DNA of 64,000 bases from the NCBI RefSeq assembly GCF_005222485.1, contig NZ_CP029078.1, positions 1,640,001-1,704,000 on the forward strand, given 5' to 3'. The DNA is from Streptomyces griseoviridis (GTDB taxonomy: Bacteria; Actinomycetota; Actinomycetes; Streptomycetales; Streptomycetaceae). Of this stretch, positions 1 through 64,000 are shown in pieces. The position numbers and the translations under genes were made by a program. Within the stretch, counting starts at the first letter, position 1. Each line of letters opens with the position of its first letter. A model generated the notes under the pieces. It was not told the DNA's origin. It made no database searches and worked only from the letters and a program-made list of their open reading frames with translations.

Positions 1-876
1 AACGTGGGCGGGCCCGCGGACGTGCCGGCCGCCGTCGAGGCCGGTGCCGAGGGCGTCGGTCTGTTCCGTACCGAGTTCCTCTTCCTTGACGACAGTGCGA
101 AGGCGCCGTCGGAGGAGAAGCAGGTCGAGGCGTACCGCCAGGTCCTTGAGGCGTTCCCGGAGGGCCGGGTCGTCGTGCGGGTGCTGGACGCCGGGGCGGA
201 CAAGCCGCTCGACTTCCTGACCCCCGCCGACGAGCCCAACCCGGCGCTGGGTGTGCGGGGTCTGCGCTCGCTGCTCGACCACCCCGACGTGCTGCGTACC
301 CAGCTGACCGCGCTGGCGAAGGCCGTCGAGGGGCTGTCGGTCCAGCTGGAGGTCATGGCGCCGATGGTGGCGGACCGTGCCGACGCCAAGGCGTTCGCGG
401 ACGCCTGCCGAGCGGCGGGGCTGCGGGCCAAGTTCGGTGCGATGGTGGAGATTCCGTCGGCCGCGCTGCGGGCGCGGTCGGTCCTTCAGGAGGTCGAGTT
501 CCTGTCGCTGGGGACGAACGACCTCGCGCAGTACACGTTCGCCGCGGACCGTCAGGTGGGCGCGGTGTCCCGGCTCCAGGACCCGTGGCAGCCCGCGCTG
601 CTCGACCTGGTCGCGCTGTCGGCCGAGGCGGCGCGGGCCGAGGGCAAGAGCTGTGGTGTCTGCGGTGAGGCGGCGGCCGATCCGCTGCTGGCGTGTGTGC
701 TGACGGGTCTGGGTGTCACCTCCCTGTCGATGGGTGCGGCGTCGATTCCTTATGTGCGGTCGGCGTTGGCCTCGTACACGCTGGCCCAGTGCGAGCGGGC
801 CGCCGCGGCGGCGCGGGCCACGGACAGTGCCGAGGAGGCGCGGAAGGCGGCCGAGGCGGTGCTGTCCGGCGCGTAG
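1..876 (+). CDS. ptsI: Phosphoenolpyruvate-protein phosphotransferase (PTS enzyme I), 5' truncated by window edge
   Basis: C-terminal 291 residues of enzyme I. This cytoplasmic enzyme takes phosphate from PEP and passes it to HPr at the head of the sugar phosphotransferase system. The reading frame is open from base 1, so the N-terminal phospho-histidine domain lies outside the window. Visible family motifs are GLFRTEFLF (about residue 20 of the fragment), VLDAGADKPL (61-70), GTNDLAQYTF (170-179) and the active-site cysteine in CGVCGE (Cys220 here). All belong to the PEP-binding TIM-barrel half. Enzyme I is usually about 555-575 residues, so roughly half is present. It ends in TAG and is followed by a perfect 18-bp palindrome and a terminator-like hairpin shared with the convergent next gene. 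Confidence 0.97.
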   Translation, partial: NVGGPADVPAAVEAGAEGVGLFRTEFLFLDDSAKAPSEEKQVEAYRQVLEAFPEGRVVVRVLDAGADKPLDFLTPADEPNPALGVRGLRSLLDHPDVLRTQLTALAKAVEGLSVQLEVMAPMVADRADAKAFADACRAAGLRAKFGAMVEIPSAALRARSVLQEVEFLSLGTNDLAQYTFAADRQVGAVSRLQDPWQPALLDLVALSAEAARAEGKSCGVCGEAAADPLLACVLTGLGVTSLSMGAASIPYVRSALASYTLAQCERAAAAARATDSAEEARKAAEAVLSGA

Positions 877-910
877 GCGGCCGGTACCGGCCGCTCGTCG
901 GCTGTGGTCG

Positions 911-946
911 CGAAGGGCGCTCCGCCTCCGGGTGGGGCGCCCTTCG
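911..946. terminator. Hairpin between convergent ptsI and hypothetical gene
   Basis: Inverted repeat with a 13-bp stem (10 perfect pairs CGAAGGGCGC/GCGCCCTTCG, then one G.U and two G-C pairs) and a 10-nt loop. It lies between ptsI and the stop of the minus-strand gene at 953, so it can serve both strands. A separate perfect 18-bp palindrome (GCGGCCGGTACCGGCCGC) sits at 877-894, directly after the ptsI stop. There is no U-tract, which is usual for Streptomyces terminators. Confidence 0.6.
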
Positions 947-952
947 GCGTGG

Positions 953-1843
953 TCAGTGGTGGTGGTCCGGGGGCTCCGTGTCCTCTCCGAGGTCGGGCGG
1001 TTCGCAGTAGTCGACGTCGGACTCCGGGGAGATCAGGTCTCCGGAGTCGGTGTCGGTGCAGTAGGCGTCGAAGACCTCGCCGGCGGTGAGGGGCGCCAGG
1101 CCCTCTCCGCGCAGCCGCCAGCCGTAGACGCGGTCGGCGGTGCCGGGGGCGGTGGTGCGCATGACGAGTCCGCCGGGTGTGCGGGTGGCGATGCCGAGGG
1201 CGAGGACCGTGGTGAATTCGAGGGCCTCGGCCTCGTCGAGCCGGGTGTCTCCTTCGGTCTCGTCCGCGTGCAGGACCGCGACGAGGGTCTCCGGGGTGGC
1301 GGAGACGCTGCACACGAGGTGGCGGTCGCCCGGACTCGCCGTTTCGAGGATGCGGACCAGGAGGGCGGAGGCGCGGGCGAAGGCGGCGCGGCCGATGTCC
1401 TCTCCGCAGGCGGCGCAGGCGCCCAGCCTGGCCAGGAGGGTGGAGGCGTACTCCCAGGTGGCCTGGCGGACGGCTTCGTCGACGAGGGCGGGGACGAGGT
1501 CGGTCAGGGGCCGGCCGTCGTACGGGAGGGCGGGTCCTGTCGAGGCGAGCTGGGCGGTGAAGCGGGTGCGGCTGGCCGGGGCGTCGGGGTCGAGTCCTGC
1601 CTCGGTGCAGTAGTCGGCGTACTCCTGCGGGTCGAAGAGGGCGACCGTGGTGTGGCCGCCCTGGGACGCGCGGGTCTTGAGGAGTGCCTCGACCTGGTGC
1701 AGGTAGGCGGTGTGGTCGTCGAAGGTGAAGCTGCGGTAGCGCCGCATGGCGCGGAAGTCGTGTTCGTCGGTCAGCAGGCCGATGGTGCCCGCGATCTCGC
1801 GGCGCAGTGCCCTGCGCATGGTCGTGTGGTCGGTGTGTGCCAT
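953..1843 (-). CDS. Conserved hypothetical protein
   Basis: A 296-residue soluble protein that I cannot assign to a named family. It has no signal peptide or membrane segment. It opens with a basic Arg-rich helix (RRALRREIAG), has a CAAC pair near the middle (LGACAACGED) that could bind metal or be incidental, and ends in an acidic tail followed by three histidines. The start at 1843 (MAHTDHTTM) is chosen over an in-frame ATG 11 codons upstream because AGGGGGAC lies just before it. It is transcribed toward ptsI, with acetoacetyl-CoA synthetase 98 bp upstream on the same strand. From memory a similar protein sits between ptsI and acetoacetyl-CoA synthetase in other streptomycetes. Confidence 0.8.
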   Translation of the reverse strand: MAHTDHTTMRRALRREIAGTIGLLTDEHDFRAMRRYRSFTFDDHTAYLHQVEALLKTRASQGGHTTVALFDPQEYADYCTEAGLDPDAPASRTRFTAQLASTGPALPYDGRPLTDLVPALVDEAVRQATWEYASTLLARLGACAACGEDIGRAAFARASALLVRILETASPGDRHLVCSVSATPETLVAVLHADETEGDTRLDEAEALEFTTVLALGIATRTPGGLVMRTTAPGTADRVYGWRLRGEGLAPLTAGEVFDAYCTDTDSGDLISPESDVDYCEPPDLGEDTEPPDHHH

Positions 1844-1941
1844 GAGTCCCCCTGTGCACGGTCGATCAATGCTCACTCACCGTAGTCGGAGGCACTGACA
1901 ACGGTGATCCCTTCGACCGGTCGTGGGGATGTCTGTGCTGG

Positions 1942-3909
1942 TCAGCGGCGTGTGCGGGCGAGGTCCTCGTAGAAGTGGAGCAGGTCGACGTTGTCGATGG
2001 AGCCCGCGTTGACGGCCTTCTCCAGGGGGGTGCCCTGGAGCAGGCGTTTGACGGGGACCTCGATGCGCTTGCCGGTGAGGGTGTGCGGGATGGCGGGGAC
2101 CTCGATGACCTCGTCGGGGACGTGGCGCGGTGAGAGCTGTTCGCGGATGGTGTGTTTGATGCGGGTGAGGAGGGCGTCGTCGAGGGTGGCTCCTGGGGCG
2201 AGGTGCACGAAGAGGGGCATCCAGTAGCCGCCGTCGGGCTGTTCGACGCCGATGACGAGGGATTCCCTGATCTCCGGGAGGCGTTCGACGGCTTCGTAGA
2301 TGTCCGCGGAGCCCATCCGCACGCCCTGCCGGTTGAGCGTGGAGTCGGAGCGGCCGTGGATGATCACCGAGCCGCGGGAGGTGACGGTGATCCAGTCGCC
2401 GTGGCGCCAGACGCCGGGGTACACGTCGAAGTAGCTGTCGTGGTAGCGGCTGCCGTCGGGGTCGTTCCAGAAGCGGATCGGCATGGACGGCATGGGGTTG
2501 GTGACGACCAGTTCGCCGACCTCGTCGATCAGCGGGTCGCCGTGCGGGTCCCAGGACTGGAGGTCGGTGCCCAGTCCCGGGGCCTGGAGTTCGCCGATGT
2601 GCACGGGCAGCGTCGGTACGGCTCCGGCGAAGCAGGAGCAGACGTCGGTGCCGCCGCTGACGGAGGCGATCCAGAGGTCGTCGCTGACCTCGTCGTGCAG
2701 CCAGCGGAAGCCGTCGGGGGGCAGCGGGGAGCCGGTGGTGGCGACGCAGCGGACCTTGGACAGGTCGAAGTCGCGGGCCGGGTGGACGCCGGCCTTGCGG
2801 CAGGCCATGACGTAGGCGGCGGAGGTGCCGTAGAGGGTGGCGCCGGTGCGTTCGGCGATCCGCCACTGGGCGCCGGTGTCGGGGTGTCCTGGACTGCCGT
2901 CGTAGAGGACGACGGTGGTGCCGGTGAGGAGGCCGGAGACGAGGAAGTTCCACATCATCCAGCCGGTGGAGGTGTACCAGAAGAAGCGGTCCTCGGGGCC
3001 GAGGTCGCAGTGCAGGCCGAGCTGTTTGAGGTGCTCGACGAGGATGCCGCCCTGGGACTGGACGATGGCCTTGGGCAGGCCGGTGGTGCCGGAGGAGTAG
3101 AGCACCCAGAGGGGGTGGTCGAAGGGCACCTGCTCGAATACGGGTTCGATGTCCGCGCTCGTGAGGGCCGCCCAGTCCAGGGCGCCTTCGGGGGCCTCGG
3201 TGCCCAGGAGCGGGATGTGGACGACGGCGCGCAGGGTGGGCAGTTCGCGGCGGAGTTCGGCGACGGTCGCGCGGCGGTCGTGTTCCTTGCCGCCGTAGCG
3301 GTAGCCGTCGACGGTGAACAGCACGACCGGTTCGACCTGCTGGAAGCGGTCGAGGACGCTGCGGGCGCCGAAGTCGGGGGCGCAGGAGGTCCAGACGGCG
3401 CCGACGGCGGCGGTGGCGAGCAGGGCGACGACGGCCTGCGGGATGTTCGGCAGGTAGCCGCTGACGCGGTCACCCGGGCGTACGCCGAGGGCGCGGAGTT
3501 CGGCGGCCAGCGAGCCGACCTGGTGGCGCAGCGTCGACCAGGTGACCGGGCGGGGTTCGTGGGTCTCGTCGACGTACAGGAGGGCGGGTTCGTCGGCGCG
3601 GGCCGCCGAGGCGCGCAGGGCGTGTTCGGCGTAGTTCAGGGTGGCGCCGGGGAACCACTGGGCTCCTGGCATGGAGCGGTCGCCGAGCACGCGCGCGTAG
3701 GGCGTCGAGAAGCGGACGTCGAACCACTCGGTGACGGCTTCCCAGAAGGTGTCGAGTTCGTCGACGGACCAGCGGTGCAGGGCCGGGTAGCCGCCGTCGG
3801 CCGGGGCGCCGTGCCGTTCGGCGGCCCATGCCTGGAACGTGGTGACCTGTGCCTGGGCGATGCGCTCCGGGTCTGGCTGCCAGAGCGGCTGGGGGTTCAC
3901 GGTCGACAT
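1942..3909 (-). CDS. Acetoacetyl-CoA synthetase (acetoacetate-CoA ligase)
   Basis: A 655-residue member of the acyl-adenylate (ANL) family. It is predicted to activate acetoacetate with ATP and CoA, feeding ketone-body carbon into the acetyl-CoA pool. The adenylate-binding P-loop YSSGTTGLPK is at residues 271-280. A C-terminal TLTGKRIEVPVK segment carries the catalytic lysine typical of the mobile domain. The N-terminal pattern (PLWQPDPERIAQA) and the length match AcsA/AACS rather than acetyl-CoA synthetase. The start at 3909 (MSTVNPQPLW) is preferred over an upstream ATG because homology begins there and CGGGAG precedes it. It diverges from the GH31 gene across about 210 bp. Confidence 0.93.
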   Translation of the reverse strand: MSTVNPQPLWQPDPERIAQAQVTTFQAWAAERHGAPADGGYPALHRWSVDELDTFWEAVTEWFDVRFSTPYARVLGDRSMPGAQWFPGATLNYAEHALRASAARADEPALLYVDETHEPRPVTWSTLRHQVGSLAAELRALGVRPGDRVSGYLPNIPQAVVALLATAAVGAVWTSCAPDFGARSVLDRFQQVEPVVLFTVDGYRYGGKEHDRRATVAELRRELPTLRAVVHIPLLGTEAPEGALDWAALTSADIEPVFEQVPFDHPLWVLYSSGTTGLPKAIVQSQGGILVEHLKQLGLHCDLGPEDRFFWYTSTGWMMWNFLVSGLLTGTTVVLYDGSPGHPDTGAQWRIAERTGATLYGTSAAYVMACRKAGVHPARDFDLSKVRCVATTGSPLPPDGFRWLHDEVSDDLWIASVSGGTDVCSCFAGAVPTLPVHIGELQAPGLGTDLQSWDPHGDPLIDEVGELVVTNPMPSMPIRFWNDPDGSRYHDSYFDVYPGVWRHGDWITVTSRGSVIIHGRSDSTLNRQGVRMGSADIYEAVERLPEIRESLVIGVEQPDGGYWMPLFVHLAPGATLDDALLTRIKHTIREQLSPRHVPDEVIEVPAIPHTLTGKRIEVPVKRLLQGTPLEKAVNAGSIDNVDLLHFYEDLARTRR

Positions 3910-4121
3910 GGGGCGGCTCCCGGACTGTGCGCGTCGTGTGCGTCGGGCGCGCACGTGCGGGGGTGTGCGCGTGACGCGGCTGACACGGACGATGCCATGT
4001 GATCCACTTCTGCACCAGGGTGCGCCCGCGTACTCGGCGGCGTGAGGATGTTCTCGCGGCTTCGATGAACGGCAGTTGAACGACCCGCGTGCGGGGCGCG
4101 GACGGTGGCAGTGTGAGCAGC

Positions 4122-6497
4122 ATGGACGGTCGTGACCTGGTGCGTTCGGTGAAGTCGGTCGGTTCCTCGGGGGCGGCCCAGCGGTTGCGTACCGTCGCGG
4201 CGGCGTGGCGCAGGAGGCGGGCCGACGCGGGGGCGCTGCCCGCGCGGGGTGCCGAGCGGGCCCGGGTGCCGGGTCCGGTGCGGGAGGTCGAGCCGGGTCC
4301 TGGCGGGGGTGTGGTGCGGTTCGCCCGGTCCGAGCTGCGGGTGCTTGTGACGGCCGGCGGGGCGGTGTTCTGGGGGTGGGACGGGGCGGGTCCCGAGCCG
4401 TCGTACGCGCTCGCGGGGCATTGTCCCGAGCCGGATCCGCGGGCGGTGCTTGAGCCGGACAAGGACGGCGGCTGGCGGGTGGTGGCCGAGCGGATGACGG
4501 TGGTCGTGTCGCGGCACGGGGCGGTCGAGGTGCGTACGCCCGGTGGTGTGACGCTGCGCCGTGATCTGCCGCCGCGCTGGTGGGAGCCGGTCGGTGGGGG
4601 TGCGGGGCGGTGGATGCAGCGGTCCGAGGTGGCCGCGGACGCGCGGTTCTTCGGGCTCGGTGGGCGGGCGTCGGGGCCGCGGCTGCGGGACGGGACGTAC
4701 CGGCTGTGGAACAGCGATCCCGGCCGGCCGCTGGGTGCCGGGCTGGATCCGCTGTTCCTGACCATGCCGACGCAGTTGGTGGTGGCGGACGCGGCGACGC
4801 ATCTGGTGTTCCACGACTGCTCGTGGGACGGCACGGTGACGTTGCGGGAGGGCGGGGAGGGCGCGGGTTCGGGGCACGACCGGCCGGGGGCGTGCGAACT
4901 GCGGATGGACGGCGGTCCGTTGCGCTGCTGGGTGATCGTGGGGACGCCCGCGCGCGTGCTGCTCGGCTGGGCGGCGCTGACGGGTGCTCCGGCGTTGCCG
5001 CCGGCGTGGGCGCTGGGGCATCAGCACGCGGTGCGGGGTGCCGGGAGTGAGCAGGAGGTGCGGCGGGTCGTCTCGGGGTTCCAGGAGCACGGGCTGCCGC
5101 TGGACGCGGTGCATCTGGACGGCGGGTTCCTGGACGGGGGGCGGGCGTTCGGCGTCGACCTGGAGCGTTTTCCGAAGCTGGCGGTGCTGGCGGAGGAGGT
5201 GCGGCGGGACGGGGTCCGGCTGGTGTCGGCCGTCGAGCCCGCGGTGGCGGCCGAGCCGGGTGACGCGGTGTTCGACGGGGGGACGGCGCTGGAGGCGTTC
5301 GTCCGGGACTCCTCGGGGCGGCTCGTGCGGGGGGTCGCGCGGCCGGGTGAGTCGGTGTTCCCGGACTTCACGCACGCGCGGGTGCGCGCGTGGTGGGGCG
5401 GTCTGTACGCGGAGCGGCTCGGGCAGGGCTTCGCGGGGTTCTGGCACGCCATGGACGAGCCCACGACGTTCGCGGCGTTCGGGGAGACGACGTTGCCGCG
5501 TTCGGCTGCGCATTCCCTTGAGGGGCGGGGCGGGGACCATCGCGAGGCGCACAACGTGTACGGGCTGTGCATGGCGCGGGCCGCCTGGGAGGGGCTGCGG
5601 GAACTGGCGCCCGAGGAGCGGCCGTTCGTGCTCTCGCGTTCCGGGTGGGCGGGGTCGCAGCGGTACGGGGGTGCCTGGTGCGGTGATGTCGCGGCGGGCT
5701 GGCCGGGGTTGCGTGCGGTGTTGTCGATGGTGATGGGGCTGGGGCTGAGCGGGATTCCGTACGCGGGGACGGACGTGGGGGGTGCCGGCGGGCAGGTGTC
5801 GCCGGAACTGCTGGTGCGGTGGCTGCAGTTGGGCGCGTATCTGCCGTTGTTCCGTACGCACACGGGTGCGCGGGTGGGGCGGCGGGAGCTGTGGGAGTCG
5901 GGGGACGAGGTGCTGGAGCACGCGCGCGTGGCGCTCGTCGAGCGGCGGCGGCTGTCGCCGTACTTCATGACGGTGGCCCAGTTGGCGCGGCGGACGGGCG
6001 CGCCGTGGGTGCGGCCGCTGTGGTGGGGCGCGCCCGAGGACCGGGCGCTGCGGGAGTGCGAGGACGCTTTTCTGCTGGGTGACTGCCTGCTGGTGGCGCC
6101 GGTGCTCGAGCCGGGCGCCGACCGGCGGGCGGTGCGGCTGCCGCGGGGGCGCTGGTACGACACGGTCACGGAGAGGGTGTACGAGGGGCCTGGGCAGGTG
6201 CTGGTGGAGGCGCCGCTGTCCCGGGTGCCGGTGTTCGCGCGGGCGGGGGCCGTCGTCCCCGTGCGGGGGGACGACGGCGGGGTGGAGTTGGAGGTGTGGG
6301 CGCCCGCTCCCGGGCGTTCCGGTGGTGGGCTGCTGGTCACTGACACGGGTGACGGTGGGGACGAGCCGGAACCGGAGCGCTACGCCGTCCGTTGGACGGG
6401 TCGGCGGCTGGTGGTGGAGCGGGAGTGCGAGGGCGGCTTCGAGGAGCCTGCCCGGCCGGTGCGGGTGCGGGGGCTGGGCGGGGGCCCGGCTCAGTAG
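4122..6497 (+). CDS. Glycoside hydrolase family 31 (alpha-glucosidase / alpha-xylosidase type)
   Basis: A 791-residue retaining alpha-glycosidase that would release alpha-linked glucose or xylose from oligosaccharides. No secretion signal is visible, so it probably acts in the cytoplasm. The nucleophile is the aspartate of HAMDEPTTF (Asp445) and the acid/base is the aspartate of WCGDVAAGW (Asp522). YAGTDVGG and LPLFRTHTG further down are also family signatures. An N-terminal beta-domain and a C-terminal beta-sandwich are implied by length. The start is uncertain: ATG 4122 is given, but GTG 4113 with GGTGG just upstream is also possible. The 3' end overlaps the convergent NUDIX gene by 7 bp. 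Substrate cannot be decided from sequence alone. Confidence 0.9.
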   Translation: MDGRDLVRSVKSVGSSGAAQRLRTVAAAWRRRRADAGALPARGAERARVPGPVREVEPGPGGGVVRFARSELRVLVTAGGAVFWGWDGAGPEPSYALAGHCPEPDPRAVLEPDKDGGWRVVAERMTVVVSRHGAVEVRTPGGVTLRRDLPPRWWEPVGGGAGRWMQRSEVAADARFFGLGGRASGPRLRDGTYRLWNSDPGRPLGAGLDPLFLTMPTQLVVADAATHLVFHDCSWDGTVTLREGGEGAGSGHDRPGACELRMDGGPLRCWVIVGTPARVLLGWAALTGAPALPPAWALGHQHAVRGAGSEQEVRRVVSGFQEHGLPLDAVHLDGGFLDGGRAFGVDLERFPKLAVLAEEVRRDGVRLVSAVEPAVAAEPGDAVFDGGTALEAFVRDSSGRLVRGVARPGESVFPDFTHARVRAWWGGLYAERLGQGFAGFWHAMDEPTTFAAFGETTLPRSAAHSLEGRGGDHREAHNVYGLCMARAAWEGLRELAPEERPFVLSRSGWAGSQRYGGAWCGDVAAGWPGLRAVLSMVMGLGLSGIPYAGTDVGGAGGQVSPELLVRWLQLGAYLPLFRTHTGARVGRRELWESGDEVLEHARVALVERRRLSPYFMTVAQLARRTGAPWVRPLWWGAPEDRALRECEDAFLLGDCLLVAPVLEPGADRRAVRLPRGRWYDTVTERVYEGPGQVLVEAPLSRVPVFARAGAVVPVRGDDGGVELEVWAPAPGRSGGGLLVTDTGDGGDEPEPERYAVRWTGRRLVVERECEGGFEEPARPVRVRGLGGGPAQ

Positions 6498-7024
6498 CGG
6501 CCCTCGAACCAGGCGTGTGCGGCGATGGTGTGGAGCGGGAAGCCCAGCTCCTCGGGTCGGCGCAGCAGGTGCCAGCCCTCGGTCTCGTCGGTGGCGACGG
6601 ATTCGGGGAGGGTGTCGACGGACCGTTCGGGGAGGAGGCCGAAGAGCAGGAGGTGTCCGTCGGGCGCGCTCATGGCGTCGACGAGTCGTACGTCGCGGAC
6701 GGCCGCGTCGATGCCGGTCTCCTCGGCGAGTTCGCGGACGACGGTGTGGCGCCAGTCCTCGCGGTCGTCGACGAAGCCGCCGGGCAGGGCGATGCCGCCG
6801 AGCGCGGGGGCGACGGTCCGGGTGATGACGACCAGGGCGGTGCCCTCGGTGTCGTACACGGGTTGGAGCGCGATCGCGACCGGGAGCGGGTTGCGGTAGG
6901 CCACGGTCTGGCAGGCCGGGCAGGTGCGGGGCCAGCCGGAGACGCCCTCTCCGTAGCGCGCTCCGCAGCTCGAACAGTGGGAGCCGGGCGCGGAGTTGGG
7001 GGTGGGGTGCTGAGTTTCGGACAC
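6491..7024 (-). CDS. NUDIX hydrolase with N-terminal zinc ribbon
   Basis: A 177-residue protein predicted to hydrolyse a nucleoside diphosphate linked to another moiety. The NUDIX box is complete: GFVDDRE, a 7-residue spacer, then RELAEETGI, fitting Gx5Ex7REUxEExGU. An N-terminal zinc ribbon (CSSC ... CPAC) precedes the fold, as in NudC/NADH-pyrophosphatase-like proteins, so NADH or a similar dinucleotide is a reasonable substrate guess. The GTG start at 7024 (VSETQHP) has no strong ribosome binding site. The upstream in-frame extension is arginine/proline-rich antisense noise and was rejected. Its stop overlaps the GH31 stop by 7 bp. Confidence 0.85.
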   Translation of the reverse strand: MSETQHPTPNSAPGSHCSSCGARYGEGVSGWPRTCPACQTVAYRNPLPVAIALQPVYDTEGTALVVITRTVAPALGGIALPGGFVDDREDWRHTVVRELAEETGIDAAVRDVRLVDAMSAPDGHLLLFGLLPERSVDTLPESVATDETEGWHLLRRPEELGFPLHTIAAHAWFEGRY

Positions 7025-7071
7025 CCGGCGGACTGTATCGGATCGGCAGGAGGGCGTCCTGCGGAGGCGGC

Positions 7072-7881
7072 TCAGGGCTTGCCGGTGAGGGACTTTCTGG
7101 TCACGGGGAAGTCGAAGTAGGTGTCGGGGTGGGGTTCGGGGGTGAAGGTGTAGTGCCACCACTCCTCGGCGAGGTTCACGAAGCCGAGGTCTTCGAGGGT
7201 GGTCTTGAGGAGCAGCCGGTTGGCGCGCTGTCGGCCCTGGACGCGCGGGTCGAGGGTGTGGGCGAGGGGGTCGAAGCAGTCGAAGCCGGTGCCCATGTCG
7301 AGGGAGTTGTCGGGGAAGCGGGCGGCGCGGGGCGCGTAGCAGGGGACGAGAGGTTCCCCGGGGTGATAGGGCCTGGTCGGTCGGGCCGGGAGTCCCACGA
7401 TCGTGAGGTCCATGGTCGAGCCGCGGCTGTGGCCGGACTTCTCGGCGATGTAACCGTCCTCGAAGAGGCGGGACTTGTCGACGTGGGGGTAGAACTCGCC
7501 CTTCATGGCGTGGTCGTCGAGGTCCTCGGCCCAGCGGACGAAGTGGTCCACGGCGCGTTGCGGCCGGTAGCAGTCGTAGACCTTGAGGGTGTATCCCTGG
7601 CGCCGCAGGCGGAGTTGGGCTCGGTGGAGGGCCTGGGCGGCGGGGCGGGTGAGGATGCACAGGGCCTGGCGGTAGCCGTCGATCGGTTCGCCCACGAAGT
7701 TGTGGGGGGTGAGGTAGCGGATCTCCTGGAGGATCGTCGGGTCGACGGTGCTCAGGGCGACGAAGTCGTCGGGCGCCTTGGGGTCGGTGGTCGCCTGTGC
7801 GGTGGTGGGGGTGGTGGTCACGGCCAGCAGGGTGGCGAGCGCGGTGACGAGGCCGCGTACCGCACCGGAGAGTCTTGTCAT
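7072..7881 (-). CDS. D-alanyl-D-alanine dipeptidase, VanX-like (peptidase M15D), exported
   Basis: A 269-residue zinc peptidase predicted to cleave D-Ala-D-Ala. It has an N-terminal signal peptide (about residues 1-30, ending near TAQA), so it acts outside the membrane, unlike cytoplasmic VanX of glycopeptide resistance clusters. Zinc ligands and catalytic residues are visible: SGHSRG...D (His151, Asp158) and EWWH (Glu240, His243). The start at 7881 is fixed by GAAGGAAG immediately upstream. No vanH/vanA partners lie nearby, which argues for cell-wall dipeptide recycling or scavenging rather than vancomycin resistance. The gap to the divergent OB-fold gene holds a palindromic operator. Confidence 0.9.
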   Translation of the reverse strand: MTRLSGAVRGLVTALATLLAVTTTPTTAQATTDPKAPDDFVALSTVDPTILQEIRYLTPHNFVGEPIDGYRQALCILTRPAAQALHRAQLRLRRQGYTLKVYDCYRPQRAVDHFVRWAEDLDDHAMKGEFYPHVDKSRLFEDGYIAEKSGHSRGSTMDLTIVGLPARPTRPYHPGEPLVPCYAPRAARFPDNSLDMGTGFDCFDPLAHTLDPRVQGRQRANRLLLKTTLEDLGFVNLAEEWWHYTFTPEPHPDTYFDFPVTRKSLTGKP

Positions 7882-7989
7882 GCTTCCTTCATCTATCAGC
7901 TGGGGGCGGCTCGCGGGAACGACCGGGGCACGGTGTGTCGCGTCGCGGCCGTCGCACCCTGCCCATTCCCGGGCCACCGTGGGACACTT

Positions 7990-8008
7990 ATCTGACGTTC
8001 CGTCAGAT
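7990..8008. promoter_or_regulatory. Perfect 8-3-8 palindrome, candidate operator of the OB-fold/thiolase pair
   Basis: ATCTGACG-TTC-CGTCAGAT, a perfect inverted repeat with 8-bp arms, ends 19 bp before the TTG start at 8028 and just before its AGGGA ribosome binding site. The size and symmetry suit a TetR-type repressor. A shorter core of the same form (TGACG-N3-CGTCA) occurs at 55487-55499. Confidence 0.6.
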
Positions 8009-8027
8009 CGGGTGCCGGGGAGGGACT

Positions 8028-8474
8028 TTGGCGCGATCACGCAGGCCCGCCGTCGACGAGTGGTTCGCCGGCGAGGGGGCCCGGTTCCGGTTGCTCGGTA
8101 CCCGGTGCGCCGCCTGCGCGGCGGTGTTCTTCCCGCGTGAGGACACGCACTGCCGCAACCCCGCTTGCCCCGGTGGGGAGTTGACGGAGGTACCGCTCTC
8201 GCCTCGCGGGCGGGTCTGGTCGTACACGGACAGCAGGTACCGGCCGCCGTCACCGTATGTGAGCGATCCGGAACTTCCCTGGGAGCCCTACGCGTTGATC
8301 GCTGTGGAGCTGGCGGCCGAGCGGATCGTGGTGCTCGGCCAGGCGGTTCCCGGGGTCACCGTCGCCGACCTGGCGGTGGGCATGGAGGTGGAGGTGGTCG
8401 CGGGTGTGCTGTACGAGGACACCGGGACCACCTGGCTGACCTGGCACTGGAGGCCGACGGAGGTGGCGGTGTGA
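8028..8474 (+). CDS. Zn-ribbon / OB-fold protein (DUF35 type), thiolase partner
   Basis: A 148-residue protein with an N-terminal zinc ribbon (CAAC ... CRNPAC, residues about 24-43) followed by an OB-fold. Proteins of this family form complexes with thiolases or lipid-transfer thiolase homologues and bind the acyl-CoA end of the substrate. A TTG start at 8028 (LARSRRPAVDEW) is chosen because GGGGAGGGAC lies directly upstream. Longer starts run back through the operator into the divergent promoter region. Its stop overlaps the start of the thiolase gene by 4 bp (GTGA), so the two are translationally coupled, as expected for a stoichiometric complex. Confidence 0.9.
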   Translation: MARSRRPAVDEWFAGEGARFRLLGTRCAACAAVFFPREDTHCRNPACPGGELTEVPLSPRGRVWSYTDSRYRPPSPYVSDPELPWEPYALIAVELAAERIVVLGQAVPGVTVADLAVGMEVEVVAGVLYEDTGTTWLTWHWRPTEVAV

Positions 8475-9661
8475 CGGACGGGGTGGCGGTGCTCGGCGCG
8501 GGCATGCATCCGTGGGGCAAGTGGGGGCGCGGCTTCACCGAGTACGGCGCGGTGGCGGCCCGCGCGGCGCTCGCGGACGCCGGCCTCACCTGGGGCGAGG
8601 TCGGTTCGATCGTCGGCGCGGTCACCGTGCGTGGCGGGTATCCGGGGTATGTGGCGGGGGCGTCGTTCGCGAAGGCGCTCGGCTGGCAGGGGGCCCGGGT
8701 GGCGAGCGTGTACGCGGCGTGCGCGTCGGGGGCACAGGCCGTCGACACCGCGCGGGCGCAGATCCTCGCGGGGCTCGCCGACGTGGTGCTGGTGGTGGGG
8801 GGCGACGCCGCGCCCAAGGGATTCTTCCGGCCCGTGGGCGGGGACCGGCCCGACGATCCCGACTGGCTGCGTTTCCGGGTGCTCGGCGCCACCAACCCGA
8901 CGTACTTCGGGCTGTACGCGCGGCGGCGGATGGCCGTGCACGGGGACACGGCCGAGGACTTCGCGCTGGTCAAGGTGAAGAACTCGGCGGCGGGCGCGCT
9001 CAATCCGAACGCGCGCTACCGCCGCAGGGTCGGCGCCGAGGAGGTCGCGGCCTCCGCGATGGTCGCCGACCCGCTGCGGCTCCTCGACATCTGCGCGACG
9101 TCGGACGGCGGGGCGGCGCTGGTGCTGTCCAGCATGGAGTTCGCCCGCCGGCACGGCGTGGCCGACCCGGTCCGCATCCGCGCGGTGTCGACGGTGACAC
9201 CGCGCTACCCGAGCACGGTCCTCGACCTGCCGGACATCGCGACGGACTCCACGGTGGCGGCCGAGCCCCCGGACGGCTCGTTCCGGGCGTCCATCGCGCG
9301 GGCCGCCTACGAGGAGGCGGGCGTCGGCCCCGAGGACCTCTCCCTCGCCGAGGTCTACGACCTGTCCACCGCCCTGGAGTTGCAGTGGTACGAGGACCTC
9401 GGGCTGTGCGCGGAGGGCGAGGGCGCGAAGCTGCTGCGGGAGGGCGCGACGGCGCTCGGCGGGCGGATCCCGGTGAATGCGAGCGGTGGGCTGGCCTCCT
9501 TCGGGGAGGCCGTGCCGGCGCAGGCGATCGCGCAGGTGTGCGAGCTGACCTGGCAGTTGCGGGGGCAGGCTGGCGGGCGTCAGGTCGAGGGGGCGCGGGT
9601 GGGCATCACCGCCAACCAGGGCCTGTTCGGGCACGGGTCGTCGGTGATAGCCGTCCGGTAA
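8471..9661 (+). CDS. Thiolase / lipid-transfer protein-like acyl-CoA acyltransferase
   Basis: A 396-residue thiolase-fold enzyme of the SCP-X / nondecarboxylating type. The nucleophilic cysteine lies in YAACASG (Cys84). NASGGLASFGEAV and GLFGHGSS carry the C-terminal catalytic histidine region. It is predicted to cleave or form a beta-ketoacyl-CoA or an aldol-type CoA thioester in lipid, steroid side-chain or aromatic degradation. The GTG start at 8471 overlaps the upstream OB-fold gene by GTGA, and the pairing with a DUF35 protein is diagnostic of this thiolase group. The actual acyl chain is not readable from the sequence, and no other beta-oxidation genes are adjacent. Confidence 0.88.
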   Translation: MTDGVAVLGAGMHPWGKWGRGFTEYGAVAARAALADAGLTWGEVGSIVGAVTVRGGYPGYVAGASFAKALGWQGARVASVYAACASGAQAVDTARAQILAGLADVVLVVGGDAAPKGFFRPVGGDRPDDPDWLRFRVLGATNPTYFGLYARRRMAVHGDTAEDFALVKVKNSAAGALNPNARYRRRVGAEEVAASAMVADPLRLLDICATSDGGAALVLSSMEFARRHGVADPVRIRAVSTVTPRYPSTVLDLPDIATDSTVAAEPPDGSFRASIARAAYEEAGVGPEDLSLAEVYDLSTALELQWYEDLGLCAEGEGAKLLREGATALGGRIPVNASGGLASFGEAVPAQAIAQVCELTWQLRGQAGGRQVEGARVGITANQGLFGHGSSVIAVR

Positions 9662-9740
9662 AAGGCCGCCCGGCGCCCCGCGCCGGTGACGGTTCGACGG
9701 GCGTGCGGCCGTGGGGAGGCAGAGCCGGGCAGGCCGTGGG

Positions 9741-9774
9741 CGGCCCGTACCCCGGTCGGCGGGGGTGCGGGCCG
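9741..9774. terminator. Hairpin between convergent thiolase and cvnD
   Basis: A 13-bp stem with one G.U pair (CGGCCCGTACCCC with GGGGTGCGGGCCG) and an 8-nt loop. It lies between the thiolase stop (9661) and the cvnD stop (9783), placed to end transcription from either side. Confidence 0.6.
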
Positions 9775-9782
9775 TGCGCGGG

Positions 9783-10388
9783 TCAGGTCGTGACGGGGCT
9801 GTGGCGGCGCTCCGCGTACGCCATCGCGTGCTGGACGACCCCGATGAGGATCTCCTTGACGGAGGCGCGGTCCCGCGCGTCGCACAGCAGGACCGGGACG
9901 TCGCCGTCGAGGTCGAGGGCGCGGCGGACCTCGTCCTCGGGGTAACGGGCGCCGCCGTCGAAGCAGTTGACGCCGACGAGGAACGGGATGGAGCGCCGTT
10001 CGAAGTAGTCGATGGCGGCGAAGCAGTCCTCCAGGCGGCGGGTGTCGGCGAGGACGACGGCGCCCAGGGCGCCCTCGGACAGCTCGTCCCACATGAACCA
10101 GAAGCGCTGCTGTCCGGGCGTGCCGAACAGGTAGAGCACCAGGTCCTCGCGGAGGGTGATGCGGCCGAAGTCCATGGCCACGGTGGTGGTGCGCTTGCCC
10201 TCGACGCCACTGGTGTCGTCGACGGGACGGCCGGCCTCGGTGAGCAGTTCCTCGGTGCGCAGCGGTCTGATCTCGCTGACCGCGCCGACCAGCGTGGTCT
10301 TGCCCACGCCGAAGCCTCCGGCCACCAGGATCTTGAGCGTGACGGGCTCGACCGGGGGCTTTCCTCGCTCAGATCGCCCGAAGATCAT
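9783..10388 (-). CDS. cvnD: Conservon small GTPase-like protein CvnD
   Basis: A 201-residue Ras-like / MglA-like GTPase, last gene of a conservon. The P-loop is GGFGVGKTT (residues 24-32), switch II is FGTPGQQRF (89-97), and NCFD (141-144) stands where NKxD confers guanine specificity, so nucleotide preference is slightly uncertain. In characterised streptomycete conservons the CvnA-D proteins form a membrane-associated complex resembling a eukaryotic G-protein receptor system and influence development or secondary metabolism. The start at 10388 follows GGAGAA. It is 43 bp downstream of cvnC and ends at a hairpin facing the thiolase gene. Confidence 0.93.
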   Translation of the reverse strand: MIFGRSERGKPPVEPVTLKILVAGGFGVGKTTLVGAVSEIRPLRTEELLTEAGRPVDDTSGVEGKRTTTVAMDFGRITLREDLVLYLFGTPGQQRFWFMWDELSEGALGAVVLADTRRLEDCFAAIDYFERRSIPFLVGVNCFDGGARYPEDEVRRALDLDGDVPVLLCDARDRASVKEILIGVVQHAMAYAERRHSPVTT

Positions 10389-10431
10389 CGTGCGTTTCTC
10401 CTACGGATGGGGATGGGGGCCCCGGGCGCCT

Positions 10432-10827
10432 TCACAGCGCCCGGAGTCCGTTGATCACGTCGCGCAGAATGCTCTCGTCCGGCAGCTCGGCCGGGGGTAC
10501 CGGCCGGGTCACATGGACGAGTTCGCCGTCGACGAGGTCCCCGATGAGGACCCGCACGACGCCGACGGGCAGGTCGAGTTCGGCGGCGAGTTCGGCGACG
10601 GACTGCGGGGCTTCCCGGCAGAGGCCGACGATGTCCACGTGTTCGGGGGACAGCGTCGAGTCCTCTTCGGGGTCCTCCACGTGCGGTTCGGTGACGACCA
10701 CCGCGATCAGGTCGAGGCGGTGCTGGGCCGGGCTGGTGGTGCGGCCGCGCGTCATCGCGTACGGGCGGACGACGGGGCCCGCCTCGTCGTCGAACCAGTG
10801 GCTGCTTCCCTGACCGTCAGCGTTCAT
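10432..10827 (-). CDS. cvnC: Conservon protein CvnC (DUF742)
   Basis: A 131-residue DUF742 protein, third member of the conservon. The C-terminal half (LAAELDLPVGVVRVLIGDLVD) reads as a winged-helix-like segment, typical of the family, followed by the conserved ILRDVINGLRAL ending. The N-terminus contains the recognisable VRPYAMTRGRT stretch. Its biochemical role is unknown; it interacts with the other Cvn proteins. It is separated from cvnB by only 9 bp. Confidence 0.92.
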   Translation of the reverse strand: MNADGQGSSHWFDDEAGPVVRPYAMTRGRTTSPAQHRLDLIAVVVTEPHVEDPEEDSTLSPEHVDIVGLCREAPQSVAELAAELDLPVGVVRVLIGDLVDGELVHVTRPVPPAELPDESILRDVINGLRAL

Positions 10828-10836
10828 GGCATCTCA

Positions 10837-11274
10837 CTACCCGTCCGCGGGCTGATCGGTGCGGGGCGCGGCGGCCAGATGCGCGCCGACCCGCTTGACC
10901 AGGAGCGTCATCTCGTAGGCGACCTGTCCGACGTCGGAGTCGGCGTCCGAGAGGACCGCGAGGCAGCTGCCGTCGCCCGCGGCCGTCACGAACAGGAAGG
11001 CGTCGTCCAGTTCGACGACGGTCTGCCGGACGTTGCCCGCCTCGAAGTGGCGGCCGACGCCCTTGGCGAGGCTGTGGAAGCCGGAGGCGACGGCGGCGAG
11101 GTGCTCGCTGTCCTCCCGGGTGAGGTCCTTGGAGACGCCGGTGGGCAGGCCGTCCCCGGAGAGGACGAGAGCCTTGCGGATGCTCGCGACGCGTTCCACC
11201 AGCTCGTCCAGGAGCCAGTTCAGCTCTCCGGTGCTGTTGGTCGCGCTGTGGCCGGTGGCCTTCGGTGCGGTCAT
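10837..11274 (-). CDS. cvnB: Conservon roadblock/LC7 protein CvnB
   Basis: A 145-residue roadblock/LC7-domain protein, second member of the conservon. It carries the usual ELNWLLDELVERV opening helix and the GLPTGVS segment. By analogy with MglB/MglA, a roadblock protein beside a Ras-like GTPase suggests a role in GTPase regulation or complex assembly. The ATG at 11274 follows GGGGGA and overlaps the end of cvnA by 4 bp (ATGA). Confidence 0.93.
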   Translation of the reverse strand: MTAPKATGHSATNSTGELNWLLDELVERVASIRKALVLSGDGLPTGVSKDLTREDSEHLAAVASGFHSLAKGVGRHFEAGNVRQTVVELDDAFLFVTAAGDGSCLAVLSDADSDVGQVAYEMTLLVKRVGAHLAAAPRTDQPADG

Positions 11275-14117
11275 CGACCGTCCCCCTTGTTCGTTCCTTG
11301 TGGTGCTCCGCCGCCGGTGGCGTCGTCGCCCGCGGCGTTCTCCTCGCGGCCGCGCTGCCAGCCGCGTTGCAGCGAGGCCATGCGGCTGCGTACTTCGTCG
11401 GCGTCCCGGTCCTCCAGCGGCGGGCGGTCCGGTGTGCGCGCGGGGCCCTTCTTCAGCTGCGGCGCGAGGCTCGCCTGTCGAACGCGCCGGGGCAGTGCGT
11501 CGGTTCCCGTCTCCGGCGTGTCGGCCGCGCCGCCGCCTTGGGCGCCCCCGGCCGGCCGGCCGCCGCGCGCGTCACGGGCGGCGCGTGCGCCCTGCGGGCC
11601 CTCGGCGGGGTCCGCGGGGCCGCCGGTGCCGGGACGCAGCGGTGAGGCGCCGCGGCGGCGGGTGGGCAGCGCGGCGGCGGCGTCGTCGGCCGGGCGGCCG
11701 GGACCTGACGCGCCCGGCAGGCCGCTCGCCGCGGGCGTCGCGCCGCGCCGCCTGGACGGCAGTGCGGGGACGGCGTCCGGGGCCGGCCGTTCGGGGTCCT
11801 GCTCCTCGCGGCGGGCCCGGACCTCGGCGACCGGACGTCCGTGCGAACTGACCAGCTTCGGGGTGCGGCGCCTGGGCAGCGGGACGGGCGCGTCCCGGTC
11901 GCCGTCGCCACCCTCGCGCGCGTGCGGGACGGCGGGCGACGCGGCGTCGGTGCGGCCCGCGGAGTCCTGGGCGAGGCCGAGGGGGCGCCGGTGGCGGAAG
12001 ATCCCGCCGCGTTCGGTGTCGTCGTCGAGGGCGGGGAACTCCTCGACGGCGTCCAGGTCGACGGGTGCCTCGAGCTCGACCGGTCCGGCCAGCAGCACCG
12101 GGGAGAGGCCGGAGTGCGGGGCCGGCGCGGGGGCGAGCGCGGCCCGGCGGTTCTCCTCCTCCAGCTCGGCCTCCTTGGAGGGGTGCGGCCGGTCGAGGCG
12201 GAAGCCGATGCCGTTGGTGTCGGGGACGTCGTCGGTGAGCAGCGCGTCGGGGATGAAGACGATCGCGGTGGTGCCGCCGTACGGGGACGGCTGGAGGGAG
12301 ACGCGGACGTTCTGGCGCTGGGCGAGCCTGCTGACCACGAACAGGCCGAGCCGGTCGGTGTCGGAGAGTTCGAACTCGGGGGTCTCGGCGAGCCGCAGGT
12401 TGGCGTCGAGGAGGGCGTCGGCGGCCATGCCGAGGCCGCGGTCGTGGATCTCCAGGGTGAAGCCGTTGGCGACGCGCTCGCCGACGACCTGGACGGCCGT
12501 GTGCGGCGGTGAGAACACCGTGGCGTTCTCCATGAGTTCGGCGACGAGGTGGGTGAGGTCGGCGACGGCCGGTCCGGTGACGGCGACCTTCGGCAGCCTG
12601 CGGACCTCGATCCGCTCGTAGTCCTCGACCTCGGCGACGGCGGCCCGCACCACGTCCATCAGCTGCACGGGCTTGCGCCACTGCCGCGAGGGGGCGGCGC
12701 CGGAGAGGATCACCAGGCCCTCGGCGTGCCTGCGCATCCGGGTGGTGAGGTGGTCGAGGCGGAAGAGGTCGGCGAGCTCGTCGGTGTCGTCGGTGCGCCG
12801 CTCCATGGTGTCGAGGAGGGTGAGCTGCTTGTGCAGCAGGACCTGGCTGCGGCGGGCCAGGTTGACGAACACCTCGGAGACACCGGAGCGCAGCTCGGCC
12901 TGTTTGACGGCGGCCTCGACGGCGGCGCGCTGGAGGGAGTTGAGGGCGTTGCCGACGTCGCCGATCTCGTTGCGGTCGTACTCGAGGCGCGGGACCTCGG
13001 TCTCCACGTCGACCTGCTCGCCCGCGGAGAGGCGGCGCATCACGCTGGGCAGCCGGACGCCGGACGCCTCGTTGGCCTCCACGCGCAGCTGCCGCAGGTC
13101 GCGGATGAGGCCGCGGCCGACGCGCACCGACAGCAGGAGCGAGAACAGCAGGGCGACGAGGCCGAGGGCGCCGGCGACCGTGGCCTTGATGATGACGGCC
13201 ATGGCGACCGGGCGTACCCGGTCCTGGTAGCGGTCGCCCGCCTGGTCGTTGAGGTCGCCGAGTTCGTCCAGGACGTTGCCCGCGGCGGTGTCCCAGCTCT
13301 GCGCGGTGACCCGGCGCGGCGAGCCTGGGCCGTTGGACGCGGCGGCCTGTTCGGCGACGCGCAGGGGCGCGGTCTCGGCGTTCTTCCAGAACTGTGCGAA
13401 GCGCGCGCGTTCGGCGCCCGGCAGCAGCGGCAGGTTGACGTCGTACATCAGGTCGCGCTGGGCGACCAGGTCGGAGACGTCGCGGATCTCCTCCCTGGTG
13501 AGGGTGCCGACGACCAGGGCGGAGCCGAGGAGGGCGTCCTCGCGGGAGACGAGTTCACGGGCGCGCGCGAGGTTGACGAGGGCGCGGTACTGCTTGTCCA
13601 TCTCCACGTCGTCGATGACATGGAGGTTGATCAACAGGACGTAGCAGGGGTCGACCAGGCGGTTGTAGAGGTCGAGCGCCTGCGCGCGGTTGACGGTGCC
13701 GTCCTCGATGCTGCGGCGCAGCGACTCGATGCCGTCGAAGGCGTCCAGGACGGCGGTCAGCCGTTCGCCTGTGCCCGCGCCCATCGCGTCGCGCAGGTCG
13801 CCGTCGTCGGAATTGGCGCGGATCTCGGCGACGGAGGTGTCGGTGGCGCTGCGGCTGCGCCGCAGGTCGGTCAGGGCGTCGGAGGCCCTGGGGTCGGCGA
13901 GGTAGACGAGGCTCTGCCGGCGTTCCTGCTGGAGGACGCGGACGGTGTCCTCCAGGGGGTAGCCGATCTTCTCGACCACGTGGGTGACGTCGAAGAGCTG
14001 CTCGGCCTGACGTCCGGTGAGTACCGTGGCGAAGCCCCAGATCGCGGTGAGCGACACCAACGGCACGAGAAGCAGCGCCATAATCTTCCGGCGGATCGAC
14101 TTCCCGCGAAAGCGCAT
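11271..14117 (-). CDS. cvnA: Conservon sensor histidine-kinase-like protein CvnA
   Basis: A 948-residue membrane sensor. A first membrane segment (about residues 12-32, IMALLLVPLVSL) is followed by an extracytoplasmic nitrate/nitrite-sensing (NIT)-type helical domain, a second membrane segment (GLVALLFSLLLSV, about 320), a HAMP-like linker, and an ATP-binding HATPase region (ELMENATVFSPP; HDRGLGM; DRLGLFVVSRL). The long C-terminus is proline/arginine-rich and probably disordered. The start at 14117 (MRFRGKSIRRK) is set by GGGGGAGG upstream, 40 codons inside a longer open frame. It leads the cvnABCD operon. No cytochrome P450 gene follows, unlike conservons such as cvn9. Confidence 0.92.
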   Translation of the reverse strand: MRFRGKSIRRKIMALLLVPLVSLTAIWGFATVLTGRQAEQLFDVTHVVEKIGYPLEDTVRVLQQERRQSLVYLADPRASDALTDLRRSRSATDTSVAEIRANSDDGDLRDAMGAGTGERLTAVLDAFDGIESLRRSIEDGTVNRAQALDLYNRLVDPCYVLLINLHVIDDVEMDKQYRALVNLARARELVSREDALLGSALVVGTLTREEIRDVSDLVAQRDLMYDVNLPLLPGAERARFAQFWKNAETAPLRVAEQAAASNGPGSPRRVTAQSWDTAAGNVLDELGDLNDQAGDRYQDRVRPVAMAVIIKATVAGALGLVALLFSLLLSVRVGRGLIRDLRQLRVEANEASGVRLPSVMRRLSAGEQVDVETEVPRLEYDRNEIGDVGNALNSLQRAAVEAAVKQAELRSGVSEVFVNLARRSQVLLHKQLTLLDTMERRTDDTDELADLFRLDHLTTRMRRHAEGLVILSGAAPSRQWRKPVQLMDVVRAAVAEVEDYERIEVRRLPKVAVTGPAVADLTHLVAELMENATVFSPPHTAVQVVGERVANGFTLEIHDRGLGMAADALLDANLRLAETPEFELSDTDRLGLFVVSRLAQRQNVRVSLQPSPYGGTTAIVFIPDALLTDDVPDTNGIGFRLDRPHPSKEAELEEENRRAALAPAPAPHSGLSPVLLAGPVELEAPVDLDAVEEFPALDDDTERGGIFRHRRPLGLAQDSAGRTDAASPAVPHAREGGDGDRDAPVPLPRRRTPKLVSSHGRPVAEVRARREEQDPERPAPDAVPALPSRRRGATPAASGLPGASGPGRPADDAAAALPTRRRGASPLRPGTGGPADPAEGPQGARAARDARGGRPAGGAQGGGAADTPETGTDALPRRVRQASLAPQLKKGPARTPDRPPLEDRDADEVRSRMASLQRGWQRGREENAAGDDATGGGAPQGTNKGDGR

Positions 14118-14533
14118 GGCCTCCCCCAGCTCGCCCCCGTTCGACCCGGGGGTACACATGTGCGTCAACAAACGGCGCGAGCCTACTACCGACACGGAGT
14201 CAACTCGTAGAGCGGTCCGGAACCTGAACTTCCGCACGGGGGGCGAGACATACGGAGTTGTCCGGTCATTGCGGGAGATTGTGTCCCGCGTTCACCGGGC
14301 GTACGCCGGAGCCTGTTCGCAAGGTGCACACAAGTGGTTGGCCGGATTTTTGCGTTCGGCGGGAATCTTCTGGGCGGGCCGTTCGTCCTTCTCTACGGGA
14401 AATGGACGCGGAACCGGCCACATGAGCCGTATCGCGCACCCGTGCAGCGTAAAACAGCGCAAGCCGGGCACTCACTGGGGAGCCGTGTCATCGGGCACGG
14501 GGCGAGGGGTGTTCCGGCGGTGGGGAGTGACTC
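14118..14533. other. Intergenic region between divergent cvnA and membrane-protein gene
   Basis: 416 bp between divergent starts. It must hold the conservon promoter. I see candidate TTGACT and TTGACG hexamers on the minus strand (around 14202 and 14164) but no convincing -10 at a proper distance. A GGAAT near 14360 has a GTT only 14 bp downstream, too close for sigma-R. No gene was found. Confidence 0.4.
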
Positions 14534-14536
14534 GTG

Positions 14537-15088
14537 ATGGGCACGGCGGAGCGGCGCAGGACGCCCGGGGACGATCTGGGCGGGCGCCCGGCGGAGCGGC
14601 GGGGGCCGCGGGCCGGGGAGGGTGAGACGCGGGCGGCCGTGAACGGCGCGCGCGTGGGCGGTGCGGACGACGGTGGTGGCGGGCAGGGGCGGTCCGCCTA
14701 CCGGCCGCTGTGGGTGGAGGAGCCGGCCAGCCGGCGCCGGATGCCGGATCCGGTGCGGACGTCGGCGGTGCGGGCGGTGCTGATCATCGCCGTGACGCTC
14801 ATCCTCGCGATGGTGGCCTTCCTGTGCACCATGGCCGGGGTGTGGCTGGCCTTCCCGATGGTCCTCAGCAGCATCGCCGGGACGGTGGTGGCCACGTGGG
14901 GCGCGCTGGACGTCTGGGTGACGCGTCAGGTGTGGAACCAGCGCAACGGCGTGGTGTCGGCGCCGAGCAGCACGGCCCGCGCCCTGCGCCGGGAGCGCCG
15001 CAGGGCCCGCCGTCAGGCGAGGTCCGCGGCGCGGGCGCAGGAGCGGATACGCAGGAGGGGCGGGGCCGGACAGCTGTCCCACCCCTGA
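14537..15088 (+). CDS. Hypothetical two-pass membrane protein
   Basis: A 183-residue protein with a polar, glycine/arginine-rich N-terminal 70 residues, two adjacent hydrophobic segments (AVRAVLIIAVTLILAMVAF, then GVWLAFPMVLSSIAGTVVA) and a very basic C-terminal tail (RALRRERRRARRQARS). That suggests an inner-membrane hairpin with both ends in the cytoplasm. No enzymatic motif is visible. The start could be GTG 14534 or ATG 14537; both sit behind GGGGAG. It is divergent from the conservon, which makes a shared regulatory region possible. Function unknown. Confidence 0.75.
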   Translation: MGTAERRRTPGDDLGGRPAERRGPRAGEGETRAAVNGARVGGADDGGGGQGRSAYRPLWVEEPASRRRMPDPVRTSAVRAVLIIAVTLILAMVAFLCTMAGVWLAFPMVLSSIAGTVVATWGALDVWVTRQVWNQRNGVVSAPSSTARALRRERRRARRQARSAARAQERIRRRGGAGQLSHP

Positions 15089-15166
15089 CACGCGCGAACG
15101 GGCCCCGGCCGGGCGGGAGTCGACGTCTTCCGCGCCGGGCGCCGGTCTCCTCGGGGCGACGGGGCG

Positions 15167-15252
15167 CCTCAGAGCGCGGCGGGTCGGTGCGGGGCTCCCC
15201 GAGCGCGATCGGTCGGGTACGGGGTCCTCAGAGCGTGGCCCGTCGGTGCGGG
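15167..15252. repeat. Imperfect 27-bp direct repeat echoing the 3' end of the reductase gene
   Basis: 15167-15193 and 15226-15252 match at 24 of 27 positions, with a 59-bp period. The second copy includes the last codons and stop of the ferredoxin reductase gene (minus strand). The first copy lies downstream and would re-create a nearly identical tail ending in HRPAAL. Confidence 0.8.
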
Positions 15253-16463
15253 ACGCTCAGGGCGGCGGCCTGTCCCTCCCTTCTCTCCCTCTCCGTCTCG
15301 TCGTCCTGCCGGGCCAGTTCGCGTCGCATCCGGGTGAAGGGGCGCGGGCGGTCCACGGAGAGGACGGCGGTGGTGCGGCCGTCCCGTTCGCAGACGGCCA
15401 GCAGTCCGTCCGCGCCCGGTGCGCCGTCGTCGAGTCCGCCCTCGACGATCCGGACGGTGTCCCCGTCCAGGCGCCGCCCGGCGAACTGGACGCGGGAGCC
15501 GTACTGGTCCGACCAGAAGTACGGCAGCGACCGCGCGTGGTGCGTGGTGCGTCCGGCGAGGAGGTTGGCGACGGCTGCCCTGGGCTGCTCGGTCGCCGAC
15601 GTCCAGTGCTCGGCGCGGATGCCGCCGACCCGGGCCACATCGCCGACGGCGACGACCTGCGGGAGGGCGGTGGCGCAGCCGTCGTCGCAGAGGACGCCGT
15701 CGCGCAGCGCCAGCGTCGAGCCCGTGAGCCAGGCGGTGTTGGGGGCGGCCCCGATGCCGACGACGACCACATCGGCGTCGAGGACCCGGCCGTCGGTCAG
15801 TTTCACTCCGGTGACGGCGGCCGTGCCGCGCAGGGCGCCGACCCCGGTCCCGGTGATCAGGTCCGCTCCCCCGCGCCGGTGCAAAGCCGCGCAGACGGTG
15901 GCCAGTTCGGCGCCGAGCTGGGGCAGCAGCGGCAGCGGGGCGGCCTCCACGACGGTGACCCGGTGGCCGAGGGCGACGCAGGACGACGCGGTCTCGGCGC
16001 CGATGAAACCGCCGCCGATGACGACGACCCGGCGGGCGCCGCGGGTGAGTTCGGCGCGCAGGGCACGGGCGTCGTCGAGGGTGCGCAGGGTGTGGACGCC
16101 CGCGGGTGCGGGGCCGGGCAGCCGGCGGGCGGACGCGCCGGTGGCGATGACGACGCCGTCGCAGGTCACGGTACGGCCGTCGGCCAGGACGACGGCGCGG
16201 GCGCGGGGGTCGAGGGCGCCTGCCCGGACGCCGAGGAGCCACTCGGCGTCGAGCGCGCCCGCGTCCTCGGCGTCGGTGAGGGCGAGTCGGTCCTCGTCGG
16301 CGCGGCCGGTGAGGAAGTCCTTGGAGAGCGGGGGCCGGTCGTAGGGGTGGTGGGGTTCGTCGCCGACGATCACCAGCCGGCCGTCGAAGCCCTGGGCGCG
16401 CAGCTCCCGGGCGGCGTACAGACCGGAGAGGGAGGCGCCGACGACGGTGACGGTCCTCATCAT
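15228..16463 (-). CDS. FAD-dependent ferredoxin reductase (AIF / BphA4-like)
   Basis: A 411-residue NAD(P)H:ferredoxin oxidoreductase. It has an N-terminal FAD site (VVGASLSGLYAARELR), the YDRPPLSKDFL segment typical of dioxygenase and P450 reductases, a second Rossmann motif for NAD(P)H (VVVIGGGFIGAETAS) and the C-terminal VAVGDVA motif. It is predicted to pass electrons from NADH to the Rieske ferredoxin encoded immediately upstream, whose stop overlaps its start by ATGA. GGGAGGG precedes the start. The oxygenase at 23352 encodes only an alpha subunit, so this pair is the likely electron supply. That link is inferred from proximity and function. The 3' end is echoed downstream. Confidence 0.9.
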   Translation of the reverse strand: MMRTVTVVGASLSGLYAARELRAQGFDGRLVIVGDEPHHPYDRPPLSKDFLTGRADEDRLALTDAEDAGALDAEWLLGVRAGALDPRARAVVLADGRTVTCDGVVIATGASARRLPGPAPAGVHTLRTLDDARALRAELTRGARRVVVIGGGFIGAETASSCVALGHRVTVVEAAPLPLLPQLGAELATVCAALHRRGGADLITGTGVGALRGTAAVTGVKLTDGRVLDADVVVVGIGAAPNTAWLTGSTLALRDGVLCDDGCATALPQVVAVGDVARVGGIRAEHWTSATEQPRAAVANLLAGRTTHHARSLPYFWSDQYGSRVQFAGRRLDGDTVRIVEGGLDDGAPGADGLLAVCERDGRTTAVLSVDRPRPFTRMRRELARQDDETERERREGQAAALSVPHRRATL

Positions 16464-16783
16464 GCGGCGGTGCCCTCCCGCGCGACGAGATGGACGTGGA
16501 TGACGCCGTCGTCGACGGTGACGCGGTGGGTGCGGACCGCGCGGCGGGCCGGGAGGCAGGTCGGCTGACCGGTGCGCAGGTCGAACGACGCGGCGTGCAG
16601 CGGGCATTCGACCAGGCAGCCCTCCAGCCAGCCGTCGGAGAGCGAGGCGTCCTGGTGGGTGCAGGTGTCGTCGATGGCGTACAGCTCGCCGTCGTCCGTG
16701 TGGAACACGGCGACCGGCGGTGTCGTCCCGACACGGGCGGACTCGCCCCTCGGGAGGTCTTCCAAGCGGCAGACGGGAATCAC
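16460..16783 (-). CDS. Rieske [2Fe-2S] ferredoxin
   Basis: A 107-residue soluble Rieske ferredoxin with CTH (Cys41, His43) and CPLH (Cys60, His63), the two Cys-His pairs that hold the [2Fe-2S] cluster. The length and the absence of a membrane anchor match ferredoxins of ring-hydroxylating or demethylating oxygenases (BphA3/HcaC type). It shuttles electrons from the reductase to the oxygenase. The GTG start at 16783 follows AGGGGGG. It is the first gene of a two-gene operon with the reductase (ATGA overlap). Confidence 0.93.
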   Translation of the reverse strand: MIPVCRLEDLPRGESARVGTTPPVAVFHTDDGELYAIDDTCTHQDASLSDGWLEGCLVECPLHAASFDLRTGQPTCLPARRAVRTHRVTVDDGVIHVHLVAREGTAA

Positions 16784-16804
16784 GGGCCCCCCTCTCGGTC
16801 CGGG

Positions 16805-16810
16805 ACCCTA
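16805..16810 (-). promoter_or_regulatory. Candidate -10 box of the ferredoxin-reductase operon
   Basis: On the minus strand TAGGGT fits the streptomycete -10 consensus TAGRRT and lies 21 bp before the GTG start at 16783. The -35 is weak (CTGCAC, 16-bp spacer), consistent with a regulated promoter. Confidence 0.4.
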
Positions 16811-16843
16811 GAGTCCTGGACCTGCGGTGCAGGCGGATGGGGA

Positions 16844-16867
16844 GTTCGGACCTGCGTCGGTCCGAAC
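16844..16867. promoter_or_regulatory. Perfect inverted repeat upstream of ferredoxin operon, candidate operator
   Basis: GTTCGGACC-TGCGTC-GGTCCGAAC: perfect 9-bp arms with a 6-bp spacer, 60 bp upstream of the ferredoxin start and just upstream of the candidate promoter. It could be an operator or, less likely, an RNA hairpin. Confidence 0.45.
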
Positions 16868-16920
16868 GGGAAGGCGCGAAGGAGCGGAGGAGCGCACCGG
16901 ACGCACGGAGGAGCGGACGG

Positions 16921-16993
16921 GCAGACGTGCGGACGCACGGAGGAGCAGACGTGCGGATGAGCGGACGTGCGGACGCGCGGGCAGACGTGCGGA
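16921..16993. repeat. Short repeats GC(A/G)GACGTGCGGA
   Basis: Four copies of the 13-mer at 16921, 16945, 16961 and 16981, interspersed with GGACGCACGGAGGAG units. The tract is non-coding, between the ferredoxin and iclR genes. Confidence 0.75.
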
Positions 16994-17153
16994 CGGGCGA
17001 ACCGGCTCCGACGGACCGGTGGACGGGTGAGCCGGAGGGACGGGCGGGCCGGCTCCGGACGTCGTCGTCGTCGATCCGGTGGTCCGGCGGTCCTGACCTT
17101 CACAGGTCCGGACGGTTGGGCCCCTTACGGGGACCGGACGCTTCGGTAACATG

Positions 17154-17192
17154 ATGTTTCGCATGACGCCGTCAAGGCGCGTCATGCGCAAC
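17154..17192 (+). promoter_or_regulatory. Candidate IclR-type operator region upstream of iclR
   Basis: Contains ATGTTTCGCATGACGC (17154-17169), which matches 12 of 16 bases of a sequence at 18305-18320 before the mycothiol dehydrogenase gene. It also contains a perfect 9-9-9 inverted repeat (GCATGACGC ... GCGTCATGC, 17161-17187) and a GCGCAAC box (17186-17192) also found twice at 18317-18342. The shared elements suggest one regulator for both genes. Confidence 0.45.
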
Positions 17193-17276
17193 AGAATCCG
17201 GGCGGGACGACCGTCGCGTCAAGGGTTTCCCTGAGATGCGGCCCGAACCGGGCCGACAGGTGGTGAGAGTCGAGCT

Positions 17277-18107
17277 ATGGCCCGCGCGCAGAAGCAGTCC
17301 GACAGGGACGGGGAGACGGCCGGGAGCGGCGAGCGTCGAAGCGGCAGGGGAACGGCCGGTTCCGTGCAGTCCGTCGACCGGGCCGTGAGCGTCCTGGAGA
17401 TCCTGGCCCGGCACGGCGAGGCGGGCGTCACCGAGATCGCGGACGAGCTGGACGTGCACAAGTCCACCGCGTTCCGGCTGCTGGGGGTGTTGGAGAACCG
17501 CGGTCTGGTGGCGCAGGCCAAGGAGCGCGGCAAGTACTACCTGGGCGCCGGCGTGCTGCGCCTGGCGGGGGCCGCGGCGGTGCGGCTGGACATCTCGCAG
17601 GAGGGCGTGCCGGTCTGCCGGGAGGTCGCCGACGAGCTGGGCGAGACGGTCAACATCGCGGTCCTGGACGACGACGCGGCCGTCAACATCATGCAGGCGC
17701 GCGGCACCGCGTCCGTGACGGCGCAGAACTGGCTCGGCAGACGCACCCCGCTGCACGCCACCTCCAGCGGGAAGGTGCTGCTCGCGCACGCGTCGCCGAC
17801 CCTGCGCGAGGGGCTGCTGGCCCGCTCGCTGCCGCGCTTCACCGAGCGCACCATCACCGGCGCGTCCGTGCTGCGCGGCGAGTTGGAGGCGGTGATCGAG
17901 CAGGGGTACGCCGTCACCGTCGAGGAGTTGGAGCTGGGGCTCACGGCGGTGGCGGCGCCGGTGCGCGCGCACGACGGCAGGGTGATCGCCGCGATCAGCG
18001 TCTCCGGTCCTGTGTACCGGCTGAATTCCGACCGTCTTCCCGAGGTGGCGAAGCGGACCGTGGCGGCCGGGGCGGAGCTGTCCCGGCGGATGGGGTACGG
18101 ATTCTGA
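17277..18107 (+). CDS. IclR family transcriptional regulator
   Basis: A 276-residue regulator. A basic N-terminal extension of about 28 residues precedes a winged helix-turn-helix (VTEIADELDVHKSTAFRLL, about residues 50-68) and an IclR effector-binding domain (GRRTPLHATSSGKVLLA, AVEELELG-like ligand loop). IclR proteins act as repressors or activators of adjacent catabolic operons. Its position between the ferredoxin/reductase pair and the formaldehyde and demethylation genes makes it the likely local controller of that island, sensing a methylated amine or a derivative. The leader has repeats shared with the mycothiol dehydrogenase promoter. GGTGAGAG precedes the ATG, and a strong hairpin follows the stop. 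Confidence 0.92.
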   Translation: MARAQKQSDRDGETAGSGERRSGRGTAGSVQSVDRAVSVLEILARHGEAGVTEIADELDVHKSTAFRLLGVLENRGLVAQAKERGKYYLGAGVLRLAGAAAVRLDISQEGVPVCREVADELGETVNIAVLDDDAAVNIMQARGTASVTAQNWLGRRTPLHATSSGKVLLAHASPTLREGLLARSLPRFTERTITGASVLRGELEAVIEQGYAVTVEELELGLTAVAAPVRAHDGRVIAAISVSGPVYRLNSDRLPEVAKRTVAAGAELSRRMGYGF

Positions 18108-18178
18108 CCCGCCCGGTCCGCGATCACCTTGGCCGAAAGTCCGCGCAGGGCCTGTGAACAGGCCACTTCCCTTGATCG

Positions 18179-18220
18179 ACGGCGGCGCGGGACCGGGTTC
18201 GCTCGGTCCCGCGCCGCCGT
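18179..18220 (+). terminator. Strong intrinsic terminator after iclR
   Basis: Perfect 17-bp arms (ACGGCGGCGCGGGACCG and its complement) with an 8-nt loop, 72 bp after the iclR stop. It insulates the next promoter. A smaller 7-bp hairpin lies at 18149-18164. Confidence 0.75.
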
Positions 18221-18276
18221 GTGTCGGCCAGGTTTCGGGGGCCGCCGTCGTTTTGCCAAGGGTTAACTCGCCCCTC

Positions 18277-18342
18277 TTGACGGCCCGTCGACGGCGTTCT
18301 CACTATGTTCCTCATCGCGCAACCCATCGTGCACTGCGCAAC
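18277..18342 (+). promoter_or_regulatory. Promoter and repeated boxes of the mycothiol dehydrogenase gene
   Basis: TTGACG (18277-18282) and CACTAT (18301-18306) are 18 bp apart, a plausible sigma-70-type promoter. The sequence shared with the iclR leader overlaps the -10 (18305-18320), and two GCGCAAC boxes follow at 18317-18323 and 18336-18342, 19 bp apart. Both lie where a bound protein would block transcription. Confidence 0.5.
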
Positions 18343-18353
18343 AGCAGAGGAGC

Positions 18354-22176
<3,823 letters not shown>

Positions 22177-22185
22177 GAGGCCCCC

Positions 22186-23340
22186 GTGTCCCGCCATTAC
22201 GACGTGATCGTCATCGGGCTCGGCGGCATGGGAAGTGCCGCCGCCCACCATCTCTCCGCGCGCGGCTCCCGGGTCCTCGGCCTGGAGAAGTTCGAGCCGG
22301 CCCACAACCGCGGTTCCAGCCACGGCGGTTCACGCATCACCCGGCAGTCCTACTTCGAGGACCCGGCCTACGTCCCGCTGCTGCTGCGCGCCTACGAACT
22401 GTACGAGGACCTGGCGCGCGGCACCGGCCGCGAGGTCGCGATGCTGCCCGGCGGTGTGATGGTCGGCAGGCCCGAGTCCCGTACCGTCTCCGGGTCGCTG
22501 CGCTCGGCCCGGCAGTGGGGCCTGGCGCACGAGATGCTCGACGCGAAGGAGATCCGCCGCCGCTTCCCCACCCTCGCGCCCCAGGACGACGAAGTGGCGC
22601 TGTACGAGGAGAAGGCAGGGCTGGTGCGCCCGGAGGAGATGGTCACCGCCCATCTCGAACTCGCCGCCCGGCAGGGCGCCGAGCTGCGCTTCCACGAGCC
22701 GATGAGCCACTGGGAGCCGTACCGGGACGGGGTGCGCGTGCACACCGCCGACCACACCTACACGGCCGGGCAACTGGTGATCTGCCCGGGTGCCTGGGCA
22801 CCTGAGCTGCTCACCGACCTCGGGGTGGCGTTCACCATCGAGCGGCAGGTCATGTACTGGTTCCAGCCGCGGGGCGGGGTCGGTTCCTTCACTCCGGAGA
22901 ACCATCCGATCTACATCTGGGAGGACGCCGACGGGGTCCAGGCGTACGGCTTCCCCGCCATCGACGGACCCGCGCTCGGCGCCAAGGTCGCCTTCTTCCG
23001 CAAGGGCGAGATCACCACCCCGGACACCATCGACCGGACCGTGCACGCGCACGAGGTGCGGGCGATGGCCGACCATCTGTCCCGGTGCGTCCCCGACCTG
23101 CCCGGCACCTTCCTCAAGGCCGCGACCTGCATGTACTCCAACAGCCCCGACGAGCACTTCGTGATCGCCCGGCACCCCGCGCACCCCGGGTCGGTGACCG
23201 TGGCCTGCGGTTTCTCCGGGCACGGCTTCAAGTTCGTGCCGGTCGTCGGGGAGATCCTCGCCGACCTCGCGCTGACCGGCTCCACCGCGCACCCGATCGG
23301 CCTGTTCGACCCCGCCCGCCTCGCCGCCGCGCCCGCCTGA
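22186..23340 (+). CDS. solA: N-methyl-L-tryptophan oxidase / monomeric sarcosine oxidase family flavoenzyme
   Basis: A 384-residue flavoprotein of the SolA/MSOX family. The N-terminal FAD motif is [27 protein letters not shown] and the late [13 protein letters not shown] segment (where the cysteine that carries covalent FAD in this family occurs) are also visible. These oxidases demethylate sarcosine or other N-methyl amino acids, giving the amino acid, formaldehyde and hydrogen peroxide. Here the likely substrate is sarcosine, last step before glycine. The GTG start at 22186 follows AGGAGG, and the stop partly overlaps the ribosome binding site of the Rieske oxygenase gene. No catalase is adjacent. 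Confidence 0.88.
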
Positions 23341-23351
23341 GGAGCCCGCCC

Positions 23352-24512
23352 GTGACGACGACCCCCCTCTCCCCCGTCCCCGGCACCCCCAGCCTGATCC
23401 CCACCCTCCCCGGGCGGTACTACACCGACCCGGAGATCTTCCGGCAGGAGCAGGAACACCTCTTCGAGTCGATGTGGTTCTGCGCGGTCCGCGGCGCCGA
23501 TCTGGCCGGGCCTGGCGCCTTCCGGACCGTGCAGGTCGGCCGTGAGAACGTCATCGTCACCCGGTCACGCTCCGGTGAGCTGCGCGCCTTCCTCAACATC
23601 TGCCGCCACCGCGGGGCCCGGCTGTGCGGGGAGGAGTCGGGCCAGGTCAGGCGCACCCTCCAGTGTCCCTACCACGCGTGGACGTACGACCTTGACGGCG
23701 CATTGATCGCCGCGCCCAACTTGATCAAGATGCCCGACGTGGACCGTGTCGCGTACGGATTGATCAAGGTGGCCCTGCGCGAGTGGCTGGGCTACGCGTG
23801 GGTCTGCCTGGCCGCCGAACCGCCCTCCTTCGAGGACACCGTGATGCGGGCGGCCGTGGAACGACTGGGCGACGCGGCGGCGATCGGGCACTACGGCGCC
23901 GAGGACCTCGCGCTCGGCCGACGCGTCACGTACGACGTGCGGGCGAACTGGAAGCTGATCGTCGAGAACTTCATGGAGTGCTACCACTGCGCCACGATCC
24001 ACCCCGAACTGGTCGAGGTGCTGCCGGAGTTCGCGGACGGCTACGCGGCCCAGTACTACGTGGGGCACGGCGCAGAGTTCGGCGAGGGGGTGCGGGGCTT
24101 CACCGTCGACGGCAGCGAGGGGTTCGCGCGCCTCCCGGACGTCGCCGACGACCAGGACCGCCGCTACTACGCCATCACCGTGAAGCCGACCGTGTTCGTC
24201 AACCTCGTCCCCGACCATGTGATCCTGCACCGCATGTTCCCGCTCGCCGCCGACCGCACGGTCGTCGAGTGCGACTGGTTGTATGCACCACAGGTCGTGG
24301 AATCGGGTGCGGACGTGTCCAGGTCCGTGGAACTCTTCCACCGGGTCAACGAACAGGACTTCGCGGCCTGCGAGCGGACGCAGCCCGCGATGGCGTCGCG
24401 GGCCTACCGGGAGGGTGGTGTCCTGGTCCCCAACGAGCACCACATCGCGATCTTCCACGAGTGGCTCCTGGAACGACTGGGAGGCGCGGGCGGAGGGGAA
24501 GCGGAGGCGTAG
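23352..24512 (+). CDS. Rieske non-heme iron oxygenase, alpha subunit (GbcA-like)
   Basis: A 386-residue oxygenase. The Rieske cluster site is CRH (Cys84, His86) and CPYH (Cys105, His108). The mononuclear iron site includes His212 and His217 in ECYHCATIHPEL. This arrangement fits ring-hydroxylating oxygenases and the glycine betaine or carnitine/stachydrine demethylases that evolved from them. With a GcvT-fused dehydrogenase and a sarcosine-type oxidase in the same operon, N-demethylation of glycine betaine to dimethylglycine and formaldehyde is the best reading. No beta subunit or fused reductase is present, so it probably draws on the ferredoxin and reductase at 15.2-16.8 kb. GTG 23352 follows GAGGAG. 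Confidence 0.88.
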   Translation: MTTTPLSPVPGTPSLIPTLPGRYYTDPEIFRQEQEHLFESMWFCAVRGADLAGPGAFRTVQVGRENVIVTRSRSGELRAFLNICRHRGARLCGEESGQVRRTLQCPYHAWTYDLDGALIAAPNLIKMPDVDRVAYGLIKVALREWLGYAWVCLAAEPPSFEDTVMRAAVERLGDAAAIGHYGAEDLALGRRVTYDVRANWKLIVENFMECYHCATIHPELVEVLPEFADGYAAQYYVGHGAEFGEGVRGFTVDGSEGFARLPDVADDQDRRYYAITVKPTVFVNLVPDHVILHRMFPLAADRTVVECDWLYAPQVVESGADVSRSVELFHRVNEQDFAACERTQPAMASRAYREGGVLVPNEHHIAIFHEWLLERLGGAGGGEAEA

Positions 24513-24732
24513 GCCGGGGGCGGCGGTAACCGCGGCTGCGGCTGCGGCTGCTGTTGCACCAGAGGCGGCGGCAACAACTGCTGCGGCGACCGTGCCGGGC
24601 CTGCTCGTCGACGGGCGCCGACGGGCCCCGGTCGACGGCGGGTCACCCCTCACCCGACCGGATCACCGCAGCAACCGAGCCCGGCACCCGCGGAGCCGCT
24701 CCACCCCTCCCCCAGGTCTCAGGAGTCCGCTC

Positions 24733-26313
24733 ATGCCCCCAACGGAACGTCCGCCGTCCGGGTCGTCCAGGCCCGCCGCGGGGTCCGGTCACGACGACGT
24801 CGAACTGGCCGAGTTCGGCTACCGGCCCGAACTCAGACGGAGCCTCGGCACCTTCCACACCTTCGCCGCCGGGATCAGCTACATCTCGATCCTCACCGGC
24901 ACGTTCCAGCTGTTCTACTTCGGTTACGGCAGCGGCGGGCCCGCCTACTGGTGGTCGTGGCCGATGGTGTTCGTCGGACAGTTCGCGGTCGCGCTCTGCT
25001 TCGCGGAACTGGCCGCCCGGTATCCCGTCGCGGGCTCGGTCTACAACTGGTCGAAGAAGATCGGCAACCCGCATCTGGGCTGGCTGGCAGGGTGGATGAT
25101 GCTGGTCGCGTCGATCGTGTCGATCGCGGCCGTGGCCCTCGCCTACCAGTTGACGCTGCCGCAGATCTCGTCGTTCTTCCAGTTCGTCGGCGACGGCACC
25201 GGCACGTACGACGTGGCGACCAACGCGGTGGTCCTCGCGACGGTGTTGATTCTCTTCACGACTCTGGTCAATGCGTTCGGCGTCAGATTGATGGCCACGA
25301 TCAACGCGGCCGGTGTCTTCATCGAGTTGATCGCCACGATCGTGTTGATCATCTTGTTCGCCGTCCACATCACGCGCGGCCCGCAGGTCGTGCTGGAGAC
25401 CGAGGGGACGGGGTCCGGGTACCCGGCGGGCTATCTCGGCGCGTTCCTGGTCGCCTCGCTGGCCTCCGCGTACGTCATGTACGGCTTCGACACGGCGGCC
25501 TCGCTCGGTGAGGAGTCCCTCGACCCCTCGCGCAACGCGCCGCGCGCCATCGTCAGGGCGATCGTCGCCTCGTTCGTGCTGGGCGGTCTGGTGCTGCTAC
25601 TGGCGCTGATGAGCGTCTCCAGCCTGAAGGGCGACAAGCTCTCCACGGGCGGCCTCCAGTACGTCGTGCTGAACGTGCTCGGCCCGACGGCGGGCAAGGC
25701 GATGCTGTGGTGCGTGCTGATCGCGGTCACGGTGTGCGCGCTCGCGGTGCACACGGCGGCGATCCGGCTGGCGTTCGCGATGGCCCGCGACAACAACCTG
25801 CCCGGCTCCTCGCTGCTCGCCCGGGTCAGCCCCCGGTTCAGGACACCGGTCCTGCCGGCCGTGCTCATCGGCGTGCTGGCACTGGCGATCCTGGTGGTCA
25901 ACATCCGCCAGCCGCAGATCTTCACGGTCGTGACCAGCATCGGCATCGTCATGATCTACCTCGCCTATCTGGGGGTGACGGCGCCCATGCTGGTGACGCG
26001 GCTGCGCGGCCGGTGGCAGCCTGCCGGTGACGGCAAGTTCTCGCTCGGCCGCTGGGGGCTGCCCGTCAACGTCGTCGCGGTGGTGTGGGGACTCGCCATG
26101 ACGGTCAACCTGATCTGGCCGCGGGCCGCCGTCTACAACGCGGCGGCGCCCTTCCACTGGTACCTGCGGTGGGGCGCGGTCCTCTTCGTCACGGTCATCG
26201 CGGGCGGCGGCTACGCGTACTACTGGTTCGTACAGCGCCACCGCACCGGCGTGCTCGCCGCGCACCGACTGGAGTCCCCGGCGGCGAGGACGGGAGAACA
26301 GGTTGATGGCTGA
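24733..26313 (+). CDS. APC superfamily amino acid / amine permease
   Basis: A 526-residue integral membrane transporter with about 12 hydrophobic segments. A polar N-terminus carries ELAEFGYRPELRRSLG, the opening typical of the amino acid-polyamine-organocation family, and VAGSVYNWSKKIG follows near TM2-3. It ends the amine-catabolism operon and probably imports the substrate (betaine, choline derivative, sarcosine or an amino acid). Betaine more often enters through BCCT or ABC transporters, so the substrate is uncertain. ATG 24733 follows AGGAG. A perfect 22-bp hairpin begins 2 bp after its stop. The 220-bp gap before it contains only three GCGGCT units (24532-24549) and no gene. Confidence 0.9.
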   Translation: MPPTERPPSGSSRPAAGSGHDDVELAEFGYRPELRRSLGTFHTFAAGISYISILTGTFQLFYFGYGSGGPAYWWSWPMVFVGQFAVALCFAELAARYPVAGSVYNWSKKIGNPHLGWLAGWMMLVASIVSIAAVALAYQLTLPQISSFFQFVGDGTGTYDVATNAVVLATVLILFTTLVNAFGVRLMATINAAGVFIELIATIVLIILFAVHITRGPQVVLETEGTGSGYPAGYLGAFLVASLASAYVMYGFDTAASLGEESLDPSRNAPRAIVRAIVASFVLGGLVLLLALMSVSSLKGDKLSTGGLQYVVLNVLGPTAGKAMLWCVLIAVTVCALAVHTAAIRLAFAMARDNNLPGSSLLARVSPRFRTPVLPAVLIGVLALAILVVNIRQPQIFTVVTSIGIVMIYLAYLGVTAPMLVTRLRGRWQPAGDGKFSLGRWGLPVNVVAVVWGLAMTVNLIWPRAAVYNAAAPFHWYLRWGAVLFVTVIAGGGYAYYWFVQRHRTGVLAAHRLESPAARTGEQVDG

Positions 26314-26314
26314 T

Positions 26315-26362
26315 GGTTGACGGGCGGACGGGTTGAACCGTCAACCCGTCCGCCCGTCAACC
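26315..26362. terminator. Perfect 22-bp hairpin between permease and SMC operon
   Basis: Arms 26315-26336 and 26341-26362 are perfectly complementary over 22 bp, around a 4-nt loop (ACCG). It starts 2 bp after the permease stop and faces the 3' end of the convergent SMC gene. The arms are built from GGTTGA and CGGGCGGACG. Confidence 0.75.
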
Positions 26363-26382
26363 CATAGACCCATCAACCCATT

Positions 26383-26414
26383 GATCGGTCAACGGGTTGA
26401 TCGGTCAACGGGTT
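26383..26414. repeat. Two tandem 16-bp units GATCGGTCAACGGGTT
   Basis: Two perfect tandem copies (26383-26398, 26399-26414), themselves made of GTTGA/TCAAC half-sites. They lie inside a tract from about 26301 to 26470 in which GGTTGA or TCAACC recurs about nine times and runs into the last codons of the SMC gene. Confidence 0.85.
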
Positions 26415-26455
26415 GACGGGCCAGCACATTGATGGGCACCGGATCGACGGGGTGA

Positions 26456-29400
26456 TCAACCCGTCGTCGACGGCTCACTCCCGGCCGGTTCCGGCCTCTT
26501 GTACATCCGGGTCGCCGTGATCTCGCTGCGCACGCCGTCCTCGGCCGGTGTCTGCTGAGGCAGTCCGGGCCGCAGGTGCTCCTCCACGCTGATGTACTTC
26601 AGACCAGCGCGCAGGTCGGCGTCGTTGCGCAGCCGAATGACGAGCGGGAACTCGGCGAGCGCCGTGGTGTCGAACAGGCCGGTGGTGTACAGCAGTTGGA
26701 CGCCGAGGGCGTCGGACACGGCCCGTTGCAGCTCCAGCAGGTAGGTGGCGTTGGCGCGGCCGATGGGGTTGTCGAGGAACAGGGTGCCGGCGTGCCGGTG
26801 TTTGTCGCGGCCCCGGTCGTTGGAGCGCAGGGCGGCCATCGTGCAGTACAGGGCGATGGCCGCGGTGAGCAGCTGGCCGCCGGAGAACACGTCTCCCATC
26901 TGGCCGACGGGCACCCGCTCGGCGCGCAGCACGGCGTCCGGCTTGAGGATCTCGACGGCGACGCCCTTGGGCTGGAGGGCCGCGGCGACGCCTCTCAGCA
27001 GCAGGGACATGCCGTCCCTGCGCAGGTCGGAGTTCTTCTTGACGGCGGCCCTCGTCGCCTCGTCGACGACCTCGCCGAGCCGCTCGGTGAGGGTGGCCTG
27101 GTCGGGTTCCTCGAAGCGGATGCGCAGGAACTCCTGCCCCGACCACTCGCCGAGCCCCTCGGGCAGCCGGGAGAGGCGCTGCGCCGAACGCAGGGTGGCG
27201 AGCGACGTCTCGACCAGGCCCCTGAGCCGGTCGACGATCGAGTCGCGGTTGCGTTCCAGTTGGGTCAGCTCGTCGGTGAGGACGCGCAGCCGGGGTGCGA
27301 AGGCGTCGGCCCACTTCTGGGCGTGCTCGGGCAGCGAGGCGGCGGGCAGTTCGCGGATCTGCTGCCTGGCCGGGGTGCGGACCTGTTCGTAGCGGGTGGA
27401 GTTGGCGTGCCTGACCAGGACGTCGCTCGCCTCGCGGACGCCTCCCTCGGCGGCCGACAGGTCGGCCGCGCAGCCGCGCAGCGACCTGCGGGCGTCGGCG
27501 GCGGCCTGCCGGGCCTCCTCCGGGGTGCCGGGGTAGGGCTCGGGCTCCTCCTGGTCGTCGTCGGCGATGTGTTCGCGCAGCAGGTCGCGGAGCATCGCGG
27601 TCAGTTCGTCGAAGCCGCCGGCCGCGTCCTCGGCGGCGCGGTGGGCGCCCTGGAGTTCGGCGTGTGCCGCTCGGGTCTGCGCCAGGGTCTCGGTGCGGAC
27701 GGCGAGTTCGGTGGTGGCGGTGCGCAGCAGGGCCTGCGCGTGTTCGGCGTCGCGGGGCTGGAGTTCGTCGGGCAGGTCGGTGTGTGCCTCGCCGTCCTCG
27801 GGTGCGTGCCGTTCGGCCTCGCCGCGCAGCCGGCCGAGTTGCTCGCTCGCGTGGGAGACCCGGGTCTCCAGGAGCTGCACCAGTTCCTCGGCGCGGGCGG
27901 CGGCGGCCTGCCGGGAGGGTCCGTCGGAGCCGTCGGTCGACTGGAGGAGGAGGGCGGCGCGGGTACGGACCTTGTTGCTGAGCCGGTCGAGTTCGGCGAG
28001 GGCGGCGCTCTGGTCGCTCTCGGCGCGGGCCTGTTCGGCGCGCAGGTCGGCGCCGACGCCGACCTTCTCGTACACCTGGGAGGCGGCCCGGTACGCCTCG
28101 CGCAGCGCGGGCAGCGATGTCTCGGAGGGGTCGCCCGCGGGGACATCGTCGGGGGCGCCGGCGATCTCGGAGCGTTCGGCGCGCAGGGCGCGGGCGGTGC
28201 GGCGGGCGTCGTCGGCCGCGCGCTGGGCGGCCCTGCGGTCCTCGTCGGCGGCGCGTGCGCGGTCCAGGCAGGTCTGGGCGCGGGCCTCCGACTCGGCGGC
28301 GTCGTCGGCCAGTTCGCGCAGGGTGGCCTGCCAGCCGGCCCGTTCGCGCAGCCGGAAGGCGAGCCCGGCGAGGGCGTCGGCGGAGCGCCGGGCCTTCTGG
28401 GCGGCGTCCTGCCGTTCGTCGCGCAGCCGGGTGGCCTCGGCGGCCGTCTCGTCGGCCTCGGCCCTGGCGACGCGGGCCTCGGTCAGTTCGGCCTCGGCCT
28501 CTTCGGCGAAGGCGTGCGCGTCCTGTGCGGCCTGTGCCAGTTCGACGAGGCGTCCGGTGGGGCAGCCGGTGCGCCAGGAGGCGAGGCGGGCGGCCAGTTC
28601 CCGGTCCTTGCCGAGGCGGGCGGCGAGGCCGCGGATCTCGTCGTCGCGCTCGGTGGCGCGGGCGCGCAGGGTCTGGCGTTCCTCGTCGGCGGCGTGTTCG
28701 TCGTGCATGGCCGGGTTCGGCGGTACGAGGAAGACGCTGACGTCGGGGGTGTCGCCGTCGGGGGTGTCGAGTGCGGGGGCGGGCGCGAGGAGGGCGGCGG
28801 CGGTGCCGACGGCCACGGCGGACCTGGGCAGCAGGGCCGCGTCGCCGAGGGCGGCACGGGCGCGTGCGTGGGTGTCGGGGTCGGTGATGATGACGCCGTC
28901 GACGAGTTCGGGGCGGGCGGCGAGGACGCGCGCGTGGTCGGCGGGGTCGACGGCCTGGGCGAGGTAGCGCCAGCCGGGCAGGGCGGGGATGCCCTGTTCG
29001 CCGAGGAACTCGACGGTGGCCAGCACGTCGGGGCCGGGCGGCAGGAGTCCGCCGTCGCCGAGGGCGCCGAGGATGCGGGAGTCGTCGGCCGCGGCGGTGC
29101 GCAGTTCGAAGAGTTGGCGTTCGGCGGCGGAGACGGAGTCGTCGAGGAGTTCGCGCAGTTCGTCGGCGAAGCGGTCGAGTTCCTCGGGGGTGAGGGCGCC
29201 CTGGCCCGGGTCGTCGCCGTGGTGGCGAGGGCCGGGGACGGTGGTGCGGGTCTCGGTGCCGGAGAGGCTGAGCAGTTCCGCGAGGCGTTCCTCGGCGGCC
29301 AGTCCTTCGGCGAGGCGGCGTTCGGCGTCGTGGCCACGGCGGGCGGCGGTGGCGGCGTCCGCCGCGCGGGCCGCCGTCAGTTCGGCACGGGACTCGGCGG

Positions 29401-31102
29401 CCGCGGCTTCGCGCGCGTGTTCGGTGGCGCTGCGGGCGGCTTCGCGGGCGGTGTCCCAGGCGGCGACGGCGGTCTTCTCGGCGTCGCTCGCGGCGAGGGC
29501 GGCGCGGGCCGGGTCGGCGTCGGGCGCGCTGTCGTCGAGCCAGCCGGCGCGGACCGCCTCGGCGGTCTCCTGTTCGACCTCGGTGAGGCGCTGGCGCAGG
29601 TGTCCTGCCTCGCTGCGGGCGCGCTGTGCCTCGGTGGCGGCGACGGTGGCGTCCCGGTGGGCCGTCTCGCCGGTCTCCTGGAGGGCGGCGGAGCGCTCCT
29701 CGCCCTCGTTGGCGAGGTTCTCGGCGTTCTCGGCGGCGGCGTGCAGGGCGCGGACGAGGTCGACGGCGGCCTGGGCGCGGGCGGCGAGGGCGGGGGCCGC
29801 GTCCCGTTCGGCCTCCTGGATGGCGGAGGCGACGCGGGCGACGCGGTCGGCGGCGGCGCGGTGGCGCAGGACGGCCTCGGCTCCCTGCCAGGCGGCGTGC
29901 AGGGTGCGCGCGTCGGCCAGTTCGCGTTTCTGGGCGGCGGCGGACTTCTCGGCGGCCGCGAGGGCCAGTGAGGCGTTGCGGTAGGCGAGTTGCGCGGCGA
30001 TCAGGGAGCTGCGCTCGCGGGCCGACTCGGCCTGGGTGACGGCGTGGGCGGCGCCGGTGACGCGGGTGGCGAGGTCGGCGGCGCGGGTCCGCTCCTGTCC
30101 GCCGCGCGCGGAGAGCCTGCGGGCCAGGGAGCGGGTGCGGCGCTCGGCGCCGGTGTGGATCTCCCGCGCGCGGGAGCGTGCGTCGGCGGCCTCGACGATC
30201 CGCCCGAGCAGGTCGACGGAGCCGGCGGTGAAGTCGCGTTCGGCGATCAGTTCGGCCCGCCTGCCGAGTTTGTTGCCGAAGCCGCCGATCAGGTCGGCGA
30301 GCCCGTCGGTGTCGCGGGTGTCGGTGACGGCGCGCAGCAGCAGGTCGGTGAAGTCGGAGTCCTTCTTGACCGCGAAGAGGCCGGCCGCCTCGCCCTCGTC
30401 GGCGTTCATCTCGCGCTGGTAGCGGAAGAGTTCGGGGTCGAGGCCGAGGTCGCCGAGGTGTTCGATCCAGCGGTCGTGGGTCTCCTCCCAGTGCACCTCC
30501 AGATGCGGGTACGCCTTGCCCGCCTCGGTGAGGGCGTCCCTGAAGCCCTTCATGGTGCGGCGGCGGCCGCGTGCGCCCGACTGCCCTTCGACGGGTGGCC
30601 GTACGGCGGTGGACTCGGCGACCGGCAGGTTGTCGAGGCTGAGTCCTGGGCCCGGACGGAAGGAGTACCAGGCCTCGGCGAACTTGCGCGGGTCGTTGGA
30701 GACCTGACGGCCGCGCCATTCGCTGGCCTTGCCGACGACGACGCACTCGCCGGTGAGGGTGTGCTGCCACTCCAGGACGACGTGTCCGCAGTCGTCGGCG
30801 AGCAGGAACTTGCGCAGGACGCCGGAGCTGGCGCCGCCGAGGGTGTTGCGGTGGCCGGGCAGCATCACCGAGAAGATCAGCTTGAGCAGGACGGACTTGC
30901 CGCCGCCGTTCTCCAGGAAGAGGACTCCGGCGGGGGCCGGGCGGCGGGGCGGGCCGACCGGTTCCTCCTCGAAGAACTCCGCCTGCGTGGGGGCGGGGTC
31001 GGGCACGGGCCGGCCGACGCCCCGCAGGTCAAGCACGGTGTCGGCGTAGCGCGCACCGGCGGGCCCGATGGAGTAGAGGCGGACCCGGGACAGCTCGTAC
31101 AT
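26456..31102 (-). CDS. SMC-like coiled-coil ATPase (MksB/JetC-like)
   Basis: A 1548-residue P-loop ATPase with SMC layout. Walker A (ENGGGKS, residues 64-70) is at the N-terminus. Very long Ala/Glu/Arg-rich coiled-coil arms flank a more globular middle (about 650-800). ABC signature FSGGQ (1406-1410) and Walker B TLFLDN (1440-1445) are near the C-terminus. The residue after the Walker B aspartate is asparagine, not the usual glutamate. Such proteins form DNA-encircling dimers with a kleisin and a winged-helix KITE subunit. It is the third gene of an operon in the order kleisin-like, KITE-like, SMC, as in MksFEB or Wadjet JetABC. Assignment rests on architecture and gene order, without a database match. 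Confidence 0.8.
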   Translation of the reverse strand: MYELSRVRLYSIGPAGARYADTVLDLRGVGRPVPDPAPTQAEFFEEEPVGPPRRPAPAGVLFLENGGGKSVLLKLIFSVMLPGHRNTLGGASSGVLRKFLLADDCGHVVLEWQHTLTGECVVVGKASEWRGRQVSNDPRKFAEAWYSFRPGPGLSLDNLPVAESTAVRPPVEGQSGARGRRRTMKGFRDALTEAGKAYPHLEVHWEETHDRWIEHLGDLGLDPELFRYQREMNADEGEAAGLFAVKKDSDFTDLLLRAVTDTRDTDGLADLIGGFGNKLGRRAELIAERDFTAGSVDLLGRIVEAADARSRAREIHTGAERRTRSLARRLSARGGQERTRAADLATRVTGAAHAVTQAESARERSSLIAAQLAYRNASLALAAAEKSAAAQKRELADARTLHAAWQGAEAVLRHRAAADRVARVASAIQEAERDAAPALAARAQAAVDLVRALHAAAENAENLANEGEERSAALQETGETAHRDATVAATEAQRARSEAGHLRQRLTEVEQETAEAVRAGWLDDSAPDADPARAALAASDAEKTAVAAWDTAREAARSATEHAREAAAAESRAELTAARAADAATAARRGHDAERRLAEGLAAEERLAELLSLSGTETRTTVPGPRHHGDDPGQGALTPEELDRFADELRELLDDSVSAAERQLFELRTAAADDSRILGALGDGGLLPPGPDVLATVEFLGEQGIPALPGWRYLAQAVDPADHARVLAARPELVDGVIITDPDTHARARAALGDAALLPRSAVAVGTAAALLAPAPALDTPDGDTPDVSVFLVPPNPAMHDEHAADEERQTLRARATERDDEIRGLAARLGKDRELAARLASWRTGCPTGRLVELAQAAQDAHAFAEEAEAELTEARVARAEADETAAEATRLRDERQDAAQKARRSADALAGLAFRLRERAGWQATLRELADDAAESEARAQTCLDRARAADEDRRAAQRAADDARRTARALRAERSEIAGAPDDVPAGDPSETSLPALREAYRAASQVYEKVGVGADLRAEQARAESDQSAALAELDRLSNKVRTRAALLLQSTDGSDGPSRQAAAARAEELVQLLETRVSHASEQLGRLRGEAERHAPEDGEAHTDLPDELQPRDAEHAQALLRTATTELAVRTETLAQTRAAHAELQGAHRAAEDAAGGFDELTAMLRDLLREHIADDDQEEPEPYPGTPEEARQAAADARRSLRGCAADLSAAEGGVREASDVLVRHANSTRYEQVRTPARQQIRELPAASLPEHAQKWADAFAPRLRVLTDELTQLERNRDSIVDRLRGLVETSLATLRSAQRLSRLPEGLGEWSGQEFLRIRFEEPDQATLTERLGEVVDEATRAAVKKNSDLRRDGMSLLLRGVAAALQPKGVAVEILKPDAVLRAERVPVGQMGDVFSGGQLLTAAIALYCTMAALRSNDRGRDKHRHAGTLFLDNPIGRANATYLLELQRAVSDALGVQLLYTTGLFDTTALAEFPLVIRLRNDADLRAGLKYISVEEHLRPGLPQQTPAEDGVRSEITATRMYKRPEPAGSEPSTTG

Positions 31103-31139
31103 GGCGGACTCTCGTAAGTCTTCGGCAGGTGAGGGGGGT

Positions 31140-32030
31140 TCAGTACTGCGACGGGGCGTGGAAGGGCAGTCCGGCGTCGGCGACCAGGTCGAGGTCGTCG
31201 GTCTCCTCGGCGGGCAGCAGGGTGGGGGTGCCGTCGGTGACCGGGACGACGCCCAGCTCCAGCAGTTCGGCGAGGGCGGCGCTGCCCGCGAGGTCGCGGA
31301 CCTGGAGCTGGTAGCGGGCGGTGGTGCGGTAGGTGCCGCCGTTGTCGTCGCCGGTGCGCTGGAGGAAGCCGGAGTCGGTGAGGAAGACGACGGCCTTGCC
31401 GACGATGCCGGTGGTGGATCCTGCGAGGCGGCGGGCGTCCTTGGTGGCGCCGGTGGCGCTGCGTCTGGCCCAGATCCGCCAGGCGGCTTCGAGGCCGGGG
31501 GTGTCGGTGGCGGGGTCGGTGTTCTCGCCGCTCTCCTCGGCGCGTTCCTCCAGGCGGCGGCAGGCCTGGCGGACGAAGGCGTCGACGCCGTTGACGGAGA
31601 CGCGGCCGATGTAGCCGTCGTCGGCGAGGTCCTCGGGGCGGGGGAACGCCAGGGCGGCGACGGCGAGATGGGCGAGTCCGTGCAGGAAGCGGTCGCTGCC
31701 GTCGGCGGAGGTGCGGCGGGCGTAGTCGCCCATCCGGACGGCGAACACCGAGTCCTCTGCGGCGGTCACGGCCATCCCCGCGCGCGGGGACACTTCGAGG
31801 ACGATGAGGCCGAGGCCGGCGGCGACGGCGTCCGCGAGCCGCGCGAACGGCGGGTCCTCGCGGTAGCGGCGCAGCAGTTCGGCGTACTCCTGGTCGCGGG
31901 CGGGCTGGAGTTTGGGCTGGAGGCCGAAGGCGACGAGCCGCGCCGCGTCGGCGGCGTCGGCGGGGGTCACGGGGGCGTTCGCCGGCGCGGCGGGTGCCTC
32001 CGCGTCGCTCCACTCGACGTGCTCGCTCAC
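31140..32030 (-). CDS. Putative winged-helix KITE subunit (MksE/JetB-like)
   Basis: A 296-residue soluble protein. The middle reads as alpha-helical. A C-terminal winged-helix-like segment (VVFLTDSGFLQRTGDDNGG followed by TYRTTARYQLQV) resembles the wHTH of MukE/MksE-type KITE proteins. No catalytic motif is seen. The GTG start at 32030 follows AAGGAG. It lies 58 bp after the kleisin-like gene and 37 bp before the SMC gene, on the same strand, so the three are probably one operon. I cannot name the family with certainty: the assignment is by size, predicted fold and position. Confidence 0.65.
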   Translation of the reverse strand: MSEHVEWSDAEAPAAPANAPVTPADAADAARLVAFGLQPKLQPARDQEYAELLRRYREDPPFARLADAVAAGLGLIVLEVSPRAGMAVTAAEDSVFAVRMGDYARRTSADGSDRFLHGLAHLAVAALAFPRPEDLADDGYIGRVSVNGVDAFVRQACRRLEERAEESGENTDPATDTPGLEAAWRIWARRSATGATKDARRLAGSTTGIVGKAVVFLTDSGFLQRTGDDNGGTYRTTARYQLQVRDLAGSAALAELLELGVVPVTDGTPTLLPAEETDDLDLVADAGLPFHAPSQY

Positions 32031-32088
32031 GGCGTGGGCTCCTTGTTCTCGTGGGTGGGGGCGTCGTCCGGGTGCGGGGCGTGGGGCA

Positions 32089-33615
32089 TCAGGCGGCCTC
32101 CGTCCGGTCGGCGGCCATCCCCGCCGCGTCCAGCAGGGCCGTCCCGACGATGAGGTCGGCGCCGCCGAACTCGGGGTCGTCGAGTTCGGTGCCGTCGTCC
32201 ACGGCGAACAGCAGTCTCTCCTCGCCCTGCCGGTAGGCGGTGCCCACGGCGGGGCTGGCCGCGTGCACGGCGAGCAGGGCGACGAGGTAGGGCAGTTCGG
32301 GGTCCTGGACGCGGGCCTCGGCGAGCAGCCCGGAGAGGCGTCGCGGCGCGTCGGCGGGGAGGTCGAGGAGGCGTGTGGCGGCGGCGAGCTGCTCCTCGCT
32401 GAACCGGCTGTCGTCCGGGGTGGCGATGAGGTCGGGTTCGGGCATCTCCACGCCGAGGTGCTCGCGTTCGACGGGCGGTGTCAGCAGCAGGTCGACGAGG
32501 TCGGTGACGCGGACCGACACGGGGGTGCGCAGGCCGGTGCCGCGGGCGAAGAACGCGTCGGTGACGCGGACCGCCTGTTCCAGGGGCAGTGGCAGGACGG
32601 GGGCGAGGAGGTGTCCGTAGAGGTCGGTCCCCGAGGTGGTCATCGGGGTGGCGAAGGCCTGCCGGTCCTGTTCGGCGCGGAACAGCGGTCCCGCTTCGAG
32701 CAGTCGGGACTGGAGCTGGGTGTGGCGGCGGATGCAGTCCTTGACGATGTCGACCAGTTCGGCGGCGCGGCGCTTGTGCTCCGGCTCCTCCGTCTCGTCG
32801 CGCGCCTTGCGGATGTTGGTGAGGATGGCGTTCTCGTGCCGGTAGCGGTCGGCGACGTGGTCGAGCGCCTCGGTGATCATGTCAGGGACGGTGTTGAGCC
32901 AGTCGACCGCGCGGACGTTGCGCCGGGTGGCGTCGAGGGCGCGGCGCAGGGTCTCGGAGAACTGGACGGTGCGGTAGCGGGCCTGTTCGGCGGCGAGTTG
33001 GGCGTCGGCGAGGCGGCCCCGGTTGATCAGGACCTCCAGCTTCACCTCGGCGGCGATCTGGGCGCTGGTGACGTCGGTGTCGAGGGCGCCGACCAGGACG
33101 TTGACCGCTTCGTCGGTGGTGCGCAGGTAGACGGTGCCGCCGGGGCCCGGCACCTCCTCGATCAGCTTGAAGTCGTAGTCGCGCCTGACGTAGCTGCCGT
33201 CGGACGCGAACGTGCCGTACACGGCGCGGAAGCCGCGGTCGACGCTGCCGACGTTGACGAGGTTCTCCAGGACCCAGCGGGCCACCCGCTCGTGCTCGGC
33301 GACGGGCCGCAGCGGGGCCTGCGCGGCGATGCGGGGGACGAGGCGGGCGACTATCTGGTCGTGGTCGGCGCCGGTGTCGAAGTCCATGTTCAGGGTGACC
33401 AGGTCGATGGCGGCCAGGGCCACTTCGGCCATGCCGTAGACCGTGTACTCGCCGGCGAGATTGGCCTTGCGGGCGTCGAGGTCGTGCAGCGGCGCGGTGC
33501 AGGCGAGCGCGCGCAGCCGCCGCGCCAGGCCCTCGTCGGCGGCCGGGCCCGGCGCGGGGCGCGGCCCCGCGCTGAGCTGGGGCGGAACACGGTCCGTCGA
33601 TGCAGGCGAAGTCAC
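32089..33615 (-). CDS. Putative kleisin-like subunit (MksF/JetA-like)
   Basis: A 508-residue, largely helical protein with no catalytic motif. The N-terminal third (LNMDFDTGADHD; RWVLENLVNVG; YDFKLIEE) looks like a winged-helix DNA-binding or dimerisation region. The rest is heptad-rich (EAEVKLEVLINRGRLADAQ; DYRHENAILTNIRKA-type helices), as in MukF/MksF and JetA. It is first in the operon. The GTG at 33615 lacks a ribosome binding site but sits 7 bp after a good -10 (TAGTCT), so the message may be leaderless. An in-frame ATG 10 codons upstream lies inside that promoter. Confidence 0.68.
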   Translation of the reverse strand: MTSPASTDRVPPQLSAGPRPAPGPAADEGLARRLRALACTAPLHDLDARKANLAGEYTVYGMAEVALAAIDLVTLNMDFDTGADHDQIVARLVPRIAAQAPLRPVAEHERVARWVLENLVNVGSVDRGFRAVYGTFASDGSYVRRDYDFKLIEEVPGPGGTVYLRTTDEAVNVLVGALDTDVTSAQIAAEVKLEVLINRGRLADAQLAAEQARYRTVQFSETLRRALDATRRNVRAVDWLNTVPDMITEALDHVADRYRHENAILTNIRKARDETEEPEHKRRAAELVDIVKDCIRRHTQLQSRLLEAGPLFRAEQDRQAFATPMTTSGTDLYGHLLAPVLPLPLEQAVRVTDAFFARGTGLRTPVSVRVTDLVDLLLTPPVEREHLGVEMPEPDLIATPDDSRFSEEQLAAATRLLDLPADAPRRLSGLLAEARVQDPELPYLVALLAVHAASPAVGTAYRQGEERLLFAVDDGTELDDPEFGGADLIVGTALLDAAGMAADRTEAA

Positions 33616-33622
33616 GGTGCAC

Positions 33623-33653
33623 AGACTAGGTCCTCGGTCTGACATCGACCCAA
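33623..33653 (-). promoter_or_regulatory. Promoter of the SMC operon, probably leaderless
   Basis: Minus strand: -35-like TTGGGT (33648-33653), 19-bp spacer, -10 TAGTCT (33623-33628), then 7 bp to the GTG at 33615. The first transcribed base would be the G of the start codon, and no Shine-Dalgarno sequence is present. Leaderless messages are common in Streptomyces. Confidence 0.5.
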
Positions 33654-33795
33654 ACGGCACAGATGGCCCCCGCGCCACGCCGGGTCCCGCGCGATCCCAC
33701 GCGGTCCCGCCGGAGCGACGAACGCCCGTGCGCCCGTGCATGCGTGCGCCCGTGCGCCCATGCGCCTACGTCACCGACCTGCCGGGCCGGCCTGC

Positions 33796-34491
33796 TCAGC
33801 CGTGGTCGCCGACCCGCCTGCGGTACACGTCGAGGACCCGTTCCAGTGAGTCCTTGAGGTAGACGGCGAGCATGGTCTCGGCCTCGTCGTGGCGTCCCGC
33901 GCGCAGGGTCTCGTGGAGCCGGTGGTTGCGCTCCAGGTAGGGCTCGTGCAGGCGCTTCGGGTCGTCGACGACGTGGAAGGCGAGGCGGAGTTCGGCGAAG
34001 ACACCGCGCATCAGTTCGTCGGTGCGCGCGCTGCCGGCGAGGGCGACCAGTTCCCGGTGGAAGTGGATGTTGGCGGTACCCACCGCTTTCCAGTCACCTT
34101 CGTGGGCGGCCCGCTGCCCCTCCTCGACGGCCGCGGCGAGCGCCCGCAGGTCGTGGGGCGGCTCGCCGAGCCCGCGGACGACGGCGCACTCGACGAGGAT
34201 GCGGGTGCGGTAGATGTCCTCGACGTCCTCCACGGTCAGGACCCGGACGAAGACGCCACGGTTCAACTCGTGGACGAGCAGCCGCTCATGGGTGAGCAGC
34301 CGGAACGCCTCGCGCAGCGTGTTGCGGGAGACCCCGAGGGCGCCGCCGATGCCGTCCTCCGACAGCCGCGTCCCCGGAGGGAAGAACCCGTCGGCGATCC
34401 GGCTCCTGAGGATGTCCGAAACACGTTCGGCGGTGCTGGTCCGCCCGAGCAAGGCGCGGTCGTCGGCCAGGTCGGTCAGCTGCTCTGCCAT
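33796..34491 (-). CDS. GntR family regulator, FadR/FCD type
   Basis: A 231-residue repressor-type regulator. The N-terminal winged helix-turn-helix (RLSEDGIGGALGVSRNTLREAFR is the recognition region, about residues 45-67) is followed by an all-helical FCD ligand domain with metal-binding histidines (IHFHREL; NHRLHETL). It diverges from pxpABC, and a perfect palindrome lies in the gap. It probably represses the 5-oxoprolinase operon and itself, with 5-oxoproline or a related acid as effector. The start at 34491 (MAEQLTD) is preferred over an ATG 13 codons upstream, though neither has a strong ribosome binding site. Confidence 0.9.
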   Translation of the reverse strand: MAEQLTDLADDRALLGRTSTAERVSDILRSRIADGFFPPGTRLSEDGIGGALGVSRNTLREAFRLLTHERLLVHELNRGVFVRVLTVEDVEDIYRTRILVECAVVRGLGEPPHDLRALAAAVEEGQRAAHEGDWKAVGTANIHFHRELVALAGSARTDELMRGVFAELRLAFHVVDDPKRLHEPYLERNHRLHETLRAGRHDEAETMLAVYLKDSLERVLDVYRRRVGDHG

Positions 34492-34853
34492 GCCCGGAAT
34501 TGAACCGCAGACACCAGGACGAGACAACATGGGGATTGAAGGATCGTTGAACGATCCTCTACTTTACGGAGAGTCCAGGGTTCTTCCCGACCCAGGGCGA
34601 CGCGGCTGATCCAGCCCGACCTGGTCCGCTCCCTGCCACCCCCACCAGCACCCTCCGTCCTCCCCCTGCGAGGTGCACATGAGCACGCCAACCGGAGACC
34701 AAGGGAAGGGACCTGACCTGAGCCGCACCGAGGACCGCCGCCGGCCGGTACGCGCGCGTGGCACCCCGTCCGGCAGGACGGGACACCGATGACGGAACCG
34801 GCCGACGCCCGCGACGAGCGGTACCGCGTGGCCCGAGTGGAAGCATGGGGAGC
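34492..34853. other. Divergent GntR / pxpA control region
   Basis: 362 bp. The only clear signal is the palindrome at 34541-34557. In-frame extension of pxpA runs upstream to 34758 but has no homology-like character and was not accepted. Confidence 0.6.
34541..34557. promoter_or_regulatory. Perfect 17-bp palindrome, candidate GntR operator
   Basis: GGATCGTT-G-AACGATCC is a perfect palindrome, 50 bp from the GntR start and about 300 bp from pxpA. FadR-subfamily regulators bind short palindromes of this length in divergent promoters. Confidence 0.6.
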
Positions 34854-35612
34854 ATGACCTCGATCGACCTGAACGCCGACCTCGGTGAGGGCTTCGGCCG
34901 CTGGAGTCTCACCGACGACGAAGGGCTGCTGTCCGTCGTCACCAGTGCCAACGTGGCCTGCGGATTCCACGCCGGGGACCCCGCCACCATGCGCCGGGTG
35001 TGCGCGCTCGCCGCCGAACGGGGGGTGCGGATCGGCGCCCAGGTCTCCTACCGGGACCTGGCCGGGTTCGGCCGCCGCGCGATGGACGTGCCGGCCGACG
35101 AGCTCACCGCCGAGGTCGCCTACCAGATCGGCGCCCTCGACGTCTTCGCGCGCGCGGCCGGCACGCGCGTGTCGTACGTGAAGCCGCACGGCGCGCTCTA
35201 CAACAGGGTGGTGCGCGACGAGGAACAGGCCGCCGCGGTCGTGGCCGGTGTCAGGCTCGCCGACGCCTCCCTGCCCGTCCTCGGCCTGCCCGGCTCCCGG
35301 CTGCTCGACCTCGCGGCCCTGGCCGGACTCCCGGCCGTCCCCGAGGCGTTCGCCGACCGCGCGTACACCGACCAGGGCACGCTGGTGCCGCGCGACCAGG
35401 ACGGTGCCGTCGTCACCGACGCGGAGACGGTGGTGGCGCGCTCGCTCGGTCTGGCCAGGGACGGCGAGGTCGCCTCCCGCTCCGGCGCGCGGGTCGCCGT
35501 CCGCGCCCGTTCGCTGTGCCTGCACGGCGACACGCCCGGCGCGGTCGAGCTGGCCCGGCGGGTCAGGGACCGGCTGCGGGACGCGGGCGTCCGGGTGGAG
35601 GCCTTCGTATGA
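34854..35612 (+). CDS. pxpA: 5-oxoprolinase subunit A (LamB/YcsF family)
   Basis: A 252-residue LamB/YcsF protein. Family motifs are DLNADLGEGFGRW at the N-terminus, ANVACGFHAGDP (about 29-40), KPHGALYN, and SLCLHGDTPGAV near the end. It is subunit A of the prokaryotic ATP-dependent 5-oxoprolinase PxpABC, which opens 5-oxoproline to L-glutamate. ATG 34854 follows GGGGAG; an ATG three codons upstream is also possible. It is the first gene of a three-gene operon with two ATGA overlaps. Confidence 0.95.
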   Translation: MTSIDLNADLGEGFGRWSLTDDEGLLSVVTSANVACGFHAGDPATMRRVCALAAERGVRIGAQVSYRDLAGFGRRAMDVPADELTAEVAYQIGALDVFARAAGTRVSYVKPHGALYNRVVRDEEQAAAVVAGVRLADASLPVLGLPGSRLLDLAALAGLPAVPEAFADRAYTDQGTLVPRDQDGAVVTDAETVVARSLGLARDGEVASRSGARVAVRARSLCLHGDTPGAVELARRVRDRLRDAGVRVEAFV

Positions 35613-36235
35613 GCCGCATGAGGGCGCTGCGGGTCGGCGCCGACGCGCTGCTCGTCGAGGTGGCGTCGGGCGAGGAGGCGCGGGCCCTGCACGCGGAGCT
35701 GCTGCGCCGTCGCGCGGAGGGCGCGCTGACGGTCCGTGAGCTCGTCCCCGCGGCCCGTACGGTCCTCCTGGACGGCCTGCGCGACCCGGCCCGCCTCGCG
35801 GCGGAGCTGGCCGCGGCCGAGGTGCCGCCCGCCCCGCCACCGTCCGGCGCGGCGGTCGAGATCCCGGTCCGCTACGACGGGCCCGACCTGGCCGACGTCG
35901 CCGCGCTCTGGGGCGTCACCCCGACGGCGGCGGCCGGGATCCACGCGGACACCGAGTTCACCGTCGCCTTCTGCGGTTTCGCGCCGGGGTTCGGCTATCT
36001 CACCGGCCTGCCCGAGCGGTACGACGTACCGCGCAGGGCGACCCCGCGCACCGCCGTACCGGCCGGTTCGGTGGCTCTCGCCGGGCCCTACACGGGCGTG
36101 TACCCGACGGCGTCGCCGGGCGGCTGGCAGCTGATCGGGCGGACGGACGCCGTGCTGTGGGACCACGCGCGCGTACCGGCCGCGCTGCTGTCGCCCGGCA
36201 CGCGCGTGCGTTTCGTCGCGGTGGGCCCCTCATGA
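35609..36235 (+). CDS. pxpB: 5-oxoprolinase subunit B (allophanate hydrolase subunit 1 / KipI family)
   Basis: A 208-residue protein with the family core EIPVRYDGPDL, FCGFAPGFGYLTGLP and PAGSVALAGPYTGVYP. With PxpC it forms the catalytic part of 5-oxoprolinase; homologues form the KipI inhibitor of B. subtilis. The start overlaps the pxpA stop (ATGA) and the stop overlaps pxpC (ATGA), so expression is tightly coupled. Confidence 0.95.
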   Translation: MSRMRALRVGADALLVEVASGEEARALHAELLRRRAEGALTVRELVPAARTVLLDGLRDPARLAAELAAAEVPPAPPPSGAAVEIPVRYDGPDLADVAALWGVTPTAAAGIHADTEFTVAFCGFAPGFGYLTGLPERYDVPRRATPRTAVPAGSVALAGPYTGVYPTASPGGWQLIGRTDAVLWDHARVPAALLSPGTRVRFVAVGPS

Positions 36236-37110
36236 CGGACCGCGCGCTGGTCGTCGTCAGGGCCGGGGCGCTGACCACGGTGCAGGACCGGGGCCGGCCC
36301 GGCCACGCCCACCTCGGGGTACCGCGATCCGGCGCGCTCGACGGTCCCGCCGCCGCCCTCGTCAACCGGCTGGTCGGCAACCCGCCCGGGGCGGCCGTCC
36401 TGGAGACCACCCTGGACGGCTGCGCCCTGCGCCCGCGCGCGCCGGTCACCATCGCCGTGGGCGGCGCCCCCTGCCCGGTCCGGGTGGACGGCAGACCCGT
36501 CGCCTGGGCGGCGCCGGTGCGGGTCCCGGCCGACGCGCTCCTGGAGGTCGGCGCCCCGACGCGCGGGGTGCGCGGCTATGTGGCCGTCTCCGGCGGGATC
36601 GCCGTCGAACCGGTCCTGGGCAGCCGCTCCACCGACCTGCTCTCCGGCCTCGGCCCACCGGCCCTGACCAACGGCACGGTCCTGCCGCTGGGACGGCCCG
36701 GGGCTCCGCACGCGCGCGTGGACGTCGCGCCGCAGCCGGCGCCGCCGGCCGAGCTGATCCTGCGGGTGACGGTCGGACCGCGCGACGACTGGTTCACCCC
36801 GGCGGCGCTGCGCGTCCTCACCACGCGCGCGTACCGGGTGTCGCCCGCCGCCAACCGGATCGGGCTGCGCACCGAGGGACCCGTCCTGGAACGCGCCGTC
36901 GGGGGTGAACTGCCCAGCGAGGGCATGGTGCTGGGCGCGGTCCAGGTGCCGCCGGACGGCCGGCCGGTGGTCTTCCTCGCCGACCATCCGACGACGGGCG
37001 GCTACCCGGTGATCGCGGTCGTCCACCCCTCCGACCTCCCGGCGGCGGCCCAAGCCGCGCCCGGAACACCGATCCGGTTCGTACGGATGTCCGATCGGGC
37101 GGGTCGGTAA
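36232..37110 (+). CDS. pxpC: 5-oxoprolinase subunit C (biotin-dependent carboxyltransferase-like / KipA family)
   Basis: A 292-residue protein of the urea-amidolyase C-terminal / KipA family. Typical segments are TTVQDRGRPGHAHLGVPRSG at the N-terminus, AANRIGLRTEG, and LADHPTTGGYPVIAVV near the end. It is the third subunit of 5-oxoprolinase. The name carboxyltransferase reflects homology, not activity here. It ends 42 bp before the convergent SGNH hydrolase gene. Confidence 0.95.
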   Translation: MTDRALVVVRAGALTTVQDRGRPGHAHLGVPRSGALDGPAAALVNRLVGNPPGAAVLETTLDGCALRPRAPVTIAVGGAPCPVRVDGRPVAWAAPVRVPADALLEVGAPTRGVRGYVAVSGGIAVEPVLGSRSTDLLSGLGPPALTNGTVLPLGRPGAPHARVDVAPQPAPPAELILRVTVGPRDDWFTPAALRVLTTRAYRVSPAANRIGLRTEGPVLERAVGGELPSEGMVLGAVQVPPDGRPVVFLADHPTTGGYPVIAVVHPSDLPAAAQAAPGTPIRFVRMSDRAGR

Positions 37111-37152
37111 CGGCCCGCCCCGCCGGTCACGCCCGCCAACGGTCCTCGGCGG

Positions 37153-38382
37153 CTACACGGCGTCCGCCCGCTCGGCCCCCGACAGCGCGGCCAGCGCCGC
37201 CGACACGGCGGCGGAGGCCCGCAGGTCGAGGCGGGCGCTGGTGCCCCGGGCGCGGTGGCGCATCTCGTCGGCGGCGAGGCCGAGGAGCTGGGGCAGCAGG
37301 TCGGTGCAGCGCCTGGCCACCCAGCCGGTGCCCGCGGTGGCCAGCCACCACAGGCTCGCCGCCCTGGTGGGCGCGGGGAGGCCGGGCTCGGGCGAGGGCG
37401 CGGGTCCGTCGGCGAGGCCCGTCCCCGCGAGCAGCGCGTGGAAGCGGACGGCGAGCTGCCGGTGGCCGCGCTCGCCGGGGTGGAGCCGGTCCGCGCTCCA
37501 CATCGCCCGCTCGCTCAGCCAGGCGCCCTCCGCCGCGTGCAGATGGACGGCGCCGTACCGCGCGGAGAGGGCGTGCACGACGGCGTTGACCGCGCGTTGC
37601 CGCCGGGCCAGCGGACGGGCCAGGGCACCGGGCAGCCCGAGGGTCGCGCCGGGGTCGGGCAGGCACGCGGTGAGCAGCACGGCGCCCTGCCGGGTGAACG
37701 CGCCGTACACCTCGTCGAGCCGGGCGGCCACGGCGTGGATGTCGAAGGTGCAGCGCAGGGTGTCGTTGACGCCGATGACGACGGAGACCAGGTCGGGCCC
37801 GAGCGCCAGCCCGACGGGCGTCTGCTCCTCGAGCACCTCCCGGGTCTGCGCGCCGCTGACAGCGAGATTGACGAACTCGACGCCGCCGGAAGGCCCACCG
37901 CGACCGCCCAGCGGACCGGCACACACGCCCGCACCCGTGTCGGGCCCAGGGCGGGGGTCACTGGAACGCCCACCGGCGGCACGGTCAACCCGAGCAACGG
38001 CGACCCCGCGCGCCGCGCCTCCAACTCCGGCACCACTGATACCACCGGCACCATCCGCGCCACCCAACCCAACAGACACACCGGCTTCCGAAACCCGGGA
38101 GACCCCAGAAGCCCCAGAAGCCTCCGAAGCCGCCGAATCCCGCGAGGCCCCCGAAGCGTCCGAAGCCCTCGAAGCCGCCGAATCCCGCAAAGCCGCCGAG
38201 GCCCCCATAGCCCCTGAAGCCCCGAGAACCACTGAGCCCCCAGAACGCCCCACCTCCCCCACGGCCGCCCGCCCCAGCCCCTCCGCCAGCAAGGCGGCCC
38301 ACCCGCGCCAGCCCTCCCCCACCGGGTCGCCGACGCCTTCCGTCAGCGAGTCGCCGAGGGCCACGAACCGCACGGCTCTCAT
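37153..38382 (-). CDS. SGNH/GDSL hydrolase with a large low-complexity insertion
   Basis: A 409-residue esterase- or lipase-like hydrolase. Block I is FVALGDSLTEG (Ser12), block III is VIGVNDTL (about 201-208) and block V is SADRLHPGERGH, supplying the Asp-His of the triad. No signal peptide. Between blocks I and II (about residues 41-167) lies an Ala/Ser/Gly/Asp-rich tract absent from ordinary family members, which are about 260-290 residues. The ATG at 38382 follows GGGAGG and overlaps the stop of the second glycosyltransferase gene (ATGA). The substrate is unknown; operon context suggests a glycolipid or an acylated glycan. Confidence 0.85.
   Translation of the reverse strand: MRAVRFVALGDSLTEGVGDPVGEGWRGWAALLAEGLGRAAVGEVGRSGGSVVLGASGAMGASAALRDSAASRASDASGASRDSAASEASGASGVSRVSEAGVSVGLGGADGAGGISGAGVGGAARGVAVARVDRAAGGRSSDPRPGPDTGAGVCAGPLGGRGGPSGGVEFVNLAVSGAQTREVLEEQTPVGLALGPDLVSVVIGVNDTLRCTFDIHAVAARLDEVYGAFTRQGAVLLTACLPDPGATLGLPGALARPLARRQRAVNAVVHALSARYGAVHLHAAEGAWLSERAMWSADRLHPGERGHRQLAVRFHALLAGTGLADGPAPSPEPGLPAPTRAASLWWLATAGTGWVARRCTDLLPQLLGLAADEMRHRARGTSARLDLRASAAVSAALAALSGAERADAV
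37882..38262 (-). repeat. Low-complexity Ala/Ser insertion inside SGNH hydrolase
   Basis: About 127 codons, including imperfect 9-bp repeats of the GCCTCCGAA type at about 38090-38240. They encode alternating GAS, DSAASRAS, SEASGAS and similar peptides. The tract separates two conserved catalytic blocks. Confidence 0.75.
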
Positions 38383-39650
38383 GCCAGGCCTCCCGGCACG
38401 ACCGGCGTCGGCGGAACCGTCGTCGGAGGAACAGCCGTCGACGCGACAGCCGTCACCGGAACCGTCGTCGGCGCAACAGCCGTCGGCACGACCGGCGTCG
38501 GCGCAACAGCCGTCGCCGTGGACCGCAGGACCGTCGTGTCGTGGGCCGCCAGGAACGCCGCGACGGCGGTGTCCCAGCCGAAGCACTCGGCACGCGCGCG
38601 TGCGGCCTCGCGCCGTCGCGTCTCCGGGAGGTCGAGGAGCAGGTCGACGGCGTCGGCGAACGCCTCCCCGGTGTCCGCGGCCACCGCGCCCGCCGAGCCG
38701 ATGACCTCGGGGAGCGCGGACGACACGCTGACCACGACCGGCGTCCCGCACGCCATGGCCTCCAGTGCCGCGAGCCCGAAGGTCTCGGCGGGTCCGGGGG
38801 CCAGGCACACGTCGGCCGACGCCTGGAGCGCGCCCAGTTCGGCGCGGTCGGAGACGTGCCCGAGGAAGGTGACGGGCAGCCCGCGCTCCCGCGCGCGCTG
38901 TTCGAGGCGCGGACGCAGCGGCCCGTCCCCGGCGATCACCAGGACGGCCCGCCGTCCGCGCCGCAGCAGCGCCTCCAGCGCGTCGAGGGCGGTGCCGGGA
39001 CGCTTCTCGACGGACAGCCGGGTGCAGGTCAGGAGCAGGGTCTCGGCGGTACGCGCGTGGCGCTCGCGCAGCCCCGGGTCGCGCAGCGAGGGGTGCCGGG
39101 CCGCGAGGTCGACGCCGAGCGGCGCCCTGACGACGTTGCGGGCGCCGATCCGGACGAACTCGCGCGCGGCGAACTCGGTCGTGCACACCACGCGCGCGTA
39201 GGTGTGCGCCGTACGGACGTTGAGGGCGTCGGCGGCGCGGCGGGCGGCTGACTCGGACAGGCCCCAGGTGCGCAGGACGCCGTCGGTGGTCTCGTGGGAG
39301 ACCATCACGGCCGGCACCCGGGCCCGCCGCGCCCACTTGCCGGTCCACCGCAGCGTCGTCCGGTCGGAGACCTCGAGGCGGTCGGGGGCCAGGGACTCCA
39401 GGACCCGGGAGACGGCGCGCCGGTCGGTCAGGACGCGGTAGCCGCCGGTGCCGGGCAGCAGCGGTCCCGGCAGGGTGATGACGCGGCCCTGTTCGGTGTC
39501 GCGGTCGTCGGCGCGGGCGCCGGGGACGATCAGGACGGGGTCGTGCCCGGCCCGGAGGTAGCCGGTGCCCAGTTCGCGCAGGGCGGTGCGCAGGCCGCCC
39601 GACGAGGGGGCGACGAAGTTGGCGAGCCGGACGATCCGCAGCGGGGTCAC
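38379..39650 (-). CDS. Glycosyltransferase family 4-type (GT-B)
   Basis: A 423-residue GT-B glycosyltransferase. It has a glycine-rich acceptor-side loop (FVAPSSGGLRTAL), a donor-domain core with CTRLSVEKRPGTALDAL and VIAGDGPLRPRL, and the retaining E-x7-E signature (PAETFGLAALEAMACGTPVV). Similar proteins transfer mannose or glucosamine-type sugars to phosphatidylinositol, glycolipids or small thiol precursors. The last 45 residues are a Thr/Ala/Val/Pro repeat. The GTG start overlaps the upstream glycosyltransferase stop by GTGA, and its own stop overlaps the SGNH hydrolase start. Confidence 0.88.
   Translation of the reverse strand: MTPLRIVRLANFVAPSSGGLRTALRELGTGYLRAGHDPVLIVPGARADDRDTEQGRVITLPGPLLPGTGGYRVLTDRRAVSRVLESLAPDRLEVSDRTTLRWTGKWARRARVPAVMVSHETTDGVLRTWGLSESAARRAADALNVRTAHTYARVVCTTEFAAREFVRIGARNVVRAPLGVDLAARHPSLRDPGLRERHARTAETLLLTCTRLSVEKRPGTALDALEALLRRGRRAVLVIAGDGPLRPRLEQRARERGLPVTFLGHVSDRAELGALQASADVCLAPGPAETFGLAALEAMACGTPVVVSVSSALPEVIGSAGAVAADTGEAFADAVDLLLDLPETRRREAARARAECFGWDTAVAAFLAAHDTTVLRSTATAVAPTPVVPTAVAPTTVPVTAVASTAVPPTTVPPTPVVPGGLA
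38382..38525 (-). repeat. TAVAPT/TTVPPT-type repeat at the glycosyltransferase C-terminus
   Basis: Imperfect 15-24 bp repeats (GTCGTCGGCGCAACAGCC type) encode a Thr-Ala-Val-Pro tail after the catalytic domain, ending at the stop codon. It is probably disordered and not needed for catalysis. Confidence 0.75.
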
Positions 39651-40774
39651 GCGGCCACCGCCGTCCGGCGCGCGGCGCGCACATCCTCGTAGTGGCCGAT
39701 CAGCTGGTCGCCGACGGCGGCCCAGGTGCGGCCCTCGACGGTGGCGCGCGCGGCGGCGCCGAACGCGGCCCGCTGTCCCGGGTCGGCCGCGAGGGACGCC
39801 ACCGCGTCCCGGACGGCGTCCGCGTCGCGCGGCGGTACGAGCAGCCCGGTGCGGCCGTGCGCGACCAGGTCGAGGGGGCCGCCCGCGGCCGGGGCGACGA
39901 CGGGCACGCCGCTCGCCATGGCCTCCTGCACGGTCTGGCAGAACGTCTCGAAGGGGCCGGTGTGGGCGAAGACGTCGAGGGAGGCGAAGATCCGGGCGAG
40001 TTCGTCGCCGGTGCGGCGGCCGAGGAAGACGGCGCCCGGCAGTTCCTGCTGGAGGGCGGGCAGGCTGGGCCCGTCGCCGGTGATCACGACCCGGACGCCG
40101 GGCAGTCCGCAGACGCCCGCGAGGAGTTCGACCTGCTTCTCGGGGGCGAGCCGTCCGACGTAGCCGACGATCAGCTCGCCGTGGGGGGCGAGTTCGCGGC
40201 GCAGCGCCGCGTCGCGCAGTGCGGGCCGGAAGCGGGCGGTGTCCACGCCGCGCCGCCACAGCCGGACCCGGGGCACGCCGTGCGTCTCCAGGTCGTGCAG
40301 GGCGGCGCTGGACGGCGCGAGGGTGAGGTCGGCGGCGGAGTGGACGGAGCGGATGCGGCGCCAGGCGGCGGCCTCGCCCGCGCCCATGTAGGTGCGGGCG
40401 TAGCCGGCCAGGTCGGTCTGGTAGACGGCGACGGCGGGGACGCCGAGCCGGGCGGCGGCGGCCATGCCGCGGACGCCGAGGACGAAGGGGCTGGCCAGGT
40501 GGACGACGTCGGGGCGGTGCTCGACGAGCGTCGCGGCGAGGCGGCGGCTGGGGAGGGCCACGCGCACCTGGGGGTATCCGGGGAGCGGGAGGGAGGGGAC
40601 GTGGACGACGCGGCACGGCGCGGAGGCGTCGGGCCGGTGTCCCGGGGCCGGGGCCGGGGTGACGACGACGGGAGTGTGACCGCGATCTACGAGGTGCCGG
40701 GCGGTCTGGAGCGCGCAGTGGGCCACGCCGTTCACGTCGGGGGGAAAGGATTCGGTCACGATGACGACACGCAT
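39647..40774 (-). CDS. Glycosyltransferase, MgtA/PimB-like (GT-B, family 4)
   Basis: A 375-residue GT-B enzyme. The opening VVIVTESFPPDVNGVAHC is that of the MgtA/PimB-type GDP-mannose-dependent alpha-mannosyltransferases. YVGRLAPEKQVELL, VVITGDGPSLPAL and the E-x7-E motif in PFETFCQTVQEAMASGVPVV complete the donor domain. It probably mannosylates a membrane lipid such as glucuronosyl diacylglycerol or a phosphatidylinositol mannoside, at the cytoplasmic face. It is the first gene of an operon with a second glycosyltransferase and an SGNH hydrolase (4-bp overlaps). The start at 40774 has a GGCGAGAA-like site upstream. Confidence 0.88.
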   Translation of the reverse strand: MRVVIVTESFPPDVNGVAHCALQTARHLVDRGHTPVVVTPAPAPGHRPDASAPCRVVHVPSLPLPGYPQVRVALPSRRLAATLVEHRPDVVHLASPFVLGVRGMAAAARLGVPAVAVYQTDLAGYARTYMGAGEAAAWRRIRSVHSAADLTLAPSSAALHDLETHGVPRVRLWRRGVDTARFRPALRDAALRRELAPHGELIVGYVGRLAPEKQVELLAGVCGLPGVRVVITGDGPSLPALQQELPGAVFLGRRTGDELARIFASLDVFAHTGPFETFCQTVQEAMASGVPVVAPAAGGPLDLVAHGRTGLLVPPRDADAVRDAVASLAADPGQRAAFGAAARATVEGRTWAAVGDQLIGHYEDVRAARRTAVAA

Positions 40775-40863
40775 ACCCGTGTTCTCGCCGCGCCGGACGT
40801 GGCCGCGTCAACGTGGATCTTTCCTGGCGGGGAACGTCCCATGAGCGTTCCCTCGCGCACCCG

Positions 40864-40900
40864 CGCAGGTCAGGAGGTGTCCACGCGCTCCTGACCTGCG
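40864..40900. terminator. Hairpin after the HEAT-like gene
   Basis: Perfect 13-bp arms (CGCAGGTCAGGAG and its complement, 40864-40876 and 40888-40900) with an 11-nt loop. It lies 71 bp beyond the stop of the minus-strand gene at 40972 and just upstream of the glycosyltransferase operon, which it would insulate. Confidence 0.6.
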
Positions 40901-40971
40901 GGTCATCCGGTGTTCACCCGGCGGGCGCGGGGGTGCGCGGGTCGGTGTGTTTCAGGCCGTGGTGACGGGGT

Positions 40972-42390
40972 TCAGACGGCGGGCGCGTCGGGGCCGATCC
41001 GGCTGCGGACGGCGGTCTGCACCTCGGCCTCCTCGGCCGGGTCGGCGGCCAGCCTGCGCAGTTGTTCGACGACTCTGGCGTCGCCGGTCTCGGCGTGCCG
41101 GGCGGCGATCTCGCGGGTGGTCTCCTCGCAGTCCCAGAGGCACTCGACGGCGAAGCCGGCCGGGAAGGAGGGGTCGGTGGCGGCGAGGGCGCGGGCGGCG
41201 CGGCCCCGCAGATGGGAGGAGGCGGTCTCGCGGTAGACGTGGCGCAGGACGGGCGCGGCGCAGGCGATGCCGAGCCGTCCGGTGCCGTCGACGAGGGTGA
41301 AGAGGGTGGGGGCGTCGGGCCCTTCGCCGCGCACGGCCTCGCGCAGCGCGCCCAGGACGAGGTCCCGGTCCTCGACGCCGCCCCGGCAGGCGAGCATCCG
41401 GCCGGCGGCGGCGCCGAGCGGGTCGGGCCGGCGGGCCCAGCCGCGGGCGCGGTCGACGGCGGCGACGCTGCGCATCCGTTCGAAGGCGTCGACGGCGGCC
41501 TGCACGACCACCGGGGTACCGGTGCGCACGGCGGTCTCGATCAGGTCGAGGGCGTCGGCGTCGTTGCCGTCGGCGAGGTAGCGCAGCGCCGTGCAGCGGG
41601 CTCCGTCGGTGCCCTCGCGGGCGGCGCGCAGGATCTCGGGGCGGTCCTCGGGTCCCGCGACGGCGACCAGGCACCGGGCGGCCGGGACGTGCAGGGCCGC
41701 GCCGCGGTCCATGCCCTGCTGGGCCCACTCGAAGACGGCCTGGACGCTCCAGCCGGGCCGGGGCCCGGTGGGGCGCATCTGCCGCTGCCAGCGGTCGAAG
41801 CAGCCGGTCTCCTGGGCGGCACGCACGCGTGCGGCGATCGCGGGGCGCGGATCGTCGGCCCAGAGCCGCCAGGGGCGCGGCTCGAACGCGTCGCGCACGG
41901 CGACGGCGAGTTCGGCCTCGCCCTCGGCGTCGGTGGCGAACCGGGCGAGGGTGGGCGCGGCCAGGGCGCGCAGCCCGGCGTCGTCGTCCCGGAGCGCGAG
42001 TTCGTCGAGCGCCCAGGCCCAGTTGGTGCCGACGGCGGCGTAGCGGCGCAGCAGTTCCAGCGCGTCGCGCCGGCCGTAGGAGGCGAGGTGGCCGAGGACG
42101 GCGAGGGCGAGTCCGGTGCGTGACTCGTCGGTGTCGAAGACGTCCTCGACGGCGAAGAGGTGGGCCTCGATCTCGTCCAGCTCGCCGCGCAGGTCAAGGT
42201 AGAGCCGGGCGTAGTAGAGGGAGCGGTTCTCCACCTGCCAGTCGTGGCGGGGATCGCGCAGCACGCAGTGGTTCAGTGCCGCGAGCGCTTCGGCGCGCGG
42301 TGCGGTGAGCGCGTGCAGCGTTCCGTCGCCACGGCCTCTCTGGAGGAGGCCGAGCAGGGTCCCGCTGGGCGCTATGACCGGATCGAACAT
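40972..42390 (-). CDS. HEAT-repeat-like protein
   Basis: A 472-residue, almost wholly alpha-helical protein made of consecutive helical pairs with regular Ala/Leu/Arg patterns (for example RDALELLRRYAAVGTNWAW; DGARCTALRYLADGN; LRGRAARALAATDPS). This resembles HEAT or PBS-lyase-like repeats. No catalytic motif, signal peptide or membrane segment. Such proteins are usually interaction scaffolds. The start at 42390 (MFDPVIAPSG) follows GAGG at 9-bp spacing; a longer frame upstream is antisense-like and rejected. A hairpin follows the gene. Partner unknown. Confidence 0.82.
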   Translation of the reverse strand: MFDPVIAPSGTLLGLLQRGRGDGTLHALTAPRAEALAALNHCVLRDPRHDWQVENRSLYYARLYLDLRGELDEIEAHLFAVEDVFDTDESRTGLALAVLGHLASYGRRDALELLRRYAAVGTNWAWALDELALRDDDAGLRALAAPTLARFATDAEGEAELAVAVRDAFEPRPWRLWADDPRPAIAARVRAAQETGCFDRWQRQMRPTGPRPGWSVQAVFEWAQQGMDRGAALHVPAARCLVAVAGPEDRPEILRAAREGTDGARCTALRYLADGNDADALDLIETAVRTGTPVVVQAAVDAFERMRSVAAVDRARGWARRPDPLGAAAGRMLACRGGVEDRDLVLGALREAVRGEGPDAPTLFTLVDGTGRLGIACAAPVLRHVYRETASSHLRGRAARALAATDPSFPAGFAVECLWDCEETTREIAARHAETGDARVVEQLRRLAADPAEEAEVQTAVRSRIGPDAPAV

Positions 42391-42588
42391 GGGAAACAGC
42401 CTCACATCAAGCGTCGACGCAACCGGGGAACACGCACTACCTGGCCGCGTGCCAACACGTCGGGGCGCCCGCCGTCTCTTGCTTGCTGTAGACCATGTTC
42501 CTCTGCCTCTCGTAGGTGGCCCGTGCGGACCGGTCACGGCCCGCGCGGTGCGGCATCACCTGCCCAGCCATCGCGTCCGTGAATCACG

Positions 42589-42603
42589 GAGTCATGATGA
42601 CTC
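42589..42603. promoter_or_regulatory. 15-bp palindrome GAGTCAT-G-ATGACTC
   Basis: Perfect 7-bp arms around one base, in the 299-bp gap between the ankyrin gene and the HEAT-like gene (both minus strand). It is about 200 bp upstream of the HEAT-like start and could be an operator. Two smaller imperfect hairpins follow at 42627-42660. No gene is seen in the gap. Confidence 0.35.
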
Positions 42604-42689
42604 GGCACTTCGACCTGCCGCGACCGAAATATCGGCGGCCTGGTACCGCCTCCCCCGTTACTAGTGTTCTCGCTGGTCAGAACGTTGGT

Positions 42690-43082
42690 TCAGTGCGCGC
42701 CGAACAGGTCGAGCAGATCGGCCTTGCCGAACATGCGGGCCGTGTCGACGGCTGACGGGGTGCCGGCGGAGGGATCGGCTCCGCTTTCCAGCAGGACGTG
42801 GATCACGTCCGTCTCCCCCTTGAAGACGGCACCGGCGAGCGGGGTCTGGCCCCGGTCGTTGATGTCGTCGGCCGCCGCGCCGCGGGCGAGCAGCGCGCGG
42901 ACCGCGTCGGCGTGCCCGTGGTAGGCGGCGAGCATGACGAGGCTGTCGCCGCGGTCGTTGGTGAGGTTGGCCGGGACACCCGCGTCGACGTACGCCACGA
43001 GCGCCTCGGTCCGCCCCTGCCGGGCCAGATCGAAGATCTTGGTCGCCAGCTCCACGACCTCGGGGTCGGGGGCTTCAGTCAT
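42690..43082 (-). CDS. Ankyrin-repeat protein
   Basis: A 130-residue protein with about three ankyrin repeats. Typical repeat cores are GDSLVMLAAYHGHADAVRALLARGA (residues about 41-65) and RGQTPLAGAVFKGETDVI further on. It is probably a soluble protein-protein interaction module. The start at 43082 has a GAGAGGCGG site at long spacing. It lies upstream of the HEAT-like gene on the same strand and diverges from the membrane-protein/FtsK-like pair. Partner unknown. Confidence 0.9.
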   Translation of the reverse strand: MTEAPDPEVVELATKIFDLARQGRTEALVAYVDAGVPANLTNDRGDSLVMLAAYHGHADAVRALLARGAAADDINDRGQTPLAGAVFKGETDVIHVLLESGADPSAGTPSAVDTARMFGKADLLDLFGAH

Positions 43083-43232
43083 CGGCCGGACCGCCTCTCA
43101 TACAACCGTTCAAGTGAATCGCCAGGGTACTGGTTCAGCGGCACATGACCCGAAGTGCCGGAGGTAAAGGTCACCAAAGTCCCGGCCGGACGCAAGCCGG
43201 CCGCTCAGCCCGCCCGGACAACTCCGCCACCC

Positions 43233-43257
43233 GAGTGAAAAAGGCCGAAATTCACTC
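43233..43257. promoter_or_regulatory. Inverted repeat in the ankyrin / membrane-protein gap
   Basis: GAGTGAA and TTCACTC, perfect 7-bp arms 11 bp apart, in an unusually AT-rich patch. They are followed by a weak promoter-like TTGCAC (43260-43265) and TACATC (43281-43286) at a short 15-bp spacing. It may control the 43341 gene. Confidence 0.35.
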
Positions 43258-43340
43258 AGTTGCACCTTTTATCGTATGGATACATCCTGTGAGCCTGGAA
43301 GTACTCATGGTGACTGTCCCCGCGAACCAGGAGAACGCAA

Positions 43341-43535
43341 ATGATCCTGTCCATGTCAGGCGTGGTCCTTCTCGGCATCATCGTCTTCCTCTTCTTCCGC
43401 AAGGACGGCCTGAAGGCGTCCCACGCCATGGTGTCGGCCCTCTTCGGCTTCTACCTGGCGAGCACCGCGATCGCCCCGAGCATCAAGGCGGGCGGCGAGA
43501 GCCTGGCCAGCCTGCTCGGCGGCATCAAGTTCTGA
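43341..43535 (+). CDS. Small membrane protein upstream of FtsK-like gene
   Basis: A 64-residue protein with two hydrophobic stretches (VVLLGIIVFLFF, residues 8-19, and ALFGFYLASTAIA, 33-45) separated by a short basic loop (RKDGLKASH). AGGAGA precedes the ATG. It is 40 bp upstream of the FtsK-like gene on the same strand, so the two are probably cotranscribed and may act together at the membrane. Function unknown. From memory similar short proteins precede FtsK/SpoIIIE-like genes in other streptomycetes. Confidence 0.85.
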   Translation: MILSMSGVVLLGIIVFLFFRKDGLKASHAMVSALFGFYLASTAIAPSIKAGGESLASLLGGIKF

Positions 43536-43575
43536 CCCGGTCCGACCCGTCCGTACGCACCTGTAGGAGACAGCA

Positions 43576-45168
43576 GTGGCCCGGCGCCCCCTCCCCAGCA
43601 TCCTGAGCACAGGCAGCGCGCAGATCGCCCGGAGCCGGGAGCTGGCCCGGACGGCGACCGACAGCGCCACCGACGTCCTCCACCCGCTGATCACGATCAC
43701 GCGCGGGCTGCGCCGGCTGGCGGCCGCCGGGCGGCGCAGATGGTCCGACACCCCCAAGGACAAGCGCGGTCCGCTGCTGTTCCTCGCCGCCTCCGTGGTC
43801 CTGGTCGTGGCACTCGCCCCCTACGGCCCGCTGCTCGCCGTCATGGCCCTGATGGCGGCGGCGGCCTGGCACGGCAGGGACCGCACCGCGCCGGCCGCCG
43901 AGGGCCCCGACGAGTCCCAGATCAAGCGCCTCGACGCCCTGTACGAGGCGCTGATCCCGTTCTTCTCCGTCCCCGAGGACCCGGCCCCGCTCTACGCCCA
44001 CGGCGGCGAGTGGGAGAAGGTCTTCCCGGCCCACGAGTTCGACGCGGCGGGCCGGATCTCCCACCTCACGATCCGCTACCCGGCGTACTTCCCGGACGGC
44101 GAGGCCGACGCGCGCGCCCGCGTCGAACACCTGCTGCACGCCAAGTCGGGCCGCGGTCGCGAGTACCGCTTCGAGTGGGACGAGGAGGGCAACCAGCTCT
44201 CCGTCACCGTCCTTTCGCCGCTGCCCCTCGACATCGCCGCCCAGCCCTTCGTCACGTCACCGGGCGAGACGGTCCTCGGCTTCACCGACCCCACCGAGGT
44301 CCAGCGCACGCTGCCGCTCACCCACGGCGAGCAGCGGCGCGACGTCCCGCCGGTGGTCTGGCGCACCGGTGTCCGCTCCACCGAGCCGCATCTGCTGGTC
44401 ATGGGCCAGCCGGGCAGCGGCACCTCCACCCTGCTGCGCTCGATCGCCCTCCAGGCCCTCAGACACGGCGACGTGCTGATCGTCGAGGGCGGCGGGACCG
44501 GCGAGTACGCCTGCCTGGCCGGGCGGGACGGCGTGCTCGCCGTCGAGTGCGGTCTCGTCGGCGCGCTGGCCAGCCTGGAGTGGGCGGCGCACGAGACGGA
44601 ACGCCGGCTGGTCGCGCTGAACCGCGCCCGGCAGGCGGGGCATCCACCGCCGGACGACACCAGGCGTCCGCTGTGGATCCTCCTCGACCGCCCCAGCGCC
44701 TTCGGCCACCTCACCGCCGTGGACGGCCGGCAGGACCCGCAGGCCCTGCTCCAGGTCCCGCTGCGGCACGGCCGCGCCGCGAACGTGACGGTGGTGGTGG
44801 CCGAGCAGTTCGACACGGCCGACGTCCTCAGCGACCCGGTGCGGCAGCACACCCGCGCCCGGGTCGTCCTCGGCCCGGCCACCCCGGGCCGGTTGACGGC
44901 GTTCCTCGGCGCGCCCTCGCACACCGTGCCCGCCGCCCAGGTACCGGCGGGCCGCGGCTACGCCCGCCTCGGCGACGGCCCGGTGCTCCGCCTCCAGGTC
45001 CCGAGGACACCCGACCCCTACGACGACGCGACCACCGACGCGGACCGCCAGGCGGTGCTGGCCCTGCTGCCGCCGCGCTCGGCCCCGGCGGAGACGGAAC
45101 CCGTGGCCCTTGAGCAGTTGCCGGTGGAGGCGTCCCCGGCCGGTTCGAACAGCTCGCACAGCTCCTGA
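43576..45168 (+). CDS. FtsK/SpoIIIE-like membrane ATPase homologue with degenerate P-loop
   Basis: A 530-residue protein. Two hydrophobic segments at residues 66-81 and 84-98 anchor it. A linker and a RecA/FtsK-like domain follow. The P-loop position reads GQPGSGTST (277-285): Thr283 replaces the essential lysine. The Walker B position reads WILLDRPSAF (Asp371), with arginine rather than glutamate after the aspartate. It is therefore probably unable to hydrolyse ATP in the usual way and may be a structural relative of DNA-translocating or secretion motors. GTG 43576 follows TAGGAGA. It is paired with the small membrane protein upstream. Function unknown. Confidence 0.85.
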   Translation: MARRPLPSILSTGSAQIARSRELARTATDSATDVLHPLITITRGLRRLAAAGRRRWSDTPKDKRGPLLFLAASVVLVVALAPYGPLLAVMALMAAAAWHGRDRTAPAAEGPDESQIKRLDALYEALIPFFSVPEDPAPLYAHGGEWEKVFPAHEFDAAGRISHLTIRYPAYFPDGEADARARVEHLLHAKSGRGREYRFEWDEEGNQLSVTVLSPLPLDIAAQPFVTSPGETVLGFTDPTEVQRTLPLTHGEQRRDVPPVVWRTGVRSTEPHLLVMGQPGSGTSTLLRSIALQALRHGDVLIVEGGGTGEYACLAGRDGVLAVECGLVGALASLEWAAHETERRLVALNRARQAGHPPPDDTRRPLWILLDRPSAFGHLTAVDGRQDPQALLQVPLRHGRAANVTVVVAEQFDTADVLSDPVRQHTRARVVLGPATPGRLTAFLGAPSHTVPAAQVPAGRGYARLGDGPVLRLQVPRTPDPYDDATTDADRQAVLALLPPRSAPAETEPVALEQLPVEASPAGSNSSHSS

Positions 45169-45201
45169 CCGCCCCCTGACGAGGCGCCGCGGCCGTTCCG
45201 C

Positions 45202-45376
45202 CCACGAACGCCCGCGGCGCCTCACCCGTTCCGCCCGCGCCACCCGTCCCGGCCACCGGCCGCGCCGACGGCCGGCGCACACCGTCCGACCGCCCGCGCG
45301 CCGGTCACGCCGGTCACGCCGGTCACGCCGGTCACGCCACGAACGTCCGCGGTGCCTCGCCCGTTCCCGACGCGCC
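45202..45376. repeat. Imperfect 40-bp echo of the MocR gene 3' end
   Basis: 45202-45241 repeats 45337-45376 with 34 of 40 matches. The second copy encodes the last residues (GTGEAPRTFVA) of the MocR-type gene on the minus strand. The first lies about 135 bp beyond the stop and would encode GTGEAPRAFVG. Confidence 0.8.
45302..45337. repeat. (CGGTCACGC)x4 tandem repeat at a stop codon
   Basis: Four perfect 9-bp units between the two echo copies. The last unit contains the stop codon (45332-45334) of the MocR-type gene. Confidence 0.9.
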
Positions 45377-46831
45377 CGTCTCCACCAGCCTCGCCGCCGC
45401 CGCCAGCCGGACCGCCGCCTCCTCGGCGACCGCGCCCGAGACCGTGAACGGCAGCCGCACATAGCCCTCGAACGCGCCGTCCACCCCGAAGCGCGGCCCC
45501 GACGGCACCCGCACCCCGATCCGCTCCCCCACCTCGGCGAGGCGCGAGCCCGACAGGCCGCCGGTGCGCACCCACAGGGTGAGCCCGCCCCTGGGCACCT
45601 CGAACTCCCAGCTCGGCAGGGCCCGTCGGACGGCGGCCACCAGCGCGTCCCGGTTCTCCCTCGCCTGCGCGCGCCGCACCTCGACGGCCTGCTCCCAGCC
45701 GCCGGTGGCGAACAGCCAGTTCACCGCGAGCTGTTCGAGGACCGGCGTGCCCAGGTCGGCGTACGCGCGCGCGGCCACCAGGCTGCGCACGGTGTCGGGG
45801 GCCGCGCGCACCCAGCCGATCCGCATCCCGGCCCAGAACGCTTTGCTGGCCGAGCCGACGGTGACGACGGTGGACCCGGCCGGGTCGAACGCGCAGACCG
45901 GGCGCGGCATCTCGACGTCGTCGTCGAGCCACAGCTCGGTCATCGTCTCGTCGGCCACCAGGACCGTCCCCGCGGAACGGGCCGCCTCCACCAGCCGGCG
46001 CCGCTGGTCGTCGTCGGCGAGGGCGCCGGTCGGGTTGTGGAAGTCGGCCACGACGTAGGCGATCCGGGGCGCCGCGTCCCTGAAGACCTGGCGCCAGCGG
46101 TCCAGGTCCCAGCCGGACAGCCCCTCCGCCATCGCGACGGGCACCAGCCGGGCGCCGGTCTCCCGCATCAGCTGGAGGATGTTGGCGTAGGACGGCGACT
46201 CGACGGCGATGCGCTCGCCGCGTCCGGCGAAGAGATGGCAGATGGCGTCCATCGCGCCCATGGCGCCGGTGGTCACCATGATCTGCTCGGGCATCGTGGG
46301 GATACCGCGCGCGGTGTACCGCTCGGCGATCATCGCGCGCAGGGCGGGCAGCCCGGCCGGGTAGTCGCCGTGCGTGTGGGCGTACGGGGGCAGCTCATCG
46401 AGGGCGCCCCGCACCGCGCGGGTCAGCCAGGGCTCGGGCGCCGGGAGCGCCGCGGTGCCCAGGTCGATCATCGAGCCGAGGGTCTCGGGCGGCAGCGGTT
46501 CGAGGCCGCGCGCGGGCAGCGGGTTGCCGGCCGGGACCGCCGTCCAACTGCCCGCGCCACGCCGGGATTCGAGGAACCCCTCGGTGCGCAGCGCCTCGTA
46601 GGCGGCGGCGACCGTGGTGCGGCTGACCGAGAGGGCGAGGGCGAGTTCGCGTTCGGCGGGCAGCCGGGCGGCGACCGGGACGCGGCCCTCGAGGACCAGC
46701 AGCCGGATGCCGTCGGCGAGCGCCCGGTAGGCGGGCGGGCGCCGGGTGCCGGGCCCCGCGGGGCGCTCCTGCTGCGAGCTGAGGAGCCGGGCCAGCTGCG
46801 CGGCACCCATCGCCGAAGTCCACTGAGCCAT
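45332..46831 (-). CDS. MocR/PdxR-type regulator (GntR winged helix fused to class I aminotransferase)
   Basis: A 499-residue fusion. An N-terminal GntR winged helix (ARLPAERELALALSVSRTT, about 58-76; AAYEALRTEGFLESRRG) joins a fold-type I aminotransferase domain with the PLP-binding lysine in GSASKAFWAGMRIGW and the ADFHNPTGALAD segment. MocR proteins sense PLP or amino compounds and usually control a divergent neighbour, here the YczE-type membrane protein gene, an arrangement known for this family. The start at 46831 follows AAGGTGGA; an upstream ATG frame is rejected. The 3' end shows a tandem repeat and an echo duplication. Confidence 0.9.
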   Translation of the reverse strand: MAQWTSAMGAAQLARLLSSQQERPAGPGTRRPPAYRALADGIRLLVLEGRVPVAARLPAERELALALSVSRTTVAAAYEALRTEGFLESRRGAGSWTAVPAGNPLPARGLEPLPPETLGSMIDLGTAALPAPEPWLTRAVRGALDELPPYAHTHGDYPAGLPALRAMIAERYTARGIPTMPEQIMVTTGAMGAMDAICHLFAGRGERIAVESPSYANILQLMRETGARLVPVAMAEGLSGWDLDRWRQVFRDAAPRIAYVVADFHNPTGALADDDQRRRLVEAARSAGTVLVADETMTELWLDDDVEMPRPVCAFDPAGSTVVTVGSASKAFWAGMRIGWVRAAPDTVRSLVAARAYADLGTPVLEQLAVNWLFATGGWEQAVEVRRAQARENRDALVAAVRRALPSWEFEVPRGGLTLWVRTGGLSGSRLAEVGERIGVRVPSGPRFGVDGAFEGYVRLPFTVSGAVAEEAAVRLAAAARLVETGASGTGEAPRTFVA

Positions 46832-46930
46832 GGAAATCAGTCCACCTTCCCGGAATTGGCCATGGATGGCGCTTCCTTCCACGCCACAGGGTGTCATGTG
46901 TCAGGCCACTACGACCACAGGGAGCATGCC

Positions 46931-47584
46931 TTGTCCACCCAGAGCCGTCTCGGGCGGCGGTTGGTCCAGCTGTACACGGGGCTCGCGCTGTACGGCGCCA
47001 GCTCCGGGCTGCTCGTCGAGGCGGGCCTCGGCCTCGAACCCTGGAACGTGCTCCACCAGGGCCTCTCGGAACTCACCGGTCTCTCCATCGGGGTGGTGTC
47101 GATCATCGTCGGCGCGGCCGTGCTGCTGCTGTGGATCCCGCTGCGCCAGCGCCCGGGGCTCGGCACCGTCTCCAACGTCTTCGTGGTCGGCCTCGCGATG
47201 GACGGCACCCTCGCGCTGGTCCCCGACACCCGCGTCCTGGCCGTCCGGATACCGCTGCTGGTGGCGGGCGTCGTCCTCAACGGCCTCGCCACCGGCCTCT
47301 ACATCAGCGCCCGTTTCGGCCCCGGCCCGCGGGACGGTCTGATGACCGGCCTGCACCGGCGCACCGGCCGTTCGATCCGGCTGCTGCGGACGGCGATCGA
47401 GCTGACGGTGGTGGCGACCGGCTTCGTCCTCGGCGGCACGGTCGGCGTCGGCACCGTCCTGTACGCGGTGGCGATCGGCCCGCTCGCGCAGCTCTTTCTG
47501 CGGATGTTCGACGCCGCCCCGGCACCTGACCGCGGTACGGCCGTTGCCGAGGGGCCACCGGGGCACGCGATACTGCCCCGGTGA
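46931..47584 (+). CDS. YczE/YyaS-type membrane protein
   Basis: A 217-residue integral membrane protein with five to six hydrophobic segments (YGASSGLLVEAGLGLEPWNV; IVGAAVLLLWIPL; IPLLVAGVVLNGLATG; ELTVVATGFVLGG). The family motif FGPGPRDGLMTGLHRRTG is present. YczE-like proteins are of unknown function; B. subtilis YczE affects surfactin production. A TTG start at 46931 is chosen because AGGGAGC lies 7 bp upstream. No ATG is available in frame. It diverges from the MocR-type regulator, its likely controller. The stop overlaps the GDPD gene by 4 bp (GTGA). Confidence 0.88.
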   Translation: MSTQSRLGRRLVQLYTGLALYGASSGLLVEAGLGLEPWNVLHQGLSELTGLSIGVVSIIVGAAVLLLWIPLRQRPGLGTVSNVFVVGLAMDGTLALVPDTRVLAVRIPLLVAGVVLNGLATGLYISARFGPGPRDGLMTGLHRRTGRSIRLLRTAIELTVVATGFVLGGTVGVGTVLYAVAIGPLAQLFLRMFDAAPAPDRGTAVAEGPPGHAILPR

Positions 47585-48348
47585 CCACCCGGATACGCCA
47601 CCCCTACCTCGACCATCCAGGCCCGATCGCCTTCGCCCACCGGGGCGGCGACGCAGACGGCCTGGAGAACACGCTGCCGCAGTTCCGGCGGGCGGTGGCG
47701 GCGGGCTACCGCTACATCGAGACCGACGTGCACACCACCGCGGACGGCCGGCTGGTCGCGTTCCACGACGCGACGCTCGACCGGGTCACCGACGGTTCGG
47801 GGCGGATCGCGGACCTGCCGTGGCGGGAGGTCAGCCACGCGCGCGTGGCGGGCACGGAACCGCTGCCGCTCTTCGAGGAGTTGCTGGAGACGTTCCCCGA
47901 GGTGCGCTGGAACGTCGATCTGAAGGCGGAGTCGGCGCTGCACCCGTTCCTCGACCTGATCGAGCGCGCCGACGCCTGGGACCGGGTCTGCGCGGGCTCC
48001 TTCTCCGAGGCGCGGGTGGTGCGCGCCCAGCGGCTGGCGGGACCGCGCCTGGCGACGTCGTACGGCACCCGGGGCGTGCTCAACCTGCGGCTGCGCTCCT
48101 GGGGGGTGCCGGCCGCGCTGCGCTCCTCGGCGGTGGCGGCGCAGGTGCCCGAGACGCAGTCCGGCATCCAGGTCGTCGACCGGAGGTTCGTCCGCGCCGC
48201 CCACGCGCGCGGGCTCCAGGTGCATGTCTGGACGATCAACGAGGCCGAGCGCATGCACCGGCTCCTGGACCTCGGGGTCGATGGCATCATGACCGATCAC
48301 ATCGACACACTGCGCGCGGTCATGGAGGAGCGGGGCGTCTGGGTCTGA
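47581..48348 (+). CDS. Glycerophosphodiester phosphodiesterase
   Basis: A 255-residue GDPD-family TIM-barrel enzyme hydrolysing glycerophosphodiesters to glycerol-3-phosphate and an alcohol. Catalytic and metal residues are in FAHRGG (His20), GLENT (Glu29), ETDVH and FHDATLDR. LQVHVWTIN and GIMTDHID complete the family pattern. No signal peptide, so probably cytoplasmic. GTG 47581 overlaps the YczE gene stop (GTGA), making a two-gene operon. Confidence 0.93.
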   Translation: MTTRIRHPYLDHPGPIAFAHRGGDADGLENTLPQFRRAVAAGYRYIETDVHTTADGRLVAFHDATLDRVTDGSGRIADLPWREVSHARVAGTEPLPLFEELLETFPEVRWNVDLKAESALHPFLDLIERADAWDRVCAGSFSEARVVRAQRLAGPRLATSYGTRGVLNLRLRSWGVPAALRSSAVAAQVPETQSGIQVVDRRFVRAAHARGLQVHVWTINEAERMHRLLDLGVDGIMTDHIDTLRAVMEERGVWV

Positions 48349-48406
48349 GGACCCGGCGGTCGTCCTGACGCGCGCACGGCAGCTGCGGCGGGGAAGCGAG
48401 GCGCGG

Positions 48407-49741
48407 GTGGGCACCGACACCCTGGGGGCCGAGGCCACGGACCGGAGGCGTGAGCAGCGCGGCTGGTACTTCTACGACTGGGCCTGCTCCGTCTACTCGA
48501 CGAGCGTGCTCACCGTGTTCCTCGGTCCCTATCTGACGTCGGTGGCCGAGGCGGCGGCCGACGCGGACGGGTTCGTCCACCCGCTGGGCGTCCCGGTGCG
48601 CGCGGGGTCGTTCTTCGCCTACGCGGTCTCCCTCTCGGTGATCGTGGCCGTCCTCGTGATGCCCCTGGTGGGGGCGGCGGCCGACCGCTCGGGCCGCAAG
48701 AAGCCGCTGCTCGCGGCGGCGGCGTACACCGGGGCCGCGGCGACCGTGGGCATGTTCTTCCTGGACGGCGAGCGGTATCTGCTGGGCGGTCTGCTGCTGA
48801 TCGTGGCGAACTCGGCGCAGTCGGTCGGGATGATGCTCTACAACTCCTACCTCCCGCAGATCGCCCGGCCCGAGGAGCGCGACGCGGTCTCCTCCCGGGG
48901 CTGGGCCTTCGGCTACGCGGCGGGGTCGCTGGTGCTGATCGTGAATCTGGTGCTCTATCTGGCGCACGACAGCTTCGGCGTCTCCGAGACCACCGCGATC
49001 CGCATCTGCCTGGCCACCGCGGGCCTGTGGTGGGGCGCCTTCACGCTGATCCCGCTGAGCCGGCTGCGCGACCGCGCCACCGGGCCGAGGGAGGCGACGG
49101 CGCCGGGGCTGCGGCAGCTCGTGGCGACCGTCCGCGACATGCGCCGCCACCCGCTGACGCTCTCCTTCCTGCTGGCGTACCTCGTCTACAACGACGGCAT
49201 CCAGACGGTGATCTCGCAGGCGTCCGTCTACGGGTCGAAGGAGCTGGGCCTCGGGCAGTCGACGCTGATCGGCGCGGTCCTGCTGGTGCAGGTGCTCGCG
49301 GTGGCGGGCGCGCTGGGGATGGGCCGGCTGGCCCGGACCTACGGAGCCAAACGGACGATCCTGGGCTCGCTGGTCGCGTGGACGGTGACGCTGGCCGCCG
49401 GGTACTTCCTGCCGGCCGGGGCGCCGGTGTGGTTCTTCGTCCTCGCGTCCGGGATCGGTCTCGTCCTGGGCGGCAGCCAGGCGCTCTCCCGCTCGCTCTT
49501 CTCCCATCTGGTGCCGCCCGGGAAAGAAGCCGAGTACTTCTCGGCGTACGAGATGAGTGATCGGGGCATGAGCTGGCTGGGTCCCCTGCTGTTCGGGATC
49601 ACGTACCAGTTCACCGGGAGCTATCGCGACGCGATCATCTCCCTGGTGGCGTTCTTCGTGATCGGGTTCGTGCTGCTCGCACGGGTCCCGGTGCGCAGGG
49701 CGATCGGCGACGCGGGCAATCCTGTTCCCGAGAGGATTTAG
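48407..49741 (+). CDS. MFS transporter, Atg22/UMF1-like
   Basis: A 444-residue major-facilitator protein with about 12 hydrophobic segments. The opening WYFYDWACSVYSTSVLTVFL and GAAADRSGRKKPLLA (the MFS loop 2-3 signature) match the Atg22/UMF1 group, whose yeast founder exports amino acids from the vacuole. The substrate here is unknown. GTG 48407 follows GAGG. It is 58 bp after the phosphodiesterase gene and could be cotranscribed. An imperfect GCCAAA/TTTGGC inverted repeat follows at about 49751-49779. Confidence 0.88.
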   Translation: MGTDTLGAEATDRRREQRGWYFYDWACSVYSTSVLTVFLGPYLTSVAEAAADADGFVHPLGVPVRAGSFFAYAVSLSVIVAVLVMPLVGAAADRSGRKKPLLAAAAYTGAAATVGMFFLDGERYLLGGLLLIVANSAQSVGMMLYNSYLPQIARPEERDAVSSRGWAFGYAAGSLVLIVNLVLYLAHDSFGVSETTAIRICLATAGLWWGAFTLIPLSRLRDRATGPREATAPGLRQLVATVRDMRRHPLTLSFLLAYLVYNDGIQTVISQASVYGSKELGLGQSTLIGAVLLVQVLAVAGALGMGRLARTYGAKRTILGSLVAWTVTLAAGYFLPAGAPVWFFVLASGIGLVLGGSQALSRSLFSHLVPPGKEAEYFSAYEMSDRGMSWLGPLLFGITYQFTGSYRDAIISLVAFFVIGFVLLARVPVRRAIGDAGNPVPERI

Positions 49742-49908
49742 CGTTCGACGCCAAAGGCCGGTAGTGTACGCGTTTGGCCTGCCAGGCGTACCGTTACTGC
49801 GCGTCAAAGATACTGAGACGCCGGGTCATATCTGGCAGCAGATGTGACAAACCGGGCGCTGGTGGGTACAACAAGGGCGGTTACGACGGCGACGCACGAC
49901 CCGGAACG

Positions 49909-49934
49909 GGAATCTTTACCGCCGACCGGACGTT
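49909..49934 (+). promoter_or_regulatory. Sigma-R promoter of rbpA
   Basis: GGAAT (49909-49913), an 18-bp spacer, then GTT (49932-49934): an exact match to the sigma-R consensus GGAAT-N18/19-GTT. It lies 61 bp upstream of the rbpA start. Transcription of rbpA from a sigma-R promoter under thiol-oxidative stress is established in S. coelicolor. Confidence 0.85.
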
Positions 49935-49995
49935 GAACGGATGACGACGACAGCGACACCTGTCCTGTGGGCGACAAGCCCGGGAGGCACGATTC

Positions 49996-50370
49996 ATGAG
50001 TGAGCGAGCTCTTCGCGGCACGCGCCTCGTGGTGACCAGCTACGAGACGGACCGCGGCATCGACCTGGCCCCGCGCCAGGCCGTGGAGTACGCATGCGAG
50101 AAGGGGCACCGCTTCGAGATGCCCTTCTCGGTCGAGGCGGAGATTCCGCCGGAGTGGGAGTGCAAGGTCTGCGGGGCCCAAGCACTCCTCGTTGACGGCG
50201 ACGGCCCTGAAGAGAAGAAGGCCAAGCCCGCGCGTACGCATTGGGACATGTTGATGGAGCGGCGCACCCGCGAGGAACTCGAAGAGGTTCTCGAGGAGCG
50301 TCTGGCGGTTCTCCGCTCCGGCGCGATGAACATCGCCGTTCATCCGCGTGACAGCCGTAAGTCGGCGTAG
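49996..50370 (+). CDS. rbpA: RNA polymerase-binding protein RbpA
   Basis: A 124-residue actinobacterial transcription factor. It binds RNA polymerase and the principal sigma factors, stabilises open complexes and supports basal rifampicin tolerance. The N-terminal tail and zinc core are intact, with Cys34, His38, Cys56 and Cys59 (CEKGH ... CKVC) as ligands. The C-terminal sigma-interaction domain begins around THWDMLMERRTREEL. ATG 49996 follows GGGAGG. It has its own sigma-R promoter and a perfect terminator, so it is monocistronic. Confidence 0.98.
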   Translation: MSERALRGTRLVVTSYETDRGIDLAPRQAVEYACEKGHRFEMPFSVEAEIPPEWECKVCGAQALLVDGDGPEEKKAKPARTHWDMLMERRTREELEEVLEERLAVLRSGAMNIAVHPRDSRKSA

Positions 50371-50408
50371 TCCCTTCCAGGGTCAGGCGCACGACACAGA
50401 CGAACAAG

Positions 50409-50448
50409 ACTGCGGGCGCCCACGTGATTCCACGTGGGCGCCCGCAGT
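50409..50448. terminator. Perfect intrinsic terminator after rbpA
   Basis: Arms 50409-50426 and 50431-50448 are perfectly complementary over 18 bp (ACTGCGGGCGCCCACGTG), with an ATTC loop and a short TT end. It lies between rbpA and the convergent fxsA gene and can act in both directions. Confidence 0.9.
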
Positions 50449-50519
50449 TTCGTCATGCCCGGAGGGGGCCAGTGAGGCCGACGTGCACCGAAAGGGTCCC
50501 CGAGGGGACCCCGAGCCGG

Positions 50520-51071
50520 TCAGCGGGTCAGCGGCGGGCGCGGGTCCTGCGGAGTGTCGCCGCCCGGTTCGTCCCTGACGACCTCGCCCTGCACCACCTT
50601 GCCGTCGGGGCGGTACATGCGGGCCTGCTGGAAGGCGCCGCCGACACTGCCGGGGGCGGCGGCCCGCAGCCGGCGTTCGACCGTGCGCTCGGCGAACCGG
50701 CCGAGGGCCTTCTGCACCGGCGGGATCAGCAGAAGCAGCCCGGCCGCGTCCGAGACCAGGCCCGGGATCATCAGCAGCAGACCGCCGAGCATCATCAGGC
50801 CGCTGCCGCCGCCGCTGGTGGGGGCCGTGCCCTTGTTCAGCGCCTCGTTCAGGTTGCGGAAGGCCCGGCGGCCCGCCTTCTTGATCACCGCGGCGCCGGC
50901 CACCAGGCCGGCGAGCAGGATCAGGAACACGACGAACCCGTTGGTGGCTCCGGCCACCAGGATCAGCAGCCAGATCTCCAGCACCAGCCAGGCGGCGACG
51001 CCCAGCGGCAGGAAGGTCCGCAGCCGTGAGCGCCGGGCGGGATGGGTGGGGGTCTGAGCACCAGTCGTCAT
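50520..51071 (-). CDS. fxsA: FxsA family membrane protein
   Basis: A 183-residue membrane protein with an N-terminal hydrophobic pair (LPLGVAAWLVLEIWLLILVAG, then VVFLILLAGLVAGAAVIKK), a short helical linker, and a second hairpin (LMMLGGLLLMIPGLVSDAAG; LLLLIPPVQ). The GLLLMIPGLVSDAAGLLLL stretch is diagnostic of FxsA, named in E. coli for suppressing F exclusion of phage T7. Its molecular function is unknown. The C-terminal 40 residues are polar. The start at 51071 has no strong ribosome binding site. Confidence 0.93.
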   Translation of the reverse strand: MTTGAQTPTHPARRSRLRTFLPLGVAAWLVLEIWLLILVAGATNGFVVFLILLAGLVAGAAVIKKAGRRAFRNLNEALNKGTAPTSGGGSGLMMLGGLLLMIPGLVSDAAGLLLLIPPVQKALGRFAERTVERRLRAAAPGSVGGAFQQARMYRPDGKVVQGEVVRDEPGGDTPQDPRPPLTR

Positions 51072-51194
51072 ATGTCCAGTGTGCCTGGGTGCGGCTCAGT
51101 GCGACATAAGAGAATGATCAACCACCGCCGCGGGACCGCGCGCCGCGCCCCCGGCCCGGCGCCTTGGGCCGCCGCACGGTCCGGACGGCGGGCC

Positions 51195-52025
51195 CTACGC
51201 CTCAGGTGAGGGCGCGTCGGGCTGCGGGGACCTGGGCTGGGTGACCCGGCCGGTGACCTTGCCGACCCGCTCGCCCACGCCCCACGCGGTGACCCGCCAC
51301 AGCGCCTCGACGAGGATGTCCCGGCTCATCTTGGAGTCGCCCAGCTCGCGCTCGACGAAGGTGATGGGGACCTCCACGACGTGGTAGCCGGCCTTGACGG
51401 CGCGGCGGGCCAGGTCGACCTGGAAGCAGTAGCCCTGCGAGGAGACCTCGTCGAGGCCGAGGCCCTCCAGGGTCTCGCGGCGGAAGGCCCGGTAGCCGCC
51501 GGTGATGTCGCGCAGCGGCAGGTCGAGGGCGAGGCGCGAGTAGAGGCTGCCGCCGCGGGAGATGACCTCGCGGCTGCGGGGCCAGTTCACGACCCGGCCG
51601 CCGGGCACCCAGCGGGAGCCGAGGACGAGGTCGGCGCCCTTGAGCGCGGTCAGCAGCCGGGGCAGTTCCTCGGGCTGGTGGGAGCCGTCGGCGTCCATCT
51701 CGACGAGGACGCCGTAGCCGTGCTCGATGCCCCAGCGGAAGCCCGCCAGATAGGCGGCGCCGAGCCCTTCCTTGCCCTTGCGGTGCAGCACCTGGACGTG
51801 GTCGTCGACGGCGGCCAGTTCGTCGGCAAGCTTGCCGGTGCCGTCGGGGCTGTTGTCGTCGGCCACGAGGACGTGTGCCTCGGGGACGGCCGAACGCACG
51901 CGGCCGACGATCGACTTGATGTTCTCCGCCTCGTTGAAGGTCGGGATGATCACCAAGGCGGTGCCGAGCGGGCCGAACTTCCTCCCCCGGTCCTGTGCCG
52001 CGAGGGTCCCGTCGCCGTCGTTCAC
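51195..52025 (-). CDS. ppm1: Polyprenol monophosphomannose synthase
   Basis: A 276-residue GT2 glycosyltransferase that transfers mannose from GDP-mannose to polyprenol phosphate, making the donor for protein O-mannosylation by Pmt and for lipoglycans. The N-terminus VIIPTFNEAENIKSIVGRV and the DADGSH metal motif are clear, as are DITGGYRAFRR and ITFVERELGDSKMS. There is no Lnt-like domain, unlike mycobacterial Ppm1, in line with separate streptomycete enzymes. GTG 52025 follows AAGGGG. It is required for phage phiC31 infection in S. coelicolor (established knowledge). Confidence 0.95.
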   Translation of the reverse strand: MNDGDGTLAAQDRGRKFGPLGTALVIIPTFNEAENIKSIVGRVRSAVPEAHVLVADDNSPDGTGKLADELAAVDDHVQVLHRKGKEGLGAAYLAGFRWGIEHGYGVLVEMDADGSHQPEELPRLLTALKGADLVLGSRWVPGGRVVNWPRSREVISRGGSLYSRLALDLPLRDITGGYRAFRRETLEGLGLDEVSSQGYCFQVDLARRAVKAGYHVVEVPITFVERELGDSKMSRDILVEALWRVTAWGVGERVGKVTGRVTQPRSPQPDAPSPEA

Positions 52026-52574
52026 TGCTGCCCCTTCGTGTCCGTACGCAGAGGTCCACCATAGTGGCCGCCGCCTGCGATGACGCGACAGGACGTTCGT
52101 ATGGTGGTGTCGATTCCACAAGAGCGGGGTAAGGAAGCCCTTTTAGGGGTTTTTGAGCGGGGGGGGTCGGTGCTGCGGATGGGGGCCCGGCGCCCTTCGG
52201 GCCGACCTGGGGCCCGCTGGCTGCGGGTCGACCGAAAGCCGTTGTCTACTGAGCGTCCGGGCCCCACCCGGGTCGCACCTCCCCGACCGGAGGAACGTTC
52301 CCTCGAAGCGGCGCGGGCGCTGAGCCTGGCTCCCAGTGGCGGTGCCCCGGTGCGGCACACCGTCCCTGACCCAGCGGCGCCGCGACGAGTGGGCGGACGT
52401 GTTCCGGTCGGGCGTCCGGTGGTGGACCCGGCCGAACCTACCGGCCTGCGGCCTCCGCCTGTCAACAGCCGCGCGGCCCGGAAGAACCCCGCGCGAGGCC
52501 CGGCAGGGGCGGAGGATGCCCAGGTGGAGCGGCGGGGCGGCGGCCGGTGACGGACCGGACGCCACCCCGGGAGA
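52026..52574. other. 549-bp region without a convincing gene
   Basis: Between the ppm1 start and the amidohydrolase stop. Open frames on both strands here look like composition noise. It holds a run of eight G after TTTTTGAGC (near 52160) and a GGCCCCACCCGGG inverted motif near 52260. Near the ppm1 end is a sigma-R-like element listed separately. No RNA gene was recognised. Confidence 0.5.
52092..52117 (-). promoter_or_regulatory. Near-consensus sigma-R-like promoter upstream of ppm1
   Basis: On the minus strand GGAAT (52113-52117), 18 bp, then GTC (52092-52094): one base off GGAAT-N18-GTT, and 67 bp before the ppm1 GTG. Another ECF sigma factor could also use it. Confidence 0.35.
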
Positions 52575-54176
52575 TCACTCGCCCGGCCGTACGAACACGG
52601 TCCGGCCGCCCACCACCGTGCGCAGGCAGACCGGCAGGTCGTGGCCCGGGGTGAGGTCGGGCAGCCCCGGGGTGCCGGAGCGCGGGTCGGTTGACCAGCG
52701 GGCCACCCGGTCGTCGGGCGCCTGCACCACCAGCGCGCCGGTGCGCCAGACGGCGTAGTCGGCGGGCGCGCCGGGCACCAGGGTCCCCGCGTCGTCGCGG
52801 CCGACGGCGCGCCAGCCGCCCCGGGTGTGGGCGGCGAAGGCGGCCCGCACGGAGATCCGGTGCTCGGGCGTGCGGTGGAAGGCGGCGGCCCGGACGGTGC
52901 CCCACGGGTCGAGGGGGGTGACCGGGCTGTCGGAGCCGAGGGCGAGCGGCACCCCGGCCCGCAGCAGGGCGGCGAAGGGGTTGAGGGCGCGGGCCCGCTC
53001 GGCGCCCAGGCGGTGCGCGTACATGCCGTCCGCGCCGCCCCACAGGGCGTCGAAGACGGGCTGCACGGAGGCGGTGAGGCCGAGGTCGGCGAAGGCGGCG
53101 ACCGTCTCGGGGGTGAGCATCTCGGCGTGTTCGACGCGGTGCCTGGCGGCGCGCACGCGGGCCGTGCCGAGCTTGTCGGCGGCGGCGCGGACGCCCTCGA
53201 CGACGGCGGTGACGGCGGCGTCGCCGATGGCGTGGAAGCCCGCCTGGAGGCCGGCCTCGGTGCAGGCGACGACATGGGCGGCGACGGCACCGGCGTCCAG
53301 GTAGGCGGTGCCGGTGTGGCCCGCGTCGGCGTAGGGCCGGTGGAGGCAGGCCGTGTGGGAGCCGAGGGCGCCGTCCACGAAGAGGTCCCCCGCCGCGCCC
53401 ACGGCGCCCAGGGCGCGCGCCTTGTCGACGTCCTGTTCGGCCCAGTAGCCGACGACCCGGGGTCCAGGCTCGGCGGCGGCGAGCGCGAGCAGTCCGGTGA
53501 AGTCGTCCTCGGAGGAGATGTCGGGTCCGCCGCACTCGTGGAGCGAGCCGATGCCGAGGGAGGCGGCGTGGGCGAGCGCGGCGCGCTGGGCCTCGGTGCG
53601 CTGGGCCTCGGTGACGGCGCCGAGGGCGGCGGCCCGGACGGCGTGGTGGGCGTCGCCGGTGAGCGGCCCCTCGGTGGCGGCGGCGCCGGGCACCAGGTCG
53701 AGCAGGGCGGTGGTGACGACGGCGGAGTGGACGTCGATGCGGCTCAGGTAGAGCGGGCGTCCGCCGGTGGCGTCGTCGAGTTCGGCGCGGGTCGGGGGGC
53801 GACCGCCGGGCCAGCGGGCGGCGTCCCAGCCGTGGCCGAGCAGGACCCGGTCGTGCGGGCGCGCGGTGGCGAAGTCCCGGACGAGGGCGAGGGCGGCGGC
53901 GAGCGAGGGCGCGTCGGACAGGTCGAGGCCGGTCAGCGCGAGGCCGGTGGCGGTGGCGTGCACATGGGCGTCGGTGAACGCGGGGGTGACGAGGGCGCCG
54001 TCGAGGTCGACGGTCTCGTCGACGCCGTCGGCGAAGGCGTCGGCGGCCCCCTCGGAGCCGACCCAGGCGACCTGGCCGTGTTCGACGACCATGGCGGTCG
54101 CGAAGGGGTCGGCGGGGCTGTGGACCTCGCCCCGGCGGAGCAGGACGGTCCTGGGCTGGTCGGTGCGCTCGTTCAT
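52575..54176 (-). CDS. YtcJ-like metal-dependent amidohydrolase
   Basis: A 533-residue amidohydrolase-superfamily enzyme. Metal ligands are in TDAHVHATATG (HxH), HAIGDAAV and HRVEHAE, with the catalytic aspartate in GSDSPVTPLDP. The N-terminal beta-sandwich ends at the first metal motif and closes again at the C-terminus (GTLVPGAPADYAVW; VVGGRTVFV). Family members hydrolyse amide or cyclic-amide bonds; the substrate cannot be read here. No signal peptide. It lies 47 bp downstream of the Lrp-type regulator on the same strand, so they may share a transcript. Confidence 0.9.
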   Translation of the reverse strand: MNERTDQPRTVLLRRGEVHSPADPFATAMVVEHGQVAWVGSEGAADAFADGVDETVDLDGALVTPAFTDAHVHATATGLALTGLDLSDAPSLAAALALVRDFATARPHDRVLLGHGWDAARWPGGRPPTRAELDDATGGRPLYLSRIDVHSAVVTTALLDLVPGAAATEGPLTGDAHHAVRAAALGAVTEAQRTEAQRAALAHAASLGIGSLHECGGPDISSEDDFTGLLALAAAEPGPRVVGYWAEQDVDKARALGAVGAAGDLFVDGALGSHTACLHRPYADAGHTGTAYLDAGAVAAHVVACTEAGLQAGFHAIGDAAVTAVVEGVRAAADKLGTARVRAARHRVEHAEMLTPETVAAFADLGLTASVQPVFDALWGGADGMYAHRLGAERARALNPFAALLRAGVPLALGSDSPVTPLDPWGTVRAAAFHRTPEHRISVRAAFAAHTRGGWRAVGRDDAGTLVPGAPADYAVWRTGALVVQAPDDRVARWSTDPRSGTPGLPDLTPGHDLPVCLRTVVGGRTVFVRPGE

Positions 54177-54223
54177 GGGGAACAGTCTCGCGCCTCGCCC
54201 GCGCGGGCCCGCACCGCGGTGGG

Positions 54224-54664
54224 TCAGATCTTGGGCGGCCTGGCCTCGTACGGGGTGGACAGCACCACCGTGGTGCGGGTGGAGACGCCGGCCAGGGTGC
54301 GGACCCGGGCGAGCAGTTCCTCCAGCTCGTGCGGGGTGGCGACGCGCACCTTGAGGATGTAGTTCTCGTCGCCCGCGACGCTGTGGCAGGCCTCGATCTC
54401 GGGGACGCCGGCGAGCCGGTCCGCGATGTCGTCGGGGGCGCTGGGGTCGAACGGCTTCACCGAGATGAACGCGGTCATCGGCAGGCCGACGGACTCGGGG
54501 TCGACGACCGCGGCGTACCCGCGGATGACACCGCGCTGTTCCAGCCTGCGCACCCGCTGGTGCACGGCCGACGTGGACAGGCCCGTGGCCTTGCCCAGGT
54601 CGGTGTAGCTCATCCGCCCGTCCTTGACGAGCAGCTGCACGATCTGTCGGTCCAGCTCCTCCAT
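54224..54664 (-). CDS. Lrp/AsnC family transcriptional regulator
   Basis: A 146-residue regulator with an N-terminal helix-turn-helix (MSYTDLGKATGLSTSAVHQRV, about residues 18-38) and a C-terminal RAM ligand domain (AFISVKPF; CHSVAGDENYILKV). It probably senses an amino acid or related metabolite and controls itself and the adjacent amidohydrolase. The start at 54664 (MEELDRQIVQ) matches the universal Lrp N-terminus. The longer frame upstream is not supported. Confidence 0.93.
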   Translation of the reverse strand: MEELDRQIVQLLVKDGRMSYTDLGKATGLSTSAVHQRVRRLEQRGVIRGYAAVVDPESVGLPMTAFISVKPFDPSAPDDIADRLAGVPEIEACHSVAGDENYILKVRVATPHELEELLARVRTLAGVSTRTTVVLSTPYEARPPKI

Positions 54665-54931
54665 GGCGCAAGAACCTACCGTGCGGCTGATCGCCACGGA
54701 TAGCCGAGCGGCGCAGGTCATACCCGGTTCGTGATGTGGCGCGGGAGGGCGCGGACGTCTCCGGGGGGACAAATCGGCCGGGCCGGGCATCGGTGAAGGT
54801 CGTGTGACGAAGACCACACTCATCGAGACGTCTCCGTGATGGACTCGTGATTACCCCGCAGACGGGACGGGAAGTGCTTGCTGTGGTCGAGGCCGCAGCG
54901 CCTTACGGCCCAGCCCGAGGGGGAGAATCCC

Positions 54932-55375
54932 ATGCAGAGTCTTAAGCGCCCTGGTCGTTCCGCGTCCAAGCGGCTCAAGCCGGTCCTCGACATCGAGCCG
55001 GAGGGCGTCGATCCCGACGACGCCGAGTACGACGGTGACGAGCTCGACGCGTACGACACCTTCGAGATGTACCGGGTGATCTGCCCGGACTGCGCGCAGC
55101 CGATCGCGCTGCTCGCGGACGAGGAGGTGCTGCCCGAGCACGCGCTGTGCGCCTCGCCGTGGAACCCGTTCGGGCTCACGGTCTGCGCGGGCACCGGGCG
55201 CGCGGCGTCCGAGGCGGCCTCGGCGGACGAGTCGCCCGAGCCCCAGGAGCAGGACACCGCCCTGCTGTTGACGCTCCCTCAGGGCCTCGACTGGCGGACG
55301 CAGCCCTTCTCGCACGTCGGCGGTCCGGGCTCGCGCCCGATGCGGGTGCCCGTCATGCGGCGCCAGGCCGCCTGA
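54932..55375 (+). CDS. Conserved hypothetical protein with two CxxC-like pairs
   Basis: A 147-residue acidic protein with a basic N-terminus (MQSLKRPGRSASKRLK), a very acidic stretch (about residues 18-40) and a possible zinc-binding module: CPDCAQPIALL (about 52-62) and later ALCASP ... TVC. No membrane segment. GAGGGGGAG precedes the ATG at 54932. Family not recognised; the conserved style and strong translation signals argue that it is real. It diverges from the Lrp gene across 267 bp. Confidence 0.82.
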   Translation: MQSLKRPGRSASKRLKPVLDIEPEGVDPDDAEYDGDELDAYDTFEMYRVICPDCAQPIALLADEEVLPEHALCASPWNPFGLTVCAGTGRAASEAASADESPEPQEQDTALLLTLPQGLDWRTQPFSHVGGPGSRPMRVPVMRRQAA

Positions 55376-55600
55376 GCGGTCTCCTCCGCCCACTCCCTGT
55401 TCGCAGCCGCCCGCACCGCGCCCCGCAGGCCGTCGTGGTGCGGGATCGGTGTGTCCGGGGTGACGCGCCGTCTCCGGCAACGAGGTTGACGGCTCGTCAG
55501 TTCCGTTGGCGCGGCTCGGAACCGTGGGGTGGACGGCCGTGAACTCACGCCCGATTCCGGGCTCCGGTGACCGGCCCGGCCGCCGCCGCGTTGGCCTGGT

Positions 55601-55900
55601 ATGACCCCCACCTACGCGGCGGCCGTACCTGGGCGCCGCCGCCGCACCCTCGTCGCCCTGCCGCAGGGAACCGCGCCCCCGGGCGTCCCGGCTCCGGGGG
55701 CGCCGCCCACAGGAACGGTTCGCCAGGAGCCCGAGCCGGTCCAGGACCCGCCCATCTACCGGGAGTTGCTGGGCGCCTGGGCCGAGCGGGGCCGCACGCT
55801 GCCGGGGCGGCCCGACCCCGAGTGGGTCAGGCTCACCGCGCCGACGGTGGCACCCGGCGGGTTCAGCGGCTCTCCGGGCCCGCGAGGTGACGGGCGATGA
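55601..55900 (+). CDS. Hypothetical protein, possibly real
   Basis: A 99-residue Pro/Gly/Arg-rich protein. The first part (TYAAAVPGRRRRTLVALP) is basic and the middle (PIYRELLGAWAERGRTLPG) looks like a genuine amphipathic helix. Codon use is compatible with coding. Its last 38 bp overlap the convergent acyl-CoA dehydrogenase gene, and no clear ribosome binding site precedes the ATG, so it is uncertain. The 225 bp before it hold a TGACG-GCT-CGTCA inverted repeat at 55487-55499. Confidence 0.5.
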   Translation: MTPTYAAAVPGRRRRTLVALPQGTAPPGVPAPGAPPTGTVRQEPEPVQDPPIYRELLGAWAERGRTLPGRPDPEWVRLTAPTVAPGGFSGSPGPRGDGR

Positions 55901-57035
55901 CCATCCGCTGGATCTGATTGGTGCCCTCGACGATCTGGAGGACCTTGGCCTCGCGCAGGTACCGCTCGGCCGGGAAGTCGGCGGTGTAGCCGTAGCCGCC
56001 GAGGACCTGGACGGCGTCGACGGCGACCTTCATCGCGGTGTCCGTGCAGTGCAGCTTGGCCATGGCCGCCTGCTTGGCGAACGGGCGCCCGGCGTCGCGC
56101 AGTCGGGCCGCCGCGAGGTAGAGGGCGCGGCCGGCCTCTATCTGGGTGGCCATGTCGGCGAGCATGAAGCGCAGGCCCTGGAAGTCGGCGATGGGCCGGC
56201 CGAACTGCCGGCGCCCGGTGGCGTAGGAGACCGCCTCGTCGAGGGCGGCCTGGGCGAGCCCGACGGCGCAGGCGGCGATGCCGAGCCGGCCCGCGTCGAG
56301 CGAGGAGAGGGCGATCGCGAAGCCCTGGCCCTCCTCGCCGAGCCGCCGTTCGTCGCAGACCCGGACGCCGTCGAAGTGGACCTGGGCGGTCGGTGAGCCC
56401 TTCATGCCCATCTTGCGCTCGGGCTGGGCCGCGCTGACCCCGGCGGCGTCGCCCGGCACCAGGAAGGCGGTGATCCCGCGCGGGCCCTGCTCGCCGGTGC
56501 GGGCCATGACGGTGTAGAAGTCGGCGATCCCGCCGTGGGTGATCCAGGCCTTGGTGCCGGTGATCTCCCAGGTGTCGCCGTCCCGTACGGCCTTGGTGCG
56601 CAGCGAGGCGGCGTCGGAGCCCGAGGCGGGTTCGGAGAGGCAGTAGGCGCCGAGCAGGCCGCCGCCGAGCATCGCGGGCAGGTGCTCGACCTGCTGCTGC
56701 TTGGTGCCGTAGGCGGCGAGCGCGTAGGAGGCGAGGGTGTGCACGCTGACGCCGAGGCCGACGGTGAGGCGGGCCGCGGCCAGTTCCTCCAGGACCTGGA
56801 GGTAGACCTCGTAGGGCTGGTCGCCGCCGCCGTACTCGGCGGCGTAGGGCAGACCGAGCAGCCCCGACTCCGACAACAGGGTGAAGACCTCCCGCGGGAA
56901 GCGGCCGGCGTCCTCCTCCTCGGCCGCCTTCGGGGCGATCTCGCGCTGCGCGATGTCCCGCACGAGCGCGAGCAGGTCCCGGGACTCGTCGGTGGGCAGT
57001 ACGCGGTCCACCGGCTGTGGGGCGCGGTCGGTCAT
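55863..57035 (-). CDS. Acyl-CoA dehydrogenase
   Basis: A 390-residue FAD enzyme that introduces the alpha-beta double bond into acyl-CoA thioesters. Signatures are AYCLSEPASGSDAASL and KAWITHGGIADFY in the middle domain, GRRQFGRPIADFQGL, QVLGGYGYTADFP, and IVEGTNQIQRMVIAR, where Glu370 is the expected catalytic base. Branched- or short-chain substrates are typical for this length. The start at 57035 follows GGGAGGAG; a longer frame of 25 residues was rejected. It diverges from the chitinase gene. Confidence 0.94.
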   Translation of the reverse strand: MTDRAPQPVDRVLPTDESRDLLALVRDIAQREIAPKAAEEEDAGRFPREVFTLLSESGLLGLPYAAEYGGGDQPYEVYLQVLEELAAARLTVGLGVSVHTLASYALAAYGTKQQQVEHLPAMLGGGLLGAYCLSEPASGSDAASLRTKAVRDGDTWEITGTKAWITHGGIADFYTVMARTGEQGPRGITAFLVPGDAAGVSAAQPERKMGMKGSPTAQVHFDGVRVCDERRLGEEGQGFAIALSSLDAGRLGIAACAVGLAQAALDEAVSYATGRRQFGRPIADFQGLRFMLADMATQIEAGRALYLAAARLRDAGRPFAKQAAMAKLHCTDTAMKVAVDAVQVLGGYGYTADFPAERYLREAKVLQIVEGTNQIQRMVIARHLAGPESR

Positions 57036-57387
57036 GGCGACGCTCTCCTCCCTGTTGGGGGCACATCGGCGGACGGGCGCCTGGGTGGGAGCGGGTCCGC
57101 CGGGTCTCACGAGGTACCGGCCGAGGCTCGCGCCTCCGGGTCACGGAAGCTGCTGACCAGCGGCTCTGCGCTGTGAGTATGCCCGATCCTGGACACCCGG
57201 TCACCAGTTAACGACCGCTCACTTCAAGAATATCCCGGGCGCCGCGGAAACGGGATCCCGCCGGGTCCACCTTGGTCCGAACCATTGACGTGACTGGTCT
57301 AGTCCTCCTACGGTTCTGCCCAATCGCTTTACCGCGTTCATGCCAATCGGGACCCGTTTCCCCTCTCCCCCACGAGGAGACACACCG
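57036..57387. other. Divergent acyl-CoA dehydrogenase / chiD control region
   Basis: 352 bp. It contains the chiD promoter with a DasR-type element (listed separately). No gene. No clear promoter for the dehydrogenase was seen. Confidence 0.6.
57285..57314 (+). promoter_or_regulatory. chiD promoter with DasR-responsive element
   Basis: -35 TTGACG (57285-57290), 18-bp spacer, -10 TACGGT (57309-57314). The spacer contains ACTGGTCTAGTCCTCC (57293-57308), which matches 12 of 16 positions of the dre consensus ACTGGTCTAGACCAGT, including the first ten. A second TGGTCC half lies at 57273-57278, giving a 22-bp TGGTCY direct repeat like those of known streptomycete chitinase promoters. DasR repression released by glucosamine metabolites is established for chi genes. 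Confidence 0.75.
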
Positions 57388-58629
<1,242 letters not shown>

Positions 58630-58648
58630 GGCGCACGACAACGTGGTC

Positions 58649-58678
58649 GGGGCGGTGGCCGGTGACGGCCGCCGCCCC
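58649..58678. terminator. Hairpin between chiD and tetR
   Basis: A 12-bp stem (GGGGCGGTGGCC with GGCCGCCGCCCC, one G.U pair) and a 6-nt loop. Outer CACGAC/GTCGTG pairs (58634-58639, 58681-58686) extend it. It lies between convergent stops. Confidence 0.65.
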
Positions 58679-58686
58679 TCGTCGTG

Positions 58687-59346
58687 TCATCCGTCGCGGC
58701 GGGCCGGGTCGGGGGCCGGGTAGGCGGGGTCGATCTCCTCGATGGCGCGCATGGCGCCGCCGAGCGTCTTGACCAGCAGTTCGCGCATGGTGTCGCGGCT
58801 GAGCTGGGGGCGGGCGATCCAGTCGAGGGTGGCGCCCTCCACCCCGCAGATCCAGGAGAACAGGCCCATGCGGGCCAGCGGCGGGACGTCGCCGCGGCCG
58901 TAGGCGCCCTCGGCGATGGTCGCGACGATCGCCTCGCGGACGCCGTCGCGGATGGCGTGCACCTCCGCGTCGAAGCCGACACCGCCGCTGACGATCGTCC
59001 GGTAGGCGGCCTGGTTGTGCTCGGCGTAGCGCAGATAGCCGTCGATGGTGCGGTGGACGCGGTCCACCGGCTGGAGTTCGAGGCCGCTCGCGGCGAAGGT
59101 GACCAGGTCGGCGACGGAGTCGTGGACGATCGCCAGGTAGTAGCCGCGCTTGGACTGGAAGTAGTAGTAGATCAGCCCTTTGGCGACCCGCGCCTGACGC
59201 GCGATGTCGTCCATGGAGAGCGCGTCGTAGGAGGTGTCGGAGAACAACTTCCGGCCGATGGAGATCAGTTCGGCGCGGCGGGCCAGCGAACGTTCGGTTC
59301 CGCGCGCCCGCGGACGGACGGCGTCGCTCTCTTGGCTGATGTTCAA
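58687..59346 (-). CDS. TetR family transcriptional regulator
   Basis: A 219-residue regulator with an N-terminal TetR helix-turn-helix (SMDDIARQARVAKGLIYYYF, about residues 44-63) and a helical ligand domain containing FSWICGVEGATLDWI. It begins with TTG at 59346 (NISQESD), supported by AGG upstream; no ATG is available before the DNA-binding domain. Neighbours are chitinase (convergent) and a tiny membrane protein on the same strand. The target is unknown. The TGACG-N3-CGTCA motifs at 7990 and 55487 are the size of TetR sites, but any link is speculative. Confidence 0.9.
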   Translation of the reverse strand: MNISQESDAVRPRARGTERSLARRAELISIGRKLFSDTSYDALSMDDIARQARVAKGLIYYYFQSKRGYYLAIVHDSVADLVTFAASGLELQPVDRVHRTIDGYLRYAEHNQAAYRTIVSGGVGFDAEVHAIRDGVREAIVATIAEGAYGRGDVPPLARMGLFSWICGVEGATLDWIARPQLSRDTMRELLVKTLGGAMRAIEEIDPAYPAPDPARRDG

Positions 59347-59447
59347 CTTCGACCTGGTCTCGGGCGGGTGGCGGCGGGACCTCCGCAGTATGTCAGGTCA
59401 GGTGTGCGTCAGGTCACGATGGACGCGGGGTCAACACCGCGACGACG

Positions 59448-59588
59448 TCAGAGCAGTCCGAGCTGGGTCACGAGCATCGCGACGACCGCGACGAGCACCC
59501 AGCCCAGGACGTGTTCGAGGGCCCCGGGGCCGTCTTCGCGGGGGCCGCCGGTGCGGGCACGGGCCGCGGTGGCTGAAGATGCGCTCAT
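59448..59588 (-). CDS. SCO1431-type small membrane protein
   Basis: A 46-residue protein below usual length cut-offs. It has a polar N-terminus (MSASSATAARARTGGPRED), then one membrane helix (LGWVLVAVVAMLVTQLGLL) running to the last residue. It matches what I know as the SCO1431 family of Streptomyces, and its position between a TetR gene, chitinase and a C39 peptidase fits the S. coelicolor order. The start at 59588 lacks a strong ribosome binding site. Function unknown. Confidence 0.8.
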   Translation of the reverse strand: MSASSATAARARTGGPREDGPGALEHVLGWVLVAVVAMLVTQLGLL

Positions 59589-59710
59589 GGCTGCTCACTG
59601 AGGTAGGACGTACCGGGCGGAATCCCCCCACCGGTGCGTCCACCTTGCCATCGATCGGGCGCGGCACGGCCGAGACCTTGGTCACAGGGGCGCGGGACGG
59701 CCCGGGACAC

Positions 59711-59742
59711 GGGCAGGGCCCCGGTCGCCCGGGGCCCTGTCC
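59711..59742 (-). terminator. Terminator after the C39 peptidase gene
   Basis: An 11-bp perfect stem (CAGGGCCCCGG/CCGGGGCCCTG) extended by a G.U and two G-C pairs, with a 4-nt loop, 16 bp beyond the peptidase stop at 59758. Confidence 0.65.
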
Positions 59743-59757
59743 CTGCGGCGGCGCCGC

Positions 59758-61224
59758 TCAGCGCACCCCCACCGCGGCGAGCGCCTTGCGCTGCCGGGGG
59801 GTGGGCCGGGCCGGGAAGTAGAGGTAGCAGACGCCTCCGGAGCCGGACACCACGGTGCCCGCCGCGTTGTGGCGCTTGGTGCGCAGCCAGATCGTCTCGA
59901 ACTCGGCCCGCCGGTAGACCCGGCGCACCGCCTCGTCGCTGGGCGAGGCCGGGTCGTTGGCGATCACGTCGCCCTCGGCCGTGAACCCGATCACCGTCAT
60001 CAGGTGCCCGGAGGTGCCGTAGCCCGCGCCGGTCAGCTCCGTCTTCAGGAACGACTGGGACGTTATGGCCGGGATGCCGGCCGCGATCAGCGTCTCCAGG
60101 TCGGTGAGCGAGCCGAGCCGGGTGACCACGCCCTGGAGGTCCTTGAAGGTGGCCGCGTAGGCCGCGTTGAACGGCCAGTTGCCGCAGCCCTGGTACTGGT
60201 GGTCGTAGGTGTATCGGGCCGCGTGGCACACCTGCGGGTCGGCGAACGACGGGTCCACCCAGGCCAGTTGAGCGGGGGTGAGGCGGCCGCCCCAGTACTC
60301 GACGATCATCTGCGACGAGGTGGGGCTGCACCAGGCCTCGCCGCCGTTGTCGTACTGCGGGTACTGCCCCTTGTGGATCTCCTGCGAGTAGCGCGGGACG
60401 GTCAGTTCCTGCGCGAGGCCGGGGGTGGAGGCGGGCACCGTGAAGCGGTCCGGGACGTCGGAGCCCATCGCGCCCAGCCGCCAGACGGTCGGGGTGGCCT
60501 TGGTGCCCGGCCTGCGGTAGAGGGTCAGCCGCAGCCGGTACGCGGCCAGGCGCAGGCCGGTGGAGGCGTCGTCGATCGCGAGAGTGTCGGTCCAGACGCT
60601 GCTGCGGCCGTCGCTCTGGCCGTCGACGGAGGTGCGGCGGATGTCCTGGTCGCCCGAGGCCCAGCGGCCCATGACGTACCAGGGGGTGTCCGCGCCGTCG
60701 GAGTAGGTGCCCTGCACCTCGACCTGGAGCCAGGTGCCGTCCGGGGTGCGGGCGTTCCAGGACGCGATCACCTCGGTGGCCGGGACGGCGAGCCGGTGCA
60801 CCGGGCCGGTCCAGGTCGCGTACTCCCAGGTGGCGGTGGTGCCGGTGTGCGGGTCGGTGTAGTCGGTGCGGCCGGCCGGGGAAGCGAGCACCACGCCGGG
60901 CCGGTCGCCCGCGACGGGCCTGACCCCCTTGGCGGCACCGCTCCGCCACTCCGGGTACGTGGTCCAGGACCGGTAGTCGACCGGATGGGCGGCCCTCGGG
61001 CCGCCGGCGGCCGACGCGCCCGCGGCGGTCACGGCTGTGGCGTCGGCGGCGCCGGGCACCGCGGATCCGGCGGATCCGCCGGACGCACCGGATGCGCCGG
61101 ACGCGCCGGGTTCAGTGGACGCGGCGGGTTCCGCGGCGCGGGCGGATCCCGTGCCGCCGGTCACGGCCGCGGCGACCGCGACCGCCAGGACGGTTCTGCG
61201 GGACGGGTGTTCGGCTCTGCTCAT
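59758..61224 (-). CDS. Secreted C39-like cysteine peptidase
   Basis: A 488-residue exported protein. A twin-arginine-like signal (RRTVLAVAVAAAVTGGTG, residues 9-26) is followed by an Ala/Ser/Gly-rich linker to about 75. A beta-rich domain (80-265) leads to a C39_2 papain-like domain with Cys299 (GEAWCSPTS), His407 (SGHLMTVIGF) and Asp424 (ANDPAS). C39 peptidases often cut leader peptides, but the free-standing, secreted form here points to an extracellular peptidase or amidase of unknown substrate. The start at 61224 has GGGGGTC upstream. No transporter or lanthipeptide gene is nearby. Confidence 0.9.
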   Translation of the reverse strand: MSRAEHPSRRTVLAVAVAAAVTGGTGSARAAEPAASTEPGASGASGASGGSAGSAVPGAADATAVTAAGASAAGGPRAAHPVDYRSWTTYPEWRSGAAKGVRPVAGDRPGVVLASPAGRTDYTDPHTGTTATWEYATWTGPVHRLAVPATEVIASWNARTPDGTWLQVEVQGTYSDGADTPWYVMGRWASGDQDIRRTSVDGQSDGRSSVWTDTLAIDDASTGLRLAAYRLRLTLYRRPGTKATPTVWRLGAMGSDVPDRFTVPASTPGLAQELTVPRYSQEIHKGQYPQYDNGGEAWCSPTSSQMIVEYWGGRLTPAQLAWVDPSFADPQVCHAARYTYDHQYQGCGNWPFNAAYAATFKDLQGVVTRLGSLTDLETLIAAGIPAITSQSFLKTELTGAGYGTSGHLMTVIGFTAEGDVIANDPASPSDEAVRRVYRRAEFETIWLRTKRHNAAGTVVSGSGGVCYLYFPARPTPRQRKALAAVGVR

Positions 61225-61546
61225 GGGCGGAAGACCCCCAAGTGTCGAGTCGGGGCGGATCCGATGCACACGGGTCGCGCTGCACGGTTGTGCGCCAACT
61301 ATGGCCGGGGCCGGGCCGCGCTGCCAGCACTTCGCGGCATGCCGCGCCCACGAATATTGGTCTCGACACCTGGCATGACCTGCGGCGGTCCCGCCCCGCG
61401 GCACACCTGCGGCACCCCCGGCGGGCGCCCGGGACGGACGCCGGCCCTCGGCCCGCCCGGACATTAGAATCTTCCCGTCACATACCGCCCGCGCCCGCAC
61501 CGCCTGTACCACCTCCGCACCTCCCCCACCGACCCGAGGAACGGCC
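61225..61546. other. Divergent region, C39 peptidase / P-loop kinase
   Basis: 322 bp with no gene. It contains a perfect 14-bp palindrome CGCGGCATGCCGCG at 61333-61346. No convincing promoter was identified. The kinase frame stays open through its right end without a standard start codon. Confidence 0.5.
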
Positions 61547-62167
61547 ATCCACAGCCTCGCCGCCCGGCTCCGCACGCTCCCCCCGTCCTGCGGACCGGTC
61601 CGTCTGATCGGCGTCGACGGGCACGCGGGCTCGGGGAAGACCACGTTCGCGGCCCGGCTGGCGCACGCCCTGGGCGACGCCCCGGTCCTGCACCTCGACG
61701 ACATCGCCAGCCACGACGAGCTGTTCGCCTGGACGGGCCGCCTGCTCGCCGAGGTGATCGAACCCCTCGGCCGGGGCGGGACGGCCCATTACGCGCCCTA
61801 CGACTGGGAGGCCCGCGCCTTCACCGCGCCCCGCGCGCTGCCGCCCGCGCCGGTGATCCTCGTCGAGGGCGTCGGCGCCGGCCGCCGCGCCCTGCGGCCC
61901 CATCTGGCGCACCTGCTGTGGATGGAGCTGCCCCGCGAGGAGTCCTGGGACCGGGGCAGGCTGCGGGACGGGCCGCGGCAGCGGGCCTTCTGGGCCGGGT
62001 GGGTCGAGGCGGAGCGTCGACACTTCGCCGAAGATCCGTCCAGGCCCTTCGCGGACACCCTGGTACGGCAGGGGCAGGAGGGGTACGAGGTGCTCTCGGG
62101 GCCGGTGCGCACGGCTGGACCGGACCAGGATCTCACGCAGGGTGACGGACCATCCGCAATGTGCTGA
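61547..62167 (+). CDS. Uridine kinase-like P-loop NTPase, apparently non-AUG start
   Basis: A 206-residue P-loop kinase-like protein. Walker A GVDGHAGSGKTTFAARL begins about 22 residues after the proposed start. VLHLDDIASHDELF and ILVEGVGAG follow as the Walker B and lid regions of uridine kinase / phosphoribulokinase-like folds. The substrate is unknown. No ATG, GTG or TTG exists in frame before the P-loop: the first is GTG 61754, which would delete it. ATC 61547 sits 5 bp after GAGGAA and is the best start by spacing. CTG 61604 has no ribosome binding site. A base error or an unusual AUC start would both explain this. Confidence 0.75.
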   Translation: MHSLAARLRTLPPSCGPVRLIGVDGHAGSGKTTFAARLAHALGDAPVLHLDDIASHDELFAWTGRLLAEVIEPLGRGGTAHYAPYDWEARAFTAPRALPPAPVILVEGVGAGRRALRPHLAHLLWMELPREESWDRGRLRDGPRQRAFWAGWVEAERRHFAEDPSRPFADTLVRQGQEGYEVLSGPVRTAGPDQDLTQGDGPSAMC

Positions 62168-62596
62168 ACTTGTGAAGGCCGCCGCGCGGGAACTTCTCGG
62201 AGTGCCCCAACTCCGCTTGACCGAGGGGCCGTACAGGACTTACGTTCTGGATGTGCGGCCCTGCGAAGCCGCCCGTCAGACGCGAAGCCCCCGGTTGTTC
62301 CCCCGTGATCGGGGGCTTCGTTCTGCCCTGAGCCGGGTTCTCCGGCCCCCGGATGGCGTGTTCTGCTCACCCTCGGTCACCGTCCGAAGTGCGCCCCATC
62401 CGCTCCCACCTCGTCAAACGTCCTGTGCGGCACCCTTCGGCGAGCGACACCCACGCGGGTACGATGCCCTCGGTGCGACCTACCGACTGCTCCGCGCACC
62501 GCAACTCCGGTCCGCGGCACGGCGGTTCGATCAAGGCGGCCCGACGGGTACCAGCCCGCGGGCCAACCGACGGGGGCACGGTTTGTGGGGGACGTG
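62168..62596. other. Region between kinase and AAA+ ATPase genes
   Basis: 429 bp. It contains the stem-loop at 62283-62320. It also holds a -10-like TACGAT (62460-62465), with only a weak TTCGGC (62436-62441) as -35, that could start the ATPase transcript. Open frames here were judged spurious. Confidence 0.5.
62283..62320 (+). terminator. Stem-loop, probable terminator
   Basis: Perfect 11-bp arms CGAAGCCCCCG/CGGGGGCTTCG around a 16-nt loop containing CCCCC, followed by TTCTG. It lies 116 bp after the kinase stop. A structured RNA upstream of the ATPase gene is an alternative; the C-rich loop recalls the 6C motif, but only one hairpin is clear. Confidence 0.55.
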
Positions 62597-64000
62597 ATGG
62601 ACTTCGGCACGCGGGGCCCCGAGGCCCCGGCCGACCTCGCCTGGCTGCGAGGCGTGGACGCCTACACCATGGGCGCCTATCCACAGGCGGAGGAGGAGTT
62701 CAGGGCCGCGGTCCGCTCCGACCCCGGGATGGCGGACGGCTGGCTCGGACTGCACGCGCTGCGGGTCGACACCACGACCGCGCTGCTGCGGATGTTCCGC
62801 CACCGCGACCGCTTCGGCGAACAGCGGGCCAGGCACCGCCGCTCCCTCAACTCCTGGTACTGGCTCGGCTGGTGGGTGCAGCCGGTGCTGGAGAGCCCGC
62901 GCGACCTGCTGCTCGCGCACGCCTCCCACTGGCTGGACGGCCGCCACGTACCGGAGTTGGACCGGGCCCTCGCCGGGCTGCCGCCGGTGGACACCGACCA
63001 CCAGGTCCGCTTCCTGCACGCCTGCCGGGCCTATCTGGTCAAGGACTGGGAGCAACTGGTCCGGCACACCGACCCGTTGATCGACGACAGTCTGCTCGGC
63101 ATCGAGGCGGGTCTCTTCGGCGGCATGGCCCGGGTCCGCCTGGAGATGTACGGGCAGGCCGAGCCGCTGCTGTCGGCCGCGCTGATGCGCTGCCGCAGTG
63201 AGCAGCCGCAGCGCAAGGAGCTGCGCTACTGGCTGGCCCGCGCCCACGAGGGCACCGGGCGTTCGGCCGCCGCGCTCCCCCTGTACCGGGCGGTGCACCG
63301 GGTCGACCCGGCGTTCATGGACACCTCGGCGCGGCTCACCGCGATCTCCGAGGGCGACGGCTACGACGACACCTCCGAGGCCGCCGACCTGGCCGCGATC
63401 ACTCTCTCCGGTGCCCAGGACGTGCTGGAGGGCCCCGAGGGATTCGACCCGCTGTTCGGGCCCGAGGGCAGGGACCTGCGGCTGTCCGAGCCCGACCTGC
63501 CGCCGGTCGGGCCACTGCCGTCGTCGACCGATCCCGCGGTGCGCGACCGCGGCCTGGTGACGGCCGGGCCACCGCTGCCGGCCGGTCCGACCGACCCCGC
63601 CTTACTCGAGCAGGCGCTCGCCGAACTGGAGCGCATGGTCGGCCTCGAGCCGGTGAAACGCCAGGTCAAGGCGTTGTCGGCGCAGTTGAACATGGCCCGC
63701 CTACGGGCCGGGCAGGGGCTGCCCGTGCAGCCTCCGAAACGGCACTTCGTCTTCTCGGGACCCTCGGGCACCGGCAAGACCACGGTCGCCCGCATCCTGG
63801 GCCGGGTCTTCTACGCCCTCGGGCTGCTCGGCGGCGACCACCTCGTGGAGGCGCAGCGGGCCGATCTGGTCGGCGAGTACCTCGGGCAGACCGCCGTCAA
63901 GGCCAATGAGCTGATCGACTCGGCGATCGGCGGGGTCCTCTTCGTCGACGAGGCGTACTCGCTCTCCAACACCGGCTACGGCAAGGGCGACGCGTACGGC
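62597..64000 (+). CDS. AAA+ ATPase, CbxX/CfxQ / EccA-like, 3' truncated by window edge
   Basis: The first 468 residues of a longer protein. The N-terminal about 250 residues form TPR-like helical repeats (YPQAEEEFRAAVRSDPGM at about 32-49; ELRYWLARAHEGTG). An AAA+ domain begins near residue 335, with Walker A FSGPSGTGKTT (about 386-396) and Walker B GVLFVDEAYSL. TPR plus CbxX-type AAA+ is the layout of EccA, a cytosolic ATPase of type VII secretion, and of SpoVK/CbbX-like proteins. No other ESX gene is visible. ATG 62597, or GTG one codon earlier, follows GGGGGA. Confidence 0.88.
   Translation, partial: MDFGTRGPEAPADLAWLRGVDAYTMGAYPQAEEEFRAAVRSDPGMADGWLGLHALRVDTTTALLRMFRHRDRFGEQRARHRRSLNSWYWLGWWVQPVLESPRDLLLAHASHWLDGRHVPELDRALAGLPPVDTDHQVRFLHACRAYLVKDWEQLVRHTDPLIDDSLLGIEAGLFGGMARVRLEMYGQAEPLLSAALMRCRSEQPQRKELRYWLARAHEGTGRSAAALPLYRAVHRVDPAFMDTSARLTAISEGDGYDDTSEAADLAAITLSGAQDVLEGPEGFDPLFGPEGRDLRLSEPDLPPVGPLPSSTDPAVRDRGLVTAGPPLPAGPTDPALLEQALAELERMVGLEPVKRQVKALSAQLNMARLRAGQGLPVQPPKRHFVFSGPSGTGKTTVARILGRVFYALGLLGGDHLVEAQRADLVGEYLGQTAVKANELIDSAIGGVLFVDEAYSLSNTGYGKGDAYG

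Follow-up and report, generated by a model that had tools for sequence, protein, structure and literature searches.

A nuclease-free Wadjet type III operon, near-universal in Streptomyces, as a probable second housekeeping condensin

In Wadjet systems JetABC extrudes DNA and senses its size and JetD makes the cut, as set out in sections of two reports (PMC10586767, PMC12647877), and for the MksBEF complex of Pseudomonas aeruginosa an origin by loss of JetD has been proposed (sections of PMC10586767). Within the open-access literature this proposal was the only case of a loss or lack of JetD to be found, and a nuclease-free JetABC of Streptomyces was not found described in open-access work on Wadjet, MksB or condensins, a scope that leaves subscription papers and preprints outside. 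According to excerpts of a survey, 42% of Actinobacteria have Wadjet, with an enrichment at the ends of Streptomyces chromosomes, and the word JetD does not occur in the main text (PMC10482375). Since the PADLOC definition of Wadjet demands all four genes and assigns MukFEB cases to a class Wadjet 'other' (PMC9252829, in part), automatic surveys may have listed loci such as the one described here uncommented.

The window analyzed here, a stretch of 64,000 nucleotides from Streptomyces griseoviridis (contig NZ_CP029078.1), sits in a one-contig genome of 8962736 bases that is 100% complete. Its features are as follows.

jetA, 32089..33615, minus strand: 508 aa, predicted kleisin subunit (MukF/MksF-like), PADLOC JetA3; frame open to 33741
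jetB, 31140..32030, minus strand: 296 aa, predicted KITE subunit (MukE/JetB-like), GTG start with AAGGAG upstream
jetC, 26456..31102, minus strand: 1548 aa, SMC-type ATPase, PADLOC JetC3
Walker A of JetC, LENGGGKS, 30893..30916, minus strand: residues 63-70, identical in 20/22 core sequences
ABC signature of JetC, FSGGQ, 26873..26887, minus strand: residues 1406-1410, identical in 22/22 core sequences
Walker B of JetC, TLFLDNPIG, 26759..26785, minus strand: residues 1440-1448, LDN rather than LDE
GntR/FCD regulator, 33796..34530, minus strand: upstream of jetA and co-directional, inconstant neighbour, probably outside the system
amino-acid permease, 24733..26313, plus strand: downstream of jetC and convergent, inconstant neighbour, outside the system; frame open from 24283

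The three jet frames are intact, lie on one strand in the order A-B-C and are separated by gaps of only 58 bp (jetA-jetB) and 37 bp (jetB-jetC), just as an earlier note on this DNA had described them. The same note had placed a GntR regulator upstream and a convergent permease downstream; both are there, the former ending 180 bp before jetA and the latter 142 bp beyond jetC, with the refinement that neither is a constant neighbour among 20 same-genus loci and that they are thus uninformative on function. The longest frame of jetA spans 32089-33741 (550 aa) and coding statistics place the start at 33615 (508 aa); because most of the JetA relatives listed have 507-526 aa, chiefly 508-509, we adopted the shorter form, in agreement with the earlier note. 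The A-B-C order is repeated in 20/20 same-genus loci and, within the family, in 11/11 loci of six further genera, indicating that the arrangement is not due to chance. An Rfam scan of positions 25000-36000 yielded no match, and promoter and terminator scans gave nothing exceeding shuffled sequences.

JetA and JetC are matched by the PADLOC profiles JetA3 (PDLC00567, 616 bits) and JetC3 (PDLC00588, 1407 bits), both of Wadjet type III, and in fold rankings of predicted models MukF chains came top for JetA and MukE/JetB chains for JetB. The predicted structures thus support a resemblance of JetA to the kleisin MukF and of JetB to the KITE proteins MukE/JetB, and the link to the JetABC/MksFEB family, put forward in the earlier note as an inference that would fall if the two small proteins lacked such folds, is thereby supported. 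JetC possesses all three motifs of an SMC-like ATPase. In the other two core sequences the script-picked start excludes Walker A, which their longer frames carry too, and the four JetC rows of the motif comparison that lack this block from the script-picked start all have it upstream. The LDN spelling of Walker B is likewise found in ten JetD-linked type III JetC proteins. Sequence comparison with Pfam, NCBIfam and the PDB gave nothing to connect JetC with MukB/MksB, PADLOC assigning it to JetC3, and as it has no NCBIfam match at E values up to 1 it does not fall into the SMC_prok_B family of SMC-ScpAB, whose member in this genome, the canonical SMC, is a separate gene (genome position 6237220-6241206). 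PDB sequence searches with JetA, JetC and two profiles returned no relative, and no Muk or Jet chain among the hits. The IFDR motif, through which the N-terminus of JetB docks JetD according to a section of PMC10586767, was seen at the N-terminus of type III JetB neither in copies with JetD nor in those without.

The absence of JetD, which the earlier note had deduced from the two flanking genes, extends well beyond the operon. Profile searches detected no JetD in the window and none in the complete genome, neither with Pfam PF09983 nor with the PADLOC profile JetD3 (PDLC00594). The second search was carried out because PF09983 misses some type III JetD proteins, namely the accessory ones of four genomes (G007, G022, G090 and G094), all of which PDLC00594 detects; a JetD merely too diverged for Pfam was thereby rejected for the own genome. 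Among 121 Streptomyces genomes PDLC00594 gave matches in 18, ten of them strong (at least 150 bits) and eight weak (at most 32 bits). The ten genomes with strong matches are exactly those with a second, diverged JetA, and the eight weak matches coincide with PF09983 match sites; with either profile a JetD match occurs in 19/121 genomes and none in 102/121. Similarly, JetD is missing from the orthologous loci of the same genus (20/20), from the locus L088 and from all 11 loci of the six other genera, so that a JetD in the operon of close relatives, the other finding on which the earlier note had said its reading would fail, was met at no locus examined. Nor was it present at any of 80 named-genome loci, with JetC in view in 74 and at least 1.5 kb beyond it in 62, or at the seven Frankiaceae loci, six of which extend past JetC. 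Three of the seven Frankia genomes have a JetD match elsewhere: the strongest (G285) is truncated and belongs to a distinct accessory system, of which JetC remnants lie beside it, and the other two are weak (25-28 bits). In gene content the locus is a kleisin-KITE-SMC operon without MksG, as expected of a nuclease-free condensin of the MksBEF type, and no linked TOPRIM nuclease was found in the window or in relatives' loci.

This nuclease-free form is nearly universal in its genus and family. A JetA match was found in 118/121 Streptomyces genomes, the main copy having 79-95% identity (the window itself aside); of the three genomes without a match, one has a completeness of 98% and the other two of 78-82%. 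In the family sample 120/121 genomes and 17/17 genera had a JetA match, and the main type (at least 74% identity) occurred in 119/121 genomes and 16/17 genera, one genus (that of G318) having a sole JetA copy at 26% identity. The nuclease-free type is present as one copy per genome and is retained in genomes of 5.5-5.8 Mb. In the class sample, where at most seven candidates per genome were scored and distant copies may be missed, at least 23/197 genomes matched, comprising 16 Streptomyces and seven of one other family (58-62% identity). This second cluster is Frankiaceae: among the best 80 of 463 relatives kept in the named-genome scan, Frankia, Parafrankia and Pseudofrankia lead, the rest being Streptomyces, Yinghuangia, Actinacidiphila, Streptantibioticus and one Streptomycetaceae genome. 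In 26/30 genomes selected for a large contig the operon lies within 20% of a contig end, as do 7/8 accessory copies, and position therefore does not separate core from accessory copies.

The accessory copies come with the nuclease. Ten second copies in Streptomyces carry JetD directly after JetC, overlapping it by four bases in 8/9 copies with a known JetD start and by 14 in the ninth. JetD was also found in 6/7 further accessory copies, the seventh (L227) being cut off within jetC, in L244, a diverged copy whose JetC was itself unmatched, and on a linear Rhodococcus plasmid (L209, annotated as JetD) and a Streptomyces plasmid (L225); in all, it is present in 19/19 accessory copies with a visible downstream side, of 20 fetched. 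JetD-bearing type III copies are patchy (10/121 Streptomyces genomes) and the accessory copies partly plasmid-borne. In PLSDB a JetA relative was found on five plasmids, in each case below 60% identity, and phage records contained none. The presence of JetD beside these diverged paralogous copies suggests that they show the likely ancestral form.

All 26 JetD-less rows of a 43-row JetA tree fell on one side of a branch under midpoint rooting, with a support of 94/93, which is below the tool's mark of 95, long branches being flagged among the accessory rows; in an earlier 39-row tree the corresponding support was 97/96. Outside this branch JetD-bearing forks had supports of 100/100 and 98/92, with a weaker 92/71 fork in between. 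The alignments A2 and A3 comprised 26 of the 39 extracted sequences (12/22 core, 5/7 Frankia and 9/10 accessory, L078 being out), to which the second tree added 9/11 core loci of other genera (not L238 and L241) and eight further accessory loci; it leaves out L244, L230, in which jetA is interrupted, and L078, whose branch is very long, and L227, its contig ending inside jetC, was placed in no group. Since the JetD-less clade nests among JetD-bearing copies, the simplest reading is that JetD was lost once, in an ancestor of the Streptomyces-family and Frankiaceae copies. These two families are not known to be sisters, so the operon would have been lost in the lineages between them or have moved.

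Comparison of the genomic surroundings indicated that the unit consists of three genes, as jetABC alone is common to 21 loci of Frankia and 87 of the Streptomyces family, if one weakly matching gene (33%, 7/87 loci) is set aside. The other neighbours change from locus to locus and include GntR, oxoprolinase-type genes, glycosyltransferases and a NIT-domain kinase; in the window itself a NIT-domain histidine kinase, YcsF/carboxyltransferase genes and glycosyltransferases are present. A gene of about 1200 aa upstream of jetA on the same strand, seen in 6/20 loci and adjacent in four, encodes a hydantoinase/oxoprolinase. As candidates for a substitute effector near the operon, the oxoprolinase, the kinase, the YcsF/carboxyltransferase genes and the glycosyltransferases were rejected, none of them recurring in Frankia.

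With the window as reference, median dN/dS was 0.131 for JetA, 0.240 for JetB and 0.257 for whole JetC, the latter divided into 0.140 for the N-terminal head, 0.309 for the coil and 0.075 for the C-terminal head; four neighbour genes gave 0.276, 0.233, 0.206 and 0.270 (22 sequences each of JetA, JetB and JetC and 10-16 per neighbour gene, with script-picked starts). Constraint is thus strongest on JetA and the JetC heads, JetB and whole JetC lying inside the range of the neighbours, and JetA and the C-terminal head of JetC are under strong purifying selection.

Taken together, these data make it reasonably probable that the operon is a type III Wadjet without its nuclease that is now fixed as a second housekeeping condensin, with its role on the chromosome argued from its genomic record. 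Of the two alternatives offered in the earlier note, a chromosome-organizing condensin is favored, short of proof, by near-universality, a single copy per genome, synteny and purifying selection, and an anti-plasmid system with another effector has lost ground with the empty searches for JetD. In the proposed mechanism a kleisin-KITE-SMC complex of Wadjet type III would have lost JetD, most simply once, leaving the motor; JetC dimers, powered by ATP and joined by JetA and JetB, would load on DNA, and JetABC would act beside canonical SMC on the chromosome of its host, extruding loops or tethering them without any cutting. We infer loop extrusion here by analogy with related systems, and likewise that the own chromosome would be the substrate and that no substitute effector would have taken the place of JetD. 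That the operon is fixed and constrained speaks for a constant task; the restriction to two families in the class sample is patchy for a basic chromosome function.

Other explanations were weighed against the same observations. A non-cutting form of immunity, in which JetABC extrudes small circular or invading DNA and then compacts, silences or traps it, seems unlikely to us, although Smc5/6, which restricts extrachromosomal DNA in eukaryotes, offers a loose parallel and Streptomyces harbors many conjugative plasmids. It would draw on the size and shape sensing that the JetABC part provides in Wadjet (PMC10586767, in part) and whose parts are intact here, but it fits poorly with a near-universal, syntenic copy that differs in this respect from the patchy JetD-bearing type III systems. 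Streptomyces moreover maintains small circular plasmids, pIJ101 and SCP2 among them. An anti-plasmid or anti-phage system in which JetD has been replaced by an unlinked or different nuclease we rate lower again: an effector acting in trans is compatible with the loss of the linked one, and some Streptomyces genomes do have a JetD match, but neither the complete genome of the window nor the large majority of the others contains one, and no gene accompanies jetABC across both families except the rare weak-match gene. That the operon is a decaying relic kept by chance, for which only the missing JetD speaks, is very improbable, as it is contradicted by dN/dS values of JetA and the JetC C-terminal head below those of all four neighbours, together with invariant ATPase motifs and retention in genomes of 5.5-5.8 Mb.

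A second housekeeping condensin can be set beside what is reported for SMC itself. Sections of one study state that in S. venezuelae neither growth rate nor differentiation changed significantly when smc or hupS was deleted singly, and call the smc hupS double mutant rather mild (PMC8410768), which would leave room for a second condensin; a 2026 report, as excerpted, describes replication and germination defects upon smc loss (PMC13121528), and SMC is therefore not simply backed up. In sections of this Hi-C and microscopy work on smc in S. venezuelae no further condensin of Streptomyces is mentioned (PMC8410768, PMC13121528). If real, such a condensin would help to explain the small effects on growth and differentiation in smc mutants. 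More tentatively, the domesticated type III motor might represent another kind of condensin that is fixed in the family and, in sporulating hyphae with many genomes, serves their large chromosomes together with SMC, a broader view that we regard as possible rather than probable.

Among described systems, MukBEF is similar in that the predicted folds of JetA and JetB are like MukF and MukE, but PDB sequence searches link no Muk or Jet chain to the operon, and a canonical SMC gene coexists with it. The MksBEFG system of Corynebacterium glutamicum is likewise an actinobacterial kleisin-KITE-SMC complex beside SMC-ScpAB (PMC7083940, in part); in contrast to the operon described here, it includes MksG, and its target is plasmids rather than the chromosome (sections of PMC7083940, PMC10123090). 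Wadjet type III itself shares the strong JetA3 and JetC3 matches, the JetA-JetB-JetC order and the LDN of Walker B, whereas the present operon has no JetD, is near-universal instead of patchy and was not met on plasmids. The operon gives the appearance of a defence machine cleanly converted to household use, with JetD-armed forms still circulating in some of the same genomes and the disarmed form fixed across a bacterial family of industrial importance. Surveys of defence systems should take it as a warning, since the presence of three out of four Wadjet genes is here probably no sign of plasmid defence. In comparison with MksBEF of P. aeruginosa, the operon, known here from its genes, belongs to the type III lineage by PADLOC, and its loss of JetD would thus parallel, as an independent event, the origin proposed for MksBEF, making the operon a testable candidate for a second condensin in Streptomyces.

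Type III JetD was undetected by the Pfam profile JetD_C (PF09983) in four of the ten Streptomyces genomes with a second, diverged JetA, as searches with PF09983 and with the PADLOC profile JetD3 demonstrated, and surveys based on PF09983 would therefore undercount Wadjet type III. One of these genomes, G090, has two accessory JetA copies, identical in score and close to either end of its 9.24 Mb contig, placed as though within terminal inverted repeats:
G090:C1 8876-10297, accessory JetA copy
G090:C1 9228837-9230258, accessory JetA copy
In the JetD3 profile search, the JetD match was shorter at the second copy. A broken accessory system, consisting of a truncated JetD and JetC remnants, was observed at locus L245 of the Frankia genome G285, which retains the JetD-less operon besides.

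In the window, the GntR regulator upstream of jetA is adjoined by further genes:
34845-37110, YcsF and two carboxyltransferase-domain genes
Close to jetA, a hydantoinase/oxoprolinase gene (about 1200 aa) was found in 6 of 20 same-genus relatives.

The jetC gene carries this motif:
26759-26785, minus strand, Walker B of jetC, with LDN at the motif
Motif comparison of JetC sequences revealed LDN at this position of type III JetC in JetD-bearing and JetD-less copies alike, in contrast to SMC proteins, in which Walker B is usually spelled LDE.
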